DNA from: Rhodobacteraceae bacterium DSL-40
GTDB lineage: Bacteria; Pseudomonadota; Alphaproteobacteria; Rhodobacterales; Rhodobacteraceae
Length of the DNA stretch: 64,000 nucleotides
NCBI GenBank assembly: GCA_003258405.1
Contig: QKPN01000002.1
Span: 310,001 to 374,000, forward strand
Direction: 5' to 3'
This document shows positions 1-64,000 of this stretch, one piece after another. The position numbers were made by a program, and so were the translations under genes. The notes beneath the pieces were generated by a model. That model was not told where the DNA came from. It saw nothing but the letters and a program-made list of their open reading frames with translations, and made no database searches. Within the stretch, counting starts at the first letter, position 1. Each line of letters opens with the position of its first letter.

Positions 1-366
1 GGTGAAATAGGCCCGCGCCGCGGCAGTGGCGAATTCCGGATAGACCGCCACCGGCGTGCGCGGGGTCACCAGCCGGTCGACCACGCCCTGCCAGGTGTCG
101 ATCCAGCCGCGGATCTCGGGCCGCGCCGGCCGCTCGAACAGCCGTGCCCCCGTCATCGCATCGACCTTCGCCACGATGTCGAGGCTTTCGCCCATGAACC
201 CGTCCGCATCCTCGAGGATCGGCAACATCTTCTTGCCGATCATCGAGATCGGCGTTGCCTCGTCGTCATTGAGCTGGACCCGCATCTCAAAGGGGATTCC
301 CTTCAGACCAAGGGCCATCCGCGCCCGCACGCAGTAGGGGCAGTGGTCATAGACATGCAGCTTCAT
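1..366 (-). CDS. grxB: Glutaredoxin 2 (GrxB-type), 3' end outside window
   Basis: This is the N-terminal 122 residues of a GrxB-like glutaredoxin, a GST-fold thiol-disulfide oxidoreductase of the cytoplasm that uses glutathione. The start ATG at 366 begins MKLHVYDHCPYC, so the redox motif CPYC sits at residues 9-12. The thioredoxin-like domain follows, with the IGKKMLPIL stretch that holds the cis-proline. The C-terminal all-helical domain begins near RPEIRGWID and is cut by the window edge. Family members are about 215 residues, so roughly 90 are missing. A GGACAGG sequence a few bases upstream can serve as ribosome-binding site. It lies downstream of pntAB on the same strand, about 118 bp from pntB, and may be read through from it. 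Confidence 0.85.
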   Translation of the reverse strand, partial: MKLHVYDHCPYCVRARMALGLKGIPFEMRVQLNDDEATPISMIGKKMLPILEDADGFMGESLDIVAKVDAMTGARLFERPARPEIRGWIDTWQGVVDRLVTPRTPVAVYPEFATAAARAYFT

Positions 367-484
367 TCACCTGTCCTTGTCCGTGCCGGGCGCTCTCGGC
401 AGGCCCGGAAATGCTTGCGGGCAGACCTTCCGGCCTGCCCGTCCGTCTGTCTCCTGTCGCGGGGAGCGCGGCCCCCCGCCCGGT

Positions 485-1918
485 TCAGCTCAGGCGCTGG
501 AGCAGCGCATCGACCGAGGCGCGGGCATCGCCGTAGAACATCCGCGTGTTCTCCTTGTAGAAGAGCGGGTTCTCGATGCCCGAGTAACCGGTGCCCTGCC
601 CGCGCTTCGAGACGAAGACCTGCTTGGCCTTCCACACCTCGAGCACCGGCATGCCGGCGATCGGCGAGTTCGGATCCTCCTGCGCGGCCGGGTTCACGAT
701 GTCGTTCGAGCCGACGACGATCGCCACGTCCGTGTCCGGGAAATCCTCGTTGATCTCGTCCATCTCCATGACGATGTCGTACGGCACCTTCGCTTCGGCC
801 AGAAGCACGTTCATGTGCCCCGGCAGACGGCCCGCAACGGGATGGATGGCGAAGCGCACCTCCTTGCCCATGCCGCGCAGCCTGCGGGTGAGCTCGGAGA
901 TCGCGTTCTGCGCCTGCGCCACCGCCATGCCGTAACCCGGCACGATGATGACCGAATCGGCATCCTTCAGCGCGTCGGCGACATAGTCGGCATCCGTCGG
1001 CACCATCTCGCCCTCGACCTCCATCGCCGGGCCCGTCGTGCCGCCGAAGCCGCCGAGGATCACCGAGACGAAGCTGCGGTTCATCGCCTTGCACATGATG
1101 TAGGAGAGGATCGCACCCGAGGAGCCGACCAGCGCGCCGACCACGATCAGCAGGTCGTTGCCGAGCGAGAAGCCGATCGCCGCCGCGGCCCAGCCCGAGT
1201 AGCTGTTGAGCATCGAGACCACGACGGGCATGTCCGCGCCGCCGATCCCCATGATGAGGTGGTAGCCGATGAAGAACGCCAGAAGCGTCATCAGCAGCAG
1301 CGCCCACATGCCCCCGGTCGCGAGATAGACGAAGAGCAGGATCACCGAGAGCCCGGCCGCCGTCGCGTTGAGGACATGTCCGCCCGGCAGCTTGGTCGCC
1401 TTGGAGTTGAGCTTGCCCGCGAGCTTGCCGAAGGCGACGATCGACCCGGTGAAGGTCACCGCCCCGATGAAGACGCCGAGGAAGAGCTCGACCCTGAGGA
1501 TCGACTGCTCGACCGAGGTCTTGTGCGCCAGCACCGCGGCGAAGCCCTTGAGCCCCTCGCGCGCCGCCTCGTCCATCGCGAGCACGCGGCCGAGCTCGAG
1601 ATGCGCGTTATAGCCGACGAAGACCGCGGCGAGGCCGACCAGCGAATGCATCGCGGCGACGAGCTGCGGCATTTCGGTCATCTGCACGCGCTTGGCGACG
1701 ATGAAGCCGATGACCCCGCCCGCCGCGATCAGCAGCACGGAGAGGATCCAGAGGCCCGAGCCCGGCCCGATCAGCGTCGCGAAGACCGCGAGCGCCATGC
1801 CCGAGATGCCGTACCAGACCGCGCGCTTCGCGCTTTCCTGCCCCGAGAGACCGCCGAGCGAGAGGATGAAGAGGACTGCCGCGACCACATAGGCCGCCGT
1901 CGTGAAACCGAATTCCAT
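485..1918 (-). CDS. pntB: NAD(P) transhydrogenase subunit beta
   Basis: This 477-residue protein is the beta subunit of the proton-translocating nicotinamide nucleotide transhydrogenase. The complex moves hydride from NADH to NADP+ using the proton motive force. The first about 270 residues are a run of hydrophobic helices (start [17 protein letters not shown]). The C-terminal about 190 residues form the NADP(H)-binding domain III, with [15 protein letters not shown], the [19 protein letters not shown] segment and a [13 protein letters not shown] end, all standard for PntB. Length matches the family (about 460-480). It starts 15 nt after the pntA stop, so the two subunits are cotranscribed and probably translated together. 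Confidence 0.96.
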
Positions 1919-1933
1919 TGTCCCTACCCCCGA

Positions 1934-3508
1934 TTACGATTTCTGGAACATCGCGAGCATGCGACGCGTCACCAGGAAGCCGCCGAAGATGTTGATCCCC
2001 GCCATGAAGATCGACACCGCAGCCAGAAGGATCACCAGGAAGGACCCCGAGCCGATCTGCATGAGCGCGCCCAGAATGATGATCGAGGAGATTGCGTTCG
2101 TCACCGCCATGAGCGGCGTGTGCAGGCTGTGCGAGACGTTCCAGATCACCTGGAAGCCCACGAAGACCGACAGCACGAAGACGATGAAATGCTGCATGAA
2201 CGAGGCCGGCGCCACGAGGCCGATCGCGAGCAGCACCAGCGCGCCGACGCCGAGCAGCGTGACCTGCTGCCGGGTCTGCGCCTTGAAGGCCGCGACCTCC
2301 TGCGCCCGCTTTTCCTCGGGCGTGAGTTCCTTGGCCTTTTCCTTCGGCTTCTGCGCCGCGATCGCCTTCACTTTCGGCGGCGGCGGCGGGAAGGTGACGG
2401 CGCCGTCATGGGTGACGAGCGCCCCGCGGATCACGTCATCCTCCATGTTGACGAAAGGCGCGCCGTTCTTCTCGGGCGTGAGATCGTCCATCATGTGGCG
2501 GATGTTGTTGGCGTAGAGCGTCGAGCTCTGCGTCGCCATCCGGCTCGGGAAATCGGTGTAGCCGATGATGGTGACACCGTGATCGGTCGTGATTTTCTCG
2601 TTCGGCACGGTGAGGTCGCAGTTGCCGCCACGCTCGGCGGCGAGGTCCACCACCACGGAGCCGGGCTTCATCGCCTCGACCATGTCCTTCAGCCACAGCT
2701 TCGGCGCGTCGCGGCCCGGAATGAGCGCGGTCGAGATCACCACGTCCATCTCGGGGGCGAGCTCGCGGAACTTCTTGAGCTGGGCCTCGCGGAACTCGGG
2801 GCTCGAGGGCGCGGCATAGCCGCCGGTCGCGGAGCCGTCCTGCTGCTGTTCCTCGAAGTCGAGATAGACGAACTCGGCGCCCATCGACTCGATCTGTTCG
2901 GCGACCTCGGGCCGCACGTCGAAGGCGAGCACGATCGCGCCGAGCGATGCGGCCGTGCCGATCGCCGCGAGACCCGCGACGCCCGCGCCGATCACCAGCA
3001 CCTTCGCCGGCGGCACCTTGCCCGCCGCCGTCACCTGGCCGGTGAAGAAGCGGCCGAAGTTGTTGCCCGCCTCGATGACTGCGCGATAGCCCGCGATGTT
3101 GGCCATCGAGCTCAGCGCGTCCATCTTCTGCGCGCGGCTGATGCGCGGCACCATGTCCATGGCGAGCGCGGTCACGCCCTTCGCCTTCAGGCTCTCGAGC
3201 AGCTCGGCGTTCTGCGCCGGATAGACGAAGCTGATGACCGTCTGGCCCGACCGGGTCATCTCGACCTCGGACGCCTCGGGCGGGCGCACCTTCACGACGA
3301 TATCGGCGCGGCTCCAGAGATCGGCGGCGGTCGGAACGACCTCGACACCGGCGGCAGCATAGGCCTCGTCAGTGAAACGCGCGGCGCCACCGGCGCCGGT
3401 TTCCACGATGCAGGTATATCCGAGTTTCTTGAGCAGTTGGGCCGACTGCGGCGTCAGCGCGACACGCGCTTCCCCCTCGCATATTTCCTTCGGGGCACCG
3501 ATGATCAC
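1934..3508 (-). CDS. pntA: NAD(P) transhydrogenase subunit alpha
   Basis: This is the NAD(H)-binding alpha subunit of the membrane transhydrogenase. I place the start at the GTG at 3508 (protein begins M-I-I-G-A-P-K-E-I), because AAGGAAGAGGA lies 8 nt upstream and family homology begins exactly there; a longer reading to 3574 adds only non-homologous residues. The 524-residue product has the AlaDH/PNT N-terminal domain, a Rossmann segment ([17 protein letters not shown]) near residues 170-190, and a linker rich in Lys and Pro. Four C-terminal hydrophobic helices end in [13 protein letters not shown]. It is the single-chain, E. coli-type alpha subunit, not the split PntAA/PntAB form. It is first in the operon with pntB. 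Confidence 0.95.
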
Positions 3509-3867
3509 GGAATGCGTCCTCTTCCTTCCAGGTGGCGCGGATTCTCTCGATCCACTGCCGGATTCTACATACATAGAGTTGGGTGAGTTCTATTTTTCCC
3601 CCATTCCCATGTCAAACACCGCGACTACCGCCCTTCCCCTGGGAAATAGCCACGACACGAGTGCGGCAAGGGCGCCGGAATCCGGCCCCACCACCGTTGC
3701 CATCTATCTCTGCCAGAGCGCCAACAAGCAATGCCCTGAATTGGCCGGTTGACAGATCGTTTAATTGTTATCGCGTCTTTGGGGCGATCGGGTTGAAACA
3801 TTTCTCGCCATAGAGGCGAATGGCATGGCCGGACCCCGCCTTTCCCGCCGAGACATCAGGAGACCCC
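3509..3867. other. Intergenic region between pntA and ynjB-like gene
   Basis: This 359-bp divergent spacer holds the pntA promoter and leader on the minus strand. Toward the right end there is an isolated TTGACA (3749-3754) on the plus strand with no convincing -10 partner, which may belong to the ABC transporter operon. No small gene with a credible ribosome-binding site was seen. Confidence 0.5.
3587..3615 (-). promoter_or_regulatory. Sigma-70-type promoter for pntAB
   Basis: On the minus strand a perfect -35 hexamer TTGACA (3615-3610) is followed after exactly 17 bp by TAGAAC (3592-3587). The start point would fall near 3580, about 70 nt before the pntA GTG. The match and spacing are the best sigma-70-type signal I saw in the window. 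Placement upstream of pntA supports the call; no transcript data are available. Confidence 0.6.
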
Positions 3868-5091
3868 ATGCCGATCCTCCGTGCCCGTGCCCTCGCCCTC
3901 CTCCTCGCCGCGCTGGCATCTGGCCCGGCGCTCGCCGGCGACCGCCCCGATCCCGCCGACTGGCCCGCGGTGGAGGCGTCCGCCCGCGGCCAGCAGGTCT
4001 GGTTTCACGCCTGGGGCGGCGACCCGCGGCGCAACGACTACATCGCCTGGGCCGCCGACGAGGTCGAGGCACGCTACGGCGTGAAGGTCACCCAAGTGAA
4101 GCTCGCCGACACCGGCGAGGCGGTCGCGCGCGTCGCGGCCGAGAAGGCCGCGGGGCGTGACACGGGCGGCGCGGTCGATCTCGTCTGGATCAACGGCCCG
4201 AACTTCGCCGCGATGAAGGAGGGGGGCCTGCTCTTCGGCCCCTGGGCCGAGGACCTTCCGAACTGGCGCCACGTCGATGTGGCGGGCAAGCCGACCGTGG
4301 TGAACGATTTCACCGTGCCCACCGAGGGTCTCGAGGCCCCCTGGGGCATGGCGCAGATCGTCTTCTATCACGACACCGCGCGCCTCCCCGAGCCACCCCG
4401 CTCGATCGCGGCGCTCGGTACCTGGGCCGCGGCGCATCCCGGCCGCTCCACCTATCCCCAGCCGCCCGATTTCCTCGGCCTCACCTTCCTCAAGCAGGCG
4501 GCCTTCGCGCTCGTCCCCGACACGGCAGCGCTGCAAGAGCCCGTGGACGAGGCGCGCTACGCCGAACTCACCCGCCCGCTCTGGGCCTGGCTCGACGGGC
4601 TCGCGCCCGATCTCTGGCGCGGCGGCCGCGCCTATCCGCTCACCGGCACCGCGCTCAAGCAGCTCATGGCCGATGGCGAGATCGACCTCGCCTTCTCCTT
4701 CAACCAGTCCGAGGCAAGCGCCGCCATCGCCAATGGCGAGCTTCCCGATACCGTGCGCTCCTACGTTCTCGAGGGCGGCACCATCGGCAACGCGAATTTC
4801 GTCGCCATTCCCTTCAATGCCGCGGCGAAGGAAGGCGCGATGGTCTTCGCGAACTTCCTGATCTCGCCCGAGGCGCAGGCCCGCGCGCAGGATCCCGCCG
4901 TGCTCGGCAATTTCACCGTGCTCGACATCGCAAGCCTCGCGCCCGAAGACCGCGCCCGCTTCGAGGCGATCGACCTCGGCCCCGCGACCCTTTCGCCCGA
5001 GGCGCTCGGGCGGAGCCTCCCCGAGCCGCACCCGAGCTGGATGGAGCGCCTCTCGCGCGACTGGTCCTCCCGCTATGGCGTCGGCGAATAG
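3868..5091 (+). CDS. YnjB-like ABC transporter substrate-binding protein
   Basis: This is the periplasmic solute-binding component of a YnjBCD-type importer. The chosen ATG at 3868 has AGGAG 5 nt upstream and gives a classic signal peptide (MPILRARALALLLAALASGPALA, about 23 residues). The mature part starts with a beta strand QQVWFHAWGGDPRRNDYI and has the extracellular-binding-protein pattern DLVWINGPNF and LFGPWAEDLPNW seen in the YnjB family. Total length is 407 residues. The ligand is not known for this family; resemblance to thiamine- and iron-binding receptors is only general. It is followed by a permease and an ATPase on the same strand, which completes the importer. Confidence 0.85.
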   Translation: MPILRARALALLLAALASGPALAGDRPDPADWPAVEASARGQQVWFHAWGGDPRRNDYIAWAADEVEARYGVKVTQVKLADTGEAVARVAAEKAAGRDTGGAVDLVWINGPNFAAMKEGGLLFGPWAEDLPNWRHVDVAGKPTVVNDFTVPTEGLEAPWGMAQIVFYHDTARLPEPPRSIAALGTWAAAHPGRSTYPQPPDFLGLTFLKQAAFALVPDTAALQEPVDEARYAELTRPLWAWLDGLAPDLWRGGRAYPLTGTALKQLMADGEIDLAFSFNQSEASAAIANGELPDTVRSYVLEGGTIGNANFVAIPFNAAAKEGAMVFANFLISPEAQARAQDPAVLGNFTVLDIASLAPEDRARFEAIDLGPATLSPEALGRSLPEPHPSWMERLSRDWSSRYGVGE

Positions 5092-5151
5092 CCCCATCGA
5101 TGCTGCCCCCCACCGCCACACCCAAGGCCAGACCTGCGCTCCCCCGGCCCG

Positions 5152-6852
5152 ATGCCTGAGCGCCCCGGCCTTCTCGCGCTCGCGCCCGCCGTCACCCTCG
5201 GCCTCATCGCGCTGCCGGTGCTCGCGGGGCTCGCGGGCACCATCCTGCCCGGCCTCGGCCTCGCCCCGGCGCTTGGCGGCACCCGGCTCGACCTCGCGCC
5301 CTGGGCGGCCCTTCTCGCCACCCCCGGCCTCTGGCGCTCGGCAGCCCTGAGCCTCGGCACCGGGCTCGCGGCGACCGTGGTCTCGCTCGCCCTCACCACC
5401 CTCATCCTCGCCGCCTGGCACGGCACACGGCCCTTCCGCCTCATCGAGCGCGCGCTCTCCCCGCTCCTTTCGGTGCCCCATGCCGCCGCCGCCTTCGGGC
5501 TCGCCTTCCTCATCGCGCCCTCGGGCTGGGCCGTGCGCGCCGTCTCGCCCTGGGCCACCGGCTGGCAGACCCCGCCGGACTGGCTCCTGCCCGGCGACCC
5601 GCTCGGCCTCTCGCTCATCGCGGGCCTCGCCGCCAAGGAGGTGCCGTTCCTGCTGCTCATGAGCCTCGCCGCCCTGCCGCAGGCCGACGCCGCCCGCGCC
5701 CGGCGCGCCGCCCTCACCCTCGGCTACGGTCCGAGCACCGCCTGGCTCAAGGCGGTCTTTCCCCGCATCTACCCGCAGATCCGCCTGCCGGTCTTCGCCG
5801 TCCTCGCCTTTTCGCTCGCCAATGTCGAAACCGCGCTCATCCTCGGCCCGAGCACGCCCGCGACCCTTGCCGTGCGCCTCACGCAATGGATGCGCGACCC
5901 GGACCTCGCCCTCTGGCTCAAGGCCGCCGCCGGGGCAACGCTCCAGCTCGGCCTCGTCCTCGCCGCGCTCGCGCTCTGGCGCCTCGCCGAGGCCGCCGCC
6001 ACCCGGCTCGGCCGTGCCTGGATCACCCGCGGCACCCGGCACCCGCGCGACCGCCTGCCGCGTGCCGCGGGCGCCCTTGCCGCCGCGCTCGCGACCCTGC
6101 CGATGCTCGCGGGCCTCGCAAGCCTCGCGGTCTGGTCGGTCGCGGGCCTCTGGAGCTTCCCCGACGCGCTCCCCGCAAGCCTCACGCTCCGCGCCTGGAG
6201 CCGCGCCGCCCCCGAGCTCGCCGGCGCCGCCCTCACCACGCTCGGCATCGCCGCCGGGGCCACCGCCCTCAGCCTCGCCCTCGTCCTCGCCTGCCTCGAG
6301 AACGCCACCCGCCGCGGCCGCGGCGCCGGCCGCGCCCTGCTCGCGCTCCTCTACCTGCCGCTCGTCGTGCCCCAGGTCGCCTTCCTCTTCGGCCTCCAGA
6401 TCCTCGGCCTCATGGCCGGGCTCGACGGCGGCCCGCTCGCCGTCACCCTCGCCCACACCGTCTTCGTGCTGCCCTATGTCTATCTCTCGCTCGCCGAGCC
6501 CTGGGCCGCGCTCGACCCGCGCCTCGCCGCGGCCGCGGCAACGCTCGGCGCACCGCCCGGCCGGATCTTCCGCCGCGTCCGCCTCCCGATGATGCTCCGG
6601 CCCATCCTCACCGCCGCCGCCGTCGGCCTCGCCGTCTCGATCGGCCTCTACCTGCCGACGCTGCTGATCGGCGCGGGCCGGGTCGCAACGCTCACCACCG
6701 AAGCCGTCGCGCTGGCCTCGGGCGGCGACCGCCGCCTCATCGGCACCTGGGCGCTGGTGCAGGCGGCCCTGCCCTTCGCGGGCTTCGCCCTCGCCCTCGG
6801 CCTCCCCGCCCTCCTCTGGCGCAACCGCCGCGCCATGCGGCCCGCCCGATGA
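5152..6852 (+). CDS. YnjC-like ABC transporter permease, two fused domains
   Basis: This 566-residue membrane protein carries two binding-protein-dependent permease domains in one chain, as in YnjC, ThiP and FbpB-type transporters. Each half holds about six hydrophobic helices. Cytoplasmic EAA-like loops are visible at AALTLGYGPSTAWLKAVFPR (about residues 184-203) and AAATLGAPPGRIFRRVRLP (about residues 461-479), both with the conserved Gly. Because it contains both permease halves, no second permease gene is needed. The start is the first plausible ATG after the ynjB-like gene and lacks a strong ribosome-binding site, so the N-terminus is uncertain by some residues. Its stop overlaps the ATPase start (ATGA). 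Confidence 0.85.
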   Translation: MPERPGLLALAPAVTLGLIALPVLAGLAGTILPGLGLAPALGGTRLDLAPWAALLATPGLWRSAALSLGTGLAATVVSLALTTLILAAWHGTRPFRLIERALSPLLSVPHAAAAFGLAFLIAPSGWAVRAVSPWATGWQTPPDWLLPGDPLGLSLIAGLAAKEVPFLLLMSLAALPQADAARARRAALTLGYGPSTAWLKAVFPRIYPQIRLPVFAVLAFSLANVETALILGPSTPATLAVRLTQWMRDPDLALWLKAAAGATLQLGLVLAALALWRLAEAAATRLGRAWITRGTRHPRDRLPRAAGALAAALATLPMLAGLASLAVWSVAGLWSFPDALPASLTLRAWSRAAPELAGAALTTLGIAAGATALSLALVLACLENATRRGRGAGRALLALLYLPLVVPQVAFLFGLQILGLMAGLDGGPLAVTLAHTVFVLPYVYLSLAEPWAALDPRLAAAAATLGAPPGRIFRRVRLPMMLRPILTAAAVGLAVSIGLYLPTLLIGAGRVATLTTEAVALASGGDRRLIGTWALVQAALPFAGFALALGLPALLWRNRRAMRPAR

Positions 6853-7508
6853 ACGCCCCGCCCTCCCGGCATGAGGCAGGCCTCACCTTCGAGGAGGTCC
6901 GCATCCTGCGCGCGGGCGTGCCCCTGCTCGAGCTTGATGCGCATATCCCGCCCGGCGAGATCCTCACCGTCATGGGCCCCTCCGGCGCGGGCAAGTCCAC
7001 CCTGCTTGCCTTCGCCACCGGCACCCTCGATCCAGCCTTCACGGCCCGGGGCCGCCTCTGGCTCGACGGCGCGGAAATCACCCACCGCCCGCCGCAGACC
7101 CGGCGGATCGGCATGCTCTTCCAGGACGACGTGCTCTTTCCCCACCTCTCGGTCGCGGGAAACCTCGCCTTCGGCCTCAGCGCCGGGATCCGCGGCCGCG
7201 CCGCCCGACGCGCCAGGATCGAGGCGGCACTCTCCGAGGCGGGCCTCGCGGGCTTCGGCCCCCGCGACCCGGCCACCCTCTCGGGCGGCCAGCGGACACG
7301 GGTGGCGCTGCTGCGCACCCTGCTCGCCGAACCCCGCGCGCTCGCCCTCGACGAACCCTTCTCGCGGCTCGACGCCAGCCGCCGCGCCCGTACCCGCGAC
7401 TTCGTCTTCTCCCACGCCCGCGCCCGCGGCCTGCCGATGCTGCTCGTCACCCACGATGCCGAGGACGCCATGGCCGCGGGCGGCCCCACCATCCTGCTCG
7501 GGGGCTGA
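6849..7508 (+). CDS. YnjD-like ABC transporter ATP-binding protein
   Basis: This is the cytoplasmic ATPase of the three-gene importer, 219 residues, starting at the ATG that overlaps the permease stop by four bases. Walker A is GPSGAGKST (about residues 40-48), the Q-loop is MLFQDDVLFPHL, the signature is LSGGQRTRVALLR, Walker B is ALALDEPFSRLD, and the H-loop is LVTHDAEDA. All ATPase motifs are intact. The protein ends right after the nucleotide-binding domain, so it lacks the C-terminal regulatory domain found in larger sugar or iron importers. This short form fits the YnjD family. Confidence 0.88.
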   Translation: MNAPPSRHEAGLTFEEVRILRAGVPLLELDAHIPPGEILTVMGPSGAGKSTLLAFATGTLDPAFTARGRLWLDGAEITHRPPQTRRIGMLFQDDVLFPHLSVAGNLAFGLSAGIRGRAARRARIEAALSEAGLAGFGPRDPATLSGGQRTRVALLRTLLAEPRALALDEPFSRLDASRRARTRDFVFSHARARGLPMLLVTHDAEDAMAAGGPTILLGG

Positions 7509-7687
7509 CGCGGTTCGCCCGCGCCGCGCGCGGCCCGGCCCCATCGACCTTGATCCACATCCCCGGCCCCGAGGCGGTCCCGCTCCGGACCCGGCCCGCG
7601 ACATTCTCGCGACAAGCCCGCCAACCCGCTTGCCCGACCCCCGCCGGCGCCGCAAGGATGGGAGCCCCGAACCCCCGGAGCGGTCCC

Positions 7688-9301
7688 ATGCTCAGCCAGA
7701 CGCTCGGCGGCCTCGGCCTCTTCCTCATGGGCATGTGGCTCATGACCGAGGGGCTGCGCGAAGCCGCCGGACCCGCGCTCAAGCGCATCCTCGCCCGCTG
7801 GACCTCCAGCGCCTTCCGCGGCTTCCTGACCGGCTTCGGCCTCACCTCGCTCGTGCAGTCCTCGAGCGCCGTCACCGTCGCCACCATCGGCTTTGCCAAT
7901 GCGGGCTTCCTCACCCTCTCCCAGGCGGTCTGGGTGATCTACGGCACCAATCTCGGCACCACGATGACCGGCTGGATCGTCTCGGTCTTCGGCTTCCGCC
8001 TCGATATCGCCGCCGCCGCGCTCCCCATGGTCGGGCTCGGCATGATCCTCCGCCTCGCCTCGGGCCGGAGCCGCAGGGCGGGGCTCGGCACCGCGCTTGC
8101 GGGCTTCGGCGTCCTCTTTCTCGGCATCGAGTTTCTCAAGGCGGGCTTCGAGACCGCCGCGGCCGGGATGACCCTGCCCGCCTTCGCCCCGGGCAGCCTC
8201 GCGGGCACCCTCGTCTACGTCGGCATCGGCACCCTGCTCTCGCTCCTCATGCAGTCCTCGAGTGCCGCGATGGTCGTGGCGCTCTCCGCCGTCTCCTCGG
8301 GCCTCCTCGATCTCGAGCACGCCGCCGCCCTCATCATCGGCGCCAACATCGGCACGACCGCCACCGCGATGATCGCCGCATGGGGGGCGACCCCGGTCGC
8401 GCGCCGCGTCGCCTCGAGCCATGTGGCCTTCAACCTCGTCGCCGCGGGCGCCGCCCTCGCGCTCCTGCCCCACCTGCTCGCTGCCATCACCTGGCTCACC
8501 GCCACGCTCGGCTTCACGACCGACCCCGCCATCGCGCTCGCGCTCTTTCACACCGCCTTCAACATCCTCGGCGTGCTGCTGATCTGGCCGCTCACCCCCG
8601 CGCTCGTGCGTCTGCTCGAGAACCGGTTCCTGAGCCAGGAGGAGGACGAATCCCGCCTCCGCTACCTCGACCAGACCGTGCTGGCCGTGCCCGCGCTCGG
8701 CATCGCGGCCGCCCTCAAGGAAACCCGCCGCCTGCGCGACCTCGCGACGCGGGCGATCGGCGCCTGGCTCGCCGCGCCCGACCGCCCGGACCGGCTGCCC
8801 GCCGCCATCGCCGCCGCCCACGGCCTCGCCGGCGGCATCGCCGAGTTCCTCGCCCGTCTCACCACCCAGCCGATCTCGCCGCGGGAAGCCGCGGAGATCC
8901 AGGGCCTGATGCGCGCGCTCCAGCACTGCGTCGCCGCCCTCGAGGATGCCGGCACCGCCCGCGGCACGCTTGCCGATGTCGAGACCGTGCCGCCCCAGCG
9001 CATCGAGCTTGAACACCGGATCCGCGCCCTGCTCGCCCGCCCCGGCGAGATGACCCCGGAAAACGAGGCAGGGCTTCTCGCCCATCGCGAGGAGATCAAG
9101 GACGAGCTCGTCCACCTCGCCGCCCTCCACGCGCTCTCGATCGACAGCCTCGATCACGCGCTCCGCGGCATGAACGCCGAGCTCCGCATGCTGCGCCACC
9201 TGCGCAAGGCGCACGAGCATCTCGACAGGGCGCCCGCCCCCGAGGGCCCGGCACCCCCTGAAAACGGCGCGGCGCCGCCACCCCCGGCAGCGACGCCCTG
9301 A
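7688..9301 (+). CDS. Na/Pi cotransporter family protein with PhoU-like C-terminus
   Basis: This is a 537-residue inner-membrane protein of the Na/Pi-cotransporter II family (YjbB/NptA type), which moves phosphate with sodium, often outward in bacteria. The chosen ATG at 7688 has GGAG 7 nt upstream and starts the typical MLSQTLGGLGLFLMGMWLM helix. Two inverted QSSS motifs mark the transport repeats: QSSSAVTVATIGFANAG and QSSSAAMVVALSAVSSG. The last about 200 residues are hydrophilic and helical, consistent with a PhoU-like domain. Ion and substrate are inferred from the family only. It is separated from the ABC operon by 179 bp and converges on the arylsulfatase gene. Confidence 0.88.
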   Translation: MLSQTLGGLGLFLMGMWLMTEGLREAAGPALKRILARWTSSAFRGFLTGFGLTSLVQSSSAVTVATIGFANAGFLTLSQAVWVIYGTNLGTTMTGWIVSVFGFRLDIAAAALPMVGLGMILRLASGRSRRAGLGTALAGFGVLFLGIEFLKAGFETAAAGMTLPAFAPGSLAGTLVYVGIGTLLSLLMQSSSAAMVVALSAVSSGLLDLEHAAALIIGANIGTTATAMIAAWGATPVARRVASSHVAFNLVAAGAALALLPHLLAAITWLTATLGFTTDPAIALALFHTAFNILGVLLIWPLTPALVRLLENRFLSQEEDESRLRYLDQTVLAVPALGIAAALKETRRLRDLATRAIGAWLAAPDRPDRLPAAIAAAHGLAGGIAEFLARLTTQPISPREAAEIQGLMRALQHCVAALEDAGTARGTLADVETVPPQRIELEHRIRALLARPGEMTPENEAGLLAHREEIKDELVHLAALHALSIDSLDHALRGMNAELRMLRHLRKAHEHLDRAPAPEGPAPPENGAAPPPPAATP

Positions 9302-9308
9302 TCCTTCA

Positions 9309-9333
9309 GGCCCCCGGCATGGCGCCGGAGGCC
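9309..9333. terminator. Hairpin between convergent genes
   Basis: An inverted repeat of ten base pairs with a single mismatch (GGCCcCCGGC / GCCGGaGGCC) around a 5-nt loop lies just after the Na/Pi gene and before the arylsulfatase stop. It could end transcription from both sides. There is no T-run, so intrinsic termination is not assured. Confidence 0.45.
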
Positions 9334-9352
9334 GCCTGTCGCCTTCGCCCGG

Positions 9353-10966
9353 TCAGTTGCCGAGGCCGGCCTTGATCTTCTCCTCGACGGTGCTGAGGTT
9401 GAACGAGCCCGGCGTCTGGCTCGGCGGATAGTCCTGCATCGTCGTGAGGAACTGCGCGGCCAGCCCCTGGATCGGCACCAGCACGAAGGCCCGGTCGAGC
9501 AGCCAGTCGTAATAGGTGTTGGCGTTGTGCTGGGCCTTCTCGAACGGATCGCGGCGGAGGTTGGTGATCAGCGGCACCCGGAGCTCGGTGAAGGGCTCCA
9601 TCCAGACGCCGAACTTCTCGCCGCGGTTTTCGAGGAACACCACCTTCCAGTCGTCATAGCGGGCCGCGACGATCTGGCCGTCGTCGTTCACGTACCAGAA
9701 CTCGTGCCGCGGCGATTCGTCGGTCTCGCCGGTCAGGTAGGCGGTGAGGTCATAGCCGTCGATGTAGTTGCGGTATTCCCGGCCGTCCAGCTCGACACCC
9801 TCGCGCAGCTGCTGCTTAACGTCCGGGTTGCCGCCGATGGCGGCGAACGTCGGCAGCCAGTCCTCGTGGGAGATGATGCCGTTCAGGGTCTCGCCCGCCG
9901 GGAAATGGCCGGGCCAGCGCACAAAGGCCGGCACGCGGTAGGCGCCCTCCCAGTTCGAGTTCTTCTCCGACCGGAACGGCGTGGTGCCGGCGTCGGGCCA
10001 AGTGTTGTAATGCGGCCCGTTGTCGGTCGAATACATCACCACCGTGTTGTCGGCGACGCCGAGCTCGTCGATCAGATCGAGGAGCTGGCCGACCTGCATG
10101 TCATGCTCGACCATGCCGTCCTGATATTCGTCACCGCCCGGCCCGGAGAGGCCGGTATGCTCCTCGCTCACATGGGTGCGGAAATGCATCCGGGTGGCGT
10201 TCCACCAGACGAAGAACGGCTCGCCCGATTCGACGGCGTTGCGGATGAAGGCCTCGGCCGCATCGACCGTCTCCTGATCCACCGTCTCCATCCGCTTCTT
10301 GGTCAGCAGGCCGGTGTCCTCGATCCGCTGGGTGCCGTCATCGTTGGCCCAGGTGTGGAGCACGCCCCTCGGCCCGAACTTCTCGAGGAAGGTCTGGCCG
10401 TCCGCCAGCACCATGTCGGCGGGATAGTCGCGGTTCTCCGGCTCCTCCTCGGCATTGAGGTGATAGAGATTGCCGAAGAATTCGTCGAAGCCGTGCATCG
10501 TCGGCAGATGCTCGTCGCGGTCGCCCTGGTGGTTCTTGCCGAACTGGCCGGTGACGTAGCCCTCGGATTTCAGCACCGTCGCCATGGTGACGTCGGTCGC
10601 CTGCCAGCCCTGCTCGGCGCCCGGCAGGCCGACCTTGGTCATGCCGGTCCGCACCGGGACGTTGCCGCCGATGAAGGCCGCGCGCCCCGCGGTGCAGCTC
10701 TGCTGGGCGTAGTAATCGGTAAAGGAAAGCCCTTCCTTGGCAATGCGGTCGATGTTGGGCGTCTCGTAGCCCATCATCCCGCGGTTGTTGAAGCTGATGT
10801 TCCAGGTGCCGATGTCATCGCCCCAGATCACCAGGATGTTCGGCTTGTCCGCCGCCTGCGCCTCCGCGCTCCCGGCGTCCGCCTCCTGCGCCGCCGCGGC
10901 ACCCGCCGCCAGCGCCGCGAGGCTCACCGCCAGGGCACAGAAACGCGCCGTCCTCGACCAGTTCAT
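9353..10966 (-). CDS. Periplasmic arylsulfatase (formylglycine type)
   Basis: This 537-residue sulfatase cleaves sulfate esters; the true substrate cannot be read from sequence. The ATG at 10966 follows a strong GGAGGGGGAG site and yields a signal peptide ending near AAAAAQ (residue 27). The catalytic motif C-T-A-G-R starts at Cys91, the residue converted to formylglycine; Asp50 and Asp51 in WGDDIGTWN are the expected calcium ligands. STDNGPHYNTWPDAGTTPFR carries the other metal and sulfate-binding residues. The Cys-type motif implies a maturation enzyme (FGE or anSME) elsewhere, as none is in the window. The gene is divergent from a Crp-family regulator 103 bp away, which may control it. Confidence 0.93.
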   Translation of the reverse strand: MNWSRTARFCALAVSLAALAAGAAAAQEADAGSAEAQAADKPNILVIWGDDIGTWNISFNNRGMMGYETPNIDRIAKEGLSFTDYYAQQSCTAGRAAFIGGNVPVRTGMTKVGLPGAEQGWQATDVTMATVLKSEGYVTGQFGKNHQGDRDEHLPTMHGFDEFFGNLYHLNAEEEPENRDYPADMVLADGQTFLEKFGPRGVLHTWANDDGTQRIEDTGLLTKKRMETVDQETVDAAEAFIRNAVESGEPFFVWWNATRMHFRTHVSEEHTGLSGPGGDEYQDGMVEHDMQVGQLLDLIDELGVADNTVVMYSTDNGPHYNTWPDAGTTPFRSEKNSNWEGAYRVPAFVRWPGHFPAGETLNGIISHEDWLPTFAAIGGNPDVKQQLREGVELDGREYRNYIDGYDLTAYLTGETDESPRHEFWYVNDDGQIVAARYDDWKVVFLENRGEKFGVWMEPFTELRVPLITNLRRDPFEKAQHNANTYYDWLLDRAFVLVPIQGLAAQFLTTMQDYPPSQTPGSFNLSTVEEKIKAGLGN

Positions 10967-11069
10967 GGTGTCTCCCCCTCCAAGATGTGATGGCTGCCCC
11001 CGCTCGCGGCTTGCACCGGTACGTGGACGGCGATCCCATGAGCAGGGTAGTCTCCAGTACATTTCAAGA

Positions 11070-11765
11070 ATGGTGCAGATGAACCAATTCAGACACAAAC
11101 CGTCGCTGGCAGACCTCGCCCCCCTCGACCGGGTGGGGTGGCTCTCCACCCAGCCGGATACCTTCAAGACCTGGGCCGCGGAAAACGGCCGCTGGCGGCG
11201 GTTCGTGGCGGGCGAGACGCTCTATTTCGCGGGCGACGAGCCCAACGGCCTCTTCGGCCTCGGCGCCGGGGCGCTCGATCTCACCTTTCCGCTGCTGGGG
11301 GACGAGCCGGTGGCGATCCACCGGGCCGAACCCGGCTTCTGGATCGGCGAGGGCACGCCGCTCGCCGGCGGCCGCCGCCTCGTGAGCCTCTCCGCCGCGG
11401 CGGAAAGCCGGGTCTTCCACATTCCCCAGGCCGCCGTGCGCGAGCTGCTCGCCCGCGATCCGGCCTGCTGGCAGATGTTCTACGAACAGAGCTTCAACAA
11501 CGTCACGACCGCCGTGACCCTGCTGGCCGAAGCCCTGGCGCTCAGCCCGCGGGCGCGGCTTGCCCGCCTGCTCCTGCGGCTCGCGGATGCACAGGGCCGC
11601 GTGAACGGCAACCAGGACGATTTCGGCCGGCTGATCGGCATGACCCGCTCGAGCGTGCGCCGCGCGCTCGGCAGCCTCGTCGAGGCCGGCGTGCTCCGCA
11701 CCGGCTACCGCTGGCTCGAGATCGCCGATGTCGAACGCCTCGAGCAGATCAGCCGGGAAGCCTGA
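11070..11765 (+). CDS. Crp/Fnr-family transcriptional regulator
   Basis: This is a 231-residue regulator with an N-terminal cyclic-nucleotide-binding-like beta barrel (FVAGETLYFAGDEPNGLFGL to about residue 120) and a C-terminal winged helix. The recognition region reads GNQDDFGRLIGMTRSSVRRALGSL. It has no cluster of cysteines, so it is not an oxygen-sensing Fe-S FNR protein, and the cAMP-contacting residues of Crp are not obvious. The effector is therefore unknown. Two ATGs, at 11070 and 11079, are possible starts. It is divergent from the arylsulfatase gene, which makes that gene a likely target. Confidence 0.88.
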   Translation: MVQMNQFRHKPSLADLAPLDRVGWLSTQPDTFKTWAAENGRWRRFVAGETLYFAGDEPNGLFGLGAGALDLTFPLLGDEPVAIHRAEPGFWIGEGTPLAGGRRLVSLSAAAESRVFHIPQAAVRELLARDPACWQMFYEQSFNNVTTAVTLLAEALALSPRARLARLLLRLADAQGRVNGNQDDFGRLIGMTRSSVRRALGSLVEAGVLRTGYRWLEIADVERLEQISREA

Positions 11766-11778
11766 CGCCCCCCGGCCT

Positions 11779-11810
11779 CCGGGCCCGGCGGCGCAAACCG
11801 CCGGGCCCGG
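11779..11810. terminator. Strong bidirectional hairpin
   Basis: A perfect 13-bp GC stem (CCGGGCCCGGCGG / CCGCCGGGCCCGG) around the loop CGCAAA sits in the 50-bp gap between the convergent regulator and PepSY genes. It has no T-run on either side. Its position 3' of both genes supports a role in transcription termination or mRNA 3'-end protection. Confidence 0.65.
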
Positions 11811-11815
11811 CCGGA

Positions 11816-13177
11816 TCAGGCCGCCCGCCGACGCCGCCAGCGCGACGCGGCATGGACACAGAGCTCCAGCCCCGCCACCACGAGCAGCGACAGCCCCACC
11901 AGCGGGAAGAACACGCCGGCCAGCACCGCGATCACGAGGATGGCCTGCGGGATGCGGAAATCCTCCGGCACGCTCGGTGCCCCGAGCGCGCCCGCCGGGC
12001 GCCGCTTCCACCACATCACCGCCGCCGAAACCGCCAGCAGCACCATCGCCGCACAGGCCAGCAGCAGCACGATCTGGTTGGCGAGCCCGAAGGCCTGGCC
12101 CATGTGGAGGCTCACGCCCCATTCCGCGGCCCGGCCGAGCGGGCCGAGATCGTCGAGCCCCATGTCGAACAGCACCTTGCCGGTATACTGGTCGAGATGC
12201 ACCACGCGCTCCTGCGTGACGTCATGGGGATAGACCGACGCCGTGAACACGCCGGTCGGCCCGGAGGGCATGTCGAGCGCATAGCCGGGATGCACCCCGA
12301 GCGCGTCCAGGGTCGCGACGACCTGATCGAGCGCCGCCGGCGCGCCGTCCGAGGCCCCCGACACCGGCATCGGCTGGTGCTCCATGATCCAGGGCGTCCG
12401 GTCGAGCGCCTCGCCTGCGGGCACCTTGGAGACCGGATAGTTCGACCAGTAGCCATCCGGCATCCCGAGCCCCACCGCATAGCTGAGCTTGTAGAACTGC
12501 TTGCCCCAGACCCCGGACCAGGGCAGCCCGGAGAAGGCGAGGAAGAGGATGAAGAGCCCGGTATAGAACCCCGTCACCGCATGCAGGTCGCGCCAGAGCG
12601 GCCGCCCCCGCGTCCGCCGCGGCGCAAGCACCCCGACATTGCGCCCGCGCGGCCACCAGAGATAGACGCCGGTCGCAACCAGCAGCACCATCCAGCCCGC
12701 CGCGGCCTCGATCAGCCGGTTGCCCAGCCAGCCGACGTATTCGAGGCTGTGAAGCTTGCGCACCAGCCACATCGCCCAGCTGCCGGAGGGGCCGCCGTCC
12801 CAGGCGCTGCCGAGCACCGTGCCGTCATAGGGGTTCACATAGACCGAGTCCCTGACCCCGTCCGCGCCCGCGATCTTCACCTGCGCGGACCGGTCCGGCG
12901 CCGCCGGTGGGAAATAGGCCTTGAGCTCGCCCGGATGCGCGGCCAGCGCCCGCGCCGTCAGGGCCGAAGGCGGCAGCGGCGCCGTGGCCGCGGGCTCCAC
13001 GAAGCGCAGCGTGCGCTGGGTGACATCGTTGATCTCGTCCTTGAAGAGGTAGACCCCTCCGGTGACCGCCATCAGGACCAACAGGGGCAGGATGAGCAGT
13101 CCGGCATAGAAATGCCAGCGCCACACGGCGCGATAGAGCGCAGAGGCCGGAGCCCTGCGAATGGGAGTTTCTGTCAT
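11816..13177 (-). CDS. PepSY-domain membrane protein
   Basis: This 453-residue PepSY-associated transmembrane protein resembles proteins linked to siderophore-iron reduction and metal uptake. Visible features are a first helix (YRAVWRWHFYAGLLILPLLVLMAVTGGVYLF), periplasmic PepSY-like segments, a conserved RKLHSLEYVGWLGNRLIE stretch with the helix GWMVLLVATGVYLWWPRGR, a further RDLHAVTGFYTGLFILFLAFSG helix and two C-terminal helices. Conserved His residues in the helices could bind heme or metal. Three Met codons lie within 21 nt; I prefer MTETP at 13177 because GGAA precedes it at a workable distance, but 13186 is possible. It is downstream of a small DUF2946-like gene in the same direction, probably one operon. 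Confidence 0.85.
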   Translation of the reverse strand: MTETPIRRAPASALYRAVWRWHFYAGLLILPLLVLMAVTGGVYLFKDEINDVTQRTLRFVEPAATAPLPPSALTARALAAHPGELKAYFPPAAPDRSAQVKIAGADGVRDSVYVNPYDGTVLGSAWDGGPSGSWAMWLVRKLHSLEYVGWLGNRLIEAAAGWMVLLVATGVYLWWPRGRNVGVLAPRRTRGRPLWRDLHAVTGFYTGLFILFLAFSGLPWSGVWGKQFYKLSYAVGLGMPDGYWSNYPVSKVPAGEALDRTPWIMEHQPMPVSGASDGAPAALDQVVATLDALGVHPGYALDMPSGPTGVFTASVYPHDVTQERVVHLDQYTGKVLFDMGLDDLGPLGRAAEWGVSLHMGQAFGLANQIVLLLACAAMVLLAVSAAVMWWKRRPAGALGAPSVPEDFRIPQAILVIAVLAGVFFPLVGLSLLVVAGLELCVHAASRWRRRRAA

Positions 13178-13247
13178 TTTCATCATTCCGAAGTGCAAGA
13201 GGGCCGCCGCCCGGCAATCGGGCGCGGCGTATCATGTCGAGACCGGA

Positions 13248-13637
13248 TCAGGCGCCGGTCGCCGGCGGGCCTCTTGCATGGAAGGCAGCGGCCACGCGCC
13301 CGGCCGCTGCCACCGGCGGCAGGGGCGGGCGCGGCTGCACCGTGAAGATCCCGGCCAGCAGCTCGAACACGAACGGCGTGACCGGCAACGGATGGAACTG
13401 GAAGAACCACGGGCAATGGTCGGAGACCGGCGCGGCGGGCGTGTCGTCCGGCGGGGCGAGCCCGAGCTCGGAGAGCGGGATGTAGAGGATCTCGCTTCCC
13501 GTGCAGAGCGTGACGTAACCCTCGCGCACGGGCAACGCGCCGCCGGGGCCAAACAGCCTCAGCGCCAGCGCGACCACGATGGCAAGCGTGGCGATCCCCC
13601 GCAGCCACCGGTCCTTCATGCCCGACAGATCCGTCAT
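13248..13637 (-). CDS. DUF2946-like small membrane protein
   Basis: This predicted 129-residue protein has one N-terminal hydrophobic helix (GIATLAIVVALALRLF), a Cys in VTLCTG, a second Cys in DHCPWFF and a second hydrophobic stretch near FVFELLAGIF. The paired-cysteine layout around a DHC motif resembles DUF2946, a family often encoded beside metal-uptake genes. I take MTDLSG at 13637 as start, though neither this nor MKDRW at 13619 has a strong ribosome-binding site. It lies 70 bp upstream of the PepSY gene on the same strand. Function is unknown; a role with the PepSY protein in metal handling is inference. Confidence 0.6.
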   Translation of the reverse strand: MTDLSGMKDRWLRGIATLAIVVALALRLFGPGGALPVREGYVTLCTGSEILYIPLSELGLAPPDDTPAAPVSDHCPWFFQFHPLPVTPFVFELLAGIFTVQPRPPLPPVAAAGRVAAAFHARGPPATGA

Positions 13638-13773
13638 CGGGGGAAGCGTTATCACACCCGCGTGAGCGGTGTCTTCCCTTCCTGTGTGCCGCCGCGGCAG
13701 ACCACCCTCCGCTCCCCGGCCCCCCGCGCGCGGGCGCGGCTGGTTTCGGGGGTGGAACGGCGACGATTCATGA

Positions 13774-13788
13774 TTTGTTAATAACAAA
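13774..13788. promoter_or_regulatory. 15-bp perfect palindrome, candidate operator
   Basis: TTTGTTA-A-TAACAAA is a perfect inverted repeat with 7-bp arms, in an AT-rich patch that stands out from the GC-rich surroundings. It lies upstream of the DUF2946/PepSY operon (minus) and of the DUF486 gene (plus). A dimeric regulator could bind here. I cannot match it to a specific known box. Confidence 0.4.
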
Positions 13789-13927
13789 ATCCAATGATTT
13801 CAAAGCGATTTTCGGATTTTCACGGTGAAACGCCCTGTTTTCACCGCCCCACTCGCCCGCCATCGCCAGCGCCGCGGGGCTCTGATATGCGCGAAGGGAG
13901 ACCTATCCCCCTCCGAGGATCCTGCCC

Positions 13928-14281
13928 ATGCCCGCCATTCCCGCCCCGGTCGCGACGGTCGGCCTGCTGTTCGCATCCAACCTCTTCATGACCTTCGCCT
14001 GGTACGGCCACCTGAAGTTCAAGGCCCTGCCGCTCTGGATCGCGATCCTGGTGAGCTGGGGCATCGCCTTCTTCGAATACGTGCTCCAGGTGCCCGCCAA
14101 CCGCATCGGCTACGGCTATTTCAACGCCTCCCAGCTCAAGACGATTCAGGAGGTCATCACCCTCTCGATCTTCATCGTCTTCTCGACCCTCTGGCTCGGC
14201 GAGCCGATCCGCTGGAACCACGCCCTCGGCTTCGCCGTCATCTGCTGCGGCGCATGGCTGGTCTTCCAGGATTTCGGCTGA
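13928..14281 (+). CDS. DUF486 family membrane protein (DMT-like)
   Basis: This 117-residue protein has four hydrophobic helices and the typical DUF486 order: LFMTFAWYGHLKF, then WGIAFFEYVLQVPANRIGY, then QLKTIQEVITLSIF, then LWLGEPIRWNHALGF and GAWLVF at the end. The family belongs to the drug/metabolite transporter fold at half size, so it probably works as a dimer. No substrate is known. Length is typical. Confidence 0.9.
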   Translation: MPAIPAPVATVGLLFASNLFMTFAWYGHLKFKALPLWIAILVSWGIAFFEYVLQVPANRIGYGYFNASQLKTIQEVITLSIFIVFSTLWLGEPIRWNHALGFAVICCGAWLVFQDFG

Positions 14282-14375
14282 GGCCCCCTGCATCCCGAAA
14301 GCAGACGCAAGCCGCCGTCCGTGATACTCTGGCGCTGGCGGCAACGCTGCGCCGCCTCAGGGTCGGGAGGGGGAA

Positions 14376-15188
14376 ATGTCCGGAACCGACAAGCTCTTCG
14401 CCGGGTCGATACCCGACATCTACGACGATTGCCTCGTCCCTCTCATCTTCGAGACATATGCCGAGGATCTCGCCGCGCGGGTGGCCTCCGCCGCACCGCA
14501 GGCGGTCCTCGAGATCGCCGCGGGCACCGGCGTCGTCTCTCGGGCGCTCGCCCCCCGGCTGGTCCCCGGCGCGCGCTATGTCGTGACCGATCTCAACCAG
14601 CCGATGCTCGACCGCGCGGCCCGGCGCCAGCCGCCCGACCCGCGGATCACCTGGCAACAGGCCGATGCCATGGCCCTGCCGTTCGCGGATGGCAGCTTCG
14701 ATGCGGTCTGCTGCCAGTTCGGCGTGATGTTCCTCCCCGACAAGGTGCAGGGCTTCCGCGAGGTGCGGCGCGTCCTGCGGCCCGGCGGGCTGTTCTTCCT
14801 CAGCGTCTGGGACCGGATCGAGGAAAACATCTTCGCGCGCCGCGTCACCGAAACCGTCGCCGGCCTCTTTCCCGAGAATCCGCCGCTCTTTCTCGCCCGC
14901 CTGCCCCATGGCTACCACGATGTCGCGGTGCTGCGCGGCGATCTGGAAAGCGCGGGGTTCGGCCCTGTCGCGATCGAGACCGTCACGCGGCAGAGCCGCG
15001 CCGAAACGCCCCGCCTTCCCGCTGTGGCCTATTGCCAGGGCACGCCGCTCCGGGCCGAGCTGGAAGCCCGCGCGCCGCAGGATCTCGAAGCGATCACCGC
15101 CCGGTGTGCCGAGGATCTCGAAGCGGAGTTCGGGCCCGGCCCGGTTTCGGGAAAGATCCAGGGCCACGTCGCCATGGCCTCGCGATAG
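14376..15188 (+). CDS. Class I SAM-dependent methyltransferase
   Basis: This 270-residue protein is a type-11-like methyltransferase. Motif I is VLEIAAGTGVVSRAL (about residues 45-59), the acidic end of strand 2 is YVVTDLNQPMLDRA, and motif II/III regions are ADAMALPFADGSFDAVCCQFGVMF and VLRPGGLFFLSVWD. The substrate is not evident. It follows the DUF486 gene by 94 bp on the same strand. The GGGAGGGGGAA purine run just before the ATG is a strong ribosome-binding site. It converges on the ATC-hydrolase-like gene with a gap of only 12 bp. Confidence 0.85.
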   Translation: MSGTDKLFAGSIPDIYDDCLVPLIFETYAEDLAARVASAAPQAVLEIAAGTGVVSRALAPRLVPGARYVVTDLNQPMLDRAARRQPPDPRITWQQADAMALPFADGSFDAVCCQFGVMFLPDKVQGFREVRRVLRPGGLFFLSVWDRIEENIFARRVTETVAGLFPENPPLFLARLPHGYHDVAVLRGDLESAGFGPVAIETVTRQSRAETPRLPAVAYCQGTPLRAELEARAPQDLEAITARCAEDLEAEFGPGPVSGKIQGHVAMASR

Positions 15189-15200
15189 CCCCGCCCGGTC

Positions 15201-15692
15201 TCACCCGCCCGCAGGCGCCCGCCGATAGCGGAAGGTGCAGCAGGGGGCGCCCGACATGATGGTCTGATCGCGTTCGAGCTTCATCTCCGGGTCATAGCCC
15301 TCCACGAAGGCCCCGTCCCGGCCGCAGGAGAGCAGGTGCCCGATCCCGCCCAGCCCCATCTCGCGATACATTTCGGCATAGCGGCAGCGGGTGACATCGA
15401 AATCGAAGCGCTCCGGGCTCTGTCCGAGCAGCTCGATCTCCAGCGCCCCGCCCCGGGTCCAGAGCTCGAAAAGCTCGGCGAAGGCCGCCACCGGATCATC
15501 CTCGGCCGCTTCGGCGGCGGCGGCGCGATAGCGCGCGCCCTCCGCGATGGCCGCCTTGCGGATCGCGCTGCCCAGGATCGCCTCGGCCCGTTCCCGGCCG
15601 ATCTCCTGCACCATTTCCTCGAAGATCGGCCCGATCACCTCCGCCTGCGCCCGACGCCGGGCGAGGATCGGAGATGATCCGTCGCCGGTCAC
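15201..15692 (-). CDS. L-2-amino-thiazoline-4-carboxylate hydrolase-like protein
   Basis: This 163-residue protein resembles the ATC hydrolase family, which opens the thiazoline ring on the way to cysteine in some pseudomonads. Recognisable parts are the IRKAAIAEGARYR region, the C-terminal VTRCRYAEMYREMGL segment, LLSCGRDGAFVEGYDPEMKLERDQTIMSGAPCCTFRYR and the paired Cys near the end. The GTG at 15692 overlaps the map stop (GTGA), so translation is coupled to map. Whether it acts on ATC here is unproven, since family members are widespread in bacteria without that pathway. Confidence 0.75.
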   Translation of the reverse strand: MTGDGSSPILARRRAQAEVIGPIFEEMVQEIGRERAEAILGSAIRKAAIAEGARYRAAAAEAAEDDPVAAFAELFELWTRGGALEIELLGQSPERFDFDVTRCRYAEMYREMGLGGIGHLLSCGRDGAFVEGYDPEMKLERDQTIMSGAPCCTFRYRRAPAGG

Positions 15693-16531
15693 GCCTCGCG
15701 ATCCCAGGTCGGATGGAACTTTCCGGCCGGGGAGAGGGTGAAGATCTCGCACCCGGTCTCGGTCACGCCCACCGAATGCTCGAACTGCGCCGAAAGCGAC
15801 TTGTCCTTGGTGACGGCCGTCCAGTCGTCGTCGAGCACCTTGGTCTCGGGCCGGCCGAGATTGATCATCGGCTCGATGGTGAAGAACATGCCCGGCTCCA
15901 GCACCGGGCCCGAGCCCCAGCGACCGTAATGCAGCACGTTGGGCGCGGCATGGAAGACCCGGCCCAACCCATGGCCGCAGAAATCGCGCACCACGGAGCA
16001 GCGGTGCGCCTCGGCGAAGCGCTGGATTGCCGCGCCGATGTCGCCGAAGGTGTTGCCGGGACGGACCTGCTCGATGCCCTTGAAGAGGCAGTCATGGGTG
16101 ATGTCGATCAGCCGCTCGGCTTTCCGTGCGGGGGCCCCGGCCACATACATCCGGCTCGTGTCGCCGTACCACCCATCGACGATGACGGTGACGTCGATGT
16201 TGAGGATATCCCCGGGCTTCAGCCGCTTCTGCGACGGGATGCCGTGGCAGACCACATGGTTGATCGAGATGCAGGAGGCGTGCTGGTAGCCCTTGTAGCC
16301 CACCGTCGCCGAGATCGCGCCCGCCTCGCGGATCATGTCGTGGATCGCCGTGTCGAGCTCGAGCGTGGACACCCCCGGCACCACCAGCGGCGCGACGCGG
16401 TCGAGAATGTCGGCCGCAAGCCGGCCGGCCGCGTGCATGCCGGCGAAGTCTTCAGGCGAATAGATCCGGATGCCGTCCCTGTTGAGGCGGCCGGGCAGGA
16501 AACCATCCAAGGCAGGCTCTCCCGATGTCAT
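15689..16531 (-). CDS. map: Methionine aminopeptidase, type I
   Basis: This 280-residue protein removes the initiator methionine from nascent proteins in the cytoplasm. The five metal ligands are all visible: two Asp in LNIDVTVIVDGWYGDTSRM, His in CGHGLGRVFH, Glu in FFTIEPMINLG, and Glu in FEHSVGVTETGCE. HASCISINHVVCHG includes the catalytic His region. Length is slightly above the E. coli enzyme owing to about 15 extra N-terminal residues. Its stop overlaps the start of the ATC-hydrolase-like gene, forming a two-gene operon. Confidence 0.96.
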   Translation of the reverse strand: MTSGEPALDGFLPGRLNRDGIRIYSPEDFAGMHAAGRLAADILDRVAPLVVPGVSTLELDTAIHDMIREAGAISATVGYKGYQHASCISINHVVCHGIPSQKRLKPGDILNIDVTVIVDGWYGDTSRMYVAGAPARKAERLIDITHDCLFKGIEQVRPGNTFGDIGAAIQRFAEAHRCSVVRDFCGHGLGRVFHAAPNVLHYGRWGSGPVLEPGMFFTIEPMINLGRPETKVLDDDWTAVTKDKSLSAQFEHSVGVTETGCEIFTLSPAGKFHPTWDREA

Positions 16532-16560
16532 GACATCCCGGATTTAGCCCCTCGCGCCCC

Positions 16561-16572
16561 GGTTTGCAAACC
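16561..16572. promoter_or_regulatory. 12-bp palindrome GGTTTGCAAACC
   Basis: This perfect palindrome lies in the 142-bp divergent spacer between map and the secreted esterase gene. Its core TTTGCAAA equals one half of the repeated motif reported, as I recall, for ScfR-family acyl-CoA regulators such as PccR of Rhodobacter sphaeroides. Only one copy is present, so the link is weak. Confidence 0.3.
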
Positions 16573-16673
16573 CCCGCAGGCAGACGGCCGCCTCGCGCAG
16601 TCGCGATTTGACCCATCCCGCCCCGCCGTGTTCGCCTGCCGCACCCGAAGCCGCACGCGGAGAACCCCGCCCG

Positions 16674-17501
16674 ATGAGACCCGCCGCCCGCCTCGCACTG
16701 GCTCTTGCCGCCTGCCTTGCCGCCGCGCCCGCGCTGGCCTGCGGCCCCCGGACCGACTGCGATCTGACCACCGCAGACGGCACGGCGCGCAGCTACCGGG
16801 TCGCCCTTCCCGGCCCGCGCGCCGACGGCGCGCCCCCTGGTGCCGTCATCTTCTTCCATGGCCATGGCGGCTCGGCGGAGGGGGCAATGCGGAACGAGGG
16901 GCTCGTCGCGGTCGCGGGCGACCTCGGGCTCGCACTCGTCGCAGCGGAAGCGGAGGGCCAGGAATGGTCCGCCCCCAACGCCCCCGGTGCCGGCTCGGCG
17001 CAAGGCCGGGGCGACGAACTTGGCTATCTCGATGCGCTGAAGGCCGATCTGGCCGCACGCTTCGGCATCGACCCCGCCCGGACCCTGGTGGCGGGCTTTT
17101 CTTCCGGCGCCATGCTCGTCTGGACGCTCGCCTGCGAGCGCGGCGCCGACTTCGCCGGGTTCGTGCCGATGTCCGGCACGTTCTGGGCGCCGGTGCCGCA
17201 GAGCTGCCCGGAAATTCCCGCGAACCTCATGCATTTCCAGGGCACGGAGGATACCACCGTGCCGATGGAGGGCCGCCCGATCGAAGAGGCGCATCAGGGC
17301 AATCTCGATCAGGCATTCACCCTTGCCGAAAGCCTCAGCGATTTCGGCCCGCCGGAAACCACACAGGAGGGCGATCTCACCTGCACCCGGCGCACCGACA
17401 GCGCGGGGCGCATCCTCGATCTCTGCCTCTTCCCCGGCGGCCACAGCTTCCGGCCGGACTTCATCGCCCGGGCCGCAGCGGACTTCCTGCCACCGCCCTG
17501 A
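16674..17501 (+). CDS. Secreted PHB-depolymerase-type esterase
   Basis: This 275-residue alpha/beta-hydrolase is probably exported and may cleave polyhydroxyalkanoates or phenolic esters. The ATG at 16674 gives a signal peptide (MRPAARLALALAACLAAAPALA). The oxyanion-hole strand is VIFFHGHGGSAEG, the nucleophile elbow is VAGFSSGAMLVW (Ser of G-F-S-S-G), and a late His in FPGGHSFRP is the likely catalytic base. FQGTEDTTVPMEG supplies the likely acid region. Four or more cysteines suggest periplasmic disulfides. It reads divergently from map. Confidence 0.8.
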   Translation: MRPAARLALALAACLAAAPALACGPRTDCDLTTADGTARSYRVALPGPRADGAPPGAVIFFHGHGGSAEGAMRNEGLVAVAGDLGLALVAAEAEGQEWSAPNAPGAGSAQGRGDELGYLDALKADLAARFGIDPARTLVAGFSSGAMLVWTLACERGADFAGFVPMSGTFWAPVPQSCPEIPANLMHFQGTEDTTVPMEGRPIEEAHQGNLDQAFTLAESLSDFGPPETTQEGDLTCTRRTDSAGRILDLCLFPGGHSFRPDFIARAAADFLPPP

Positions 17502-17557
17502 ACCGGCAACCGCTTGCCGCGCTTGCACGAACGCTGCTTTCGCGGCAGGAACATCTG

Positions 17558-18250
17558 ATGGTTGTGCGTCGCGCCAAGACCCTCGCGAGGCGCCTCTGGC
17601 GCTGGCTCCGGAAGTTCCTCCTCGTCGCCCTGGCGCTCGCGGTCGGCCTTGTGCTGGTCTATCGCTGGGTCAACCCGCCGATCACCCTGCTCATGTTCAC
17701 CGAATGGCTCCGGCTCGGGCATATCGAACGCGACTGGGTCCCGCTCGAGGACATGTCGGACTATGTGCCCCTCTCGGCGGCGGCGGCGGAGGACGCGAAT
17801 TTCTGCAATCACTGGGGCTTCGACTTCGACGGCATCCGGGCCGCGCTGGCCGACGAGAACCGGCTGCGCGGCGGCTCGACGATCAGCCAGCAGGTGGCGA
17901 AGAACGTCTTCCTCTGGCCTGGTCGGACCTGGACCCGCAAGGGGCTCGAGGCGGGTTTCACCATCCTCATCGAGACGCTCTGGCCCAAGCGGCGGATCAT
18001 GGAGGTCTATCTCAACGTCGCCGAGTTCGACGCGGGCGTCTTCGGGGTGCAGGCCGCGGCGCAGCACTACTGGGGCCTCGATGCGGGCGAGCTCGGCCCG
18101 CTCCGCGCCGGGCGGCTGATGGCCGTCCTGCCCGCGCCGCGCTCCCGCTCGCCGGTTTCGGGGGATGCCCGGATCAACGCCCGCGGCAAGGCGATCGAGC
18201 GAGGCGCGGCCACGATCCGGGCCGATGGCCGCGCAGCGTGCTTTTCCTGA
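17558..18250 (+). CDS. mtgA: Monofunctional peptidoglycan transglycosylase
   Basis: This 230-residue protein polymerises lipid II into glycan strands at the periplasmic face. One N-terminal anchor helix (FLLVALALAVGLVLVYRWV) is followed by the GT51 domain. Motifs are intact: AAEDANFCNHWGFD with the catalytic Glu in EDANF, RGGSTISQQVAKN, and RIMEVYLNVAEFDAGVFGVQAAA. The ATG at 17558 has AGGA 8 nt upstream. Length is typical for MtgA. It starts 56 bp after the esterase gene. Confidence 0.95.
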   Translation: MVVRRAKTLARRLWRWLRKFLLVALALAVGLVLVYRWVNPPITLLMFTEWLRLGHIERDWVPLEDMSDYVPLSAAAAEDANFCNHWGFDFDGIRAALADENRLRGGSTISQQVAKNVFLWPGRTWTRKGLEAGFTILIETLWPKRRIMEVYLNVAEFDAGVFGVQAAAQHYWGLDAGELGPLRAGRLMAVLPAPRSRSPVSGDARINARGKAIERGAATIRADGRAACFS

Positions 18251-18347
18251 CCCTTGCGGCCTCTCGGCGGGTTGAATTGCGCGCGCCGGGGCCGGATAAG
18301 AAGAAGCCTCGCGCCCGACACGCCCCGAACCCAGACAAAGGCCCGCC

Positions 18348-19013
18348 ATGCGCCGACTCTATCACCAGACCCTCTCCCCCTTCTGCCGCAAGATCCGCCT
18401 CGTGCTCGCGGAGAAGAAGATCGAGGTCGAACTCGTCGCGGAGAAGCCCTGGGAACGCCGGATCGACTTCCTGCGCATGAACCCGGCCTGCCAGGTGCCG
18501 GTGCTGAAGATCGACGATCTCGTGCTCTGCGATTCGGGCGCGATCTTCGAGTATCTCGAGGAGACCTTCCCGGAGCCCTCCCTCCTGCCCGAAACGCCGG
18601 AAGGCCGCGCCGAGGCGCGCCGGCTCGCGGCCTGGTTCGACGACAAGTTCCACCGCGAGGTCACCGCGAACCTGCTTTACGAGCGAGTGAACAAGAAGCT
18701 AGCCCGCACCGGATATCCCGAGAGCGAGAAGATCAAGGCCGGGCGGCAGAACATCCACTACCACCTCGACTATATCGGCTGGCTGATGGAGCACCGGCGC
18801 TGGCTGGCGGGCGACACGCTCTCGATCGCGGATTTCGCCGCCGCCGCACACCTCTCCTGCCTCGATTACGTGAACGACATCGACTGGAGCCGCAATGCCG
18901 GGCTCCACGAATGGTATGCCAAGATCAAGTCGCGGCCTGCCTTCCGCTCGATCCTCGCCGATCTCGTGCCGGGCTTCACGCCGCCGCAGCATTATGCGGA
19001 TCTCGATTTCTGA
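18348..19013 (+). CDS. Glutathione S-transferase family protein
   Basis: This 221-residue protein has a thioredoxin-like N-terminal domain starting [25 protein letters not shown], where SPFC replaces the classic Tyr or Ser catalytic site. [28 protein letters not shown] includes the cis-Pro and the glutathione gamma-glutamyl contact Asp-Ser. The C-terminal helical domain has [19 protein letters not shown], the N-capping box. The substrate is unknown. It precedes queG by 59 bp on the same strand and may be cotranscribed with it. Confidence 0.88.
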
Positions 19014-19072
19014 TCCTTCCGGCGCGACCGGCGGGCCACCCGTCGCGCCGCGACCGGCCGCAGGCCCGGCCC

Positions 19073-20164
19073 ATGTCCGCTGAGCTTGCCGGGCGCATCC
19101 GCGAGCGGGCCCTGGCCGAGGGTTTTGCCGAGATGGGGATCTGCGCGCCCGACGCCATTCCCGAGGCCGCCGGGCGGCTCGAGGGCTTCGTGGCGGCGGG
19201 CTACCATGGCGAGATGCGCTGGCTGGAGGAGCGCATGGCCTGGCGCGGCAACCCGGCCGCACTCTGGCCGGCGGCGCGTTCGGTCATCATGCTCGCCGAA
19301 CCCTACACGCCCGAGGACGATCCGCTCGCCGTGCTCGGCATGCCGGACCGGGGCGCGATCAGCGTCTATGCCCGCGGCCGCGATTACCACGACCTCGTCA
19401 AGAAGCGGCTGAAGCGGCTCGGGCGCTGGCTGGTGGCCGAGACCGGCGCCGAGATCAAGGTTTTCGTCGATACCGCCCCGGTGATGGAAAAGCCGCTCGG
19501 GCAGGCGGCGGGGCTCGGCTGGCAGGGGAAACACACCAACCTGCTGGGGCGAAACCTGGGCAACTGGTTCTTCCTCGGCGCGATCTTCACGACGCTGGAT
19601 CTTCCCCGGGACGCGCCCGAGCGGGAGCATTGCGGCTCCTGCCGCGCCTGTCTCGACATCTGTCCGACCGGGGCCTTTCCCGCGCCCTTCCGCCTCGATG
19701 CCCGGCGCTGTATTTCCTATCTCACCATCGAGCACGCCGGGCCGGTAGACGAGGCGCTGCGGCCGGCGCTCGGAAACCGGATCTACGGCTGCGACGACTG
19801 CCTTGCCGTCTGCCCCTGGAACAAGTTCGCCCAAGCCGCGCGCGACACCGGCTATGCGGGCCGGGCGGAGCAGATGCGCCCGCGCCTCGCGGAACTCGCC
19901 GCGCTCGACGATGCAGGCTTCCGCGAGGTCTTCAGCGGCTCGCCGATCAAGCGGATCGGCCGCAACCGCTTCGTACGCAACGTCCTCTACGCCATCGGCA
20001 ATTCCGGCGAGCCGAGGCTGGCGGCCGCGGCCGCGCGCCTCACGGGCGATGCGGACCCCGTGGTCGCGGACGCAGCTCGCTGGGCTCTGGCGCGTCTTCG
20101 ACCAGACGCTGGAGATTGCGCTGCGCCATCGGGGCCAGCGGATCCTCGGGGTGGACGAGAATGA
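19073..20164 (+). CDS. queG: Epoxyqueuosine reductase
   Basis: This 363-residue enzyme catalyses the last step of queuosine tRNA modification, reducing epoxyqueuosine with a cobalamin cofactor and two [4Fe-4S] clusters. The ferredoxin-like motifs are complete: [16 protein letters not shown] and [11 protein letters not shown]. The conserved [28 protein letters not shown] segment holds the catalytic Asp region. A HEAT-like segment ([13 protein letters not shown]) ends the family-conserved part near residue 335. The last about 25 residues are low-complexity and lie in the 125-bp overlap with the convergent TPR gene. Confidence 0.94.
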
Positions 20165-20828
20165 GGGTCTGCCACGCCTCCGAGGCGCCCGCGACGTCGC
20201 CGCGCTCGGCCGCCGCCGCCCCGGCCTCGAAGAGCCCGGCCGGCAGATCGGGGGAGAGCGACAGCGCGGTCTCGGCGCTTTCCGCCGCCGCCACAAGCTG
20301 TTTGTCACGGCGGAGCGCCGCGGCCCGGAGCGCGAAGGCGCCCGCGTTCTGCGGCTCCGCCGCGACCAGCGCGTCGAGCGCGCGGAGCGCCGCGGGCCAG
20401 TCGCCCTCGCCCGCCGCTGCCCGCGCAGAGAGTTCGAGCCGCGCCGGCGCGGCCGGCGTCAGTGCATCGGCCCGTGCCAGTGTCTGGCGGGCAAGCCCCG
20501 GTTGCTGCTCGAGAAGCCAGAGGCGGCCCGCATCCTCGAAAAGCGCGGCACGAAGCTCGACCGGCATGGCGCGTGAAGTGTTTTCCGCGAGCCCGGTCAG
20601 AAGCTGCGCCGCGGTGGCGGTGGCGCCGAGTGCTTCGAGCGCCGCCGCTTCGCAGACCCGCGCCTCGACCCCGCCGTCCGAGCGGCTCCATTGGGCCGCA
20701 TCCTCGCGCGCCGTTCGCGGATCGGCGGCGATCGCCGCCTCACACTCTTCCGAGGACCGGATTTCCGCCCGGGCCGGCGCCGCCGCCAGCAGGGCCAGCA
20801 GCGCAAGACCGATCGCCCTACGCCTCAT
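20040..20828 (-). CDS. Periplasmic TPR-repeat protein
   Basis: I start this 262-residue protein at [10 protein letters not shown] (20828), which gives a clear signal peptide ending near AAPARA. A short Cys-containing segment ([18 protein letters not shown]) precedes several tetratricopeptide-like units rich in Ala, for example [33 protein letters not shown] and [22 protein letters not shown]. It probably acts as a periplasmic scaffold. No partner can be named. Its last 41 codons run antisense to the 3' end of queG, which is unusual in length for a convergent overlap. Confidence 0.75.
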
Positions 20829-20885
20829 GGCCGGGCTCCGCGCGCCGGGGCAGTCAACAGGAAGCCAAACCGGAGAGGTACCATC

Positions 20886-21743
20886 ATGGTGCAGCCCAAA
20901 CTCCCGACACTCGTGACACTGGGTCATGGCTACTCGGCAGCCGCGCTCGCCGCAAGCCTCGGGACGGGCTGGCGCCGGATCGGGACGGTGCGTTCACCGG
21001 AGCGGGCGGACGAGCTGCGGCGCGCGGGTGTCCTGCCCGTCGACTGGGCCGACGCCGCCGCGGTCGAGGCTGCGATCGGGGAGGCGAGCCATATCCTCGT
21101 CTCGATCCCGCCCGATGCCGAGGGAGACCCGGCTCTCGCGCGGTTTGGAGCAAGCCTCGCGGCAGCCAGGCCGCTCTGGGTGGGCTATCTCTCGACGACG
21201 GGCGTCTATGGCGACCGTCAGGGCGACTGGGTGAGCGAGGCCTCGACGCTGCGGCCGGTCAATGCCCGCAGCGAGCGGCGCGTCGCGGCGGAGGCGGCCT
21301 GGCGCGCAACCGGCTTGCCGCTCCACATCTTCCGGCTCGCGGGCATCTACGGGCCGGGCCGGAGCGCGCTCGACAGGCTGCGCGAAGGCCGGGCCCAGCG
21401 GATCGTCAAGGACGGCCAGATCTTCAGCCGGATCCACCGCGACGACATTGCCCGCGTGCTCTGCGCCTCGATCGAGCGGCCCCGCCCAGGGGCCGCCTAC
21501 AACGTTGCCGACGATCTGCCAGCGCCGCCACAGGACGTGATCGCCTATGCCGCCGAGCTTCTCGGCCTGCCCTGCCCCCCCGCGATCGCCTTCGAGGATG
21601 CAGGCCTCTCGCCGATGGCCCGCTCGTTCTATGCCGAGAGCAAGAAGGTCTCGAACCGCCTCATTCGCGAGGAGCTCGCCGTCGATCTCGCCTATCCCGA
21701 CTACAAGGCCGGTCTCCGGGCGATTCGGGACGCCGGCGGTTGA
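20886..21743 (+). CDS. SDR-family NAD(P)-dependent epimerase-like protein
   Basis: This 285-residue protein resembles extended SDR / NAD-dependent epimerase-dehydratase proteins of the YeeZ type. The N-terminus PTLVTLGHGYSAAALAASL is a modified nucleotide-binding loop (G-x-G-x-x-A rather than GxxGxxG). VGYLSTTGVYGDRQGDWVSE carries the Ser/Thr and Tyr region but the Tyr-xxx-Lys pair is absent, as in YeeZ-like proteins. FRLAGIYGPGRSALD and FSRIHRDDIARVL follow the epimerase pattern. Catalysis is therefore doubtful. A GAGAGG site lies 7 nt upstream of the ATG. It may share a promoter region with the yjbH-yjbF pair 137 bp downstream. Confidence 0.8.
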   Translation: MVQPKLPTLVTLGHGYSAAALAASLGTGWRRIGTVRSPERADELRRAGVLPVDWADAAAVEAAIGEASHILVSIPPDAEGDPALARFGASLAAARPLWVGYLSTTGVYGDRQGDWVSEASTLRPVNARSERRVAAEAAWRATGLPLHIFRLAGIYGPGRSALDRLREGRAQRIVKDGQIFSRIHRDDIARVLCASIERPRPGAAYNVADDLPAPPQDVIAYAAELLGLPCPPAIAFEDAGLSPMARSFYAESKKVSNRLIREELAVDLAYPDYKAGLRAIRDAGG

Positions 21744-21880
21744 GGGCAAGATGCAACAGCGGCGGGAAATCGACCGGAGCCTTTCCTCCGGGCTGGCATT
21801 CGGAATGCGTTTCGGCCATGCAGGGACGGTCAATCAAGGAAAAGAGGTCCCGTCGAACAGGGCCGCGAGGTGAGCAGACA

Positions 21881-24052
21881 ATGAGTCAGAGGCAGCGTTG
21901 GGCGGCATACGCGGTGGCGGGTCTTGCCACGACGGCTGGCGTTCTGGCCGTGGGCCCGGGCGAGGCGCAGCCGGTGAAGCCGCTGCCCCGTCCGAGCCTC
22001 AACCTGTACGGCACCACCGGCCTCATCGACATGCCGAGCGCCGAAGCCCAGCCCGACGGACAGATCGCCATCAGCTACAGCCAGTTCGGCCCCACCGCGC
22101 GGCGCAACTTCACCTTCCAGATCCTGCCGCGGGTCTCGGGCACGCTGCGCTACAGCTCGATCGAGGACTGGGGCCAGGGCGACGATCCGGAATACTCGCT
22201 CTACGACCGCAGTTTCGACATCCAGTTCCAGCTCCTCGACGAGGATCGCACCGGCTGGCGTCCGGCGATGGCGCTCGGCCTGCGCGACTTTCTCGGCACG
22301 GGCGTCTATTCGAGTGAATATCTCGTCGCCTCGAAGACGGTGGCCAAGGATTTCACCCTCACGGCCGGGATCGGCTGGGGGCGGCTGAGCGGGCTCGCGA
22401 TGACCGAGAACCCGTTCTGTTCGGTCTCCTCCAGCATGTGCGACCGCGACAACGACTACGGCGAAGGCGGCAAACCGGCCTTCGGCAGCTATTTCCACGG
22501 CGAGGACATCGGGTTCTTCGGCGGGGTCGAGTGGCGCGCCACCGACAAGTTCACCCTGAAGGCGGAATATTCGCCCGACACCTATTCGCGCGAGCAGAAG
22601 AGCTCCGCCTCGGATTTCGAGCGCAACTCGCCGTTCAACTTCGGTGCAGAATATCGCTGGTTCGAAGGCGTGACCTTCGGCGCCTACTACATGTACGGCT
22701 CGACCGTCGGCTTCAACATCGCCCTGAGCGGCAACCCCAACAAGCCACTCACGCCGCAGGATCTGGGCGCGGGGCCTCTGCCCGTCAATGCCCGCGCGCC
22801 CGGCGCGCCCACCGGTACCGGCTGGGCGGCGAACCCCGCGGCCCGCGACCAGCTCGCCACGGCGCTGGCGGAGGTGCTGAAGAGCGAAGGGATCCGGCTC
22901 GAGGAATTCGCCAGCGACGGGCGCACGGCCCAGGTCGTCATCGAGAACCGGCGCTACAACCAGCCGCCCAAGGCCATTGGCCGCACCGCCCGCGTGCTCG
23001 CCGCCGGGATGCCCGCGTCGGTCGAGACCTTCAAGGTCACGCTCCTCAACGACAATCTCGAGACCTCGACGATCACCATTCCGCGCCGCGCCATCGAGAC
23101 CGAAGTCGACACGCCGAACGCCGGCGAGAAGATGTGGGAGAGCGTGACGATCGAGGGCGCCGAGCCCTCGCTCGGCCCCGATGCCTGGAGACGCGACGCC
23201 TATCCGGAATTTTCCTGGACCCTCGTCCCGGCCCCCTACCTCTACCTGCTCACCCCGGACGATCCGATCCGGCTCGGCATCAACATCGAAGCCGGCGGAA
23301 CCGTGGAATTCGCGCCCGGCCTCTCGGTGACCGGCCTTCTCAGCCAGCCGATCTTCAATGCGCCGACGAATCCCGAACCCTCGGAGAGCGTGCTGCCGCC
23401 CGTACGCAGCGACACGCCTTTCTACTACGCCAACTGGACGCCAAAGCTCACCCAGCTCAGCGTGGACTACCTCTTCAAGCTCAACGAGAACACATATGGC
23501 CGTGTCTCCGCCGGGCAGCTCGAGCGCATGTTCGGCGGCGTGGGCGGCGAAGTGCTCTGGAAGCCGGCCGATCAGAGCTGGGGCCTCGGCCTCGATCTCA
23601 ACTACGTCGCACAGCGCGACTACTACAGCCCCTTCGGCTTCGGCTACTACGACTATCAGGTCGCGACGGGTCAGGCCTCGTTCTACTGGGATACCGGCTA
23701 CTACGGGCTCGAGGCCGAGATCGATGCCGGGCGCTATCTCGCCGGCGACTGGGGTGGCAGCTTCCGGCTCACCCGGCGCTTCGCCAATGGCTGGGCGGTC
23801 GGGGCGTATTTCACCCTCACGGACGTCACTGCCGAGGAATTCGGCGAAGGCAGCTTCGACAAGGGGGTCACGATCGAGATTCCCTTCCGCTGGACGGTTC
23901 CGTTCGAGACCAAGTCGCGCAACAGCGTTTCGCTCACCTCGATCTCGCGGGACGGCGGCGCGCGGCTCGACCTCACGAACCGGCTCTATCCGATCGTGCG
24001 CGACTATGACCGCGGCCACCTGAAACAGAACTGGGGCTCTTTCTGGCAATGA
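21881..24052 (+). CDS. YjbH-family outer-membrane exopolysaccharide protein
   Basis: This 723-residue protein belongs to the YjbH/GfcD family of outer-membrane beta-barrel proteins linked to exopolysaccharide or group-4-capsule export. A signal peptide is present (AAYAVAGLATTAGVLAVGPGEAQ). The conserved start PSLNLYGTTGLIDMPSAEAQPDGQI is diagnostic. A long series of amphipathic, aromatic-rich strands follows, such as GEDIGFFGGVEWRATDKFTL and GLGLDLNYVAQRDYYSPFGF. A central segment (about residues 310-420) is less barrel-like and may be periplasmic. The start has AGGTGAG 6 nt upstream. Its stop overlaps the start of the lipoprotein gene (ATGA), so the two proteins are made together. Confidence 0.9.
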   Translation: MSQRQRWAAYAVAGLATTAGVLAVGPGEAQPVKPLPRPSLNLYGTTGLIDMPSAEAQPDGQIAISYSQFGPTARRNFTFQILPRVSGTLRYSSIEDWGQGDDPEYSLYDRSFDIQFQLLDEDRTGWRPAMALGLRDFLGTGVYSSEYLVASKTVAKDFTLTAGIGWGRLSGLAMTENPFCSVSSSMCDRDNDYGEGGKPAFGSYFHGEDIGFFGGVEWRATDKFTLKAEYSPDTYSREQKSSASDFERNSPFNFGAEYRWFEGVTFGAYYMYGSTVGFNIALSGNPNKPLTPQDLGAGPLPVNARAPGAPTGTGWAANPAARDQLATALAEVLKSEGIRLEEFASDGRTAQVVIENRRYNQPPKAIGRTARVLAAGMPASVETFKVTLLNDNLETSTITIPRRAIETEVDTPNAGEKMWESVTIEGAEPSLGPDAWRRDAYPEFSWTLVPAPYLYLLTPDDPIRLGINIEAGGTVEFAPGLSVTGLLSQPIFNAPTNPEPSESVLPPVRSDTPFYYANWTPKLTQLSVDYLFKLNENTYGRVSAGQLERMFGGVGGEVLWKPADQSWGLGLDLNYVAQRDYYSPFGFGYYDYQVATGQASFYWDTGYYGLEAEIDAGRYLAGDWGGSFRLTRRFANGWAVGAYFTLTDVTAEEFGEGSFDKGVTIEIPFRWTVPFETKSRNSVSLTSISRDGGARLDLTNRLYPIVRDYDRGHLKQNWGSFWQ

Positions 24053-24753
24053 GACAGGGTATCCGCCGCTTCTTCCTGCCGATGTGTCTCGCCGCGGGTC
24101 TTGCGGCCTGCTCGAACGAGGGCGTGAACCCGATCTTCGATGCGGCGGTCAAGGAGGTCAATCCGTTTGACCAGCCCACCGAGGAAGCCGCGCCGCGCGG
24201 CGCCCCGGTGACGCGCGCAGCCGTCAACCGCGCCGATGTGGCGATGATCCGCGCCCGCGTCCATGGTGACAAGGCCCCCACCTATCTCCAGGCCGCGAGC
24301 CGCAACGGGCCTTATGTCGATTACATCTCCGGCCTCCGGCAGAGCATCATCATGGTCGGCTCGCAGATCACCGGCACGCGCGGGCTCGGCTACGACCTGC
24401 TCTCGGCGACCTCGAGTCAGCCCGACCCGCTCTCGCGCCCGATCCCGGTCGCGGCATGGCCCGCGGGCGTGACCCGGAGCTACGAGTTTCCGGCCAACGG
24501 CCCGCAGGGGCGCATCGAGAGCTTCCAGTGCCGCTTCGAACGTGGCCCTGCACGCGAGATCGTCATTCTCGACGAACGCCACCAGGGCATCGAGGTGAGC
24601 GAGTATTGCGAAGGCCCGACGGGCAAGTTCGAGAACCTCCACCTGGCCGATGCCAGCACCGGACGGGTCTGGCGCAGCCTGCAGTGGACGGGCTTCCGGC
24701 AGGGCAACATCGATATCGAGGTGGTGCTGCCCTACACGGGCGGGACGAACTGA
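24049..24753 (+). CDS. YjbF/GfcB-family lipoprotein
   Basis: This 234-residue protein is a predicted lipoprotein (MRQGIRRFFLPMCLAAGLAAC, lipobox LAAC with lipidated Cys21). The YjbF pattern is visible in ITGTRGLGYDLLSATSSQPDPLSRP and in RVWRSLQWTGFRQGNIDIEV at the end. In E. coli the yjbEFGH and gfcABCD operons place this lipoprotein with the YjbH/GfcD barrel in polysaccharide secretion. Here only the F and H members are present, without a YjbG/GfcC gene. Translation is coupled to the upstream yjbH gene. Confidence 0.88.
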   Translation: MRQGIRRFFLPMCLAAGLAACSNEGVNPIFDAAVKEVNPFDQPTEEAAPRGAPVTRAAVNRADVAMIRARVHGDKAPTYLQAASRNGPYVDYISGLRQSIIMVGSQITGTRGLGYDLLSATSSQPDPLSRPIPVAAWPAGVTRSYEFPANGPQGRIESFQCRFERGPAREIVILDERHQGIEVSEYCEGPTGKFENLHLADASTGRVWRSLQWTGFRQGNIDIEVVLPYTGGTN

Positions 24754-24775
24754 TCCCGCTTGGCGGTGCCGCGCC

Positions 24776-25348
24776 TCAGCGGTTGGCGCCCGGCACCCAG
24801 AGCACGTCGGCGCGCCCGTTGTCGTTGGCGATGCGCGCCGCGACGAAGCACCAGTCGGACAACCGGTTGAGGTAGCGTACGGCGGCGGCGTTCACCGTCT
24901 CGATCCCGGCGAGTTCCACCACCAGCCGCTCCGCACGCCGGCAGATCGTCCGGCAGGCATGGAGATGGGCGGCAAGCGGCGTGCCACCGGGCAGGATGAA
25001 GCTCCGGAGCGGCTCGAGCGCCGCGTTCATCGCGTCGATCTCGGCCTCCAGCCGCTCGGTCTGGGCCGGCACCATGCGCAGGCGCGGATACTTGGCCGTC
25101 GCATCGTTTTCCATGTCGGGCGTGCAGAGATCGGCGCCAAGGTCGAAAAGATCATTCTGGATCCGCGCGAGCGCGGCGTCTGCCTCACCCTCGGCATGGA
25201 GCCGGGCAAGCCCGAGCGCCGCATTGAGCTCGTCCACCGTGCCATAGGCGGCAACCCGGGGCGAATGCTTGGGCACGCGCGCGCCATTGCCGAGCGCCGT
25301 CTCGCCGGCATCGCCGGTGCGGGTATAGATCCTGTTGAGAACGACCAT
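24776..25348 (-). CDS. Cob(I)yrinic acid a,c-diamide adenosyltransferase, PduO type
   Basis: This 190-residue enzyme transfers the adenosyl group from ATP to cob(I)alamin, giving adenosylcobalamin. The N-terminal ATP loop TRTGDAGETALGNGARVPKHSPR, the AYGTVDELNAALGLAR helix and the C-terminal YLNRLSDWCFVAARIAN are standard for the PduO/MMAB group. Adenosylcobalamin would serve mutases such as ethylmalonyl-CoA and methylmalonyl-CoA mutase, which fits the mcd gene in this window. The ribosome-binding site GGGAGGG overlaps the end of the upstream small gene, only 6 nt away, suggesting coupling. Confidence 0.93.
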   Translation of the reverse strand: MVVLNRIYTRTGDAGETALGNGARVPKHSPRVAAYGTVDELNAALGLARLHAEGEADAALARIQNDLFDLGADLCTPDMENDATAKYPRLRMVPAQTERLEAEIDAMNAALEPLRSFILPGGTPLAAHLHACRTICRRAERLVVELAGIETVNAAAVRYLNRLSDWCFVAARIANDNGRADVLWVPGANR

Positions 25349-25354
25349 CGCGGC

Positions 25355-25561
25355 TCACCCTCCCTTGCGGCTGAAATAGACGAAGACGACGATCAGGATG
25401 ATGGCGATGAACTGCATGAGCAGCCGCAGCCGCATGATCTTGTTCGCGTATTTTCGGTTGAAATCGCCGCCCTTGCCGAAGGTGCCGATCCCGAAGACCA
25501 GAACGGCCAGCACGGCGAGGCAGGCGATCGCGGCGAGAACGAAGAGCGGATCGTGAAGCAT
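25355..25561 (-). CDS. Small twin transmembrane protein, HIG1-like
   Basis: This 68-residue protein has two membrane helices (FVLAAIACLAVLAVLVFGIGTF and LLMQFIAIILIVVFVYF) joined by a basic loop with GGDFNRKYANKIMRLR. This layout matches the hypoxia-induced-gene-1 (HIG1)-like twin transmembrane proteins common in alphaproteobacteria, some of which associate with respiratory complexes. It directly precedes the adenosyltransferase gene and supplies its ribosome-binding site. The functional link between the two is not known. Confidence 0.8.
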   Translation of the reverse strand: MLHDPLFVLAAIACLAVLAVLVFGIGTFGKGGDFNRKYANKIMRLRLLMQFIAIILIVVFVYFSRKGG

Positions 25562-25632
25562 GGCGCGGGCATCCTGTCCGTGAAGTCATCAGCACCTATC
25601 GGATTTGGCCGGCAAAGCAAAGCCCCGGCGCT

Positions 25633-26481
25633 TTACCAGCCCCCCGCCATCCTGTCGGCGAGCCGGGTGCTGAGCAGGCGACGCATCGCCTCGGCAAGCC
25701 GGGTCGGCACCGTCACACGATAGCGCGCGCGGGCTCGACGCGCCTCGAGCGCATGGACGATCCGCCGCGTGCAGGCCGAGGGCGGCAGCTCGAACCGGTC
25801 GGGCTTGCCGCGTTCGGCGTAGAGCCGCGGGATCAGCTCACGCTCGTAGCGGAACCGCAGCGCCGAGGCCTCCCAGTCGATCCAGCGCTCGAAATGCGGC
25901 ACGGCATTCTCACGGATCCGCGTGGTGATCGGCCCCGGCTCCACGAGGCTCACCTGGACGCCCGAGCCCCGAAGCTCGCGGCGGAGCGCGTCGGTCATGC
26001 CTTCCATGGCGAATTTCGTGCCGCAATAGGGGCCGCGGAACGGCAGCGCGACGATCCCGAGCACACTGGAGATGTTGACGATCCGCCCCGCGCCCTCACG
26101 CCGCATGACCGGCAGGACCCGGTTGATGAGGTCGAAGGGGCCGAAGAGGTTGGCCTCGAAGATCTCGCGGAGCGCGCCGCGCGGCACGTCCTCCATCGCC
26201 GCTGGCATGGCGTGTGCGCCGTTGACCACGAGCGCGTCGAGCCGCGCGCCAGTGCGCTCGAAGGTCTCCGCCACCCCCATCGCGATGCTGTCGGGATCGG
26301 CATGATCGAGAGGAAAGCTCTCGAGCCCCGCGGCTTCGAGCCGGGCGCAATCCTCCGGCTTGCGGCAGGTCGCGAAGACCCGCCAGCCGCGGCGGGAGAG
26401 CGTGCGGGCGGCATCGAGGCCGATGCCGGACGAGCAGCCGGTCAGAAGCACGCTTCGGGTGCGGGGATCAGTCCGTGTCAT
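25633..26481 (-). CDS. Short-chain dehydrogenase/reductase
   Basis: This 282-residue classical SDR has the cofactor loop LLTGCSSGIGLDAARTL (TGxxxGIG), the active Ser in VNISSVLGIV, and the catalytic pair in PYCGTKFAMEG (Y-x-x-x-K). The usual NNAG motif reads VNGAHAMPA. LVEPGPITTRI follows the PG motif after the active site. The substrate is unknown; C-terminal basic residues and size resemble retinol/steroid-type oxidoreductases in bacteria. AGGA lies 6 nt before the ATG. It ends 71 bp downstream of the twin-transmembrane gene start. Confidence 0.88.
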   Translation of the reverse strand: MTRTDPRTRSVLLTGCSSGIGLDAARTLSRRGWRVFATCRKPEDCARLEAAGLESFPLDHADPDSIAMGVAETFERTGARLDALVVNGAHAMPAAMEDVPRGALREIFEANLFGPFDLINRVLPVMRREGAGRIVNISSVLGIVALPFRGPYCGTKFAMEGMTDALRRELRGSGVQVSLVEPGPITTRIRENAVPHFERWIDWEASALRFRYERELIPRLYAERGKPDRFELPPSACTRRIVHALEARRARARYRVTVPTRLAEAMRRLLSTRLADRMAGGW

Positions 26482-26523
26482 GGTCGGTCCTGGATATTTT
26501 CGGATCGGGAGCGGGGCGCGGCC

Positions 26524-28356
26524 TCAGGTTTTCCTCCGCCTCTGCCGCCGGGACAACCGCCGCAGCCAGCGGCGCAGGCGGCCGAGTTCGTCGACCTCCT
26601 CCTCGATGCGCTGAAGCAGGCGCTCGTCGGGTTCGACGCGCATGATCGCATCGAGCTGCAGGCCGATCCGGGCGATGCGCCCGCCCTCGAGTCGGCGGAC
26701 GACGAATCGCGCCCCTTCGAGCTTCAACGTCTCGTCGAGCGCGACCTGCGTCCCGAGCTTCTGCGCCAGCCAGTCACCAATCGCGAGATCGCCGGGCGCA
26801 TCGCCCAGATCGAGATCATAAAAGCCCGCGAGCTCGGAGATTTTTGTCGCCCCGAGGATCGAGAGCTCGCCGAAGAGCGGGCCGAGGCGCCGGGCCACGT
26901 CGGGGCTTTCGCGAAACAGGCTATCGAGGCGCGGCAGCCGGTCGCGCGGCACGAGGAAATAGGCGTAGTCGCCGGGCCGGAGCGCGCCCGCCTCGGCCTT
27001 GTCCATGATGTTGCCCTCGCGCACGACGAGCAGCGGCCGCGCCCAGGAGGGCACGCGGGTGAGGCCCAGGATGATCGTGTCGGAGCCGATGGGGTAACCG
27101 GCGATCTCCTGCTCCACCTGGCCGGGGATGTCGATCTCGACGCGGCTGAGCTTGTGTGTGCTGCTCTTGAGCGCGAGCTTGAGCTTGCGCGCGGCGATCT
27201 TCAGCGTCGAGCCCTGGAAGAGCAGCGAGAAGAGCACCACGAAGAAGGCGATGTTGAAGAAGAGCGGCGCATGCTCGACGCCCGCGAGCGTCGGAATCGC
27301 TGCGAGGAAGATCGACACAGCGCCGCGCAGCCCCACCCAGGAGATGAAGAGCTTGTCGGCGCGCGCATACCCGAAGGGCGTGAGGCAGAGCCAGACCGCC
27401 ACGGGCCGCGCGACGAAGGTGAGCACAAAGGCAACGAACGCCCCGGGCAGCGCATAGTCGAGCAGCTCCGTGGGGGTCACGAGCAGCCCGAGCACGAGGA
27501 ACATGACGATCTGGCAGAGCCAGGTCATCGCCTCGTGAAAACCGGTGATCGAGGGAAAGGCGCGGGTCGGCCTGTTGCCCATCACCAGCCCCGCCATGTA
27601 GACTGCGAGCATGCCGCTGCCGCCCGAGAGCGAGGTGAGCGCAGAGATGAGGATGGCGCTCGCCACCACGAAGAGCGGATGCAGGCCGCCCGCCATGGTG
27701 ATGTTGTTGAGCACCCAGACGGCGGCAGCCCCGAAGGTCAGCCCGAAGACCGCGCCGAGGAGCCCCTGCTGGGCAAAACGCAGCAGCAGGTCGGGACTCG
27801 GCATGGTTTCGCCAGAGAGCGCGAGTTCGGTGACGATGAGCACGAGGAAGACCGCGATCGGATCGTTCGTCCCAGACTCGATCTCGAGCGTCGAGCCGAC
27901 CCGGCTTTGAAGCCTGAGCCCCCCCGTCCGGAGCAGGAAGAACACGGCCGCCGCGTCGGTCGAGGCAACGATGGAGCCGAGCAGCAGCCCCTCGATCGGG
28001 CTCAGGTCCAGCACACTCCAGGCCGCGAGCCCGGCCACGGTGGCCGTGATGAGCACTCCGAGGGTCGCGAGGATCAGCGATGGCGCCAGCACACCCTGAA
28101 ACGTCGATAGTCGCGTTCGCAGCCCCCCGTCGAACAGGATCACCGAGAGCGCGAGCGAGCCGACGAAATATGTGGCCTGATAGTCGTTGAAGACGATGCC
28201 GCCGGGGCCCTCCTGGCCCGCCATCATGCCAACGACAAGGAAGACGAGCAGAAGGGGAACGCCGAAGCGTGTGGCAACGAGGCTCGAGAAGATCCCTATC
28301 AGCACCAGCGCCGCCCCGACGAAGAGCGCGGTATTGACGAGATATATGCCAGTCAT
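26524..28356 (-). CDS. cvrA: K+/H+ antiporter, CvrA/NhaP2 type
   Basis: This 610-residue inner-membrane protein has about twelve hydrophobic helices of the CPA1 family, starting LVNTALFVGAALVLIGIFSSL. The ion-binding region is intact: GSIVASTDAAAVFFLLRTGG and ESGTNDPIAVFLVL (the N-D motif). The cytoplasmic tail from about residue 400 contains a TrkA-C-like part (AEAGALRPGDYAYFLVPRDRLPRL) and a CorC/HlyC-like end, which is the domain order of E. coli CvrA. It would expel potassium in exchange for protons. It is cotranscribed at most with the SDR gene 42 bp downstream. Confidence 0.92.
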   Translation of the reverse strand: MTGIYLVNTALFVGAALVLIGIFSSLVATRFGVPLLLVFLVVGMMAGQEGPGGIVFNDYQATYFVGSLALSVILFDGGLRTRLSTFQGVLAPSLILATLGVLITATVAGLAAWSVLDLSPIEGLLLGSIVASTDAAAVFFLLRTGGLRLQSRVGSTLEIESGTNDPIAVFLVLIVTELALSGETMPSPDLLLRFAQQGLLGAVFGLTFGAAAVWVLNNITMAGGLHPLFVVASAILISALTSLSGGSGMLAVYMAGLVMGNRPTRAFPSITGFHEAMTWLCQIVMFLVLGLLVTPTELLDYALPGAFVAFVLTFVARPVAVWLCLTPFGYARADKLFISWVGLRGAVSIFLAAIPTLAGVEHAPLFFNIAFFVVLFSLLFQGSTLKIAARKLKLALKSSTHKLSRVEIDIPGQVEQEIAGYPIGSDTIILGLTRVPSWARPLLVVREGNIMDKAEAGALRPGDYAYFLVPRDRLPRLDSLFRESPDVARRLGPLFGELSILGATKISELAGFYDLDLGDAPGDLAIGDWLAQKLGTQVALDETLKLEGARFVVRRLEGGRIARIGLQLDAIMRVEPDERLLQRIEEEVDELGRLRRWLRRLSRRQRRRKT

Positions 28357-28508
28357 TCGGAACCCGTGGTCATTTCGGTCCCGATGCGAGTTGCGGGCCC
28401 AGCGTCAAAAGCAGGTTCCGATGATGGAACGCGGCTCGGCCGGGGGCAAGGCATCCTCGCCCCTCATCACGCCATTTCGAGCGGCCACCGGCAAGAAATG
28501 GCTCCGGT

Positions 28509-29249
28509 TCAGACCGGAGCGGCCGCCTTGTCGCCCACCCGTGCGCAGAGCGCAGCGGCAGCGGCCTCGAGCGCGGCCTCGTCCTCGCTCCGGAACACCA
28601 CGTTGGCTGAGGGCTTGCCGTCCTGATGGAACGGGTAGCAGCCGATGACCACCTTGGGATGGTCGGCGGCCACCTCACCCAGCGGCGCAGCGAGCAGCCC
28701 CTCGGGCATGTTCACCCGCACGGACCGGCTGACCAACGGCCGCCCTCCGCCCAGCCGCGGCACGAGCCCGTCGACCATCACCCGGAAGATCTCCGGCACC
28801 CCGGCCATGACATGGACATTGCCGATCGTGAAGCCCGGCGCCTTGGAGATCGGATTGTCGATGAGCCGCGCGCCGTCCGGGATCCGCGCCATGCGCAGCC
28901 GCTGCGGGTTCAGGTCGACCTCGGGATTGGCATAGTTCGTGGCAAGGATCGCGCGCGCATCCTCCCGCACGCCGATGCCGACACCGAAGGCCGCCGCCAT
29001 GCAGTCGGCGGTGATGTCATCATGGGTGGGGCCGATGCCGCCGGAGGTGAAGACATGGGTATAGCGCGCCCGGAGCTGCTTCACCGCCGCAACGATCTCG
29101 CCCGCGATATCGGGTACCATCCGCGCCTCGCGCAGATCGATCCCCTTCTCGGCGAGCACCCGCGCCAGATAGGGTGTGTTTGTGTCCTGGGTGCGCCCCG
29201 AGAGTATCTCGTCTCCGATCACGAGCATTGCGGCAGTGGGATTGGGCAT
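28509..29249 (-). CDS. CinA/MoaB-type molybdopterin-binding protein
   Basis: This 246-residue protein has the MoCF-binding fold: AAMLVIGDEILSGRTQDTNT at the N-terminus and FTSGGIGPTHDDITADCMAAAFG in the middle. It matches the N-terminal half of CinA but lacks the C-terminal nicotinamide-nucleotide amidase domain, which is the common stand-alone form in alphaproteobacteria. An ADP-ribose or molybdopterin ligand is possible; the role is unproven. The ATG follows GAGAGGAGGA. It is divergent from sfsA with only 41 bp between starts, so promoters must overlap coding sequence. Confidence 0.85.
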   Translation of the reverse strand: MPNPTAAMLVIGDEILSGRTQDTNTPYLARVLAEKGIDLREARMVPDIAGEIVAAVKQLRARYTHVFTSGGIGPTHDDITADCMAAAFGVGIGVREDARAILATNYANPEVDLNPQRLRMARIPDGARLIDNPISKAPGFTIGNVHVMAGVPEIFRVMVDGLVPRLGGGRPLVSRSVRVNMPEGLLAAPLGEVAADHPKVVIGCYPFHQDGKPSANVVFRSEDEAALEAAAAALCARVGDKAAAPV

Positions 29250-29290
29250 CGGGCTTGTCCTCCTCTCGCGCCTGGGCCAGGGTCGCGCGC

Positions 29291-30001
29291 ATGAAGTTCG
29301 AGACTCCCCTGATCCGCGGCAGGCTTCTGCGAAGGTATAAACGTTTTCTCGCCGACGTCATCCTGGAAGACGGCGCCGAGGCAACCGTCCATTGCGCCAA
29401 CCCGGGTGCGATGCTCGGGCTCGATGCACCGGGCGAGGCGGTCTGGCTCGAGCGCTCGCCGAACCCCAAGCGCAAGCTGCCGCTGAGCTGGCGGCTCGTG
29501 GAGCTCGAGGGCGGGCATTTCGCGGGCATCGACACCAGCCTGCCGAACCGGATCGTAGGGGAGGCACTTGCGGCCGGGGCGATCCCCGAGCTTGCCGGCC
29601 ACGCCTCCTACCGGCCCGAGGTGCGTTATGGCACCAAAAGCCGCGTCGATTTCCTGGCAAGCGGTGGCGGTCTGCCCGACACCTATATCGAGGTGAAGAA
29701 CGTCCATCTGCGGCGCGAGGGCGACTGGGCGGAGTTTCCCGATTGCGTGACCACCCGCGGCGCGAAGCATCTCGCCGAGCTTGCGGCGATGGTGGCGGAA
29801 GGCCATCGCGCGGTGATGCTCTACGTCATCCAGCGGACCGACTGCGCCCGCTTCCGCCTCGCAGCCGATCTTGACCCCGGCTATGCCCGCGCCTTTGCCG
29901 CAGCGCGCGATGCCGGTGTCGAGGCGATCGCCTATGACACCCGCATTTCACCCGAGGGGATCAGCCTTGGCGGGCCCGTCCCGGTCACCGGACCGGCCTG
30001 A
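29291..30001 (+). CDS. sfsA: Sugar fermentation stimulation protein SfsA
   Basis: This 236-residue protein carries the SfsA pattern: RGRLLRRYKRFLADVILEDG, then VHCANPGAMLGLDAPG, YGTKSRVDFLASGGG, YIEVKNVHL and FPDCVTTRGAKHLAEL. The E, D and K residues around VDFL and IEVKN form a PD-(D/E)xK nuclease-like site. E. coli SfsA was described as affecting maltose gene expression and binding DNA, but its molecular role is open. No ribosome-binding site is evident before the ATG. It converges on the chromate transporter gene. Confidence 0.93.
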   Translation: MKFETPLIRGRLLRRYKRFLADVILEDGAEATVHCANPGAMLGLDAPGEAVWLERSPNPKRKLPLSWRLVELEGGHFAGIDTSLPNRIVGEALAAGAIPELAGHASYRPEVRYGTKSRVDFLASGGGLPDTYIEVKNVHLRREGDWAEFPDCVTTRGAKHLAELAAMVAEGHRAVMLYVIQRTDCARFRLAADLDPGYARAFAAARDAGVEAIAYDTRISPEGISLGGPVPVTGPA

Positions 30002-30017
30002 GCCGCACGCGCAGGTG

Positions 30018-31235
30018 TCAGAGGCCGAACCCGCCGCGCAAACCGCCCGCAAGCGCCAGCGCGATCACGGCGGACCAGACAGGGACACGAAGCACGGTGA
30101 TCGCGAGGAAGGCCGCCGTCGCCAGTGTCAGGTCCCCCGGCCCGTGAATCCCCTTGAGAAAGACCGGATCATAGAGCGCCTGGGCAAGGACCCCCACCAC
30201 AGCAGCATTCACGCCCGCAAGCGCGGCACGCGCCCGGGGCCGCCGCCGCACCCCCTCCCAGTAGGGCATCATGCCGGCGACCAGCAGAAGACCAGGCAGG
30301 GAAATCGCCGCAAGCGCGATCAGGCCGCCCGCAACCCCGGAGGGCTCCGGCCCCGCGACGGCACCGAGATAGGCGGCGAAGGTGAAGAGCGGCCCCGGCA
30401 TCGCCTGCGCCGCACCGTAACCCGCCAGAAATGCCTCCGGGCTTACCCAGCCGGGTGTCACCACCGCGCCTTCGAGGAGCGGCAACACCACATGCCCGCC
30501 ACCAAAGACGAGGGCACCCGCCCGGAAGAACGCATCGAAGAGCGCCAGCGTATGGCCGCCAAACCCCGCCTGCACCAGGAGCGGGACCAACACGAAGAGG
30601 GCCGCGAACACCCCCAGCGCCGGAAGCCCGCTCGGCCGTCGCCATCGCTCCGGCGCGGGCGGAGTGTCCTCCGGCCCGGCCACTTGCGGCAGCAAGAGCC
30701 CTGACAATGCTCCGAAGGCAATGGCCGCGAGCTGCGCCTTCGGGTCGGGCCAGAGCGCGAGCAGCGCCATGGCGGCCAGCATGATCGTGATACGAGGCGC
30801 ATCCGGGCAGAGGCTCCGCCCCATGCCAAACACGGCCTGTGCGACAATCGCCACCGCGAAGACCTTCAGCCCGGCGATCACACCACCACCGAAGCCTGCG
30901 CCAAGCGCCGGCGCACCATAGGCAAAAAGCAGCATGAGAAGCGCGGAGGGCAGCGTGAACCCGGCCCAGGCCGCGAGCCCGCCGCGCCAGCCGCCGCGGA
31001 GCAGGCCGATCGCGAAGCCGGTCTGGCTCGAGGCCGGTCCGGGCAGGAACTGGCAGAGCGCCACCAGATCAGCGTAGGCGGCATCCCCGATCCAGCCGCG
31101 GCGCTGGACGAATTCGTCGCGGAAATATCCCAGATGCGCCACCGGCCCGCCGAACGAAGTCAATCCGAGCCTCACGAAGACGATCAGTATCTCCCGAATC
31201 GTCCCCGGTTCGTGCGCCCGCCCGTCCCGCATCAT
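30018..31235 (-). CDS. chrA: Chromate efflux transporter ChrA family
   Basis: This roughly 405-residue membrane protein contains two CHR domains in tandem. The first has FVRLGLTSFGGPVAHLGYFRDEFVQRRGWI and ALCQFLPGPASSQTGFAIG. The second has AFFRAGALVFGGGHVVLPLLEG and AGYGAAQAMPGPLFTFAAYLG. These repeated FGG and PGP motifs define the family. It exports chromate, at least in characterised members; substrate here is inferred. I start at the Met of MMRDGR (31235), with AGG a few bases upstream; the following ATG at 31232 is equally possible. Confidence 0.92.
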   Translation of the reverse strand: MMRDGRAHEPGTIREILIVFVRLGLTSFGGPVAHLGYFRDEFVQRRGWIGDAAYADLVALCQFLPGPASSQTGFAIGLLRGGWRGGLAAWAGFTLPSALLMLLFAYGAPALGAGFGGGVIAGLKVFAVAIVAQAVFGMGRSLCPDAPRITIMLAAMALLALWPDPKAQLAAIAFGALSGLLLPQVAGPEDTPPAPERWRRPSGLPALGVFAALFVLVPLLVQAGFGGHTLALFDAFFRAGALVFGGGHVVLPLLEGAVVTPGWVSPEAFLAGYGAAQAMPGPLFTFAAYLGAVAGPEPSGVAGGLIALAAISLPGLLLVAGMMPYWEGVRRRPRARAALAGVNAAVVGVLAQALYDPVFLKGIHGPGDLTLATAAFLAITVLRVPVWSAVIALALAGGLRGGFGL

Positions 31236-31378
31236 GCGCCTGCCCTGCTTGTTGCGCCTCGGAGGAAGGCCTAGCGGATTCGGCTGCGCCGCGGAACTGA
31301 AAAGCCCGAGTGCCCATGCTTTCACCCGCACCGGAAATCGTCTTTAATCGGCCCCATGTGCGTGTGTGGACAGGACGG

Positions 31379-31640
31379 ATGAGCATAATTCGGGGCCTGC
31401 CGATAGATCTGGGCGGCGTGGTCTATCAGGGCCGCGCACCGCTCCCCAGCGCCCTGGAGGCGCTCGGCCAGTTACGGGCGGCGGGATTGCCCTACCGGTT
31501 TCTCATCAACCGCCTTCTTTCACATGGCCGCGGCCGACATGGGGCTCGACCCTGCCGAGGTTGCGATGATCGGCGACGATGCCAAATTCTACGACCTCGC
31601 CTCCGCGATCGCGCATTTCCTCGGCAGCGGGTGCAGGTGA
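31379..31640 (+). pseudogene. Decayed HAD-family hydrolase just upstream of recO
   Basis: An ATG at 31379 opens a frame reading MSIIRGLPIDLGGVVYQG, close to the HAD start RGLLIDLDGVVYQG but with the second nucleophile-motif Asp replaced by Gly. The frame keeps family-like sequence up to GLPYRFLIN (about 31510). From 31515 a different frame (shifted by one) reads FFHMAAADMGLDPAEVAMIGDD, which matches the C-terminal GDD motif region of the same family, and ends at TGA 31638-31640. Some 150 central residues are missing and the frame is broken. The 3' end still holds AGGTGAG, the ribosome-binding site of recO, which may explain why it persists. Confidence 0.75.
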
Positions 31641-31646
31641 GCCGCA

Positions 31647-32390
31647 ATGGAATGGCATGATGAAGGGATCCTGATCTCGGTGCGCCGGCATGGCGAGAGC
31701 TCGGCGATCATCGAAGCGCTGACCCGCGATCATGGCCGGCATGCCGGTGTCGTGCGCGGCGGCGGCTCGCGACGGATGGCACCGGTGCTGCAGCCCGGCG
31801 CGCGGCTGGCGCTCCACTGGCAGGCGCGACTCGAGGATCACATCGGGACTTTCCGCGTTGAGCCTGAACCGGGTCTTACCGGCCTCCTCCTTGGCGACAG
31901 GGCGGCCCTTGCGGCACTTGGCTCTGTGACCTCGCTCATCGCAGTGAGCCTGCCCGAGCGCGAGGCGCATCCGCGGCTCTACGCCCGGACCCACACGCTG
32001 GTGGAATCTCTGGTGGTCGCGCCCGACTGGCCCGGCCTCTACGCCGCCTGGGAGCTCGCGCTGCTGGCCGAGCTCGGCTTCGGGCTCGACCTCGCCACCT
32101 GCGCAGCACTCGGCACGTCTGAGGATCTCGTCTGGGTTTCGCCGAAATCCGGCAGGGCAGTGAGCCGGCAGGCCGGTGCCCCCTGGGCCGACCGGCTCCT
32201 GCCGCTTCCGGCCTTCCTGCGCGACGGCTGGCCGACGGGCGCCACACTTCCCGCGACCGAGCTTGCCGAAGCCCTGCGGCTGACGGGGCACTTTCTCGAA
32301 AACCGGCTCGCGCCACAACTTATGCGCGAATCACTTCCGGCAGCTCGTGCCCGCGCAGTCGACGCGATCCTGCGCGCCGCGGCGTTGTAG
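31647..32390 (+). CDS. recO: DNA repair protein RecO
   Basis: This 247-residue protein loads RecA with RecF and RecR and anneals single strands. It has the N-terminal OB fold (MEWHDEGILISVRRHGESSAIIEALTRDHG, GARLALHWQARLEDHIGTF) and a helical C-terminal domain (LYAAWELALLAELGFGLDLATCAALG), in which the usual zinc cysteines are mostly missing, as in many alphaproteobacterial RecO proteins. AGGTGAG, inside the end of the HAD relic, lies 5 nt before the ATG. Length is typical. Confidence 0.94.
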   Translation: MEWHDEGILISVRRHGESSAIIEALTRDHGRHAGVVRGGGSRRMAPVLQPGARLALHWQARLEDHIGTFRVEPEPGLTGLLLGDRAALAALGSVTSLIAVSLPEREAHPRLYARTHTLVESLVVAPDWPGLYAAWELALLAELGFGLDLATCAALGTSEDLVWVSPKSGRAVSRQAGAPWADRLLPLPAFLRDGWPTGATLPATELAEALRLTGHFLENRLAPQLMRESLPAARARAVDAILRAAAL

Positions 32391-32706
32391 CAGCAGTAGA
32401 CGGCGGCGACGCGCACCGCATTGGCCGAGACGCCGGACGTGTTTCTTGCGCTCGGCCGCAGCTGCGATGCTGCCCGCAATGATCGGAAAGCCGCCACTTC
32501 AAATGCAGGCACGTGCTCAAATCTCCGCGTCCAAAGAGCGCGGATTGAAATCGGAGATGGATTCAAGGGGAAGAGATTCGGCGCCGGGTGGCGCTCAATT
32601 TAAAAAGGCAGCGCCCGAAAGCGCTGCCTTTTCCAAACTCTGTTCAGACGCAGGACTGACAGTCAGTGGACCGCACACCCCACATATGCGCGCAAACGCG
32701 ATCCGA
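32391..32706. other. Non-coding region after recO
   Basis: This 316-bp stretch has no credible gene. It is lower in GC from about 32500 on. It contains two overlapping inverted repeats at 32521-32558 (ATCTCCG with CGGAGAT, and inside it CCGCG with CGCGG) that cannot form fully at the same time. A strong terminator follows at 32605-32630. The two sides are the 3' ends of recO and of a small secreted-protein gene. Confidence 0.5.
32605..32630. terminator. Bidirectional intrinsic terminator
   Basis: The stem AAGGCAGCGC / GCGCTGCCTT (10 bp, perfect) surrounds the loop CCGAAA. T-runs flank both ends: TTTT on the plus strand and TTTTTA on the minus strand. It lies 3' of recO (plus) and of the small gene at 32707-32904 (minus). 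It is the clearest intrinsic terminator in the window. Confidence 0.85.
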
Positions 32707-32904
32707 TCAGGAGTTGTCGTCGGAGATGGCGTAAGCGATCGCGGCGAGACCGATCACCGGGATCAGCCAAGCAGCGTTGGAACCGCCCATCGGCTCGGGC
32801 TCGGCAACAACGACGGGCTCTTCCGGAGCTTCGAAAACCAGGTTGCCTGCGAAGGCATGACCGGCAAGCAGGAGCGCCGCCGCGGTGGTCACGATGAACT
32901 TCAT
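32707..32904 (-). CDS. Small protein with signal peptide and C-terminal membrane helix
   Basis: This 65-residue protein starts at 32904 (MKFIVTTAAALLLAGHAFAG), with AGGAGGA upstream. After the signal peptide comes an acidic, Pro/Val-rich linker (EAPEEPVVVAEPEP), then MGGSNAAWLIPVIGLAAIAYAISDDNS, one membrane helix with an acidic tail. Proteins with this plan recur in Rhodobacterales without known function. The strong ribosome-binding site and a perfect terminator 75 bp after the stop suggest high expression as a single-gene unit. Confidence 0.8.
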   Translation of the reverse strand: MKFIVTTAAALLLAGHAFAGNLVFEAPEEPVVVAEPEPMGGSNAAWLIPVIGLAAIAYAISDDNS

Positions 32905-33049
32905 TTTTGTCCTCCTAAGAGTGCGGGTCTGCGAAACTGCTAACTCACCCGGACCTGCGATCGGACGAGCTAATGAGGAAACTCTACGCAACATTCCACA
33001 GCGTTTTCAATCACCGATGGCGCGGCCCGGCACGATTTGTCCCATGTTG

Positions 33050-33664
33050 TCAAATTAGCAACACCGGGGTTCCGACCTGGGCGCGGTCGTACACCTCGAG
33101 AATATGCTCGTTGAAAAGGCCAATGCAGCCATTGGACGACTGTCTGCCTATCTTGCGGATATCATTGGTTCCGTGGATGCGATAGGCAGGCCAACCAAGG
33201 TTCAGCGCGCGGATTCCGAGTGGGTTATCCGGCCCCGGCCCTACATATCTGGGGAGATCGGGATTGCGATCGAGCATGTTCTCGGTCGGTCGCCATTCGG
33301 GCGCCGGCCGCTTCAGCGTGATCTCCGTCCGGCCCCGCCGGGTGAGCTGGTCGGTGAGCGGAACGGAGGTCGGGTAGACCCGATAGAATCCGTCCGCACC
33401 CCAGTAGTGCAGCACCCGGTCATTGGTGTCGCAGAGAATCGCATCGCGGCTAACGCTGTCGAAGTAATCCTGCCAGTGCCGCATCTGCAGGCCGGAGATT
33501 CGCCGCTTGAGGCGTGGAAGGTCCTGAGAATCCGGCACGAAGGTGTCGAGCGGATCCTCCTCGGTGGAGGCAATCGCCCGGCTGGCAGCCCCGCCAAGCG
33601 CGGCGCCAAGGGCGAGCCGGGAGAAGGCCCGGCGGGAAAGGGAAAAGGTCATCGCTCTGCTCAT
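33050..33664 (-). CDS. L,D-transpeptidase (YkuD domain)
   Basis: This protein of about 204 residues carries a twin-arginine-like signal (FSLSRRAFSRLALGAALGGAASRAIA) and a YkuD catalytic domain. The active-site motif is RIHGTNDIRKIGRQSSNGCIGLFNEHI, with the catalytic Cys in NGCIGL and His in IHGTN. Such enzymes form 3-3 crosslinks in peptidoglycan or attach lipoproteins. I chose the ATG at 33664; 33652 and 33709 are alternatives with equally weak ribosome-binding sites. It is divergent from a CAP-domain lipoprotein gene, and a second L,D-transpeptidase lies 0.7 kb away. Confidence 0.9.
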   Translation of the reverse strand: MSRAMTFSLSRRAFSRLALGAALGGAASRAIASTEEDPLDTFVPDSQDLPRLKRRISGLQMRHWQDYFDSVSRDAILCDTNDRVLHYWGADGFYRVYPTSVPLTDQLTRRGRTEITLKRPAPEWRPTENMLDRNPDLPRYVGPGPDNPLGIRALNLGWPAYRIHGTNDIRKIGRQSSNGCIGLFNEHILEVYDRAQVGTPVLLI

Positions 33665-33845
33665 GCTACTCTTGGTTGCAAACGCTCGTTTTGCAGTCCG
33701 ACCGGCCATTACGGCCCGATCTCCAGAACCGTGTATATCAAATCACAGTTCCTCTGCGAAGAGGACGCGCCCAGGGAATGGATTTGATCGATTCCGGCAA
33801 AGCCGCTAAGCAGAGGGGCACAACCGCAAATGGATGGAATGGCTC

Positions 33846-34334
33846 ATGCTTCGTGCGTTTCACGCAGTTCTCGCCCTGGCCCTGCTGGTTCTCGCCGCAT
33901 GTGCGTCTTCCAATGGAAGCCCTGGGATCGGCGAGATCAGCCCCGGTGATGCCAACGCGATCCGGCTTCGTCATCTCGATGCGGTGAACGCGGCCCGAAT
34001 GCAGCATGATCTTCCGCCGGTCCAGCTCTCGGCCGAGCTCAACGCCGCCGCCGAGACCCATGCCCGCGACATGTCGATCCAGGGCCGTGCCTGGCACTTC
34101 GGCTCGGACCTCACCAGCCCGCGAGAGCGGGCGTTCCGTGCCGGGTATCGCGGCGAGATCGTCGGGGAGAACATTTCCGAGGGGACCGACAGCGACCTCG
34201 TGGTGCTGAAAACCTGGCTCGATTTCAAGGATACGCGGGACGTGATGCTCGATCCTGCCGCCCGCGGTCTCGGCCTTGGCTGGTATCGTGACGCGACGGG
34301 CAAAACCTGGTGGGTTCAGGTGGTCGGGCAGTAA
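33846..34334 (+). CDS. CAP-domain (SCP/PR1-like) lipoprotein
   Basis: This 162-residue protein starts with a lipoprotein signal (MLRAFHAVLALALLVLAAC, lipobox LAAC). The CAP domain has RHLDAVNAARMQHDLPPVQLSAELNAAAETHARDM, the His of WHFGSD, and EIVGENISEGT with the Glu of GENI. A QVVGQ end matches the family. Bacterial CAP proteins are associated with the cell envelope and spore coat, but their activity is mostly unknown. An in-frame ATG at 33834 could add four residues. It sits between two L,D-transpeptidase genes. Confidence 0.85.
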   Translation: MLRAFHAVLALALLVLAACASSNGSPGIGEISPGDANAIRLRHLDAVNAARMQHDLPPVQLSAELNAAAETHARDMSIQGRAWHFGSDLTSPRERAFRAGYRGEIVGENISEGTDSDLVVLKTWLDFKDTRDVMLDPAARGLGLGWYRDATGKTWWVQVVGQ

Positions 34335-34358
34335 GCCCGACCCAGCGCCCGGAGTGTG

Positions 34359-34943
34359 TCAGGCGAGGATGGTGATCGGCGTTCCGGTCGGCACAAGCGA
34401 CCAGATTTCCTCTATTTCCCGGTCACTTACGGCGATGCACCCCGCGGTCCAGTCGCGCTTGCCCTTCTCGGAAGTCCGACGCGGTCCGCCGTGGATGAAG
34501 ATATCCCCGCCCGGGTCGACGCCGAAGGCCAGCGCGCGCGCCATGTCGTTGGCATTGGGATAGCTGATCCCGAGACTCAGGTGATACTCGCTGCGCGGAT
34601 TGCGGCGGTTGATGTAGTAGCGGCCCTCCGGCGTCCGGCCGTCTCCAAAACGGCTCTTGTGGCCATGCGGCGTGAAGCCGAGGCCGATCCGGTAGCGCTT
34701 GATCGTCTTTTCTCCCGACATCAGCGCCAGAACGCGGTTCTTCTTCGAAACCACGATATGATTCGCCCGCGGCTGCACCTTCTGGGCGAATGCGACCGCC
34801 TGCTCGGGCATCATGCCCGCGCCGAGTAGGCCGGCGGTCAGCGCAAGCGCACTGCGCCGGGTCCAGAGAGATATGTTGTCAGGATCGCCGTCACACGGCG
34901 TTACATGATCCCCGCTGTCCCGCAACCAGGAATTTCTTGTCAT
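34359..34943 (-). CDS. L,D-transpeptidase (YkuD domain)
   Basis: This 194-residue protein is a second YkuD enzyme. After a short N-terminal stretch comes RRSALALTAGLLGAGMMPEQAVA, probably a signal or anchor. The domain starts HIVVSKKNRVLALMSGEKTIKRY. The catalytic motif is IFIHGGPRRTSEKGKRDWTAGCIAVSDREI, with active Cys in AGCIAV. It is close in layout to the small ErfK/YbiS/YafK-type enzymes. Start at 34943 is tentative. It converges on the CAP-domain gene with 24 bp between stops. Confidence 0.9.
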   Translation of the reverse strand: MTRNSWLRDSGDHVTPCDGDPDNISLWTRRSALALTAGLLGAGMMPEQAVAFAQKVQPRANHIVVSKKNRVLALMSGEKTIKRYRIGLGFTPHGHKSRFGDGRTPEGRYYINRRNPRSEYHLSLGISYPNANDMARALAFGVDPGGDIFIHGGPRRTSEKGKRDWTAGCIAVSDREIEEIWSLVPTGTPITILA

Positions 34944-35103
34944 GTTACTGCTCTGCTCATCAAGATCACGGCGCCCATTCGGGCATGCCAATTTTTGTCT
35001 GGCATGGTTTATATACGGCTAATGCCTCGAATCGAAACAGAATCGGCGCAGGCCGAGATGCTGTGGCAAAGGCGCCACGCCACGCCGCAAAATGTGATCG
35101 ATT

Positions 35104-35613
35104 TTAGGGATCAAGCCCGAAGGCCGGATGATGACGGATCGCGCCGGCCGGAGCGGACCTCTCGAAGGCGCGGATCAATACGAACTCAGGCGGAATGCCC
35201 CTGCAGGTGACCCCGGGATCATGCGCGAAGCCGAAGCGTGCGTAGTAGCCCGGATCACCAACCAGAGTGCAGCCCCGCGCACCAGACACCACGAGCCGCG
35301 CCAGGCCCGCCTTCACCAGCGCGATGCCGATTCCCTCGCCTTGGTGCTCCGGCACGACTGCAAGCGGACCGAGCGCGAACCAGCCCGGGCTCTCGGCGCC
35401 GATCTGCACGGCGGAAAATGCGACATGCCCGACGATCTCCCCGCCCTCGACCGCAACCAGGCTCACTGCGAGCGCGCCGGACGCACGCAGATCCTCCACG
35501 ATCCGGGCCTCGCTGCCGTCGCTGTGGGGATGACCCGCGAATGCGGCCTCGATCACATGACCGATGGCGGACCGATCGGCCGCCCGTTCGTCGCGTAGGA
35601 CTGGCCCCCTCAT
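35104..35613 (-). CDS. GNAT-family N-acetyltransferase
   Basis: This 169-residue protein shows the GNAT fold: [19 protein letters not shown], then [10 protein letters not shown] and [27 protein letters not shown], where the Q-G-x-G-x-A/G acetyl-CoA loop is intact, then [16 protein letters not shown]. It is close to YhbS-type acetyltransferases. The acceptor is unknown. Its ATG overlaps the rlmN stop (ATGA), so it is translated with rlmN. Confidence 0.88.
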
Positions 35614-36773
35614 GCGGGCGGCAGAGCCCCGGTCTTCTGCCGCCGGGCACGCTCGGTCGCCGACTTGAGCTGACCGCAGGCTGCCATGATGTCCTCGCCC
35701 CGCGGCGTACGCACCGGCGAGGCATACCCCGCACGGTTCACGATATCCGCGAAGGCGGTGATCCGATCGGCATCCGATCGTTCGTAGGGCGCACCGGGCC
35801 AGGGATTGAACGGGATGAGATTGATCTTCGCCGGAATGCCGGCGATCAGCTTCACGAGCCGGCGCGCATCCGCATCCGTATCGTTCACTCCCTTCAGCAT
35901 CACGTATTCAAACGTGATCCTCTCGGAATTCGACAGCCGCGGATAGGCGCGGCAGGCATCGAGCAGCTCGGCAATCTTGTATTTGCGATTGATCGGCACG
36001 AGCTTGTCGCGCACCTCGTCCGTGGTCGCGTGGAACGAGATGGCCAGCAGACAGCCGATTTCCGCACCGACACGCGCAATCTCCGGCACGATCCCGGACG
36101 TCGAGAGCGTGACACGGCGGCGCGAGATCGCGATCCCGTCGCCATCCATCGCGATCAGCATCGCATCACGCACATTGTCGGTGTTGTAGAGCGGCTCTCC
36201 CATCCCCATCAGCACGATGTTGGTGATGAAGCGTTTCGCGGCCGGTTCCCGCCCCCATTCGCTGAGATCGTCCCGCGCAACGAGGATCTGCCCGACAATC
36301 TCCGCCGCGGTGAGGTTGCGCACCAGCTTCTGCGTGCCGGTATGGCAGAAGGAACAGGTGAGCGTGCATCCCACCTGGCTCGAGATGCAAAGCGTGCCGC
36401 GATCATCATCGGGGATGTAGACGGCCTCGACCTCGTGCCCGCCTTCGATCCGCAGCAGGTACTTTCGCGTGCCATCCGAGGAGACCTGTCGCGTCACGAT
36501 CTCGGGGCGCCCAATCGAGAAGTTCTGGGCGAGGAGCGCGCGATACTCCTTCGAGAGATTGGTCATCGCGGCGAAGTCCTGAACACCCCGATGATAGATC
36601 CAGCTCCAGATCTGGCCAACGCGCATCTTCGCCTGCCGCTCGGGTGTTCCAGCCGCGATCAGGGCTTCACGCAGCGCGTCGCGGGTCAGCCCGACGATAT
36701 TGGGCAGGCCCGCCTCTGCCAGCTTACGCGGCAGGGTCAGAACATCCTGAGTGATCGGTGCAGTTGCAGGCAC
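35610..36773 (-). CDS. rlmN: 23S rRNA (adenine2503-C2)-methyltransferase
   Basis: This radical-SAM enzyme methylates C2 of A2503 in 23S rRNA and A37 in some tRNAs. I place the start at the GTG at 36773 (M-P-A-T-A-P), as GGAG lies 5 nt upstream and no ATG occurs in the first conserved part; the product is 387 residues. The cluster motif CTLTCSFC has Cys136, Cys140 and Cys143. [11 protein letters not shown] and [11 protein letters not shown] are family motifs, and the accepting Cys sits in [10 protein letters not shown] near the C-terminus. It is the first gene of a pair with the GNAT gene. Confidence 0.95.
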
Positions 36774-36861
36774 GGGCTCTCCATCCGGGATCTGGGCACA
36801 CCAAAAAGGGCGGCAGACCCACCCTAGATAGCATTTTCTGCGCAATCCGCCAGAGGGCGGA

Positions 36862-37398
36862 TTACTTGCAGCGTGCTTCCGCGTCGTTCACCGCGGCGGT
36901 GAAGCCCATCAACGAGAAGCTGTCGATCGTCGTGGTACCGCGAGAGGAGACCGCGGTGATCTTTGCATCCGCGCCACCACGCATGGCCGCGACAACACTC
37001 GAATCATCGGTCGCATCGGTCCAGGCCCATTCCGAGGCATCACCCGATCCCGGCGTCATGGTGAAGGACTTCGAACCGATCTCGATCTTCACGGGCGTCC
37101 CCGAATCGAAGGGATAGCCGCCGGTGAAGCTTACCTCGTTCGACACGCCCTCACCTGGCCGGAAGGCGACGAAGAGGCGAATATCGCCCCGGCGCACATC
37201 GACGCTCTTGCCATCGCGGCGTGCTGTGGATGTCGTCGGCGGCGAAACGATGTAGCATTCCTTCGGGCTCTGGGCGACGAAGACGGACCAGTCGGTATGG
37301 CTCGCCACCCGCTCGGAACCCTGAGCCACTACGGGCCCGGCACCGACGAGCGCGATCATCAGCGCGGTCGGGATCCACGGCGTACGCATCATCTGCAT
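36862..37398 (-). CDS. Invasion-associated locus B family protein
   Basis: This 178-residue periplasmic protein has a signal peptide ending near GPVVAQ and the IalB-family pattern [22 protein letters not shown], then [29 protein letters not shown]-terminal Cys (AEARCK) may pair with that of KECYI. The name comes from Bartonella; in free-living Rhodobacterales the role is unknown and not virulence. AGGAG lies 5 nt before the ATG. It reads divergently from the asparaginase. Confidence 0.88.
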
Positions 37399-37717
37399 GT
37401 ATCTCCTGCTCGTTCACCTTCGCTCGTTCCGCACAAGCGCGGTTTCCGCCATGCGCCGCTGCGGTCAAGCTTTTTTCGGCTTTGCCGGACGCACTCTAGC
37501 CCAGACCGTGCCGATTTTGCCAGCCCCTTGCCGGACATTCACTCGCCCGTGACCGATGAAAATTGTCTCGTTCGGGCTGCCGAGACTTGTTAATGGGCGC
37601 ATTTACTGACCCGGCCGGCGTATCGCGGGCGCGCAACCATGGATTGCGGAGACCGCAGAGCCAAGGCCGGAAACAATCTTAATACGGGTGAGAGCCCTTT
37701 GCGACGGGAGTTGGACG
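37399..37717. other. Divergent intergenic region ialB / asparaginase
   Basis: This 319-bp spacer holds the leaders of both genes. TAATAC at 37680-37685 could be a -10 element for the asparaginase gene but lacks a good -35. A short inverted repeat TGCGG-AGA-CCGCA lies at 37645-37657. No gene was seen here. Confidence 0.4.
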
Positions 37718-38725
37718 ATGGCGGACTCGGTTCTGATGGCGGAAGTGTGGCGCGGCGAGTTCGCGGAATCGATCCATCGGGGGCACGCGGTGGTCTGCGA
37801 TGCCAAGGGTGAGATCCGTGCGGCCTGGGGAGATCCCGACGAGGTGATCCTGCCCCGATCGTCCTGCAAGATGCTCCAGGCACTGCCCCTCGTCGAAAGC
37901 CAGGCGGGCCGGCACCTCTCTACCGAGCAGCTCGCGCTCGCATGTGCCTCGCATCAAGGCGCCCGGATGCATGTGGAGCGGGTCGCACGCTGGCTCGAAG
38001 AGCTCGGCCTGAGCGAATCCGATCTGCGCTGCGGGCCGCAAGTGCCCGATGATCCCGAGGAGCGCCACCGGCTGCGCGAGCAGCACGAAACGCCCTGCCA
38101 GCTTCACAACAACTGTTCGGGCAAGCATGCGGGCTTTCTCATGCTCAATCGCGCGCTCGGCGGCGATCCCGAGTACGTCGATCCGTCGCACCCGGTGCAG
38201 CGCGCCGTGCGCACGGCCTTCGAGGAGATGACCGGGATGGAAAGCCCTGGCTACGGCATCGATGGCTGCGCGGCGCCGAATTTCGCCACCACCGTGCACG
38301 GCCTTGCGTTGGCGATGGCGCGGATGGCCGATCCCCGCGGACTTGGCGCAGTGCGGGAAGATGCCGCGCGGCGTCTCGTTGGCGGAATGCTCGCCCATCC
38401 GCTTCTTGTCGCGGGCGAAGGGCGGGCCTGCTCCGAACTCATGGAAGCGGCCGGCCGCCGCGTCACGGTCAAGACCGGCGCGGAAGCGCTTTTCACCGCC
38501 ATCCTGCCCGAGCAGGGCCTTGGCGTCGCGCTCAAGATCGAGGATGGCGGCACCCGCGGCTCGGAATGCGCGATCGCCGCGATTCTTGCCCGCCTCGGCG
38601 TGGTCGATGCCGCCGACCCGGCCGTACTGCGCCGCCTCTCCCCGCCCATTGAGAACCGGGTAGGCGCGAGCGTTGGCAAGATCGCTCCGGCGGAGGCCTT
38701 CTGGCAGGGTGGCGCCCGCCTCTGA
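37718..38725 (+). CDS. L-asparaginase, Rhizobium etli (ReAV) type
   Basis: This 335-residue protein belongs to the PF06089 asparaginase family, which is unrelated to E. coli asparaginases and resembles serine beta-lactamase-like folds. The start ATG at 37718 has GGGAG 7 nt upstream. Ser48 and Lys51 in LPRSSCKMLQ, Ser78 in CASHQG, Cys133 and Lys136 in NNCSGKHAGF and Cys184 in GIDGCAAPNF correspond to the catalytic and zinc-binding residues I recall for ReAV. All are present. It would hydrolyse asparagine to aspartate and ammonia in the cytoplasm (no signal peptide seen). Confidence 0.9.
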   Translation: MADSVLMAEVWRGEFAESIHRGHAVVCDAKGEIRAAWGDPDEVILPRSSCKMLQALPLVESQAGRHLSTEQLALACASHQGARMHVERVARWLEELGLSESDLRCGPQVPDDPEERHRLREQHETPCQLHNNCSGKHAGFLMLNRALGGDPEYVDPSHPVQRAVRTAFEEMTGMESPGYGIDGCAAPNFATTVHGLALAMARMADPRGLGAVREDAARRLVGGMLAHPLLVAGEGRACSELMEAAGRRVTVKTGAEALFTAILPEQGLGVALKIEDGGTRGSECAIAAILARLGVVDAADPAVLRRLSPPIENRVGASVGKIAPAEAFWQGGARL

Positions 38726-39030
38726 ACTCAGCCCGCTCGCAGCACACCGGGGCCCGCTCGGGCCCCGGATTCATGCTGCACCCGCGAACAAATCTGCTCA
38801 TGGACTGATCGGATGGCGCGATTTCTGCACGAAATCCGCACAAAGGCCGCAATAACGCCGATCATTGCTGATTTAGCAACAAATCAAAATCCCGATTCGC
38901 GATAGCATCAAGATGTCAAGCGGCATGCGCCGCGGCGGCATGCAGACCTTCGTCGCGGTTTTTCCAGCACGCCCGACACAGACGACCCTTGTTCCCACGC
39001 GCCACGCGCGCCGAGTACCCAGGAGTCTTC
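38726..39030. other. Intergenic region downstream of asparaginase gene
   Basis: This 305-bp spacer contains the terminator-like hairpin at 38747-38768. It then becomes AT-richer (38860-38905), with a small inverted repeat TTGCT-GATTT-AGCAA near 38868. This AT-rich part probably holds the promoter of the small gene at 39031. No further gene was seen. Confidence 0.45.
38747..38768 (+). terminator. GC hairpin after asparaginase gene
   Basis: CCGGGGCCC and GGGCCCCGG form a perfect 9-bp stem around a GCTC loop, 22 nt after the asparaginase stop. No T-run follows. A transcription end or an mRNA-stabilising structure is likely. Confidence 0.55.
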
Positions 39031-39237
39031 ATGATCGAGCTAATCTTCATCGCCTGCCTCGCATCCGGATCCGGGGCCTGCGGAGAGCGCCAGATCCTTA
39101 GCCTGCCCGATATCGGCCTCATGGGCTGCATGACCACCGCGCAAGCCCAACTCGCCGAGTGGACCGAGCAACATCCCGGCTACCGCGTAGACCGCTGGAG
39201 CTGCGGCTGGGCTGACCCGAACAAGCGCGACGCGTAA
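39031..39237 (+). CDS. Small cysteine-containing conserved protein
   Basis: This 68-residue protein begins MIELIFIACLASGSGACGER. AGGAG lies 5 nt upstream of the ATG, which supports expression. Four Cys residues (9, 17, 33 and 58) in the order LASGSGAC, MGCMTTAQAQLAEW and RWSCGW suggest two disulfides in an exported protein with a short hydrophobic start. The pattern of a mid Cys-Met and a late W-x-C-G resembles small proteins I have seen in Rhodobacterales, all of unknown function. Confidence 0.72.
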   Translation: MIELIFIACLASGSGACGERQILSLPDIGLMGCMTTAQAQLAEWTEQHPGYRVDRWSCGWADPNKRDA

Positions 39238-39256
39238 GCGTGGCGCAGGCGCGGCT

Positions 39257-39682
39257 TCAGGCCGCCCCGCCCCGGACAATCATCACCGAGATCGCCGCGT
39301 GCTGCGCGACGTAGCCGGCGTTCGATCCCCCGAGGAACGACAGGCGGCCCGGCATATGGGATGCCATCACGATGAGATCGGCCCCGATCCTCCCGGCCTC
39401 GCGGAGGAGCCGCGCGTCGAGATCCACCGCGACGTCATGATCCTCGATCGGGTCCGCGGCGATCGCGACCCCGAGGCGTGAGGCCTCCACCGCAGCAAAG
39501 GCATTAAGCTTCTGGCAATACTCCTGATAGGTGTGGGCGACACGGCTCGGCGCCGAACCGGCAACTCCGACGAAGGATATCTCCGAGCCGTAGATCTTCG
39601 CGAGATCGGCGGCGGTTGCGATAGCCTTGCCGAGCTTTTCCGCATGTTCAAGGTCCACGGGCACCATGATCCGGCGATACAT
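39257..39682 (-). CDS. Universal stress protein family
   Basis: This 141-residue UspA-fold protein starts MYRRIMVPVDLEHAEKLGKAI behind a strong AAGGAGAGGAAG site. The nucleotide-binding signature near the end reads VMASHMPGRLSFLGGSNAGYVAQHA, close to the G-x2-G-x9-G-S/T pattern of ATP-binding members. Final strand: ISVMIVRGG. It probably acts in stress or energy-state response; the exact role is unknown. It stands alone, convergent with the small cysteine protein gene. Confidence 0.9.
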   Translation of the reverse strand: MYRRIMVPVDLEHAEKLGKAIATAADLAKIYGSEISFVGVAGSAPSRVAHTYQEYCQKLNAFAAVEASRLGVAIAADPIEDHDVAVDLDARLLREAGRIGADLIVMASHMPGRLSFLGGSNAGYVAQHAAISVMIVRGGAA

Positions 39683-39794
39683 CTTCCTCTCCTTCCAGTC
39701 TTTTCCGCCTGCCCCCTTCAAGCGGCGGCAGGCGACTTTGTGGCCCGGGACGGACGGTTTGTCGCAAGCCGCCTCCACCCGGACCCGCAGGCTA

Positions 39795-40610
39795 CTACCC
39801 GGACGGGACGTGCGTCCAGCCAGACACCCAGCGCGGCCCATAGAACGTCGCGCCGCGTGCGATGCCCTCTGCCTCGAGCCGCCCGTCCCGCAACGCGGCA
39901 GCGATCTCGGCCTCGGTCGCGAGACCTGCGGCGACAATCTCCGGCGCAAGCGTGCGTACCAGTTGTTCGAAATACCAGATGATCCCGCCCGGTCCGCAGG
40001 ATGACTTCTGAAAGGCCGCGAGTTCCGGCCATGGCAGCCCCGCCGCGCGGAAGGTCGCCCCAAGCGACGACCCGAGGCCTGGCGCCACGCCCCGATATTC
40101 GTAGGCGCCGACGATCCACCGGCCAATCTCGCTCAGAAGCGGCACTTCCGGGGCACTGCCGATCTGCCTTACATCGAACTCCATGAATGCAATCGCCCCG
40201 CCTGGCCGGACATGGCCGATCAGGCGCGCCAAGGTTCCGACCGGATCCTCAAGATAGGGCAGAATGAAGCGCCCGACGAGCGCATCGAATCGCTTTGTCG
40301 GGACGAAAGTATTCAGGTCCGCCACCTCGATCTGCACCGCGAGGTCACCGACGGCGGCGATCCGGGCCGCCGCGAGCGCCGCCGAGTCCGCCGCGCGCTC
40401 GACCCCGAGGACCGCGCCGGCCGGCCCGACGAGACGCCCTAGGAGCATGGCGACATCCCCGGCGCCGCTGCCGATCTCGAGCACGGAATCACCACGCCCG
40501 ATACCCGCCCGCCGGAACAGGGCCTCGGTCTCGGCCTCGATGAGTGCGGCCTGCCGTTCCAGCCGCACGAGCTCCCGCGAGCTTCGACCCAGAAGATAGT
40601 GATCCTGCAT
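39795..40610 (-). CDS. Class I SAM-dependent methyltransferase
   Basis: This 271-residue protein has motif I VLEIGSGAGDVAMLLGRLVG (about residues 39-58), VLGVERAADSAALAAAR for strand 2, LVGRFILPYLEDPVGTLARL for motif II and VRPGGAIAFMEFDVR for motif III. The start MQDHYLLGRSSRELVRLERQA is typical of a small-molecule methyltransferase group with an N-terminal helical cap. Substrate unknown. The start at 40610 follows a GGAGGGG run. Confidence 0.83.
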   Translation of the reverse strand: MQDHYLLGRSSRELVRLERQAALIEAETEALFRRAGIGRGDSVLEIGSGAGDVAMLLGRLVGPAGAVLGVERAADSAALAAARIAAVGDLAVQIEVADLNTFVPTKRFDALVGRFILPYLEDPVGTLARLIGHVRPGGAIAFMEFDVRQIGSAPEVPLLSEIGRWIVGAYEYRGVAPGLGSSLGATFRAAGLPWPELAAFQKSSCGPGGIIWYFEQLVRTLAPEIVAAGLATEAEIAAALRDGRLEAEGIARGATFYGPRWVSGWTHVPSG

Positions 40611-40946
40611 CGCCCCGCCCCTCCACGGCCAGGGGGGCCATACCCCACGCTTCAGCTTAGCACGATCGCCGGCCGAAAGCTGGCGCAATCGCCCAGCCGC
40701 CGCTTGGTGCTGCCCTGGCGCGCGCCGATAAACCTGCTCTGGCGGGGGCCGCGGCGCCCCCGGCGCGCCTTGCTCGCCGCACCGATTGCGGATAGAGAGC
40801 GCCGGATGACACGGATGTTCGACATGGACGATCATGCACGGCTGCCCTGGCGGTTCCACGGGCGGCGCCTGCAGCTACGGGCCTCGGCCCGAGTGCGCTA
40901 GAAACGCGCCCTTCGTTCGTTCATGAGCCACGTGCGGGAGGAAATC
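40611..40946. other. Divergent region upstream of leuC
   Basis: This 336-bp spacer separates a methyltransferase gene (minus) from leuC (plus). It contains a possible 31-codon ORF at 40806-40901 (MTRMFDMDDHARLPWRF start) that ends 45 nt before the leuC ATG and overlaps a small hairpin, CGGGCC-TC-GGCCCG (40878-40891). The ORF has only scattered Leu codons, so it is not a classic leucine attenuation leader. Confidence 0.35.
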
Positions 40947-42365
40947 ATGTCCGCAGCCAACACGACCCCCAAGACCCTCTACGACAAGATCTGGGATGCC
41001 CATCTGGTTGATGAAGCCGAAGATGGCACCTGCCTGCTCTACATCGACCGCCATCTCGTCCACGAGGTGACGAGCCCCCAGGCCTTCGAGGGCCTGCGCA
41101 TGGCCGGCCGCAAGGTGCGCGCGCCGGGCAAGACCGTCGCCGTGCCGGACCACAATGTCCCCACCACGCCGGACCGCACCAAGGGCATCGCCAACGAGGA
41201 AAGCCGCATCCAGGTCGAGGCGCTCCAGAAGAACGCCGAGGAAGCGGGCATCGAATATTACGGCGTCGATGACATCCGCCAGGGCATCGTACATATCATC
41301 GGGCCGGAGCAGGGCTGGACCCAGCCCGGCATGACCATCGTCTGCGGCGACAGCCACACCGCGACCCACGGCGCCTTCGGCGCGCTGGCACACGGGATCG
41401 GCACCTCCGAGGTCGAGCATGTGCTCGCGACCCAGACATTGATTCAGAAGAAGTCGAAGAACCTGCTCGTGAAGGTCAACGGCTCTCTCCCGACGGGCGT
41501 CACCGCCAAGGACATCACCCTCTCGATCATCGGCAGGACCGGCACCGCCGGCGGCACCGGCTACGTGATCGAATACGCCGGCCAGGCGATCAGCGAACTC
41601 TCCATGGAAGGCCGCATGACCGTCTGCAACATGGCGATCGAGGGCGGCGCCCGCGCGGGCCTCATCGCGCCGGACGAAAAGACCTTTGAGTATGTGAAGG
41701 GCCGGGCGCATGCGCCCAAGGGTGGCAACTGGGAGATGGCGCTCGCCTACTGGAAGACGCTCTTCTCCGATCCCGGCGCGCACTACGACAAGATCATCGA
41801 GCTCGAGGCATCGGAGATCGCGCCCGTCGTCACTTGGGGGACCAGCCCCGAGGACGTGCTGCCGATCACCGGCGTCGTGCCGTCCCCCGAAGACTTCAAG
41901 GGTGGCAAGGTCGACGCCGCGCGCCGCTCGCTCGAATACATGGGGCTCACTCCCGGCACCAAGCTCTCGGACATCGAGATCGACACGGTCTTCATCGGTT
42001 CCTGCACCAACGGCCGCATCGAGGATCTGCGCGAGGTCGCGAAGGTCATGGAGGGCCGCAAGGTCAAGGAAGGTCTGCGCGCCATGGTCGTGCCCGGCTC
42101 GGGCCTCGTCCGTGCCCAGGCCGAAGAGGAAGGCATCGCCCAGAAGCTCATCGATGCAGGCTTCGAGTGGCGCATGGCCGGCTGCTCCATGTGCCTCGCG
42201 ATGAACCCCGACCAGCTCGCCCCCGGCGAGCGCTGTGCCTCGACCTCGAACCGCAACTTCGAGGGCCGTCAGGGCCGCGGCGGCCGCACCCATCTGCTCT
42301 CGCCCGCCATGGCGGCAGCGGCGGCGGTCACCGGCCGCCTGACGGACGTGCGCGAGCTGATGTGA
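40947..42365 (+). CDS. leuC: 3-isopropylmalate dehydratase large subunit
   Basis: LeuC with LeuD isomerises 2-isopropylmalate to 3-isopropylmalate in leucine synthesis. The ATG at 40947 has GGAGG 5 nt upstream and begins [21 protein letters not shown]. The 472-residue protein has aconitase-family motifs: [40 protein letters not shown] with the first cluster Cys, and [34 protein letters not shown] with the other two Cys. It is separated from leuD by 4 kb. Confidence 0.97.
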
Positions 42366-42430
42366 TGCCTTAGGGCCCCGCGAGGGGTCCTTCGACCCTC
42401 TCCCGGGCAACGGCGGCCTGAGCCCGCGGG

Positions 42431-42973
42431 CTATCGCTTTCCTTCCGGCCGCAGCGCCAGTGTCGCCGCGGCGTGGTCTTTGTCCTGAGTGTTGACCAGC
42501 CGGATCGGCGGCCCGTCGCGCGCACAGAGCCGACGTCCGCCTCCGAGCAGGATCGGAACGATGTGCACGATGATCTCGTCGAGCAGCCCTGCCTCGAGCG
42601 CCTGACGCGGAATATCCGCCCCGAAAAGCCCCACATCCTTGCCGCAGGCCGCGTCACGGGCGGTGCGGATCGCCAGATTGATGTCCGCCGTCAGGAACGT
42701 CACCGGCAACGGGCTCGCATCCGGCGGCCTGTGAGTCAGCACGAAGATCGGGCCGGACCACCGGCCGTGATAGGGCACCACAACGTCCCAGTCCCGCGCC
42801 GCGCATTCGTCATGCCAGACGCGTCCCGCGATGATGGCCCCGATCCGGCCGGGCGTCGTCTCGGCCTCCCGTCCCGGAAAATCGTGTCCGAAGACCCAGC
42901 CGACATCTCCATCCGGAGCGGCGATATAGCCGTCCAGAGACGTCGCGACATGCCAAATGACCGATCCGCCCAT
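42431..42973 (-). CDS. Dihydrofolate reductase family protein (RibD C-terminal type)
   Basis: This 180-residue protein resembles the RibD C-terminal/DHFR-like family. Key parts are VIWHVATSLDGYIAAPDGDVGWVF at the start, IGAIIAGRVWHDECA, PIFVLTHRPPD and the C-terminal VHIVPILLGGGRRL, which binds the nicotinamide cofactor. It is unlikely to be the main folate enzyme. Substrate unknown. It lies in the gap between leuC and leuD on the opposite strand. Confidence 0.85.
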   Translation of the reverse strand: MGGSVIWHVATSLDGYIAAPDGDVGWVFGHDFPGREAETTPGRIGAIIAGRVWHDECAARDWDVVVPYHGRWSGPIFVLTHRPPDASPLPVTFLTADINLAIRTARDAACGKDVGLFGADIPRQALEAGLLDEIIVHIVPILLGGGRRLCARDGPPIRLVNTQDKDHAAATLALRPEGKR

Positions 42974-43073
42974 TCCCCGACCCTATGGGATCAGCCCCTG
43001 GCGCGGAAGGCCCGCAAACAGGGTGGGTGCGAAGGCGCGATCGCGGCCCGAAAGCGTCACCGCGGCGGCGGAC

Positions 43074-45278
43074 TCAGCGCAGCCGCGGCGGCAGCGGCGT
43101 GACCCGCAGCCCGGCAAGGTTCTCGCTCGCCACCTCGAGGAAGCGGATATCGGGCCCGCGCAGCTCCTGAAGCGCGCGCAGCTCCTCGAGCCGGCCAACG
43201 ACCTCGGCCCAGCGGGCCCGCGCATTCGCCGTATCGGCCTCCGCAGCCTTCCAGCAGCAGACCCAGACGTCCCGGCTCCGCTGCGCATCCTCGGGTTGCC
43301 GGCTCGCAAGTTCGCGACGGATCTCGAGGCTCTCCTCGAAGGCATCGAGCGCGTCCCGCCCATCCTCGAGCGCCAGGCAGACATCGCCGATCCGCTCGAG
43401 ACTGACCGCGACATCGCGCAGCCAGTCCTCGCCATCGGGATCCGAGGCGGCGAGATCGCGCCGGATGCGCAACCCCTCCTCGAAGGCCTCGAGCGCCCCC
43501 GCGAGATTTCCGAGCTCCAGCCGCATGTCGCCCACCCGGTTGAGGCTGATCGCGAGATCCCGCGCCAACATCGCGCTCTGCGCATCCATCTCGAGAAGGC
43601 CGCGGGCAATGCCGAGGCCCTGCTCGTACGCGTCAAGCGCCGCGCCCGGATTGCTGAGCCGGTAATTTATGTCACCGATCCGATCGAGGCTCACCGAGAC
43701 ATCGCGCGCCCAGCCCACGTTCTCCGGCTCCCGCTCGACGAGGCGGCCCTGAAGCGCCAGGGCCTCGTAATGCGTGGAGAGAGCATCGATGAGATCGCCG
43801 TCAAGGATCTGCATGTCGCCGATCTTGCCGAGCGCCAGCGCCAGATCGCGGAGATGCCCCGAATGGCTGTCGTCCCGCTCCACCAGCGCCCGACGCAGCC
43901 GGAGGCATTCACGATACGCGGCAAGCGCCCCGGGCCGGTGGCGGCGCAGGCTCTGCACATCTCCGATCCGCTCGAGGCTCACGGTCACATCGCGAATGAA
44001 CCCCGCATTCTGCGGCGCCCTGCGCGACAGGCCGCGCACGAGCGCGAGCCCTTCCTCGAAGGCGTCGAGCCCCGCGGCCAGCGCACCCTGCGCGACGTGA
44101 ACATCGCCGACGCGATTGAGGCCGATGGAGAGATCGCGCGCGAGACAGGCCTCGTCCGGATAGCGCAGCACAAGTTCGCGCCGGATCGTGACACTGCACT
44201 CGTGTGCTGTCAGCGCGGCAGCGGTATCCCCGCGCGCGATTGCCATGTCGCCAACCCTGGCGAGCGCCACCGAATGATCGCGCAGCAAGCCCGAGCGGTC
44301 GGGTTCGTCGCAGATCAAGTCGCGGATGATGGTCAGGCTTTCCGAATAGGCGCGCGAAGCCTCCTGCAGATCGCCGCGCACACTGCGCGCATCGCCGAAT
44401 TTCATAAGCGCCATGGCGAGATCGCGCGCGGTGTCGGCGCCCGCCTCACCACGCGCCCTCATGCCCCGCAGGATCGCAATCGCCTGGGCAAGCGCGTCGC
44501 AGGCCTTCTCATTGAGATCGAGCTGCTGGCAGGCATCCGCGATCCGCTCGAACCCCGACGCGAGCGCGGCATAGATCTCCGGATCCCGGTCGGACCCGGA
44601 AGCAGCGCGGCGGAGCAACCTCACCGCCACCTCGTAGGCATCGAGTGCCCCTTCGAGATCGGCGGTCACCATGCGCAGATCTCCCAGCGCGATGGAGGCG
44701 GCCGCCGGCGCCAGCGGGCGGCGCGAAGACGCATCGCGAGCCACGACCCGGGCCATCTCGAGCGCGGAGGCCGCTTCGGACAGGGCTCCCGTCTCGATAC
44801 GCGCCAGACCGCAATCAATCCAGGACCAGGCATCGCTCCGCGCCAGCGCAGCGGAACGGGCAAGCAGCGGCTCCGCCACCCGCGGATTGAAGGGAGAGAG
44901 CAACGTCGCCTGCGCGCCGAGAACAGCGGCGATGTCGCGCGCACCCCTGCCATCCCCCGCAACGAGCGCCTCCAGCCGCGAAAGCGCGACCGTCAGCACC
45001 TCGTGATCGGCCGCGTTGAACGCCGCGACCACGGAGCGCAGCACACCGATATAGGCCTCATTTTCGTCAGCAAGGCGCGCGAGTCTCCGATCGAGCCGCC
45101 GCAGACGCGCCTTGAGGCCAGTGGCTCGTTCCGGAGAAATGAAGCTCTCGGCCTCTGCAGCCGAGAGACACGCACCCGCATGCAGTGCAGGCAGGACACC
45201 CGGATTCGATGCAGACAGCACGGCCCGCGAAACGCGGGCCCCCGCCTGCTCCAAGGCACTTGTCGTGTTCCCTTGCAC
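43074..45278 (-). CDS. Large TPR-like protein with eight 48-residue repeats
   Basis: This 734-residue protein is read from the GTG at 45278, which has GGGGGA 4 nt upstream; an alternative GTG at 45359 would add 27 residues without a good site. It has no clear signal peptide or membrane helix. The N-terminal part (about 280 residues) is helical, with weaker TPR-like units. Eight repeats of exactly 48 residues follow, each starting R-D-x-x-x-x-L-x-(R/K)-(V/I)-G-D and ending with a helix of the type A-L-x-A-Y/F-E-E-x-L. A ninth, degraded unit and a short tail close the protein. It is probably a protein-interaction scaffold. No enzymatic domain is present. Confidence 0.82.
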   Translation of the reverse strand: MQGNTTSALEQAGARVSRAVLSASNPGVLPALHAGACLSAAEAESFISPERATGLKARLRRLDRRLARLADENEAYIGVLRSVVAAFNAADHEVLTVALSRLEALVAGDGRGARDIAAVLGAQATLLSPFNPRVAEPLLARSAALARSDAWSWIDCGLARIETGALSEAASALEMARVVARDASSRRPLAPAAASIALGDLRMVTADLEGALDAYEVAVRLLRRAASGSDRDPEIYAALASGFERIADACQQLDLNEKACDALAQAIAILRGMRARGEAGADTARDLAMALMKFGDARSVRGDLQEASRAYSESLTIIRDLICDEPDRSGLLRDHSVALARVGDMAIARGDTAAALTAHECSVTIRRELVLRYPDEACLARDLSIGLNRVGDVHVAQGALAAGLDAFEEGLALVRGLSRRAPQNAGFIRDVTVSLERIGDVQSLRRHRPGALAAYRECLRLRRALVERDDSHSGHLRDLALALGKIGDMQILDGDLIDALSTHYEALALQGRLVEREPENVGWARDVSVSLDRIGDINYRLSNPGAALDAYEQGLGIARGLLEMDAQSAMLARDLAISLNRVGDMRLELGNLAGALEAFEEGLRIRRDLAASDPDGEDWLRDVAVSLERIGDVCLALEDGRDALDAFEESLEIRRELASRQPEDAQRSRDVWVCCWKAAEADTANARARWAEVVGRLEELRALQELRGPDIRFLEVASENLAGLRVTPLPPRLR
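43275..44426 (-). repeat. Eight tandem 144-bp coding repeats
   Basis: Eight consecutive 144-bp units encode the 48-residue repeats of the TPR-like protein, with no insertion or deletion between them. Conserved positions are R-D at the unit start, L-N/E/D-R-V/I-G-D, G-A-L/L-A-A-Y near the middle and R-R-x-L in the last helix. Sequence identity among units is moderate, so the array is old rather than freshly duplicated. A ninth unit is recognisable only by its initial R-D-V. Confidence 0.85.
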
Positions 45279-45810
45279 CTGATCCCCCGCTACGCACACC
45301 ACATTCCGGCAACGGGTCCGGACGCAAGCTTCCGATCCCGTTCCGAGCCGCGAGCGCACCCCTGCGCCCGCAGCCAGCGACGACAGATCCGACCCCCAAA
45401 CCGGCCTGCCGCAAATTCACCCAAAAGGACCGGGCCGCACACCGTGCCCCGGTCCGCTGACGGCTCGCACTGGCAGCCGCCCCGAAGAGCTCCGCACCCC
45501 GCGAGGCGGGATGGGCGTTGTCATACTCGGAACAAGACGCAGCAATTCCGGGCGAATTCCCGGTCAGCTCCCCTGGTGCCCAGCCAATACCCCGCCAGTT
45601 CCGGGCGCAGGCAAGAGGTCATCGACGCCACCGGTCCCCAACATAAGATGTCCAAGAACACGTCTTCTCCAATGAAAGCAAAATATACGACAAACCCTCC
45701 CTTGTCGAAAGCTGCGTGCGCGCTAGGCAGGGGGAGGCTGTCTGAAAAAGATGCATTAACCATACTAGATGAAGGGCACCCTGCAGATCACGCGCAGGTA
45801 GCGGAACTCC
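45279..45810. other. Divergent intergenic region upstream of TPR-like and YdcF genes
   Basis: This 532-bp spacer between divergent genes has no convincing coding sequence. From about 45640 to 45780 it is clearly AT-richer than its surroundings, as expected for promoters. An imperfect inverted repeat, AAGATGT-N8-ACGTCTT, lies at 45645-45666. It is the longest stretch without an assigned gene in the window. Confidence 0.45.
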
Positions 45811-46401
45811 ATGCAACTTACAGAAGAAGAGATCCGGCTGATCGAATCCTACCTTCTGGTGCGCACTCCGATTCGCCGCGCCGACCTCTGCTTCGTCTTC
45901 GGCGCACGCGCGGGCGAGGCCGCCTTTGCGGCCGAGACCGCCCGGCTCTGGCGCGCGGGCCTCTTCCCGCGGGTGATCGTCTCGGGTGGCAATACGCCCG
46001 GCGGCGATGAACCCGAAGCCGTCACGCTCCGGCGCCGAATGATCGCTGAAGGGATACCCGCAGGCGCGATCCTCATCGAGACGGAGGCGCGACATTCGGG
46101 CGAGAACGTCATGCTGTCGCTGCCGATCCTCGAACGCGAGATCGGCCTCGCACGCATCCGATCGGTGATCGCCGTCGGTCAGTTCCACACCTCGCGGCGC
46201 TATCTCATGACGCTGGAGCGTTACTGGCCCGGCATAGAGAAGATGCTCGTCACCGTCGAATCGTACGGCATCGGCCGCGCCGACTGGCACCGTCACCCCG
46301 AGTTCATCTCGCTCATCCGCGGCGAAATGGCCCGGATCGAACCCTATCTCGCGCGAAACATCATCGCCGAGATCGATCCCGCGACCTGCACGCTGCTCTG
46401 A
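45811..46401 (+). CDS. YdcF/DUF218 family protein
   Basis: This 196-residue protein has a DUF218 pattern: RADLCFVFGARAGEAAFAAETARLWRAGLFPRVIVSGGNTPGGDEPEAV, then ILIETEARHSGENVMLSLPIL, then SVIAVGQFHTSRRYLMTLERYWP. It lacks a signal peptide or membrane helix, so it matches cytoplasmic YdcF (which binds SAM weakly in E. coli) rather than membrane-bound ElyC. The reaction is unknown. It lies 69 bp upstream of leuD on the same strand. Confidence 0.85.
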   Translation: MQLTEEEIRLIESYLLVRTPIRRADLCFVFGARAGEAAFAAETARLWRAGLFPRVIVSGGNTPGGDEPEAVTLRRRMIAEGIPAGAILIETEARHSGENVMLSLPILEREIGLARIRSVIAVGQFHTSRRYLMTLERYWPGIEKMLVTVESYGIGRADWHRHPEFISLIRGEMARIEPYLARNIIAEIDPATCTLL

Positions 46402-46470
46402 ACGGGGCGCAATCTTGCACGGCGGCGGCTTCCATGATTTATGGCCCGCCAGATGATGGAGAAGCCGGCC

Positions 46471-47085
46471 ATGGAAAAGTTCACGAAGCTCACGGGCACC
46501 GCGGCGCCGCTGCCGCTCATTAATGTCGACACCGACATGATCATCCCCAAGCAGTTCCTCAAGACGATCAAGCGCTCCGGCCTCGGCAAGAATCTCTTTG
46601 ACGAGATGCGCTTTGATGGGGAGGGCAACGAGATCCCGGATTTCGTGCTCAACAAGCCTGCCTATCGCGACGCGCAGATCCTCGTCGCGGGCGAGAACTT
46701 CGGCTGCGGCTCCTCCCGCGAGCATGCGCCCTGGGCGCTCCTCGATTTCGGTATCCGCTGCGTGATCGCGCCCTCCTTCGCCGACATCTTCTACAACAAC
46801 TGCTTCAAGAACGGCATCCTGCCCATCGTCCTGCCGCAGGAAGAAGTCGACAAGCTGATGGACGACGCCGAGCGCGGCTCGAATGCGAAGATCACCGTCG
46901 ATCTTGAAAACCAGGTCATCTCCGGCCCCGACGGCGGCTCAATCGCCTTCGAGGTCGATCCGTTCCGCAAGCACTGCCTGCTGAACGGCCTCGACGATAT
47001 CGGGCTCACGCTGGTGAAGGCGGAGAAAATCGACAGCTTCGAAGCCGGAATGGAAGCCCGCACCCCGTGGCTCAAGGCCGGTTAA
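46471..47085 (+). CDS. leuD: 3-isopropylmalate dehydratase small subunit
   Basis: LeuD forms the swivelling domain of isopropylmalate isomerase. The start [26 protein letters not shown] (46471) matches the family; GGAG lies upstream, and in-frame ATGs at 46441 and 46453 are less likely. [43 protein letters not shown] is the substrate-recognition segment. The 204-residue length is typical. leuC is 4 kb upstream and leuB 3.3 kb downstream, all in the same direction. Confidence 0.97.
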
Positions 47086-47120
47086 CCACGCCTTAACCAT
47101 GGCGGCGCGAGCGTGCCGCC

Positions 47121-48296
47121 ATGCTCCTCGGCACCCCGCAATCCCCGGCCCGCACCCTGCGCACGCTCTGTGCCGCGCTTGTGCTGAGCCTCTTCGCCAG
47201 CGCCGCCGCCGCCGAGACCCTCCGCATCGCCACATATGAGGCGGGCCTCACACGGGACGGCGCGGGCCTGCTCCTGCGCGATCTCGGCGGCGAACCCGAT
47301 GCCGCCATTGCGGGCGCGCTCGCGGTAATCCGCGAGACCCGGCCCGACATCCTCCTGCTCACCGGATTCGACAGCGACCCGAAGGGCCGCGCGCTCGCAG
47401 CCTTCGCCCGGCGCCTCGCCGAAGGCCCCGGCGGCATCGACTACCCCTATCGTTTCACCGCCCCGGTCAATGCGGGCGAGCCCTCCGGGCTCGATCTCGA
47501 TGGCGACGGCATGGGCATGGGGTGGGCCGACGGCTGGGGCTGGGGCAAGTTTCCCGGCCATGGCGGGATGGCGGCCCTCTCGCGTCTGCCGTTCGAGACC
47601 GGGGCCTTCCGCAGCTTCACCATGCTCCGCTGGCGCGATCTTCCGGGTGCGGAGATGCCCGGGCATCCCGACGGCAACCCCTGGCCCACCCCGGAGGCGG
47701 CGGCAGAGCTCCGGCTCTCCTCGAAAGCGCATTGGGATCTTCCCGTCCGCCTGCCCGGCGGCGGCACGCTGCACCTCCTGGCCTCGAACCCGACGCCGCC
47801 GCTCTTCGACGGGCCTGAAGGGGCAAACCGTCTGCGCAACCGCGACGAGATCCGCTTCTGGGCCACCTATCTTGGCGGCACCGCCTTCCCCGACGATCAG
47901 GGCCGCACCGCCGGGCCGCCGGAGGCCCCCATCATCGTGCTCGGCAATCTCAACAAGGACCCGCGCGATGGAGCAGGACTGCTGGATGGCATTGCGGCCC
48001 TGCTCGAATCAGGTCGCCTCCAGGATGTGAGGCCGGCCTCGGAAGGTGGGAAGCGCGCCGCAGCACGGCAGAAGGGCGCGAATACGCGCCACCGGACCCC
48101 GCCCGCCCTCGACACGGCCGACTGGCGCGACGAAGGGGGCCCGGGCAACCTTCGCGTCGATTACGTCCTGCCCGACGCCGCGCTCACCGTCACCGGCGCC
48201 GGGGTCTTCTGGCCTGCGCCCGGCGCGCCGCTGGCGGAGGAAGCCGAAGCCGCCTCCGCCCATCGTCTGGTCTGGATCGATGTGGCACTGCCCTGA
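47121..48296 (+). CDS. Secreted endonuclease/exonuclease/phosphatase family protein
   Basis: This 391-residue protein has a signal peptide (TLCAALVLSLFASAAAA) and an EEP-fold pattern: LRIATYEAGLTRDG (the usual Asn replaced by Glu or shifted), RPDILLLTGFDSD, then IIVLGNLNKDPRDG (N/D variant of the metal-binding GDFN loop), LRVDYVLPDAALTV and a final AHRLVWIDVAL with the catalytic His. Proteins of this subgroup are exported and of unknown substrate. It follows leuD by 35 bp and may be read through from it. Confidence 0.8.
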   Translation: MLLGTPQSPARTLRTLCAALVLSLFASAAAAETLRIATYEAGLTRDGAGLLLRDLGGEPDAAIAGALAVIRETRPDILLLTGFDSDPKGRALAAFARRLAEGPGGIDYPYRFTAPVNAGEPSGLDLDGDGMGMGWADGWGWGKFPGHGGMAALSRLPFETGAFRSFTMLRWRDLPGAEMPGHPDGNPWPTPEAAAELRLSSKAHWDLPVRLPGGGTLHLLASNPTPPLFDGPEGANRLRNRDEIRFWATYLGGTAFPDDQGRTAGPPEAPIIVLGNLNKDPRDGAGLLDGIAALLESGRLQDVRPASEGGKRAAARQKGANTRHRTPPALDTADWRDEGGPGNLRVDYVLPDAALTVTGAGVFWPAPGAPLAEEAEAASAHRLVWIDVALP

Positions 48297-48304
48297 GCGC
48301 CCGG

Positions 48305-48700
48305 TCAGGCTAGGATCTCGTTGAACTCCAGAACGTTGTCGTCCGGGTCGCGGATGAAGATGACCTTTCGGCGGTCGGAATAGACCACCGGCCCGGTGGT
48401 GATCGGAATGCCCTCGCGCTCGAGCATCGCCATCAGATCGTCCATGTCCTCGACGACGAAGGCGGCATGGGTTACCCCGGGATAGCGCAGCGGCTCGTCC
48501 TGGAGCACGTTGCCCGCCCTCTTCACGCCGTTGAAGATCAGGTTGATATAGACCCCGGCGCCGTTCACCATCTCGTTCGCCGCATGTTCCGGCAGATCCA
48601 CCACCTCGCGCCAGCCGAACTTGCCGTAAAACGCCCGCGCCGCATCGCGATCGGTTACGCGTATGCCAACATGCTCGTAGGATTTCACCAGGAATGCCAT
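48305..48700 (-). CDS. VOC-family (glyoxalase-like) protein
   Basis: This 131-residue protein has one vicinal-oxygen-chelate domain made of two beta-alpha-beta-beta-beta modules: YEHVGIRVTDRDAARAFYGKFGW and GVTHAAFVVEDMDDLMAMLEREGI. The first His, the His in VTHAAF and Glu in VLEFNEIL are the likely metal ligands. It resembles lactoylglutathione lyase-like proteins. It begins 9 bp after the GST gene stop, so the pair may act together in glutathione-dependent detoxification; that is inference. Confidence 0.85.
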   Translation of the reverse strand: MAFLVKSYEHVGIRVTDRDAARAFYGKFGWREVVDLPEHAANEMVNGAGVYINLIFNGVKRAGNVLQDEPLRYPGVTHAAFVVEDMDDLMAMLEREGIPITTGPVVYSDRRKVIFIRDPDDNVLEFNEILA

Positions 48701-48709
48701 CGCCTTACC

Positions 48710-49303
48710 TCAGAGCCCCGGCATGCCGATGAAGTTCGGCAGCGCCTTGATCCGGTTGATCCAGTCCGTGACATGCGCCCGCGCACCCACCGGCGCGTGC
48801 CCCTCGTGTCCGAGCGCCACATAGGGGAAGCAGGCGATGTCGGCGATCGTCGGGCGGCCGAGCGCGAGCCAATCGCGCCGTGCCAGCCGCGCCTCGAGCA
48901 GATCGAGAATACGCGCCGTGCGGACGAGCGCGAGTTCGTGATCGAGCGGCACGCCGAACTTCACATGCAGCCGGGCATCGTTGGGGCCGCGGGCGATCTC
49001 GTTTTCCGCCGCCATCAGCCATTCCATCACCTGCGCCAGCGCCCCGGGCTCCGTCGGCAGCCAGCCCTCGCCGCCGTATTTCCGCGCGAGGTAGACGAGG
49101 ATCGCCTGCGAGTCGCGCAAGATCAGCTCGCCATCGACGAGGATCGGGATCTCGAGAAACGGGTTCATCGCGCTGAGCGGCGGCTGCCGGTGGGCGCCGC
49201 CGAGGAAGTCCACCGGCACGATCTCGCACTCCTGGCCGATGAGCGACAGAAAGAGCCGGATCTTGTAGCAGTTGCCGGACAGGTCGAGGTCATAGAGCTT
49301 CAC
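48710..49303 (-). CDS. Glutathione S-transferase family protein
   Basis: This 197-residue protein has a thioredoxin-like domain (MKLYDLDLSGNCYKIRLFLSLIGQ, with Ser9/Asn11 near the catalytic position) and EIPILVDGELILRDSQAILVYLARKYG with cis-Pro and the Asp-Ser glutathione contact. The C-terminal helical domain has RPTIADIACFPYVAL. It is a GST-like enzyme of unknown substrate. It is divergent from a LysR gene 140 bp away, which probably regulates the GST-VOC pair. Confidence 0.9.
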   Translation of the reverse strand: MKLYDLDLSGNCYKIRLFLSLIGQECEIVPVDFLGGAHRQPPLSAMNPFLEIPILVDGELILRDSQAILVYLARKYGGEGWLPTEPGALAQVMEWLMAAENEIARGPNDARLHVKFGVPLDHELALVRTARILDLLEARLARRDWLALGRPTIADIACFPYVALGHEGHAPVGARAHVTDWINRIKALPNFIGMPGL

Positions 49304-49407
49304 GGAATACTCCCGGTCTGATCCGCCGCGCAGCCCAGTGGCGCAGCGCCGGCGGATCTTCCCTTGTCACCGCTCCTTCCGCTATATGGCTATTCCAGCA
49401 ATCACCT

Positions 49408-49422
49408 TTCCGGTTTCCGGAA
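49408..49422. promoter_or_regulatory. Inverted repeat, candidate LysR operator
   Basis: TTCCGG-TTT-CCGGAA is a perfect inverted repeat in the spacer between the divergent GST and LysR genes, ending 20 nt before the LysR ATG. Position fits autoregulation and control of the GST operon. The classical T-N11-A form is not evident. Confidence 0.4.
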
Positions 49423-49442
49423 GGATCTCGCGGAGGATCTGC

Positions 49443-50366
49443 ATGGACCGCCTGCGCGCGATGCGCACCTTCGTGGCGGTGGCCGACGCCGGCAGTCTCT
49501 CGGGAGCGGCCCGCGCGCTCGACGAGCCACTGACCAACATCAGCCGCCTCCTCGGCCAGCTCGAGGCCCATCTCGGCTGCCCGCTGGTCATCCGCTCGAC
49601 CCGCCGGCTCGCGCTCACCCCCCAGGGCGAAGATTACCTCGTCACCTGCCGCCTGCTTCTCGACGATCTCGAGAGCGCCGAGGCCCGGATCCGCGCCGAA
49701 GGCGGCGAGCTCACCGGCCGGATCGCCATCGCCGCGCCGGTGGCCTTCGGCCGGCTCCACGTCCTCCCCGTCCTCGCCGCCTTCCTCCAGCGCCATCCGG
49801 GCGTCGAGGCCCGGCTCGAGCTTCATGACGAACGGCGCGATCTGATCGAGCATGGCATCGACGTCGCGATCCGCCTCGGCGACCTGCCGGATTCGGGTCA
49901 TCTCGCGCTGCATGTCGGTGATCTGCGCGTGGTGACGTGTGCGTCCCCCGGTTACGTCGCCACGCGCGGCCGCCCCGCGTCCCCCGCCGACATCGCCAGC
50001 CACGACCTGGTGAGCTTCTCGGGCCCGCTCGGCCACCAGCGCTGGAGTTTCTCCAGCCGGGCGCATGGCCGCGAAACCATCCGCCTCACGCCCCGGCTCC
50101 AGGTCAATTCCGCCGAGGCCGCGGTCGCCGCCGCCGAGGCCGGGCTCGGCCTCACGCGGGTGCTCTCCTACCAGGCCGGCGCAGCCCTCGCCGCAGGCCG
50201 GCTCGTCACCCTGCTCGATGCATTCGAGGATACGCCCGTGCCGGTGCATCTCGTGCGCTGGCCCTCGCGGATCGGCAATCCGCGGGTGCGCGCCTTCAAC
50301 CGTTTCGCCGCCGATGCACTGCGCGCCCGCCTCGCCGGGGCCGCCGTGGCAGGCGCGCCAGCTTGA
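49443..50366 (+). CDS. LysR-family transcriptional regulator
   Basis: This 307-residue regulator starts MDRLRAMRTFVAVADAGSLSGAARALD, the usual winged-helix entry, with GGAGG 6 nt before the ATG. The recognition helix region is PLTNISRLLGQLEAHLGCPLVIRSTRRLALTPQG. The effector-binding part starts LTGRIAIAAPVAFGRLHVLPVLAAFL and includes DVAIRLGDLPDSGHLA. It belongs to the AaeR/DsdC-like subgroup of LysR proteins with short linkers. The divergent GST gene is the likely target. Confidence 0.92.
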   Translation: MDRLRAMRTFVAVADAGSLSGAARALDEPLTNISRLLGQLEAHLGCPLVIRSTRRLALTPQGEDYLVTCRLLLDDLESAEARIRAEGGELTGRIAIAAPVAFGRLHVLPVLAAFLQRHPGVEARLELHDERRDLIEHGIDVAIRLGDLPDSGHLALHVGDLRVVTCASPGYVATRGRPASPADIASHDLVSFSGPLGHQRWSFSSRAHGRETIRLTPRLQVNSAEAAVAAAEAGLGLTRVLSYQAGAALAAGRLVTLLDAFEDTPVPVHLVRWPSRIGNPRVRAFNRFAADALRARLAGAAVAGAPA

Positions 50367-50423
50367 CGCCCCCCGGCGGAGCGTTTACCGCGGGGCCGAT
50401 TTCCGAGCGCGCGAGGATGCCCC

Positions 50424-51530
50424 ATGACCAGCCCCACCCTTCTGATCCTGCCCGGCGACGGCATCGGCCCCGAGGTGATGGCCGAAGTGCGAAAGATCAT
50501 CGACTGGTACGGCGCGAATCGCGGCCTCTCCTTCACGGTCGAGGAAGATCTCGTGGGTGGGTCTTCCTACGATGTCCACGGCACGCCGCTGACCGATGCG
50601 GCCATGGCCCGTGCCCAGGAGGCGGATGCCGTGCTGCTCGGCGCCGTCGGCGGCCCGCAGTATGACGGTCTCGACTTCTCGGTGAAACCCGAGCGCGGCC
50701 TGCTCCGGCTCCGCAAGGAAATGGACCTCTTCGCCAACCTTCGCCCGGCGCAGTGCTTCGACGCGCTGGCCGACTTTTCCTCGCTCAAGCGCGACGTGGT
50801 GGCGGGTCTCGACATCATGATCGTCCGCGAACTCACATCCGGCATCTACTTCGGCGAGCCCCGCGGCATCTTTACCGAGGGCAACGAGCGCGTCGGCATC
50901 AACACCCAGCGCTACACCGAAAGCGAGATCGACCGCGTTGCCCGTGTCGCCTTCGAGCTGGCGCGCCGCCGCAACGGCAAGGTCTGCTCGATGGAGAAGG
51001 CCAACGTAATGGAATCGGGCGTGCTCTGGCGCGAGGTGGTCCAGAAGGTTCACGACGCCGATTACGGCGACATCGCGCTGTCGCACATGTATGCCGATGC
51101 GGGCGCCATGCAGCTCTGCCGCTGGCCCAAGCAGTTTGACGTGATCGTCACCGACAACCTCTTCGGCGACCTCCTCTCCGACGCCGCCGCGATGCTCACC
51201 GGCTCGCTCGGCATGCTGCCCTCGGCCTCGCTCGGCGCGCCGATGGCCAACGGCCGCCCGAAGGCACTCTACGAACCCGTCCACGGCTCCGCCCCCGATA
51301 TCGCGGGCGAGGGCAAGGCGAACCCGATCGCTTGCGTCCTCTCCTTCGCCATGGCGCTGCGCTATTCCTTCGACGAGGGCGACGAGGCCGCCCGCCTCGA
51401 GGCCGCCGTCGAGAAAGTGCTGGCCGACGGCGCCCGCACCGCCGACCTGCTCGGCCCCGAGGGCGGTTCGCCGATCTCCACGGCGGAAATGGGCGACGCG
51501 ATCGTCGCGGCTCTCGACGCCTCGCTCTAA
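50424..51530 (+). CDS. leuB: 3-isopropylmalate dehydrogenase
   Basis: LeuB oxidises and decarboxylates 3-isopropylmalate in leucine synthesis. The 368-residue protein starts [42 protein letters not shown] and [18 protein letters not shown] hold substrate contacts. [36 protein letters not shown] carries the metal-binding Asp residues, and [16 protein letters not shown] is the NAD-binding loop. It starts 58 bp after the LysR gene; ung follows 4 bp after its stop. Confidence 0.97.
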
Positions 51531-51534
51531 GGCA

Positions 51535-52197
51535 ATGGCCGCCAAACTTCCCGAAGCCTGGCGGCCCGCGCTCGCCGCGCATGGGGTCTGGGACGACCTC
51601 GTGCGCCTCGCCGAACGGGCCGCGGTGACACCCGACACCGCCCCTGCGCCCGAACGGCTCTTCCGCGCCCTCGATCTCGTTCCGCCCGCCGCCGTGCGGG
51701 CGGTGATCCTCGGCCAGGATCCCTATCCGACCCCCGGCCATGCCGACGGGCTCTGCTTCTCGGTCCGGCCCGGCGTCGCGCCCCCCCGGTCGCTTCGCAA
51801 CATCTTCCGCGAAATGGAAACCGATCTCGGCCTTGCCCCCGCAGCGCATGGAAATCTCGAAAGCTGGGCGCGGCAGGGCGTGCTGCTCCTCAACACCGTG
51901 TTGAGCGTGCGCCTCGGCGATGCCAATTCCCACGCCCGCTGGGGCTGGCAGAAGGTGACCGACGGCATCATCCGCACCGTAGCGGACCTGCCGCAGCCGG
52001 TCGCCTTCCTGCTCTGGGGAAAATCGGCGGAGGCGAAGACCGCGCTGATCGGCCCGGGCCGCCATCTGGTGCTCACCGCCGCGCATCCCTCGCCGCTCTC
52101 TGCCCGCCGCGGCTTCTTCGGCTGCCGGCATTTCTCGAAGGCCAACGACTGGCTCGCCGCCGAAGGCGCAGGCCGGATCGACTGGCGCCTGCCTTAA
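51535..52197 (+). CDS. ung: Uracil-DNA glycosylase, family 1
   Basis: This 220-residue enzyme removes uracil from DNA. The water-activating motif is GQDPYPTPGHADGLCFS with catalytic Asp62. The Leu-intercalation motif is AAHPSPLSARRGFFGCRHFSKAN with its catalytic His. The N-terminal part is short and ends in PERLFRALDLVPPAAVRAVIL. The length and sequence match family 1. With 4 nt between the leuB stop and its start, it is cotranscribed with leuB. Confidence 0.95.
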   Translation: MAAKLPEAWRPALAAHGVWDDLVRLAERAAVTPDTAPAPERLFRALDLVPPAAVRAVILGQDPYPTPGHADGLCFSVRPGVAPPRSLRNIFREMETDLGLAPAAHGNLESWARQGVLLLNTVLSVRLGDANSHARWGWQKVTDGIIRTVADLPQPVAFLLWGKSAEAKTALIGPGRHLVLTAAHPSPLSARRGFFGCRHFSKANDWLAAEGAGRIDWRLP

Positions 52198-52565
52198 GTC
52201 TCCGGCGCCTCGCGCGGCAGCGTGATTTCGACCGGCGCGCCCCAGCCATGCACGCTGTCATGGGCGCGCACCCGCACCAGCGTCACCTGCTCCGGCACCA
52301 CCACGCCGCGCAACGAGCGGGTGAACGGCTGCTCCGAGACATGCGGATGCGCGAGCCTGCGGGTGCCAAGCACCAGCCCGTCCGGCGTGGCGATCTCCCA
52401 GGCATCGGCGTAATGCTCCCAGCCCTCATCGGCATGGGCCACGGTGACATCGAAGCGCCAGAGCCCGCCGCCCGAATCCCTCGCCGTCACATCGACCACA
52501 CGCGGCTCCTCCGCCAGCGCGGCGGAACCGAAAAGAAAGGGCACGAGAAGCAGGGTCCTGAACAT
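52194..52565 (-). CDS. Conserved periplasmic protein of unknown function
   Basis: This 123-residue protein starts MFRTLLLVPFLFGSAALAEE, a signal peptide. The mature part is predicted beta-rich: VVDVTARDSGGGLWRFDVTVAHADEGWEHYADAWEIATPDG, then RRLAHPHVSEQPFTRSLRGVVVPEQVTLVRVRAHDSVHGWG. The conserved His and Trp pattern (HADEGWEHYAD, HPHVSEQPFTR) is distinctive. I cannot name a function. Its stop codon overlaps that of ung in a TTAA. Confidence 0.75.
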   Translation of the reverse strand: MFRTLLLVPFLFGSAALAEEPRVVDVTARDSGGGLWRFDVTVAHADEGWEHYADAWEIATPDGLVLGTRRLAHPHVSEQPFTRSLRGVVVPEQVTLVRVRAHDSVHGWGAPVEITLPREAPET

Positions 52566-52618
52566 GGCGCGGAGCCTTGCACGACGCTCCGCCACCGCGG
52601 AAATCACGAAATTGCGCG

Positions 52619-52885
52619 CTACGACTTTTCGCCGAACCGCCCGGCGACGAGCGCCTTCAGCGCCTCCGCCACCGCCTCTTCCTCTGCGCCCGAGGTCTCC
52701 ACGTCGATATGGGTGCCATAGGAGGCCGCGAGCATCATCAGGCCCATGATCGAGTCGCCCGAAACCTCCATGCCATCGCGGCGCACCGTCACCCGGGCGT
52801 CGAAACGCTCCACCGTCTCGACGAACTTCGCCGAGGCCCGGGCATGGAGCCCCTTGTCGTTTATGATATCGAGTCTGAAATGCAT
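52619..52885 (-). CDS. HPr-family phosphocarrier protein
   Basis: This 88-residue protein is the phosphocarrier of a regulatory PTS. His14 in KGLHARASAK is the EI/EII phosphorylation site. Ser45 in VSGDSIMGLMML is at the position phosphorylated by HPr kinase, which fits the hprK gene in the same operon. Start at 52885. It is last in the hprK-rapZ-EIIA-HPr operon. Sugar transport through it is unlikely since no EIIB/EIIC is nearby. Confidence 0.93.
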   Translation of the reverse strand: MHFRLDIINDKGLHARASAKFVETVERFDARVTVRRDGMEVSGDSIMGLMMLAASYGTHIDVETSGAEEEAVAEALKALVAGRFGEKS

Positions 52886-52923
52886 GTCGCCATCCCCGCG
52901 GGCCTTGCGCCCGTCTGTCGCGC

Positions 52924-53337
52924 TCAGAGCGCGAGGGGCGTCTTGTCTTGTCCGAAACCGTCGAGGCTGTTGATGTATTTCCGGCCCGCGGTCAAGGCGC
53001 AAGCCACCGCATCGTCCAGCGCGAGGTGGCGGGCTTTGGCGAGCTTGATGAGAAGCGGCATGTTGACGCCGTAGAGCACGCGATGGCTCGCGCGCTTGCA
53101 GGCAGACACGGCAAGATTGGACGGCGTGCCACCGAACATGTCGGTCACGACCACCACACCATCGCCTTCATCGACCGAACGAACAGCTTCGTCGATCTCC
53201 GTCTGCTTGGTGAGAGCGGTATCTTCTGGTCCGATCGGCACAGCGATTGTTCCAGGATGCTTTCCAACCACATGCTCCATCGCGGCCAGATATTCCCGGG
53301 CAAGTCCTCCGTGCGCGACGATCACGATTCCAATCAC
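52924..53337 (-). CDS. PTS EIIA component, mannose family
   Basis: This 137-residue protein starts at the GTG at 53337 (M-I-G-I-V-I-V-A-H-G-G), with GGAG upstream. His9 is the phosphorylated residue. VVVTDMFGGTPSNLAVSACKRA is the signature of the mannose-family EIIA. The GTG overlaps the rapZ stop (GTGA), so translation is coupled. In alphaproteobacteria this stand-alone EIIA with HPr is thought to act in regulation rather than transport. Confidence 0.93.
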   Translation of the reverse strand: MIGIVIVAHGGLAREYLAAMEHVVGKHPGTIAVPIGPEDTALTKQTEIDEAVRSVDEGDGVVVVTDMFGGTPSNLAVSACKRASHRVLYGVNMPLLIKLAKARHLALDDAVACALTAGRKYINSLDGFGQDKTPLAL

Positions 53338-54257
53338 GCCGTACCCACTCCACTCCCTGGTGCCGCGGGCGTCGCACGCTCCAGGTCCCTGTGGCGAGTA
53401 GACACCCGCCATCCGTCCTGTGCAAGCGTTTTCGCGAGGCTTTCCACCAGTGTCACCGAACGGTGACGCCCGCCGGTACACCCGATCCCGAGGCTGAAAT
53501 AGCTTTTGCCTTCCGCGCTGTAAGCGGGAAGCAGGAAGCGCAGAAGGTCGGTCAGTTTGTCGTAGAACGGCCCGAAGGCCGGGTCGGCCTTGACGAAGGC
53601 CTGCACCGCTTCGTCGCGGCCATCCCGTGGTCGCAGCTCGGCATCCCAGTGCGGATTGCGCAGGAAGCGAACGTCGATCACCATGTCGCTGCTGCGCGGA
53701 GTGCCGCGCTTGTAGGAGAAGGACTCGAGTCCCACCACAAGCTCGCCGCCCGCCGCGCCCTCGCCGAAGAGCCGGCCAATCTCGGCACGGAGCTCATGCG
53801 GGGTGAGGCCCGCCGTGTCGATGAGCACATCCGCCCGCTCGCGCAGGGGGGCCAGCAGCGCGATTTCCCGCTCGATCCCCACACGCGGAGACCCACTCGG
53901 GCTGAGCGGATGCCGCCGCCGCGTCTCGTTGTAGCGCCGCAGCAGCGTCTGCGCATCGCAGTCGAGAAACGCCAGAACCGGTTTCGTGCTGGTCTCCCGC
54001 GCCACGGCCTCGATGGTCTCGAGCACCCCGGCAACGGAGAAGTCGCGATTGCGCGGATCGATTCCCACGACCACGGGCCGCGTGAGCGGCGGCCCACTGA
54101 AGAGCCGCGGAAGCAGCGAGATGGGCAGGTTGTCGATTGCCTCGAAGCCGAGATCCTCGAGCGCACCGATCGCGGTCGAGCGTCCGGATCCCGCGGGTCC
54201 GGTGACGACGACTATCTCCTGTTCGCGCTCTTGCTCGGAGCCGCGCTGCTCGGACAC
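53334..54257 (-). CDS. rapZ: RNase adapter protein RapZ
   Basis: This 307-residue protein has Walker A GPAGSGRS (residues 20-27) in VVVTGPAGSGRSTAIGALED, FEAIDNLPISLLPRL, the FLDCDAQTLLRRYNETRRRHPL segment and the C-terminal GIGCTGGRHRSVTLVESL motif. In enteric bacteria RapZ controls glmS sRNA decay; in alphaproteobacteria its role is less clear. The Walker Lys is replaced by Arg (GSGRS), unlike the usual GSGKS, which may weaken ATP binding. It follows hprK by 35 bp. Confidence 0.93.
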   Translation of the reverse strand: MSEQRGSEQEREQEIVVVTGPAGSGRSTAIGALEDLGFEAIDNLPISLLPRLFSGPPLTRPVVVGIDPRNRDFSVAGVLETIEAVARETSTKPVLAFLDCDAQTLLRRYNETRRRHPLSPSGSPRVGIEREIALLAPLRERADVLIDTAGLTPHELRAEIGRLFGEGAAGGELVVGLESFSYKRGTPRSSDMVIDVRFLRNPHWDAELRPRDGRDEAVQAFVKADPAFGPFYDKLTDLLRFLLPAYSAEGKSYFSLGIGCTGGRHRSVTLVESLAKTLAQDGWRVSTRHRDLERATPAAPGSGVGTA

Positions 54258-54292
54258 CTTGCACCTGCCATTTCGATGCGCCCACCTGAGGC

Positions 54293-54712
54293 TCAGACGG
54301 GAACTCTGGTCCCACCCTGCATCAGAATGGTCAACACAGCCTCAATATTTGCCACACCTCGTCCAGAAATCAATTCAAGCTCCCGTTCCAGGAGGCGGAT
54401 ACGCCCTGGTTGTGGCAGGCGTGCCTCAGGCGCCGTGTCGAGATCGACACCCACCACCAGAGGCACCGGCTCGACCGGATCGAGCCGCAGGATCCCGACG
54501 CCGCGCGCCTCGATAAGACCCCGGATCGTCGCAGGCGCCCGCGCCGCGAGCCCGTCCGCCCCGTGGGGTTCGAGCATTACCCGGTCATCCGACACAAGCT
54601 GCGCGCCGAGCGCGATCAGGCGCAGCGCGAGCCCGGATTTTCCCGCCCCCGATCGCCCGAGGATCAGCACCCCGCGCCCGCCCAGCGAAACCGCACTCGC
54701 GTGCACGATCAT
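54293..54712 (-). CDS. hprK: HPr kinase/phosphorylase, short alphaproteobacterial form
   Basis: This 139-residue protein is the catalytic domain of HPr kinase, which phosphorylates HPr on Ser. It starts at ATG 54712 with GGAGG 8 nt upstream. Walker A is GRSGAGKS (residues 19-26), LVSDDRVMLE carries the catalytic Asp pair, and ELISGRGVANIEAVLTIL is the HprK signature. The N-terminal domain of Firmicutes HprK is missing, as usual for alphaproteobacteria. A GTG at 54748 is an in-frame alternative start. A short ORF overlaps its start by four bases. Confidence 0.93.
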   Translation of the reverse strand: MIVHASAVSLGGRGVLILGRSGAGKSGLALRLIALGAQLVSDDRVMLEPHGADGLAARAPATIRGLIEARGVGILRLDPVEPVPLVVGVDLDTAPEARLPQPGRIRLLERELELISGRGVANIEAVLTILMQGGTRVPV

Positions 54713-54750
54713 GGCCACCGCCTCCACGAGTCGCCCCGCCCTCCCCACAT
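54709..54750 (-). CDS. 13-codon upstream ORF, possible hprK leader peptide
   Basis: An ATG at 54750, 9 nt after a perfect AGGAGG (54765-54760), reads MWGGRGDSWRRWP and stops in TGA, which overlaps the hprK ATG (ATGA). Three of 13 residues are Trp and three are Arg. An in-frame TAG stop shortly upstream shows that it is not the end of a longer gene. It could couple translation into hprK or act in attenuation. The alternative is that AGGAGG serves the in-frame GTG start of hprK at 54748, 11 nt away. Confidence 0.4.
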   Translation of the reverse strand: MWGGRGDSWRRWP

Positions 54751-54795
54751 TTTTGCAAGCCTCCTATTCTATTTTTCGCTTACCGAAAGAAAACG

Positions 54796-54840
54796 AACAT
54801 CAAGATCAACATCAGCCAACATTTTTTTCACCTTTTTTTT
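54796..54840. promoter_or_regulatory. AT-rich repeat and T-tract region between hprK and pckA
   Basis: AACATCA occurs at 54796 and 54808 and AACATTT at 54818, so the copies are 12 and 10 bp apart. Runs of seven T (54822-54828) and eight T (54833-54840) follow, centred about 11.5 bp apart. Helically phased tracts of this kind curve DNA, and phased short repeats often bind response regulators. The region lies between divergent hprK and pckA. A TATAGA at 54895-54900 is a possible pckA -10. Confidence 0.4.
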
Positions 54841-55007
54841 ACGCCCGCGTAACAAGGGAGATCTGGATCAAAGCGCAACGTCGCGCGGACGTGCTATAGA
54901 GCCTCCCAGCCGATGCCCTCGCACGTGCGGGACGGTCGTAGCATTTTTGCGGCAGGTCATCCCGGTAGCGGTGCTGACGACAGACATATCAGGAGTTGGG
55001 AGACACA

Positions 55008-56612
55008 ATGGCAACGACGATGGTCAACCCGGAGATGACGCTCGAAGCAACGGGATTTCCCGGCGTCTCCAAGGTGCACTACAATCTGCTCGAACCGGCC
55101 CTCGTGACGGAAGCCGTCCGCCGCGGCGAAGGTGAGCTCGGCCGCGGGGGCGCGATGCTCGTCTCCACCGGCAAGCACACCGGCCGCTCGCCCAAGGACA
55201 AGTTCGTTGTCCGCGAACCCTCCGTCGAGGACAAGGTCTGGTGGGAAAACAACACCCCCATGGCCCCGGAGAGCTTCGCAGCCCTCAAGGCCGACATGCT
55301 CGAGCACATCAAGGGTGACGAGCTCTTCGTCGAGGATCTCTACGCCGGCGCCGATCCGACCTATCGGCTCAACGTGCGCATGATCACCGAGCTTGCCTGG
55401 CACGGCCTCTTCATCCGTCACCTGCTGCGCCGTCCGGAGCTCTCCGAGCTCGCGACCTTCGTGCCGGAATTCACCGTGCTCAACTGCCCGAGCTTCAAGG
55501 CCGACCCGGCCAAGCACGGCTGCCGCACCGAGACCGTCATCGCGATCTCCTTCGAGCAGAAGCTCGTCCTGATCGGCGGCACCGCCTATGCGGGCGAGAA
55601 CAAGAAGTCGATCTTCTCGATCATGAACTTCCTGCTGCCCGAAAAGAACGTGATGCCGATGCACTGCTCGGCCAACCACGCCCGTGGCGATGCCGATGAC
55701 GTCGCGATCTTCTTCGGCCTTTCCGGCACCGGCAAGACCACGCTGTCGGCCGACCCGAACCGGATCCTGATCGGCGATGACGAGCACGGCTGGTCCGACA
55801 CCGGCGCCTTCAACTTCGAAGGCGGCTGCTACGCGAAGACCATCAACCTCTCCGCCGAAGCCGAGCCGGAAATCTTCGCCACCACCACCCAGTTCGCGAC
55901 CGTGGTCGAGAACATGGTCTACGACCCGGTGACCTTCCAGCTCGACTACGACGACGACAGCCTGACCGCCAACATGCGCTGCGCCTATCCGCTGCACGCG
56001 ATTTCCAACGCCTCCGACACGGCGATGGGCGGCATCCCGAAGAACATCATCATGCTGACCTGCGACGCCTTCGGGGTTCTGCCTCCGATCGCGAAGCTCT
56101 CGCCGGCACAGGCGATGTATCACTTCCTCTCGGGCTTCACCTCCAAGGTGGCCGGCACCGAGCGCGGCATCACCGAACCGCAGCCGACCTTCTCGACCTG
56201 CTTCGGCGCCCCCTTCATGCCCCGCCGCCCCGAGGCATACGGCGCGCTGCTGCGCGACAAGATCGCCGAACACGGCGCGACCTGCTGGCTGGTCAACACC
56301 GGCTGGTCCGGCGGCGCCTACGGCACCGGCCGCCGCATGCCGATCAAGGCCACCCGCGCGCTGCTGACCGCCGCGCTCGACGGCTCGCTCGCCAAGGCCG
56401 AGTTCCGCGTCGATCCGAACTTCGGCTTCGAGGTTCCGGTCGCCGTCCATGACGTCGACACGGAGCTGCTCGATCCCCGCGCCACATGGGCCGACAAGGC
56501 CGCCTACGACGCGCAGGCCGCCAAGCTCGTCTCGATGTTCTCCGAGAACTTCGCCCAGTACGAGCCCTATGTCGGCGCCGACGTGATCGCCGCGGCGCTC
56601 AAGGCCGCCTGA
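55008..56612 (+). CDS. pckA: Phosphoenolpyruvate carboxykinase (ATP)
   Basis: This 534-residue enzyme turns oxaloacetate into phosphoenolpyruvate for gluconeogenesis. GGGAG lies 5 nt before the [24 protein letters not shown] is the substrate-binding entry. The P-loop [10 protein letters not shown] is at residues 237-246, followed by LIGDDEHGW (kinase-2) and [10 protein letters not shown]. It is divergent from the hprK operon, which fits the known link of this regulatory PTS to carbon metabolism in alphaproteobacteria. Confidence 0.97.
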
Positions 56613-56627
56613 GCCTGACAAGACCTC

Positions 56628-56660
56628 GCCCCCATCGGCCGCTTGGCCGGTGGGGGCTTT
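56628..56660 (+). terminator. Intrinsic terminator after pckA
   Basis: GCCCCCA-T-CGGCC and GGCCG-G-TGGGGGC form a 13-bp stem with one T-G pair around a GCTT loop, followed by TTT. It starts 16 nt after the pckA stop and 20 bp before the convergent GGDEF gene stop. Confidence 0.8.
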
Positions 56661-56679
56661 CCCACTCCCCTCGCCCGCA

Positions 56680-57705
56680 CTATCCGGCGAACGTCACGAC
56701 CGCCCGGTCGCCACCCTCCGCCTTTGCAATCCTGAGCGCGTGCCGCACCTCCGCGAGCGCCGCCTCGAAGCAGAACGGCCCGAGATCCGCCGGCGGAACC
56801 ATCAGCACCCCCGCGCTCACCGTGACCGAAGACTCCTCCTCCGCGGCCAGCGGAAGGCGTGCGGCGGAGACGCTTTCGCGCAGCCGCCGGGCAATCGCCA
56901 GCGCCTGGTGCCGCGTGACCTCCGAGAACACCGCGAGAAACACCCCGCCATCGAGCCGCCCGAGCACGTCATGCGCGCGGCAGGACCGTGCGAGCTGCTG
57001 CGCGACACTGCGGATCACCGCCTCGCCCGCCGCCTCCCCGCGCCCCGCCGCAAGCGCCTCCAGCCCGTCGATCTCGAGCAGGATCATCGCCGCCCCGGTG
57101 ATGCCCGACCTGGCCCGGATGATGAGCCGCCCCGCCTGGGCGATCAGCGCCGTGCGACAGGCAAGCCCGGTCAGCGGATCGGGCCGCGCCGGCCGCTCGA
57201 GCCCGGGGCAGGCCTCCGAAAGCGCCGCCTGCAACTGTGCCGCCTCACCCGCATGGCGCCGCGCCTCGAGCTGATCCATCACCACCCCCGCCGCGAGGGT
57301 GAATTTCTCGCAGAGCGCCGCGGTAAGGCGCACCGAACGGCGGTCCATCCCGGCAATCACCCCGATCGCATGCCCCTCGGGCGTCAGGAGAGGTGCCGCA
57401 ACCGCGACCCTGAGCCCCGCCGCCCCGGCGGGATCGGGTTCGGCAATGAGCCGCGGACAGTCCTGCGTCACCACGTCGGCGACGCGCATCACCGCATCGC
57501 CCAGCTGCACCGCATCGGCGCCATGCGCCGCCTTGACCCAGACCCGGTCGGCATCGACGAAGGCGACCACCGTCACCGGCATCGCAAGGAACCCTGCGGC
57601 CAGCTCGGCCAGGCGGTCGAAAACCGGTTCCGCGGGCGTGTCCAGAATGTCATAGCGGCGCAGCGCCGCCAGACGCAGATAATCCTCCCGGCCATCCAGA
57701 GCCAT
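56680..57705 (-). CDS. GAF-GGDEF protein with degenerate GGDEF motif
   Basis: This 341-residue protein has a GAF domain (LRLAALRRYDILDTPAEPVFDRLAELAAGFL, then VVAFVDADRVWVKAAHG) and a diguanylate-cyclase-like domain (DPLTGLACRTALIAQ entry, SCRAHDVLGRLDGGVFLAVF). The catalytic GGDEF motif reads L-D-G-G-V-F, lacking the metal-binding acidic pair, so cyclic-di-GMP synthesis is unlikely. It may bind GTP or a ligand as a sensor. The start at 57705 follows GGGGAGAGGGGA. It converges on pckA. Confidence 0.82.
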   Translation of the reverse strand: MALDGREDYLRLAALRRYDILDTPAEPVFDRLAELAAGFLAMPVTVVAFVDADRVWVKAAHGADAVQLGDAVMRVADVVTQDCPRLIAEPDPAGAAGLRVAVAAPLLTPEGHAIGVIAGMDRRSVRLTAALCEKFTLAAGVVMDQLEARRHAGEAAQLQAALSEACPGLERPARPDPLTGLACRTALIAQAGRLIIRARSGITGAAMILLEIDGLEALAAGRGEAAGEAVIRSVAQQLARSCRAHDVLGRLDGGVFLAVFSEVTRHQALAIARRLRESVSAARLPLAAEEESSVTVSAGVLMVPPADLGPFCFEAALAEVRHALRIAKAEGGDRAVVTFAG

Positions 57706-57823
57706 GATTCCCCTCTCCCCCGATGCGTGCTTCGCAAGCCCGGTCAATCTGGCGCGCCAGCGTTAAGTTTTCGCCAAGGAGACGCCGCGGAAGCGCGGCA
57801 AATTCGACCGAAATGCGCGTCGT

Positions 57824-58603
57824 TCAGCCGCCGAGCGCGCGGCGCAGCAGGTTGAGGCCCGCGACCATGAGCACCACCAGCGTCACCCGCCGGAACAGCT
57901 CCTGGTCGAGCCGGTCCTGCACCCGATAGCCGAGCAGCATCGCGGCAAACGTCGGCAGGACCAGCAGCATCGAGACCGGCAACGTCACCGGATTGAGCAC
58001 GCCAGACTTGAGATGCGCCACGATCAGCACCACCGAGCCCAGCAGGAAGGAGATCGACTGGCTGCGCACCATCTCGACCTTCGGCACCCGCCGCGAGAGC
58101 AGATACATCACGATGGGCGGCCCCCAGACGCCGGAAATCCCGCCGAAGAACCCCGCCACCAGCCCGGTCGCCAGCTCCACCAGCCGGACGTGGTGCTCGG
58201 GCAGGTGCGGCGCCCAGCCGAGAAGCTGGCTGACCCCGAAGGCGGTGATCGTGACCCCGAGCAGCGCGAAGAAGAAGGCATCGGGCAGCGCCACCACCAA
58301 CTGGGCCGCGAGCGCAATCGTGATGCCGAGCACGAGGTTGAGCCGCCAGAACCGCAGGAGGCTCGCAAGGGCCGCGCGCGGCCCGTTCCTCAGCGCCTGT
58401 GCGAGGTTCGAGGCCAGGGTCGGTACGATCAGCAGCGCCAGCGCCACCTGAAAGGGCAGGAAAGAGGCCATGAGGCTCAGCGCGATGAGCGGCAGGGCAA
58501 AGCCCACGACGCCCTTGGTAAAGCCGCCCGCGGCAAGGGCCGCCACTGCGCCGATGAGCGCAAGCCCGCCATGGGCCTCCATGAATCCCTCGAGCCCCGT
58601 CAT
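57824..58603 (-). CDS. TauE/SafE-family sulfite/anion exporter
   Basis: This 259-residue membrane protein has about eight helices and two repeats of the TauE pattern: ALAAGGFTKGVVGFALPLIALSL near the N-terminus, then VGLATG-like ELATGLVAGFFGGISGVWGPPIVMYLL. The GFFGG/GVWGPP motif is characteristic. Family members export sulfite, sulfoacetate or related organosulfur anions; the substrate here is unknown. No sulfonate-degradation genes lie nearby; the arylsulfatase is about 47 kb away. Confidence 0.88.
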   Translation of the reverse strand: MTGLEGFMEAHGGLALIGAVAALAAGGFTKGVVGFALPLIALSLMASFLPFQVALALLIVPTLASNLAQALRNGPRAALASLLRFWRLNLVLGITIALAAQLVVALPDAFFFALLGVTITAFGVSQLLGWAPHLPEHHVRLVELATGLVAGFFGGISGVWGPPIVMYLLSRRVPKVEMVRSQSISFLLGSVVLIVAHLKSGVLNPVTLPVSMLLVLPTFAAMLLGYRVQDRLDQELFRRVTLVVLMVAGLNLLRRALGG

Positions 58604-58850
58604 GCGTGTCCCTCCAGCCGTCTTTTGTCCGGACTCTTCGCAGAGACGGCATCGTGCGGCAATCGCCGCTTTGCAACATTGCGCTGCGGTGGCGCGATGC
58701 TAATAATCTTCCGATTGACACCTTCGTTCTATTGCTTTCTTGCGCGATAATTGACAATGACGGCGCAGCAACCCAGCGTATGCGCGCGTGCAATATCCGA
58801 TTCGGCGGTGCACAATGGGAGTCACCGCCCAACCGAAAGGCTCTCAGTTC
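58604..58850. promoter_or_regulatory. Upstream region of mcd
   Basis: This divergent 247-bp spacer contains two TTGACA elements (58715-58720 and 58751-58756) on the plus strand, neither with a good -10 at 16-18 bp. GATAAT at 58746-58751 could be a -10 with TTCGTT at -35. A TTTGCAAC box lies at 58670-58677, similar to half of the motif of ScfR-type acyl-CoA regulators, the family of RamB that controls ethylmalonyl-CoA genes in Paracoccus. All assignments are tentative. Confidence 0.35.
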
Positions 58851-60545
58851 ATGAACCAGGCTGCCCGAACCCTGTCGTCCGAAACGCCGGTGCTGGCGGA
58901 TATCCTTCCCGCCTGCGAAGAAGCTGTGACTGCCGCGAAGACCCTGCTCGCCGCGGCGGGCAAGGCGCTCGGCGTGAAGCTCTCGACCGGCGGGCGGATC
59001 TCCAACAAGGCGCTCGAGGCGGACCAGTCGGCAGCTCATGCGCTGTCCTGGATCGCGACCTATGTCGAAAGCCTGAAGGAAATGGCCTCCTGGGCGAAGG
59101 CGCTCGAGGCCGAGGGCCGGCTCGGCGAGATGGAGAGCCTCATCCTTCAGATCGCCTTCGGCGAATATCTCTGCCAGCTCCAGGGCGGCATCCCGATGTC
59201 CCAGGGCGAAATGGCCCGCCCGCAAGTGCTTGGCGTCGCCGCCGAAGATATCGCGGCCTTCATGACGCCCGCGGTGGTCATGCTCGCGTCCCTCGGCAAC
59301 ACCGATGCCGCGCGCAAGCGCCTCGTCGAGCTCATGATCGAGCAGGATGGCGCGGCGACCTTCGGCGCCACCGGGCTCGACGAGGAATACGAGATGATCC
59401 GCGACCAGTTCCGGCGCTTCGCCGAGGACAAGGTCGTGCCCTTCGCCCATGAATGGCACCTGAAGGACGAGCTCATCCCGCTCTCGATCCTCGAGGAGAT
59501 GGGCGAGCTCGGCGTCTTCGGCCTCACCATCCCCGAGGAATACGGCGGGTTCGGCATGTCGAAGACGGCGATGTGCGTGGTCTCCGAGGAGCTCTCGCGC
59601 GGCTATATCGGCGTGGGCTCCCTCGGCACCCGCTCCGAGATCGCCGCCGAGCTCATCCTCTGCGGCGGCACGGAGGAGCAGAAGCAGGAATGGCTGCCGA
59701 AGATCGCCTCGGCCGAGATTCTGCCGACCGCCGTCTTCACCGAGCCCAACACCGGCTCCGACCTCGGAAGCCTCCGCACCCGCGCCGTGAAGTCAGGCGA
59801 TGAATATGTCGTCACCGGCAACAAGACATGGATCACCCACGCGGCCCGCGCCGATGTGATGACGCTCCTCGTCCGCACCGATCCCGCGACCGACAACTAT
59901 GCCGGCCTCTCGATGTTCCTCGCCCCGAAGCTTCGCGGCACCGAAGAGACCGCCTTCCCGACCGAAGGCATGACCGGCGGCGAGATCGAGGTGCTCGGCT
60001 ACCGCGGCATGAAGGAATACGAGCTCGGCTTCGACGGCTTCAAGGTGCCGGCGGCGAACCTGCTCGGCGGCGTCGAGGGCCAGGGCTTCAAGCAGCTCAT
60101 GCAGACCTTCGAGAGCGCCCGCATCCAGACCGCCGCGCGCGCCATCGGCGTTGCGCAGTGCGCGATGGAGCTCGGCATGCGCTACGCGCAGGACCGCAAG
60201 CAGTTCGGCAAGGCGCTGATCCACTTCCCGCGCGTCTACTCCAAGCTCGCGATGATGGCGGTGGAGATCATGATCGCCCGCCAGCTCACCTATTTCTCCG
60301 CCCGCGAGAAGGACGAGGACCGGCGCTGCGACCTCGAGGCCGGCATGGCCAAGCTCCTCGGCGCCCGCATCGCCTGGGCCTGCGCCGACAATGCGCTGCA
60401 GATCCACGGCGGCAACGGTTTCGCCCTCGAATACCAGGTGAGCCGCGTGCTCTGCGACGCGCGCATCCTCAACATCTTCGAAGGCGCCGCCGAGATCCAG
60501 GCCCAGGTCATCGCCCGCCGCCTGCTCGAACAGGCCGCCGCCTGA
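58851..60545 (+). CDS. mcd: (2S)-methylsuccinyl-CoA dehydrogenase
   Basis: This 564-residue flavoprotein is an acyl-CoA dehydrogenase with a 150-170-residue N-terminal extension (MNQAARTLSSETPVLADI start), the layout of Mcd in the ethylmalonyl-CoA pathway. It oxidises methylsuccinyl-CoA to mesaconyl-CoA during acetyl-CoA assimilation. GGTEEQKQEWLPKIASAE, AVFTEPNTGSDLGSLRTRA and NKTWITHAARADV are FAD and substrate motifs. IFEGAAEIQAQVIARRLLEQ at the C-terminus contains the catalytic-type Glu. Starts at 58815 or 58851 are both possible; neither has a strong ribosome-binding site. Ccr and Ecm are not in the window. Confidence 0.87.
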   Translation: MNQAARTLSSETPVLADILPACEEAVTAAKTLLAAAGKALGVKLSTGGRISNKALEADQSAAHALSWIATYVESLKEMASWAKALEAEGRLGEMESLILQIAFGEYLCQLQGGIPMSQGEMARPQVLGVAAEDIAAFMTPAVVMLASLGNTDAARKRLVELMIEQDGAATFGATGLDEEYEMIRDQFRRFAEDKVVPFAHEWHLKDELIPLSILEEMGELGVFGLTIPEEYGGFGMSKTAMCVVSEELSRGYIGVGSLGTRSEIAAELILCGGTEEQKQEWLPKIASAEILPTAVFTEPNTGSDLGSLRTRAVKSGDEYVVTGNKTWITHAARADVMTLLVRTDPATDNYAGLSMFLAPKLRGTEETAFPTEGMTGGEIEVLGYRGMKEYELGFDGFKVPAANLLGGVEGQGFKQLMQTFESARIQTAARAIGVAQCAMELGMRYAQDRKQFGKALIHFPRVYSKLAMMAVEIMIARQLTYFSAREKDEDRRCDLEAGMAKLLGARIAWACADNALQIHGGNGFALEYQVSRVLCDARILNIFEGAAEIQAQVIARRLLEQAAA

Positions 60546-60585
60546 GCCCGCGCCCGGCCCCGCGCCGGGCCCCATCCCTTGCGCC

Positions 60586-60616
60586 CTCGGCCCGTTCCAG
60601 CTAGGGACGGGCCGAG
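60586..60616 (+). terminator. Hairpin after mcd
   Basis: CTCGGCCCGT and ACGGGCCGAG form a perfect 10-bp stem around an 11-nt loop, 41 nt after the mcd stop and 24 nt before ettA. A smaller hairpin (CCCGGC-N5-GCCGGG) lies just upstream. No long T-run follows, so it may only attenuate read-through into ettA. Confidence 0.5.
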
Positions 60617-60640
60617 ATCCCCTTTCGAGCGAGTATTCCG

Positions 60641-62308
<1,668 letters not shown>

Positions 62309-62564
62309 ATCGCGTACACGATCTCAGCGCTGCGTTGCCACCCTGCACGATTTGACCCGCGGCAGGCGCTTCCGCGCCCGCCCGGGCAACCACTGACCGG
62401 TTCCAGCCGAACGAGGGCATCTCCACGCTCCGCGGCCGCCGCGCATATCGCTCCGCCCCGAAGTTCGCCCCCTCCCGTCTGGCCAGTCTTGATCCGCCAC
62501 CCCGATTTGCGCCACCTTCCGACCAAGCGGCCCCACCAGAAACCGCCGCGCCGGGAGGACCACC

Positions 62565-63146
62565 ATGACCATCAAATCGGACGTCGAATCCGCCAATGCC
62601 GCCTATGCCGAAAGCTTCGGCGACAAGGCCGACCTCGCCCTACCGCCCGCGCGCGGCTTCCTGATCCTCACCTGCATGGATGCCCGCCTGGACCCGGCGA
62701 AATACGCCGGCCTCGCCGAGGGCGACGCCCATGTCGTGCGCAACGCCGGCGGGCGGGCAACCGACGATGCGATCCGCTCGATGGTCATCAGCCACAAGCT
62801 GCTCGGCACGCGCGAATGGTTCGTCATCCACCACACCGATTGCGGCATGCTGTTCTTCGACGATGGCCTGATGGGCGACCTGCTGGCCGGATCGCTGGAG
62901 ACCGCCGAACTCACCCCGGAGGGCTTCCGCAACCGCTCCGAGCCCGGCGGCTCGACGGAAGGACGCTTCGTCAAGTGGCACACGATCGCCGACCAGGAGG
63001 CATCGGTGCTCGAGGACGTCACCCGCATCCGCCACCATCCGCTGGTGAACCCCGCGATCCCGATCTACGGCTATGTCTATGACGTCAAGACCGGCCGGAT
63101 GAACGAGATCGCCGCCGCGACCGGAGCGGGCCGGCCCAGAAGCTGA
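62565..63146 (+). CDS. Beta-class carbonic anhydrase-like protein
   Basis: This 193-residue protein interconverts CO2 and bicarbonate in characterised relatives. Zinc ligands are visible: Cys37 in LTCMDARLD with the Asp39-Arg41 dyad, His90 in VIHHTDCGM and Cys93. [13 protein letters not shown] is conserved. It belongs to the short class-D-like group that ends soon after [20 protein letters not shown] lies before the ATG. It follows ettA by 256 bp without an obvious gene between. Confidence 0.92.
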
Positions 63147-63443
63147 CCGCGCCGCGGGTCCGGGTTGCCCGCGCCAATCGAACGTGTGGCAGCTTCAGCT
63201 CGAGGCGGCCGTCCGGCTGGCGCGCGAAAACCGTGGGGGGTAGTCCGCTCCGGAGCTGATCGCCCCCGGCCTCCTCTCTTCCCACGGCAAGCCGGCGCGC
63301 GGGGCCGCCCTCCGCATCGCCGCTCTTTCGGGTCTGCGACCCACTGCCGCGCAGCGAAAGCTCCTTCCGCCCCCCCGGAACCATCGCCTTCGCCGTGGCG
63401 TTCCGGCTATGATGCCCCGCCATCACTCGGGAGCCCGTTGCCC

Positions 63444-63974
63444 ATGCGTTCCGTCCTCATCGCCCTCTGTGGCGCCCTCGCGGCCTGCACCGGCAGCAGC
63501 TACCGCGACACCGGAACACCGATTGTCGCGCAGAGCGACTTCCAGCCGGAGCGCTACCTCGGCCTCTGGTATGAAATCGCCCGCTACCCGGTGTTCTTCG
63601 AGAAGGGTTGCACCGCCACCACCGCGGAATACGGCCGGATCGACGCCGAAACGATCAGCGTCCTGAACACCTGCCGGAAGGACACGCCCGACGGCCCGGC
63701 GGAAACCGCCGCCGGCAAGGCGAGCATCGTCGGCCCCGGCAAGCTCAAGGTGAAATTCGACCGCGTGCCCTTCGTCCGCGGCGATTACTGGGTGCTCTGG
63801 GTCGACGAGAGCTACCAGACCGCCGTGGTCGGCGTGCCCTCCGGCAGCGCCGGCTGGATCCTCGCCCGCACCCCCACGATCGACGCCGCCCGCCGGGCAA
63901 AGGCCGAAGCCGTGCTGGAAGCGAACGGCTACGATCCCTCCCGCCTCTACGACGTGCCGCAAGCCGCCAAGTGA
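63444..63974 (+). CDS. Lipocalin-family lipoprotein
   Basis: This 176-residue protein is a bacterial lipocalin (Blc type). The lipoprotein signal MRSVLIALCGALAAC puts the lipidated Cys at residue 15. The lipocalin signature GLWYEIARYPVFFEKGC follows, and DYWVLWVDESYQTAVVGVPSGSAGWILARTP carries the second and third conserved motifs. It would bind lipids at the outer membrane. A late helix (AARRAKAEAVLEANGYDPSRLY) is typical. The gene is complete and ends 26 bp before the window edge. Confidence 0.92.
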   Translation: MRSVLIALCGALAACTGSSYRDTGTPIVAQSDFQPERYLGLWYEIARYPVFFEKGCTATTAEYGRIDAETISVLNTCRKDTPDGPAETAAGKASIVGPGKLKVKFDRVPFVRGDYWVLWVDESYQTAVVGVPSGSAGWILARTPTIDAARRAKAEAVLEANGYDPSRLYDVPQAAK

Positions 63975-64000
63975 GCCGGCCCGCCCGACGCCGGGCGAGC

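Follow-up and report, generated by a model that had tools for sequence, protein, structure and literature searches.

Loss of chvI and chvG from the pckA–hprK locus in Amaricoccus and other lineages of the Rhodobacteraceae

The two-component genes chvI and chvG are missing between pckA and hprK in Rhodobacteraceae bacterium DSL-40, and this absence is a genus-wide, inherited trait of Amaricoccus and not a local oddity. The conserved gene order is pckA / chvI-chvG-hprK-rapZ-EIIA-HPr; a deletion in an ancestor of Amaricoccus is highly likely to have removed chvI and chvG from it, and the hprK operon would now use a promoter region shared with pckA. Within the family, chvIG has been lost several separate times. 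ChvGI is described as a conserved system of Alphaproteobacteria that regulates exopolysaccharide, virulence, growth and envelope homeostasis (PMC9731502), and its locus as conserved into Rhodobacterales (PMC4550343); statements taken from articles cited here by PMC number rest on excerpts of those articles. A limited search of the literature, partly in excerpt, brought up no earlier report of such chvIG losses. Naturally chvIG-free organisms offer a way to study how HprK and the regulatory PTS work once the stress sensor is gone, and what makes the sensor dispensable.

The hprK–pckA locus and its intergenic region

The window, that is, the whole stretch of 64,000 nucleotides analysed, carries four genes on the minus strand, encoding an HPr/NPr-like phosphocarrier (52619–52885; assigned from the translation by GLHARAS and SGDSI motifs, with no Pfam support), an EIIA of the mannose PTS family (52924–53337; Pfam EIIA-man, 7.1e-22; GTG start picked by eye), RapZ (53334–54257; Pfam RapZ N-terminal, 1.6e-36, and C-terminal, 8.7e-45) and a short alphaproteobacterial HprK (54293–54712; Pfam Hpr_kinase_C, 4.5e-18; Walker A GRSGAGKS). 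The hprK start is placed at ATG 54712, an alternative GTG at 54748 being possible. On the plus strand lies pckA for PEP carboxykinase (ATP) (55008–56612; Pfam PEPCK_ATP, 5.2e-215). hprK and pckA are divergent, with their 5′ ends facing each other across 295 bp (54713–55007), and no two-component gene is present in this gap, which bears out the first-pass annotation of a chvIG-free interval below 300 bp. Most relatives have chvI and chvG at this site, with about 2.8 kb between hprK and pckA. A tblastn search of the window with ChvI and ChvG queries, three of each, detected no chv remnant (E 1e-3).

The same-strand array of hprK, EIIA-Man and HPr adjoining divergent pckA is that of the conserved alphaproteobacterial pckA-chvIG-hprK-PTS cluster, and the Amaricoccus locus is a variant of this known locus. 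In Brucella, Agrobacterium and Sinorhizobium, the cluster is pckA / chvI-chvG(exoS, bvrRS)-hprK-ptsM-ptsO (PMC2937029). Amaricoccus shares with it the divergent pckA, the order of hprK, EIIA-Man and HPr/NPr, and a short HprK without the N-terminal domain, whereas the two-component pair is absent without a chv remnant and rapZ is located between hprK and the EIIA gene. rapZ also occupies this position in relatives; the gene order pckA, chvI, chvG, hprK, EIIA, HPr given in the first-pass annotation omits rapZ. In Caulobacter crescentus, chvIG and hprK form a single operon, and the chvI promoter loses activity when ChvI is absent (PMC9731502); this points to the input that hprK control loses through the deletion. 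In Amaricoccus, by contrast, chvIG is absent upstream of hprK, which has its intergenic region directly in common with pckA.

Among 80 loci from named relatives, 72 contain both pckA and hprK (the synteny count leaves out the other 8, which have no hprK in the stretch), and a ChvG-sized gene lies between the two in 67 and is lacking in 5, where L160, L174 and L186 are counted as chvG-bearing with no ChvI ORF within the size filter. chvG is directly 5′ of hprK in 85/85 non-duplicate chvIG loci (L118, a duplicate of G006, and L183, L175 and L158, duplicates of other loci, were left out of the spacing counts and of the tree described below). The spacing has a median of 9 bp and a range of −4 to 155 bp, and the distance from the chvG stop to the hprK start is at most 100 bp in 83 of the 85. 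This adjacency agrees with the chvIG-hprK operon of Caulobacter (PMC9731502) and the bvrRS-hprK operon of Brucella (PMC2937029). Because hprK follows so closely behind chvG, it is very likely co-transcribed with chvIG from the chvI promoter in the relatives. Upon the deletion of chvI and chvG in the Amaricoccus ancestor, the hprK operon would have come to be read from the promoter region that it shares with the divergent pckA. As a result, the carbon/nitrogen PTS-HprK module would be uncoupled from ChvG signalling of envelope, acid and osmotic conditions and become tunable jointly with gluconeogenesis.

The pckA-chvI spacing in relatives has a median of 343 bp (243–503 bp in 84 of the 85 loci), and the pckA-hprK spacing in 14 scar-free losers is 173–434 bp, counted from the edge of the pckA match. 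Since the gaps of the losers match the ordinary pckA-chvI length, the deletion seems to have removed both genes and left the divergent promoter region. GC content falls to 0.38 at 54750–54849, against 0.69–0.75 in the adjoining hprK part (54400–54749; 100-base windows), and is 0.58–0.75 in the 100-base windows covering the pckA start. The gap had been described earlier as an AT-rich replacement unlike its neighbours. The GC dip is confirmed; the gap itself, however, is better read as a promoter region, because its length is within the pckA-chvI range of the relatives and it contains stretches conserved in most of the genus. It thus resembles a normal promoter region between divergent genes and not replacement sequence.

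Two conserved elements stand out in the alignment of the Amaricoccus gaps. One is a putative operator-like block (CGAAAGAAAACGAAC ... CAACA; 54784–54821), the core of which is found with at most three mismatches in 9/11 Amaricoccus gaps, 219–262 bp upstream of pckA, and in 4/104 other pckA upstream regions, by a pattern derived from the same sequences on which it was counted. The block is missing in the two remaining Amaricoccus genomes (G001 and G008), and across the whole window its core shows no enrichment (5 matches with up to three mismatches, the site included, vs 5.76 expected). The other is a −10-like element on the plus strand, CGTGCTATAGA (54890–54900), which matches C(A/G)TGNTATA, recurs in 10/11 Amaricoccus gaps as counted by eye in the alignment, and, judged by this conservation, is probably the pckA promoter. 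A scan of 54600–55100 for sigma-70 consensus promoters and terminators found nothing, nor did an Rfam scan of 54500–55200 give any match. The empty sigma-70 scan and the lack of the block in G001 and G008 count against the proposed promoter sharing between the hprK operon and pckA.

An FNR-type palindrome upstream of pckA was found in 0/11 Amaricoccus genomes and in 2 of the 99 loci outside the loser list. GCGCTAAC motifs, often paired (e.g., L119, L121 and L164), occur upstream of pckA in 75 of these 99 loci, a count that includes duplicates and loci with chvIG status checked in part, and in 0/11 Amaricoccus. This motif is possibly the CceR site. PckA drops in a cceR mutant of P. denitrificans (PMC11323563).

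Distribution of the loss in the family

The Pfam model PF13756 was rejected as a test for ChvG, being too insensitive: it detects merely 4/26 family genomes outside Amaricoccus, vs 23/26 by profile A1. For this reason family-specific profiles were built, A2 for ChvI (13 rows) and A1 for the ChvG sensor (16 rows), and run over 61 genomes; A1 targets the sensor domain, and a ChvG with a wholly replaced sensor would escape it.

The family survey was an even draw of 395 genomes, with at least 90% completeness requested; the best 7 candidates for ChvI and 6 for ChvG per genome were scored, with cut-offs of E ≤1e-75 and ≤1e-10, respectively. ChvI is present in 363/395 genomes and 324/351 genera, and ChvG in 355/395 genomes. 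All 32 ChvI losers are also without ChvG. ChvI without detected ChvG occurs in eight genomes (G063, G077, G149, G170, G190, G233, G272 and G332) and the reverse in none; 12 of the ChvI losers and 20 of the ChvG losers are those left once the listed positives are subtracted from the draw. The ChvG sensor may have diverged in the eight ChvI-only genomes instead of being absent, and an order in which ChvG is lost ahead of ChvI is therefore only suggestive. G077 and G407, both under genus label g68, are ChvI-positive, and the ChvG sensor is detectable in G407 only; a recent loss or divergence of ChvG is possible in G077.

The loss can extend over whole genera. Both members are without ChvI in five genera that were drawn twice (g1, g15, g24, g53 and g82). 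In the Paracoccus-anchored genus (G432, record Paracoccus laeviglucosivorans), ChvI at ortholog level is absent from 113/113 genomes, the best score being 1.6e-54 vs 7.6e-80 for the weakest listed family match, with nearly all of these below 1e-100. Thus, a system described as conserved is missing throughout entire genera. A search of loci by name gave no ChvG for A. macauensis, P. laeviglucosivorans, HIMB11 or Haematobacter missouriensis; a Paracoccus sp. MAG gave a ChvG fragment at 7.5e-4 only, and the controls Defluviimonas, Limibaculum and Pontibrevibacter all have ChvG (3/3).

The repeated deletion might be an adaptive rewiring rather than decay, in which HprK-PTS is handed to the divergent promoter of pckA and changes from an operon for envelope stress to one for carbon status, with ChvG tending to go before ChvI and Amaricoccus adding a genus-specific operator (54784–54821); we regard this as a tentative reading that is rather doubtful at present. 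The cells of both Amaricoccus and Paracoccus have been described as cocci or coccobacilli. It could be supposed that chvIG was lost together with the cell-elongation machinery in such coccoid genera, where a wall-stress sensor would then be useless. ChvGI does respond to peptidoglycan inhibition in Caulobacter (PMC9731502), but MreC is present in 393/395 family genomes; both drawn Amaricoccus have it, and among the 32 ChvI losers (12 of these 32 identified by subtraction) it is kept in 31. On these counts co-loss of the elongasome was rejected as the cause, little credence being left to it.

Loss, relocation and ancestry

In the genome that contains the window, there is no A2 match to ChvI at 1e-50 and no A1 match to the ChvG sensor at 0.001, and PF13756 is likewise absent; all 46 ChvI candidates and 40 of 46 ChvG candidates were scored. 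The homologue search proposed in the first-pass annotation thus finds neither protein at ortholog level anywhere in this genome. Each of ChvI and the ChvG sensor is found in 0/11 Amaricoccus genomes, this one included, vs 23/26 other family genomes, where ChvI scores 7.6e-135 or better in the 23 positives. Among 24 more distant members of the class, ChvI is present in 12 and ChvG in 13. Splits of the cluster do occur, as in G014 and G030, which hold chvIG-hprK together and pckA on another contig; a move of chvIG to another place in the genome is nevertheless very improbable, since no ortholog-level match to either profile is found in a genome rated 100% complete or in ten congeners. The absence is a loss, and relocation is excluded at the sensitivity of the profiles. 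The annotation had left the choice between loss and relocation, of which the former stands, and it would have taken close relatives that all lack chvIG here and have it intact elsewhere in a conserved place as grounds for a lineage trait; they all lack it here, and none was found with it elsewhere. Its notion of a local event is contradicted by the absence shared by 11/11 Amaricoccus genomes and by comparable independent losses elsewhere in the family.

Measured between profile edges, the pckA-hprK gap is 331–509 bp in all 11 Amaricoccus genomes; of the 26 other family genomes, 20 have a gap of 2.8–3.3 kb and G033 has one of 239 bp. In the other five, pckA is broken and about 5 kb off (G017), on the same contig as hprK but about 37 kb from it (G024) or on a different contig (G014, G030 and G018). 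The locus of A. macauensis DSM 101730 has the same hprK-pckA gap without chvIG. The three family genomes without the pair are G018, G024 and G033. In G018 a ChvG fragment runs off a contig end, indicating a contig break and not a loss, and the absence from G024 and G033 appears to be genuine. The distance of about 37 kb in chvIG-less G024 (contig C32) indicates that the cluster itself was rearranged there. In G017 (C7:95231–96363, in L110), the match to pckA is split into four pieces, of which three contain in-frame stops; it lies about 5 kb from hprK and adjoins intact chvIG.

Relationships were estimated from 99 rows of PckA, RapZ, EIIA and HprK by a quick LG+G4 search with midpoint rooting. 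Amaricoccus forms one clade (SH-aLRT 100), and a second clade (99) unites G033 with two Paracoccus rows, while HIMB11 and Haematobacter are placed apart from both. A single clade of all losers was rejected (p-AU 3.5e-5), and at least four chvIG changes are required on this tree. The comparison with sister genera that had been called for shows most family relatives with chvIG at the locus, and Amaricoccus and other separate clades without it. The order pckA, ChvI, ChvG, hprK is also found outside the family, in the genomes G037, G039, G048 and G054 from four other families, and because these alphaproteobacterial families share it, the presence of chvIG at the locus is most likely ancestral. In some other-family genomes (e.g., G040, G043, G045 and G051), pckA is not beside chvIG. 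In the midpoint-rooted family tree Amaricoccus is among the deepest branches, as it would be if chvIG had never been in its lineage and was gained by other genera. Such a late gain is hard to credit against the gene order shared with four other families, and the rows grouped with Amaricoccus (Oceanibium, Limibaculum and three unnamed rows; support 87, midpoint root) all keep chvIG. An assembly error or a missing contig, conceivable from the 190 contigs of the assembly and the seeming loser G018, can be practically dismissed, since the gap is internal to a 587 kb contig and recurs in 11 separate assemblies.

Scars of deletion and the retained module

In the loci of HIMB11, Haematobacter missouriensis and Paracoccus, as in Amaricoccus, chvG is gone or broken while hprK, rapZ and EIIA stay beside pckA. 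Two of these differ from Amaricoccus in what remains, a broken chvI-chvG scar in HIMB11 and a diverged ChvI ORF in Haematobacter, with pckA-hprK spacings of 919 bp and 1055 bp, respectively. In Rhodobacteraceae bacterium HIMB11 (L127:5100–5628), ChvI residues 2–102 at 70–89% identity are followed by ChvG from about residue 490 at 60–66%, in shifted frames. This can be read as an internal deletion of about 1.9 kb, as estimated from query coordinates, with frameshifts, by which the 5′ part of chvI was joined to the 3′ part of chvG. In Haematobacter missouriensis (L193:5067–5786), an open ChvI-like gene of 47–50% identity with an altered C-terminus adjoins hprK, and ChvG is absent. The tested loci of Amaricoccus and Paracoccus have no scar at E 1e-3; Paracoccus is thus scar-free like Amaricoccus, yet belongs to a separate clade. 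By analogy, HIMB11 may serve as a model for the onset of loss, and Amaricoccus and Paracoccus may represent old, scar-free outcomes; the deletion mechanism suggested for Amaricoccus is borrowed from HIMB11.

Judged from its sequence, the PTS-HprK module has been kept in order with its catalytic motifs intact after the loss of chvIG. The Walker A motif of HprK and the His and Ser phosphorylation-site motifs of HPr are present in 16/16 locus losers, and a general Walker A pattern matches HprK in 102/102 rows.

Typical Rhodobacteraceae loci are present in three records (L150, L183 and L192) that bear the titles Exiguobacterium profundum, Enemella evansiae and Nocardioides marinus; these are probably mislabelled public genomes.
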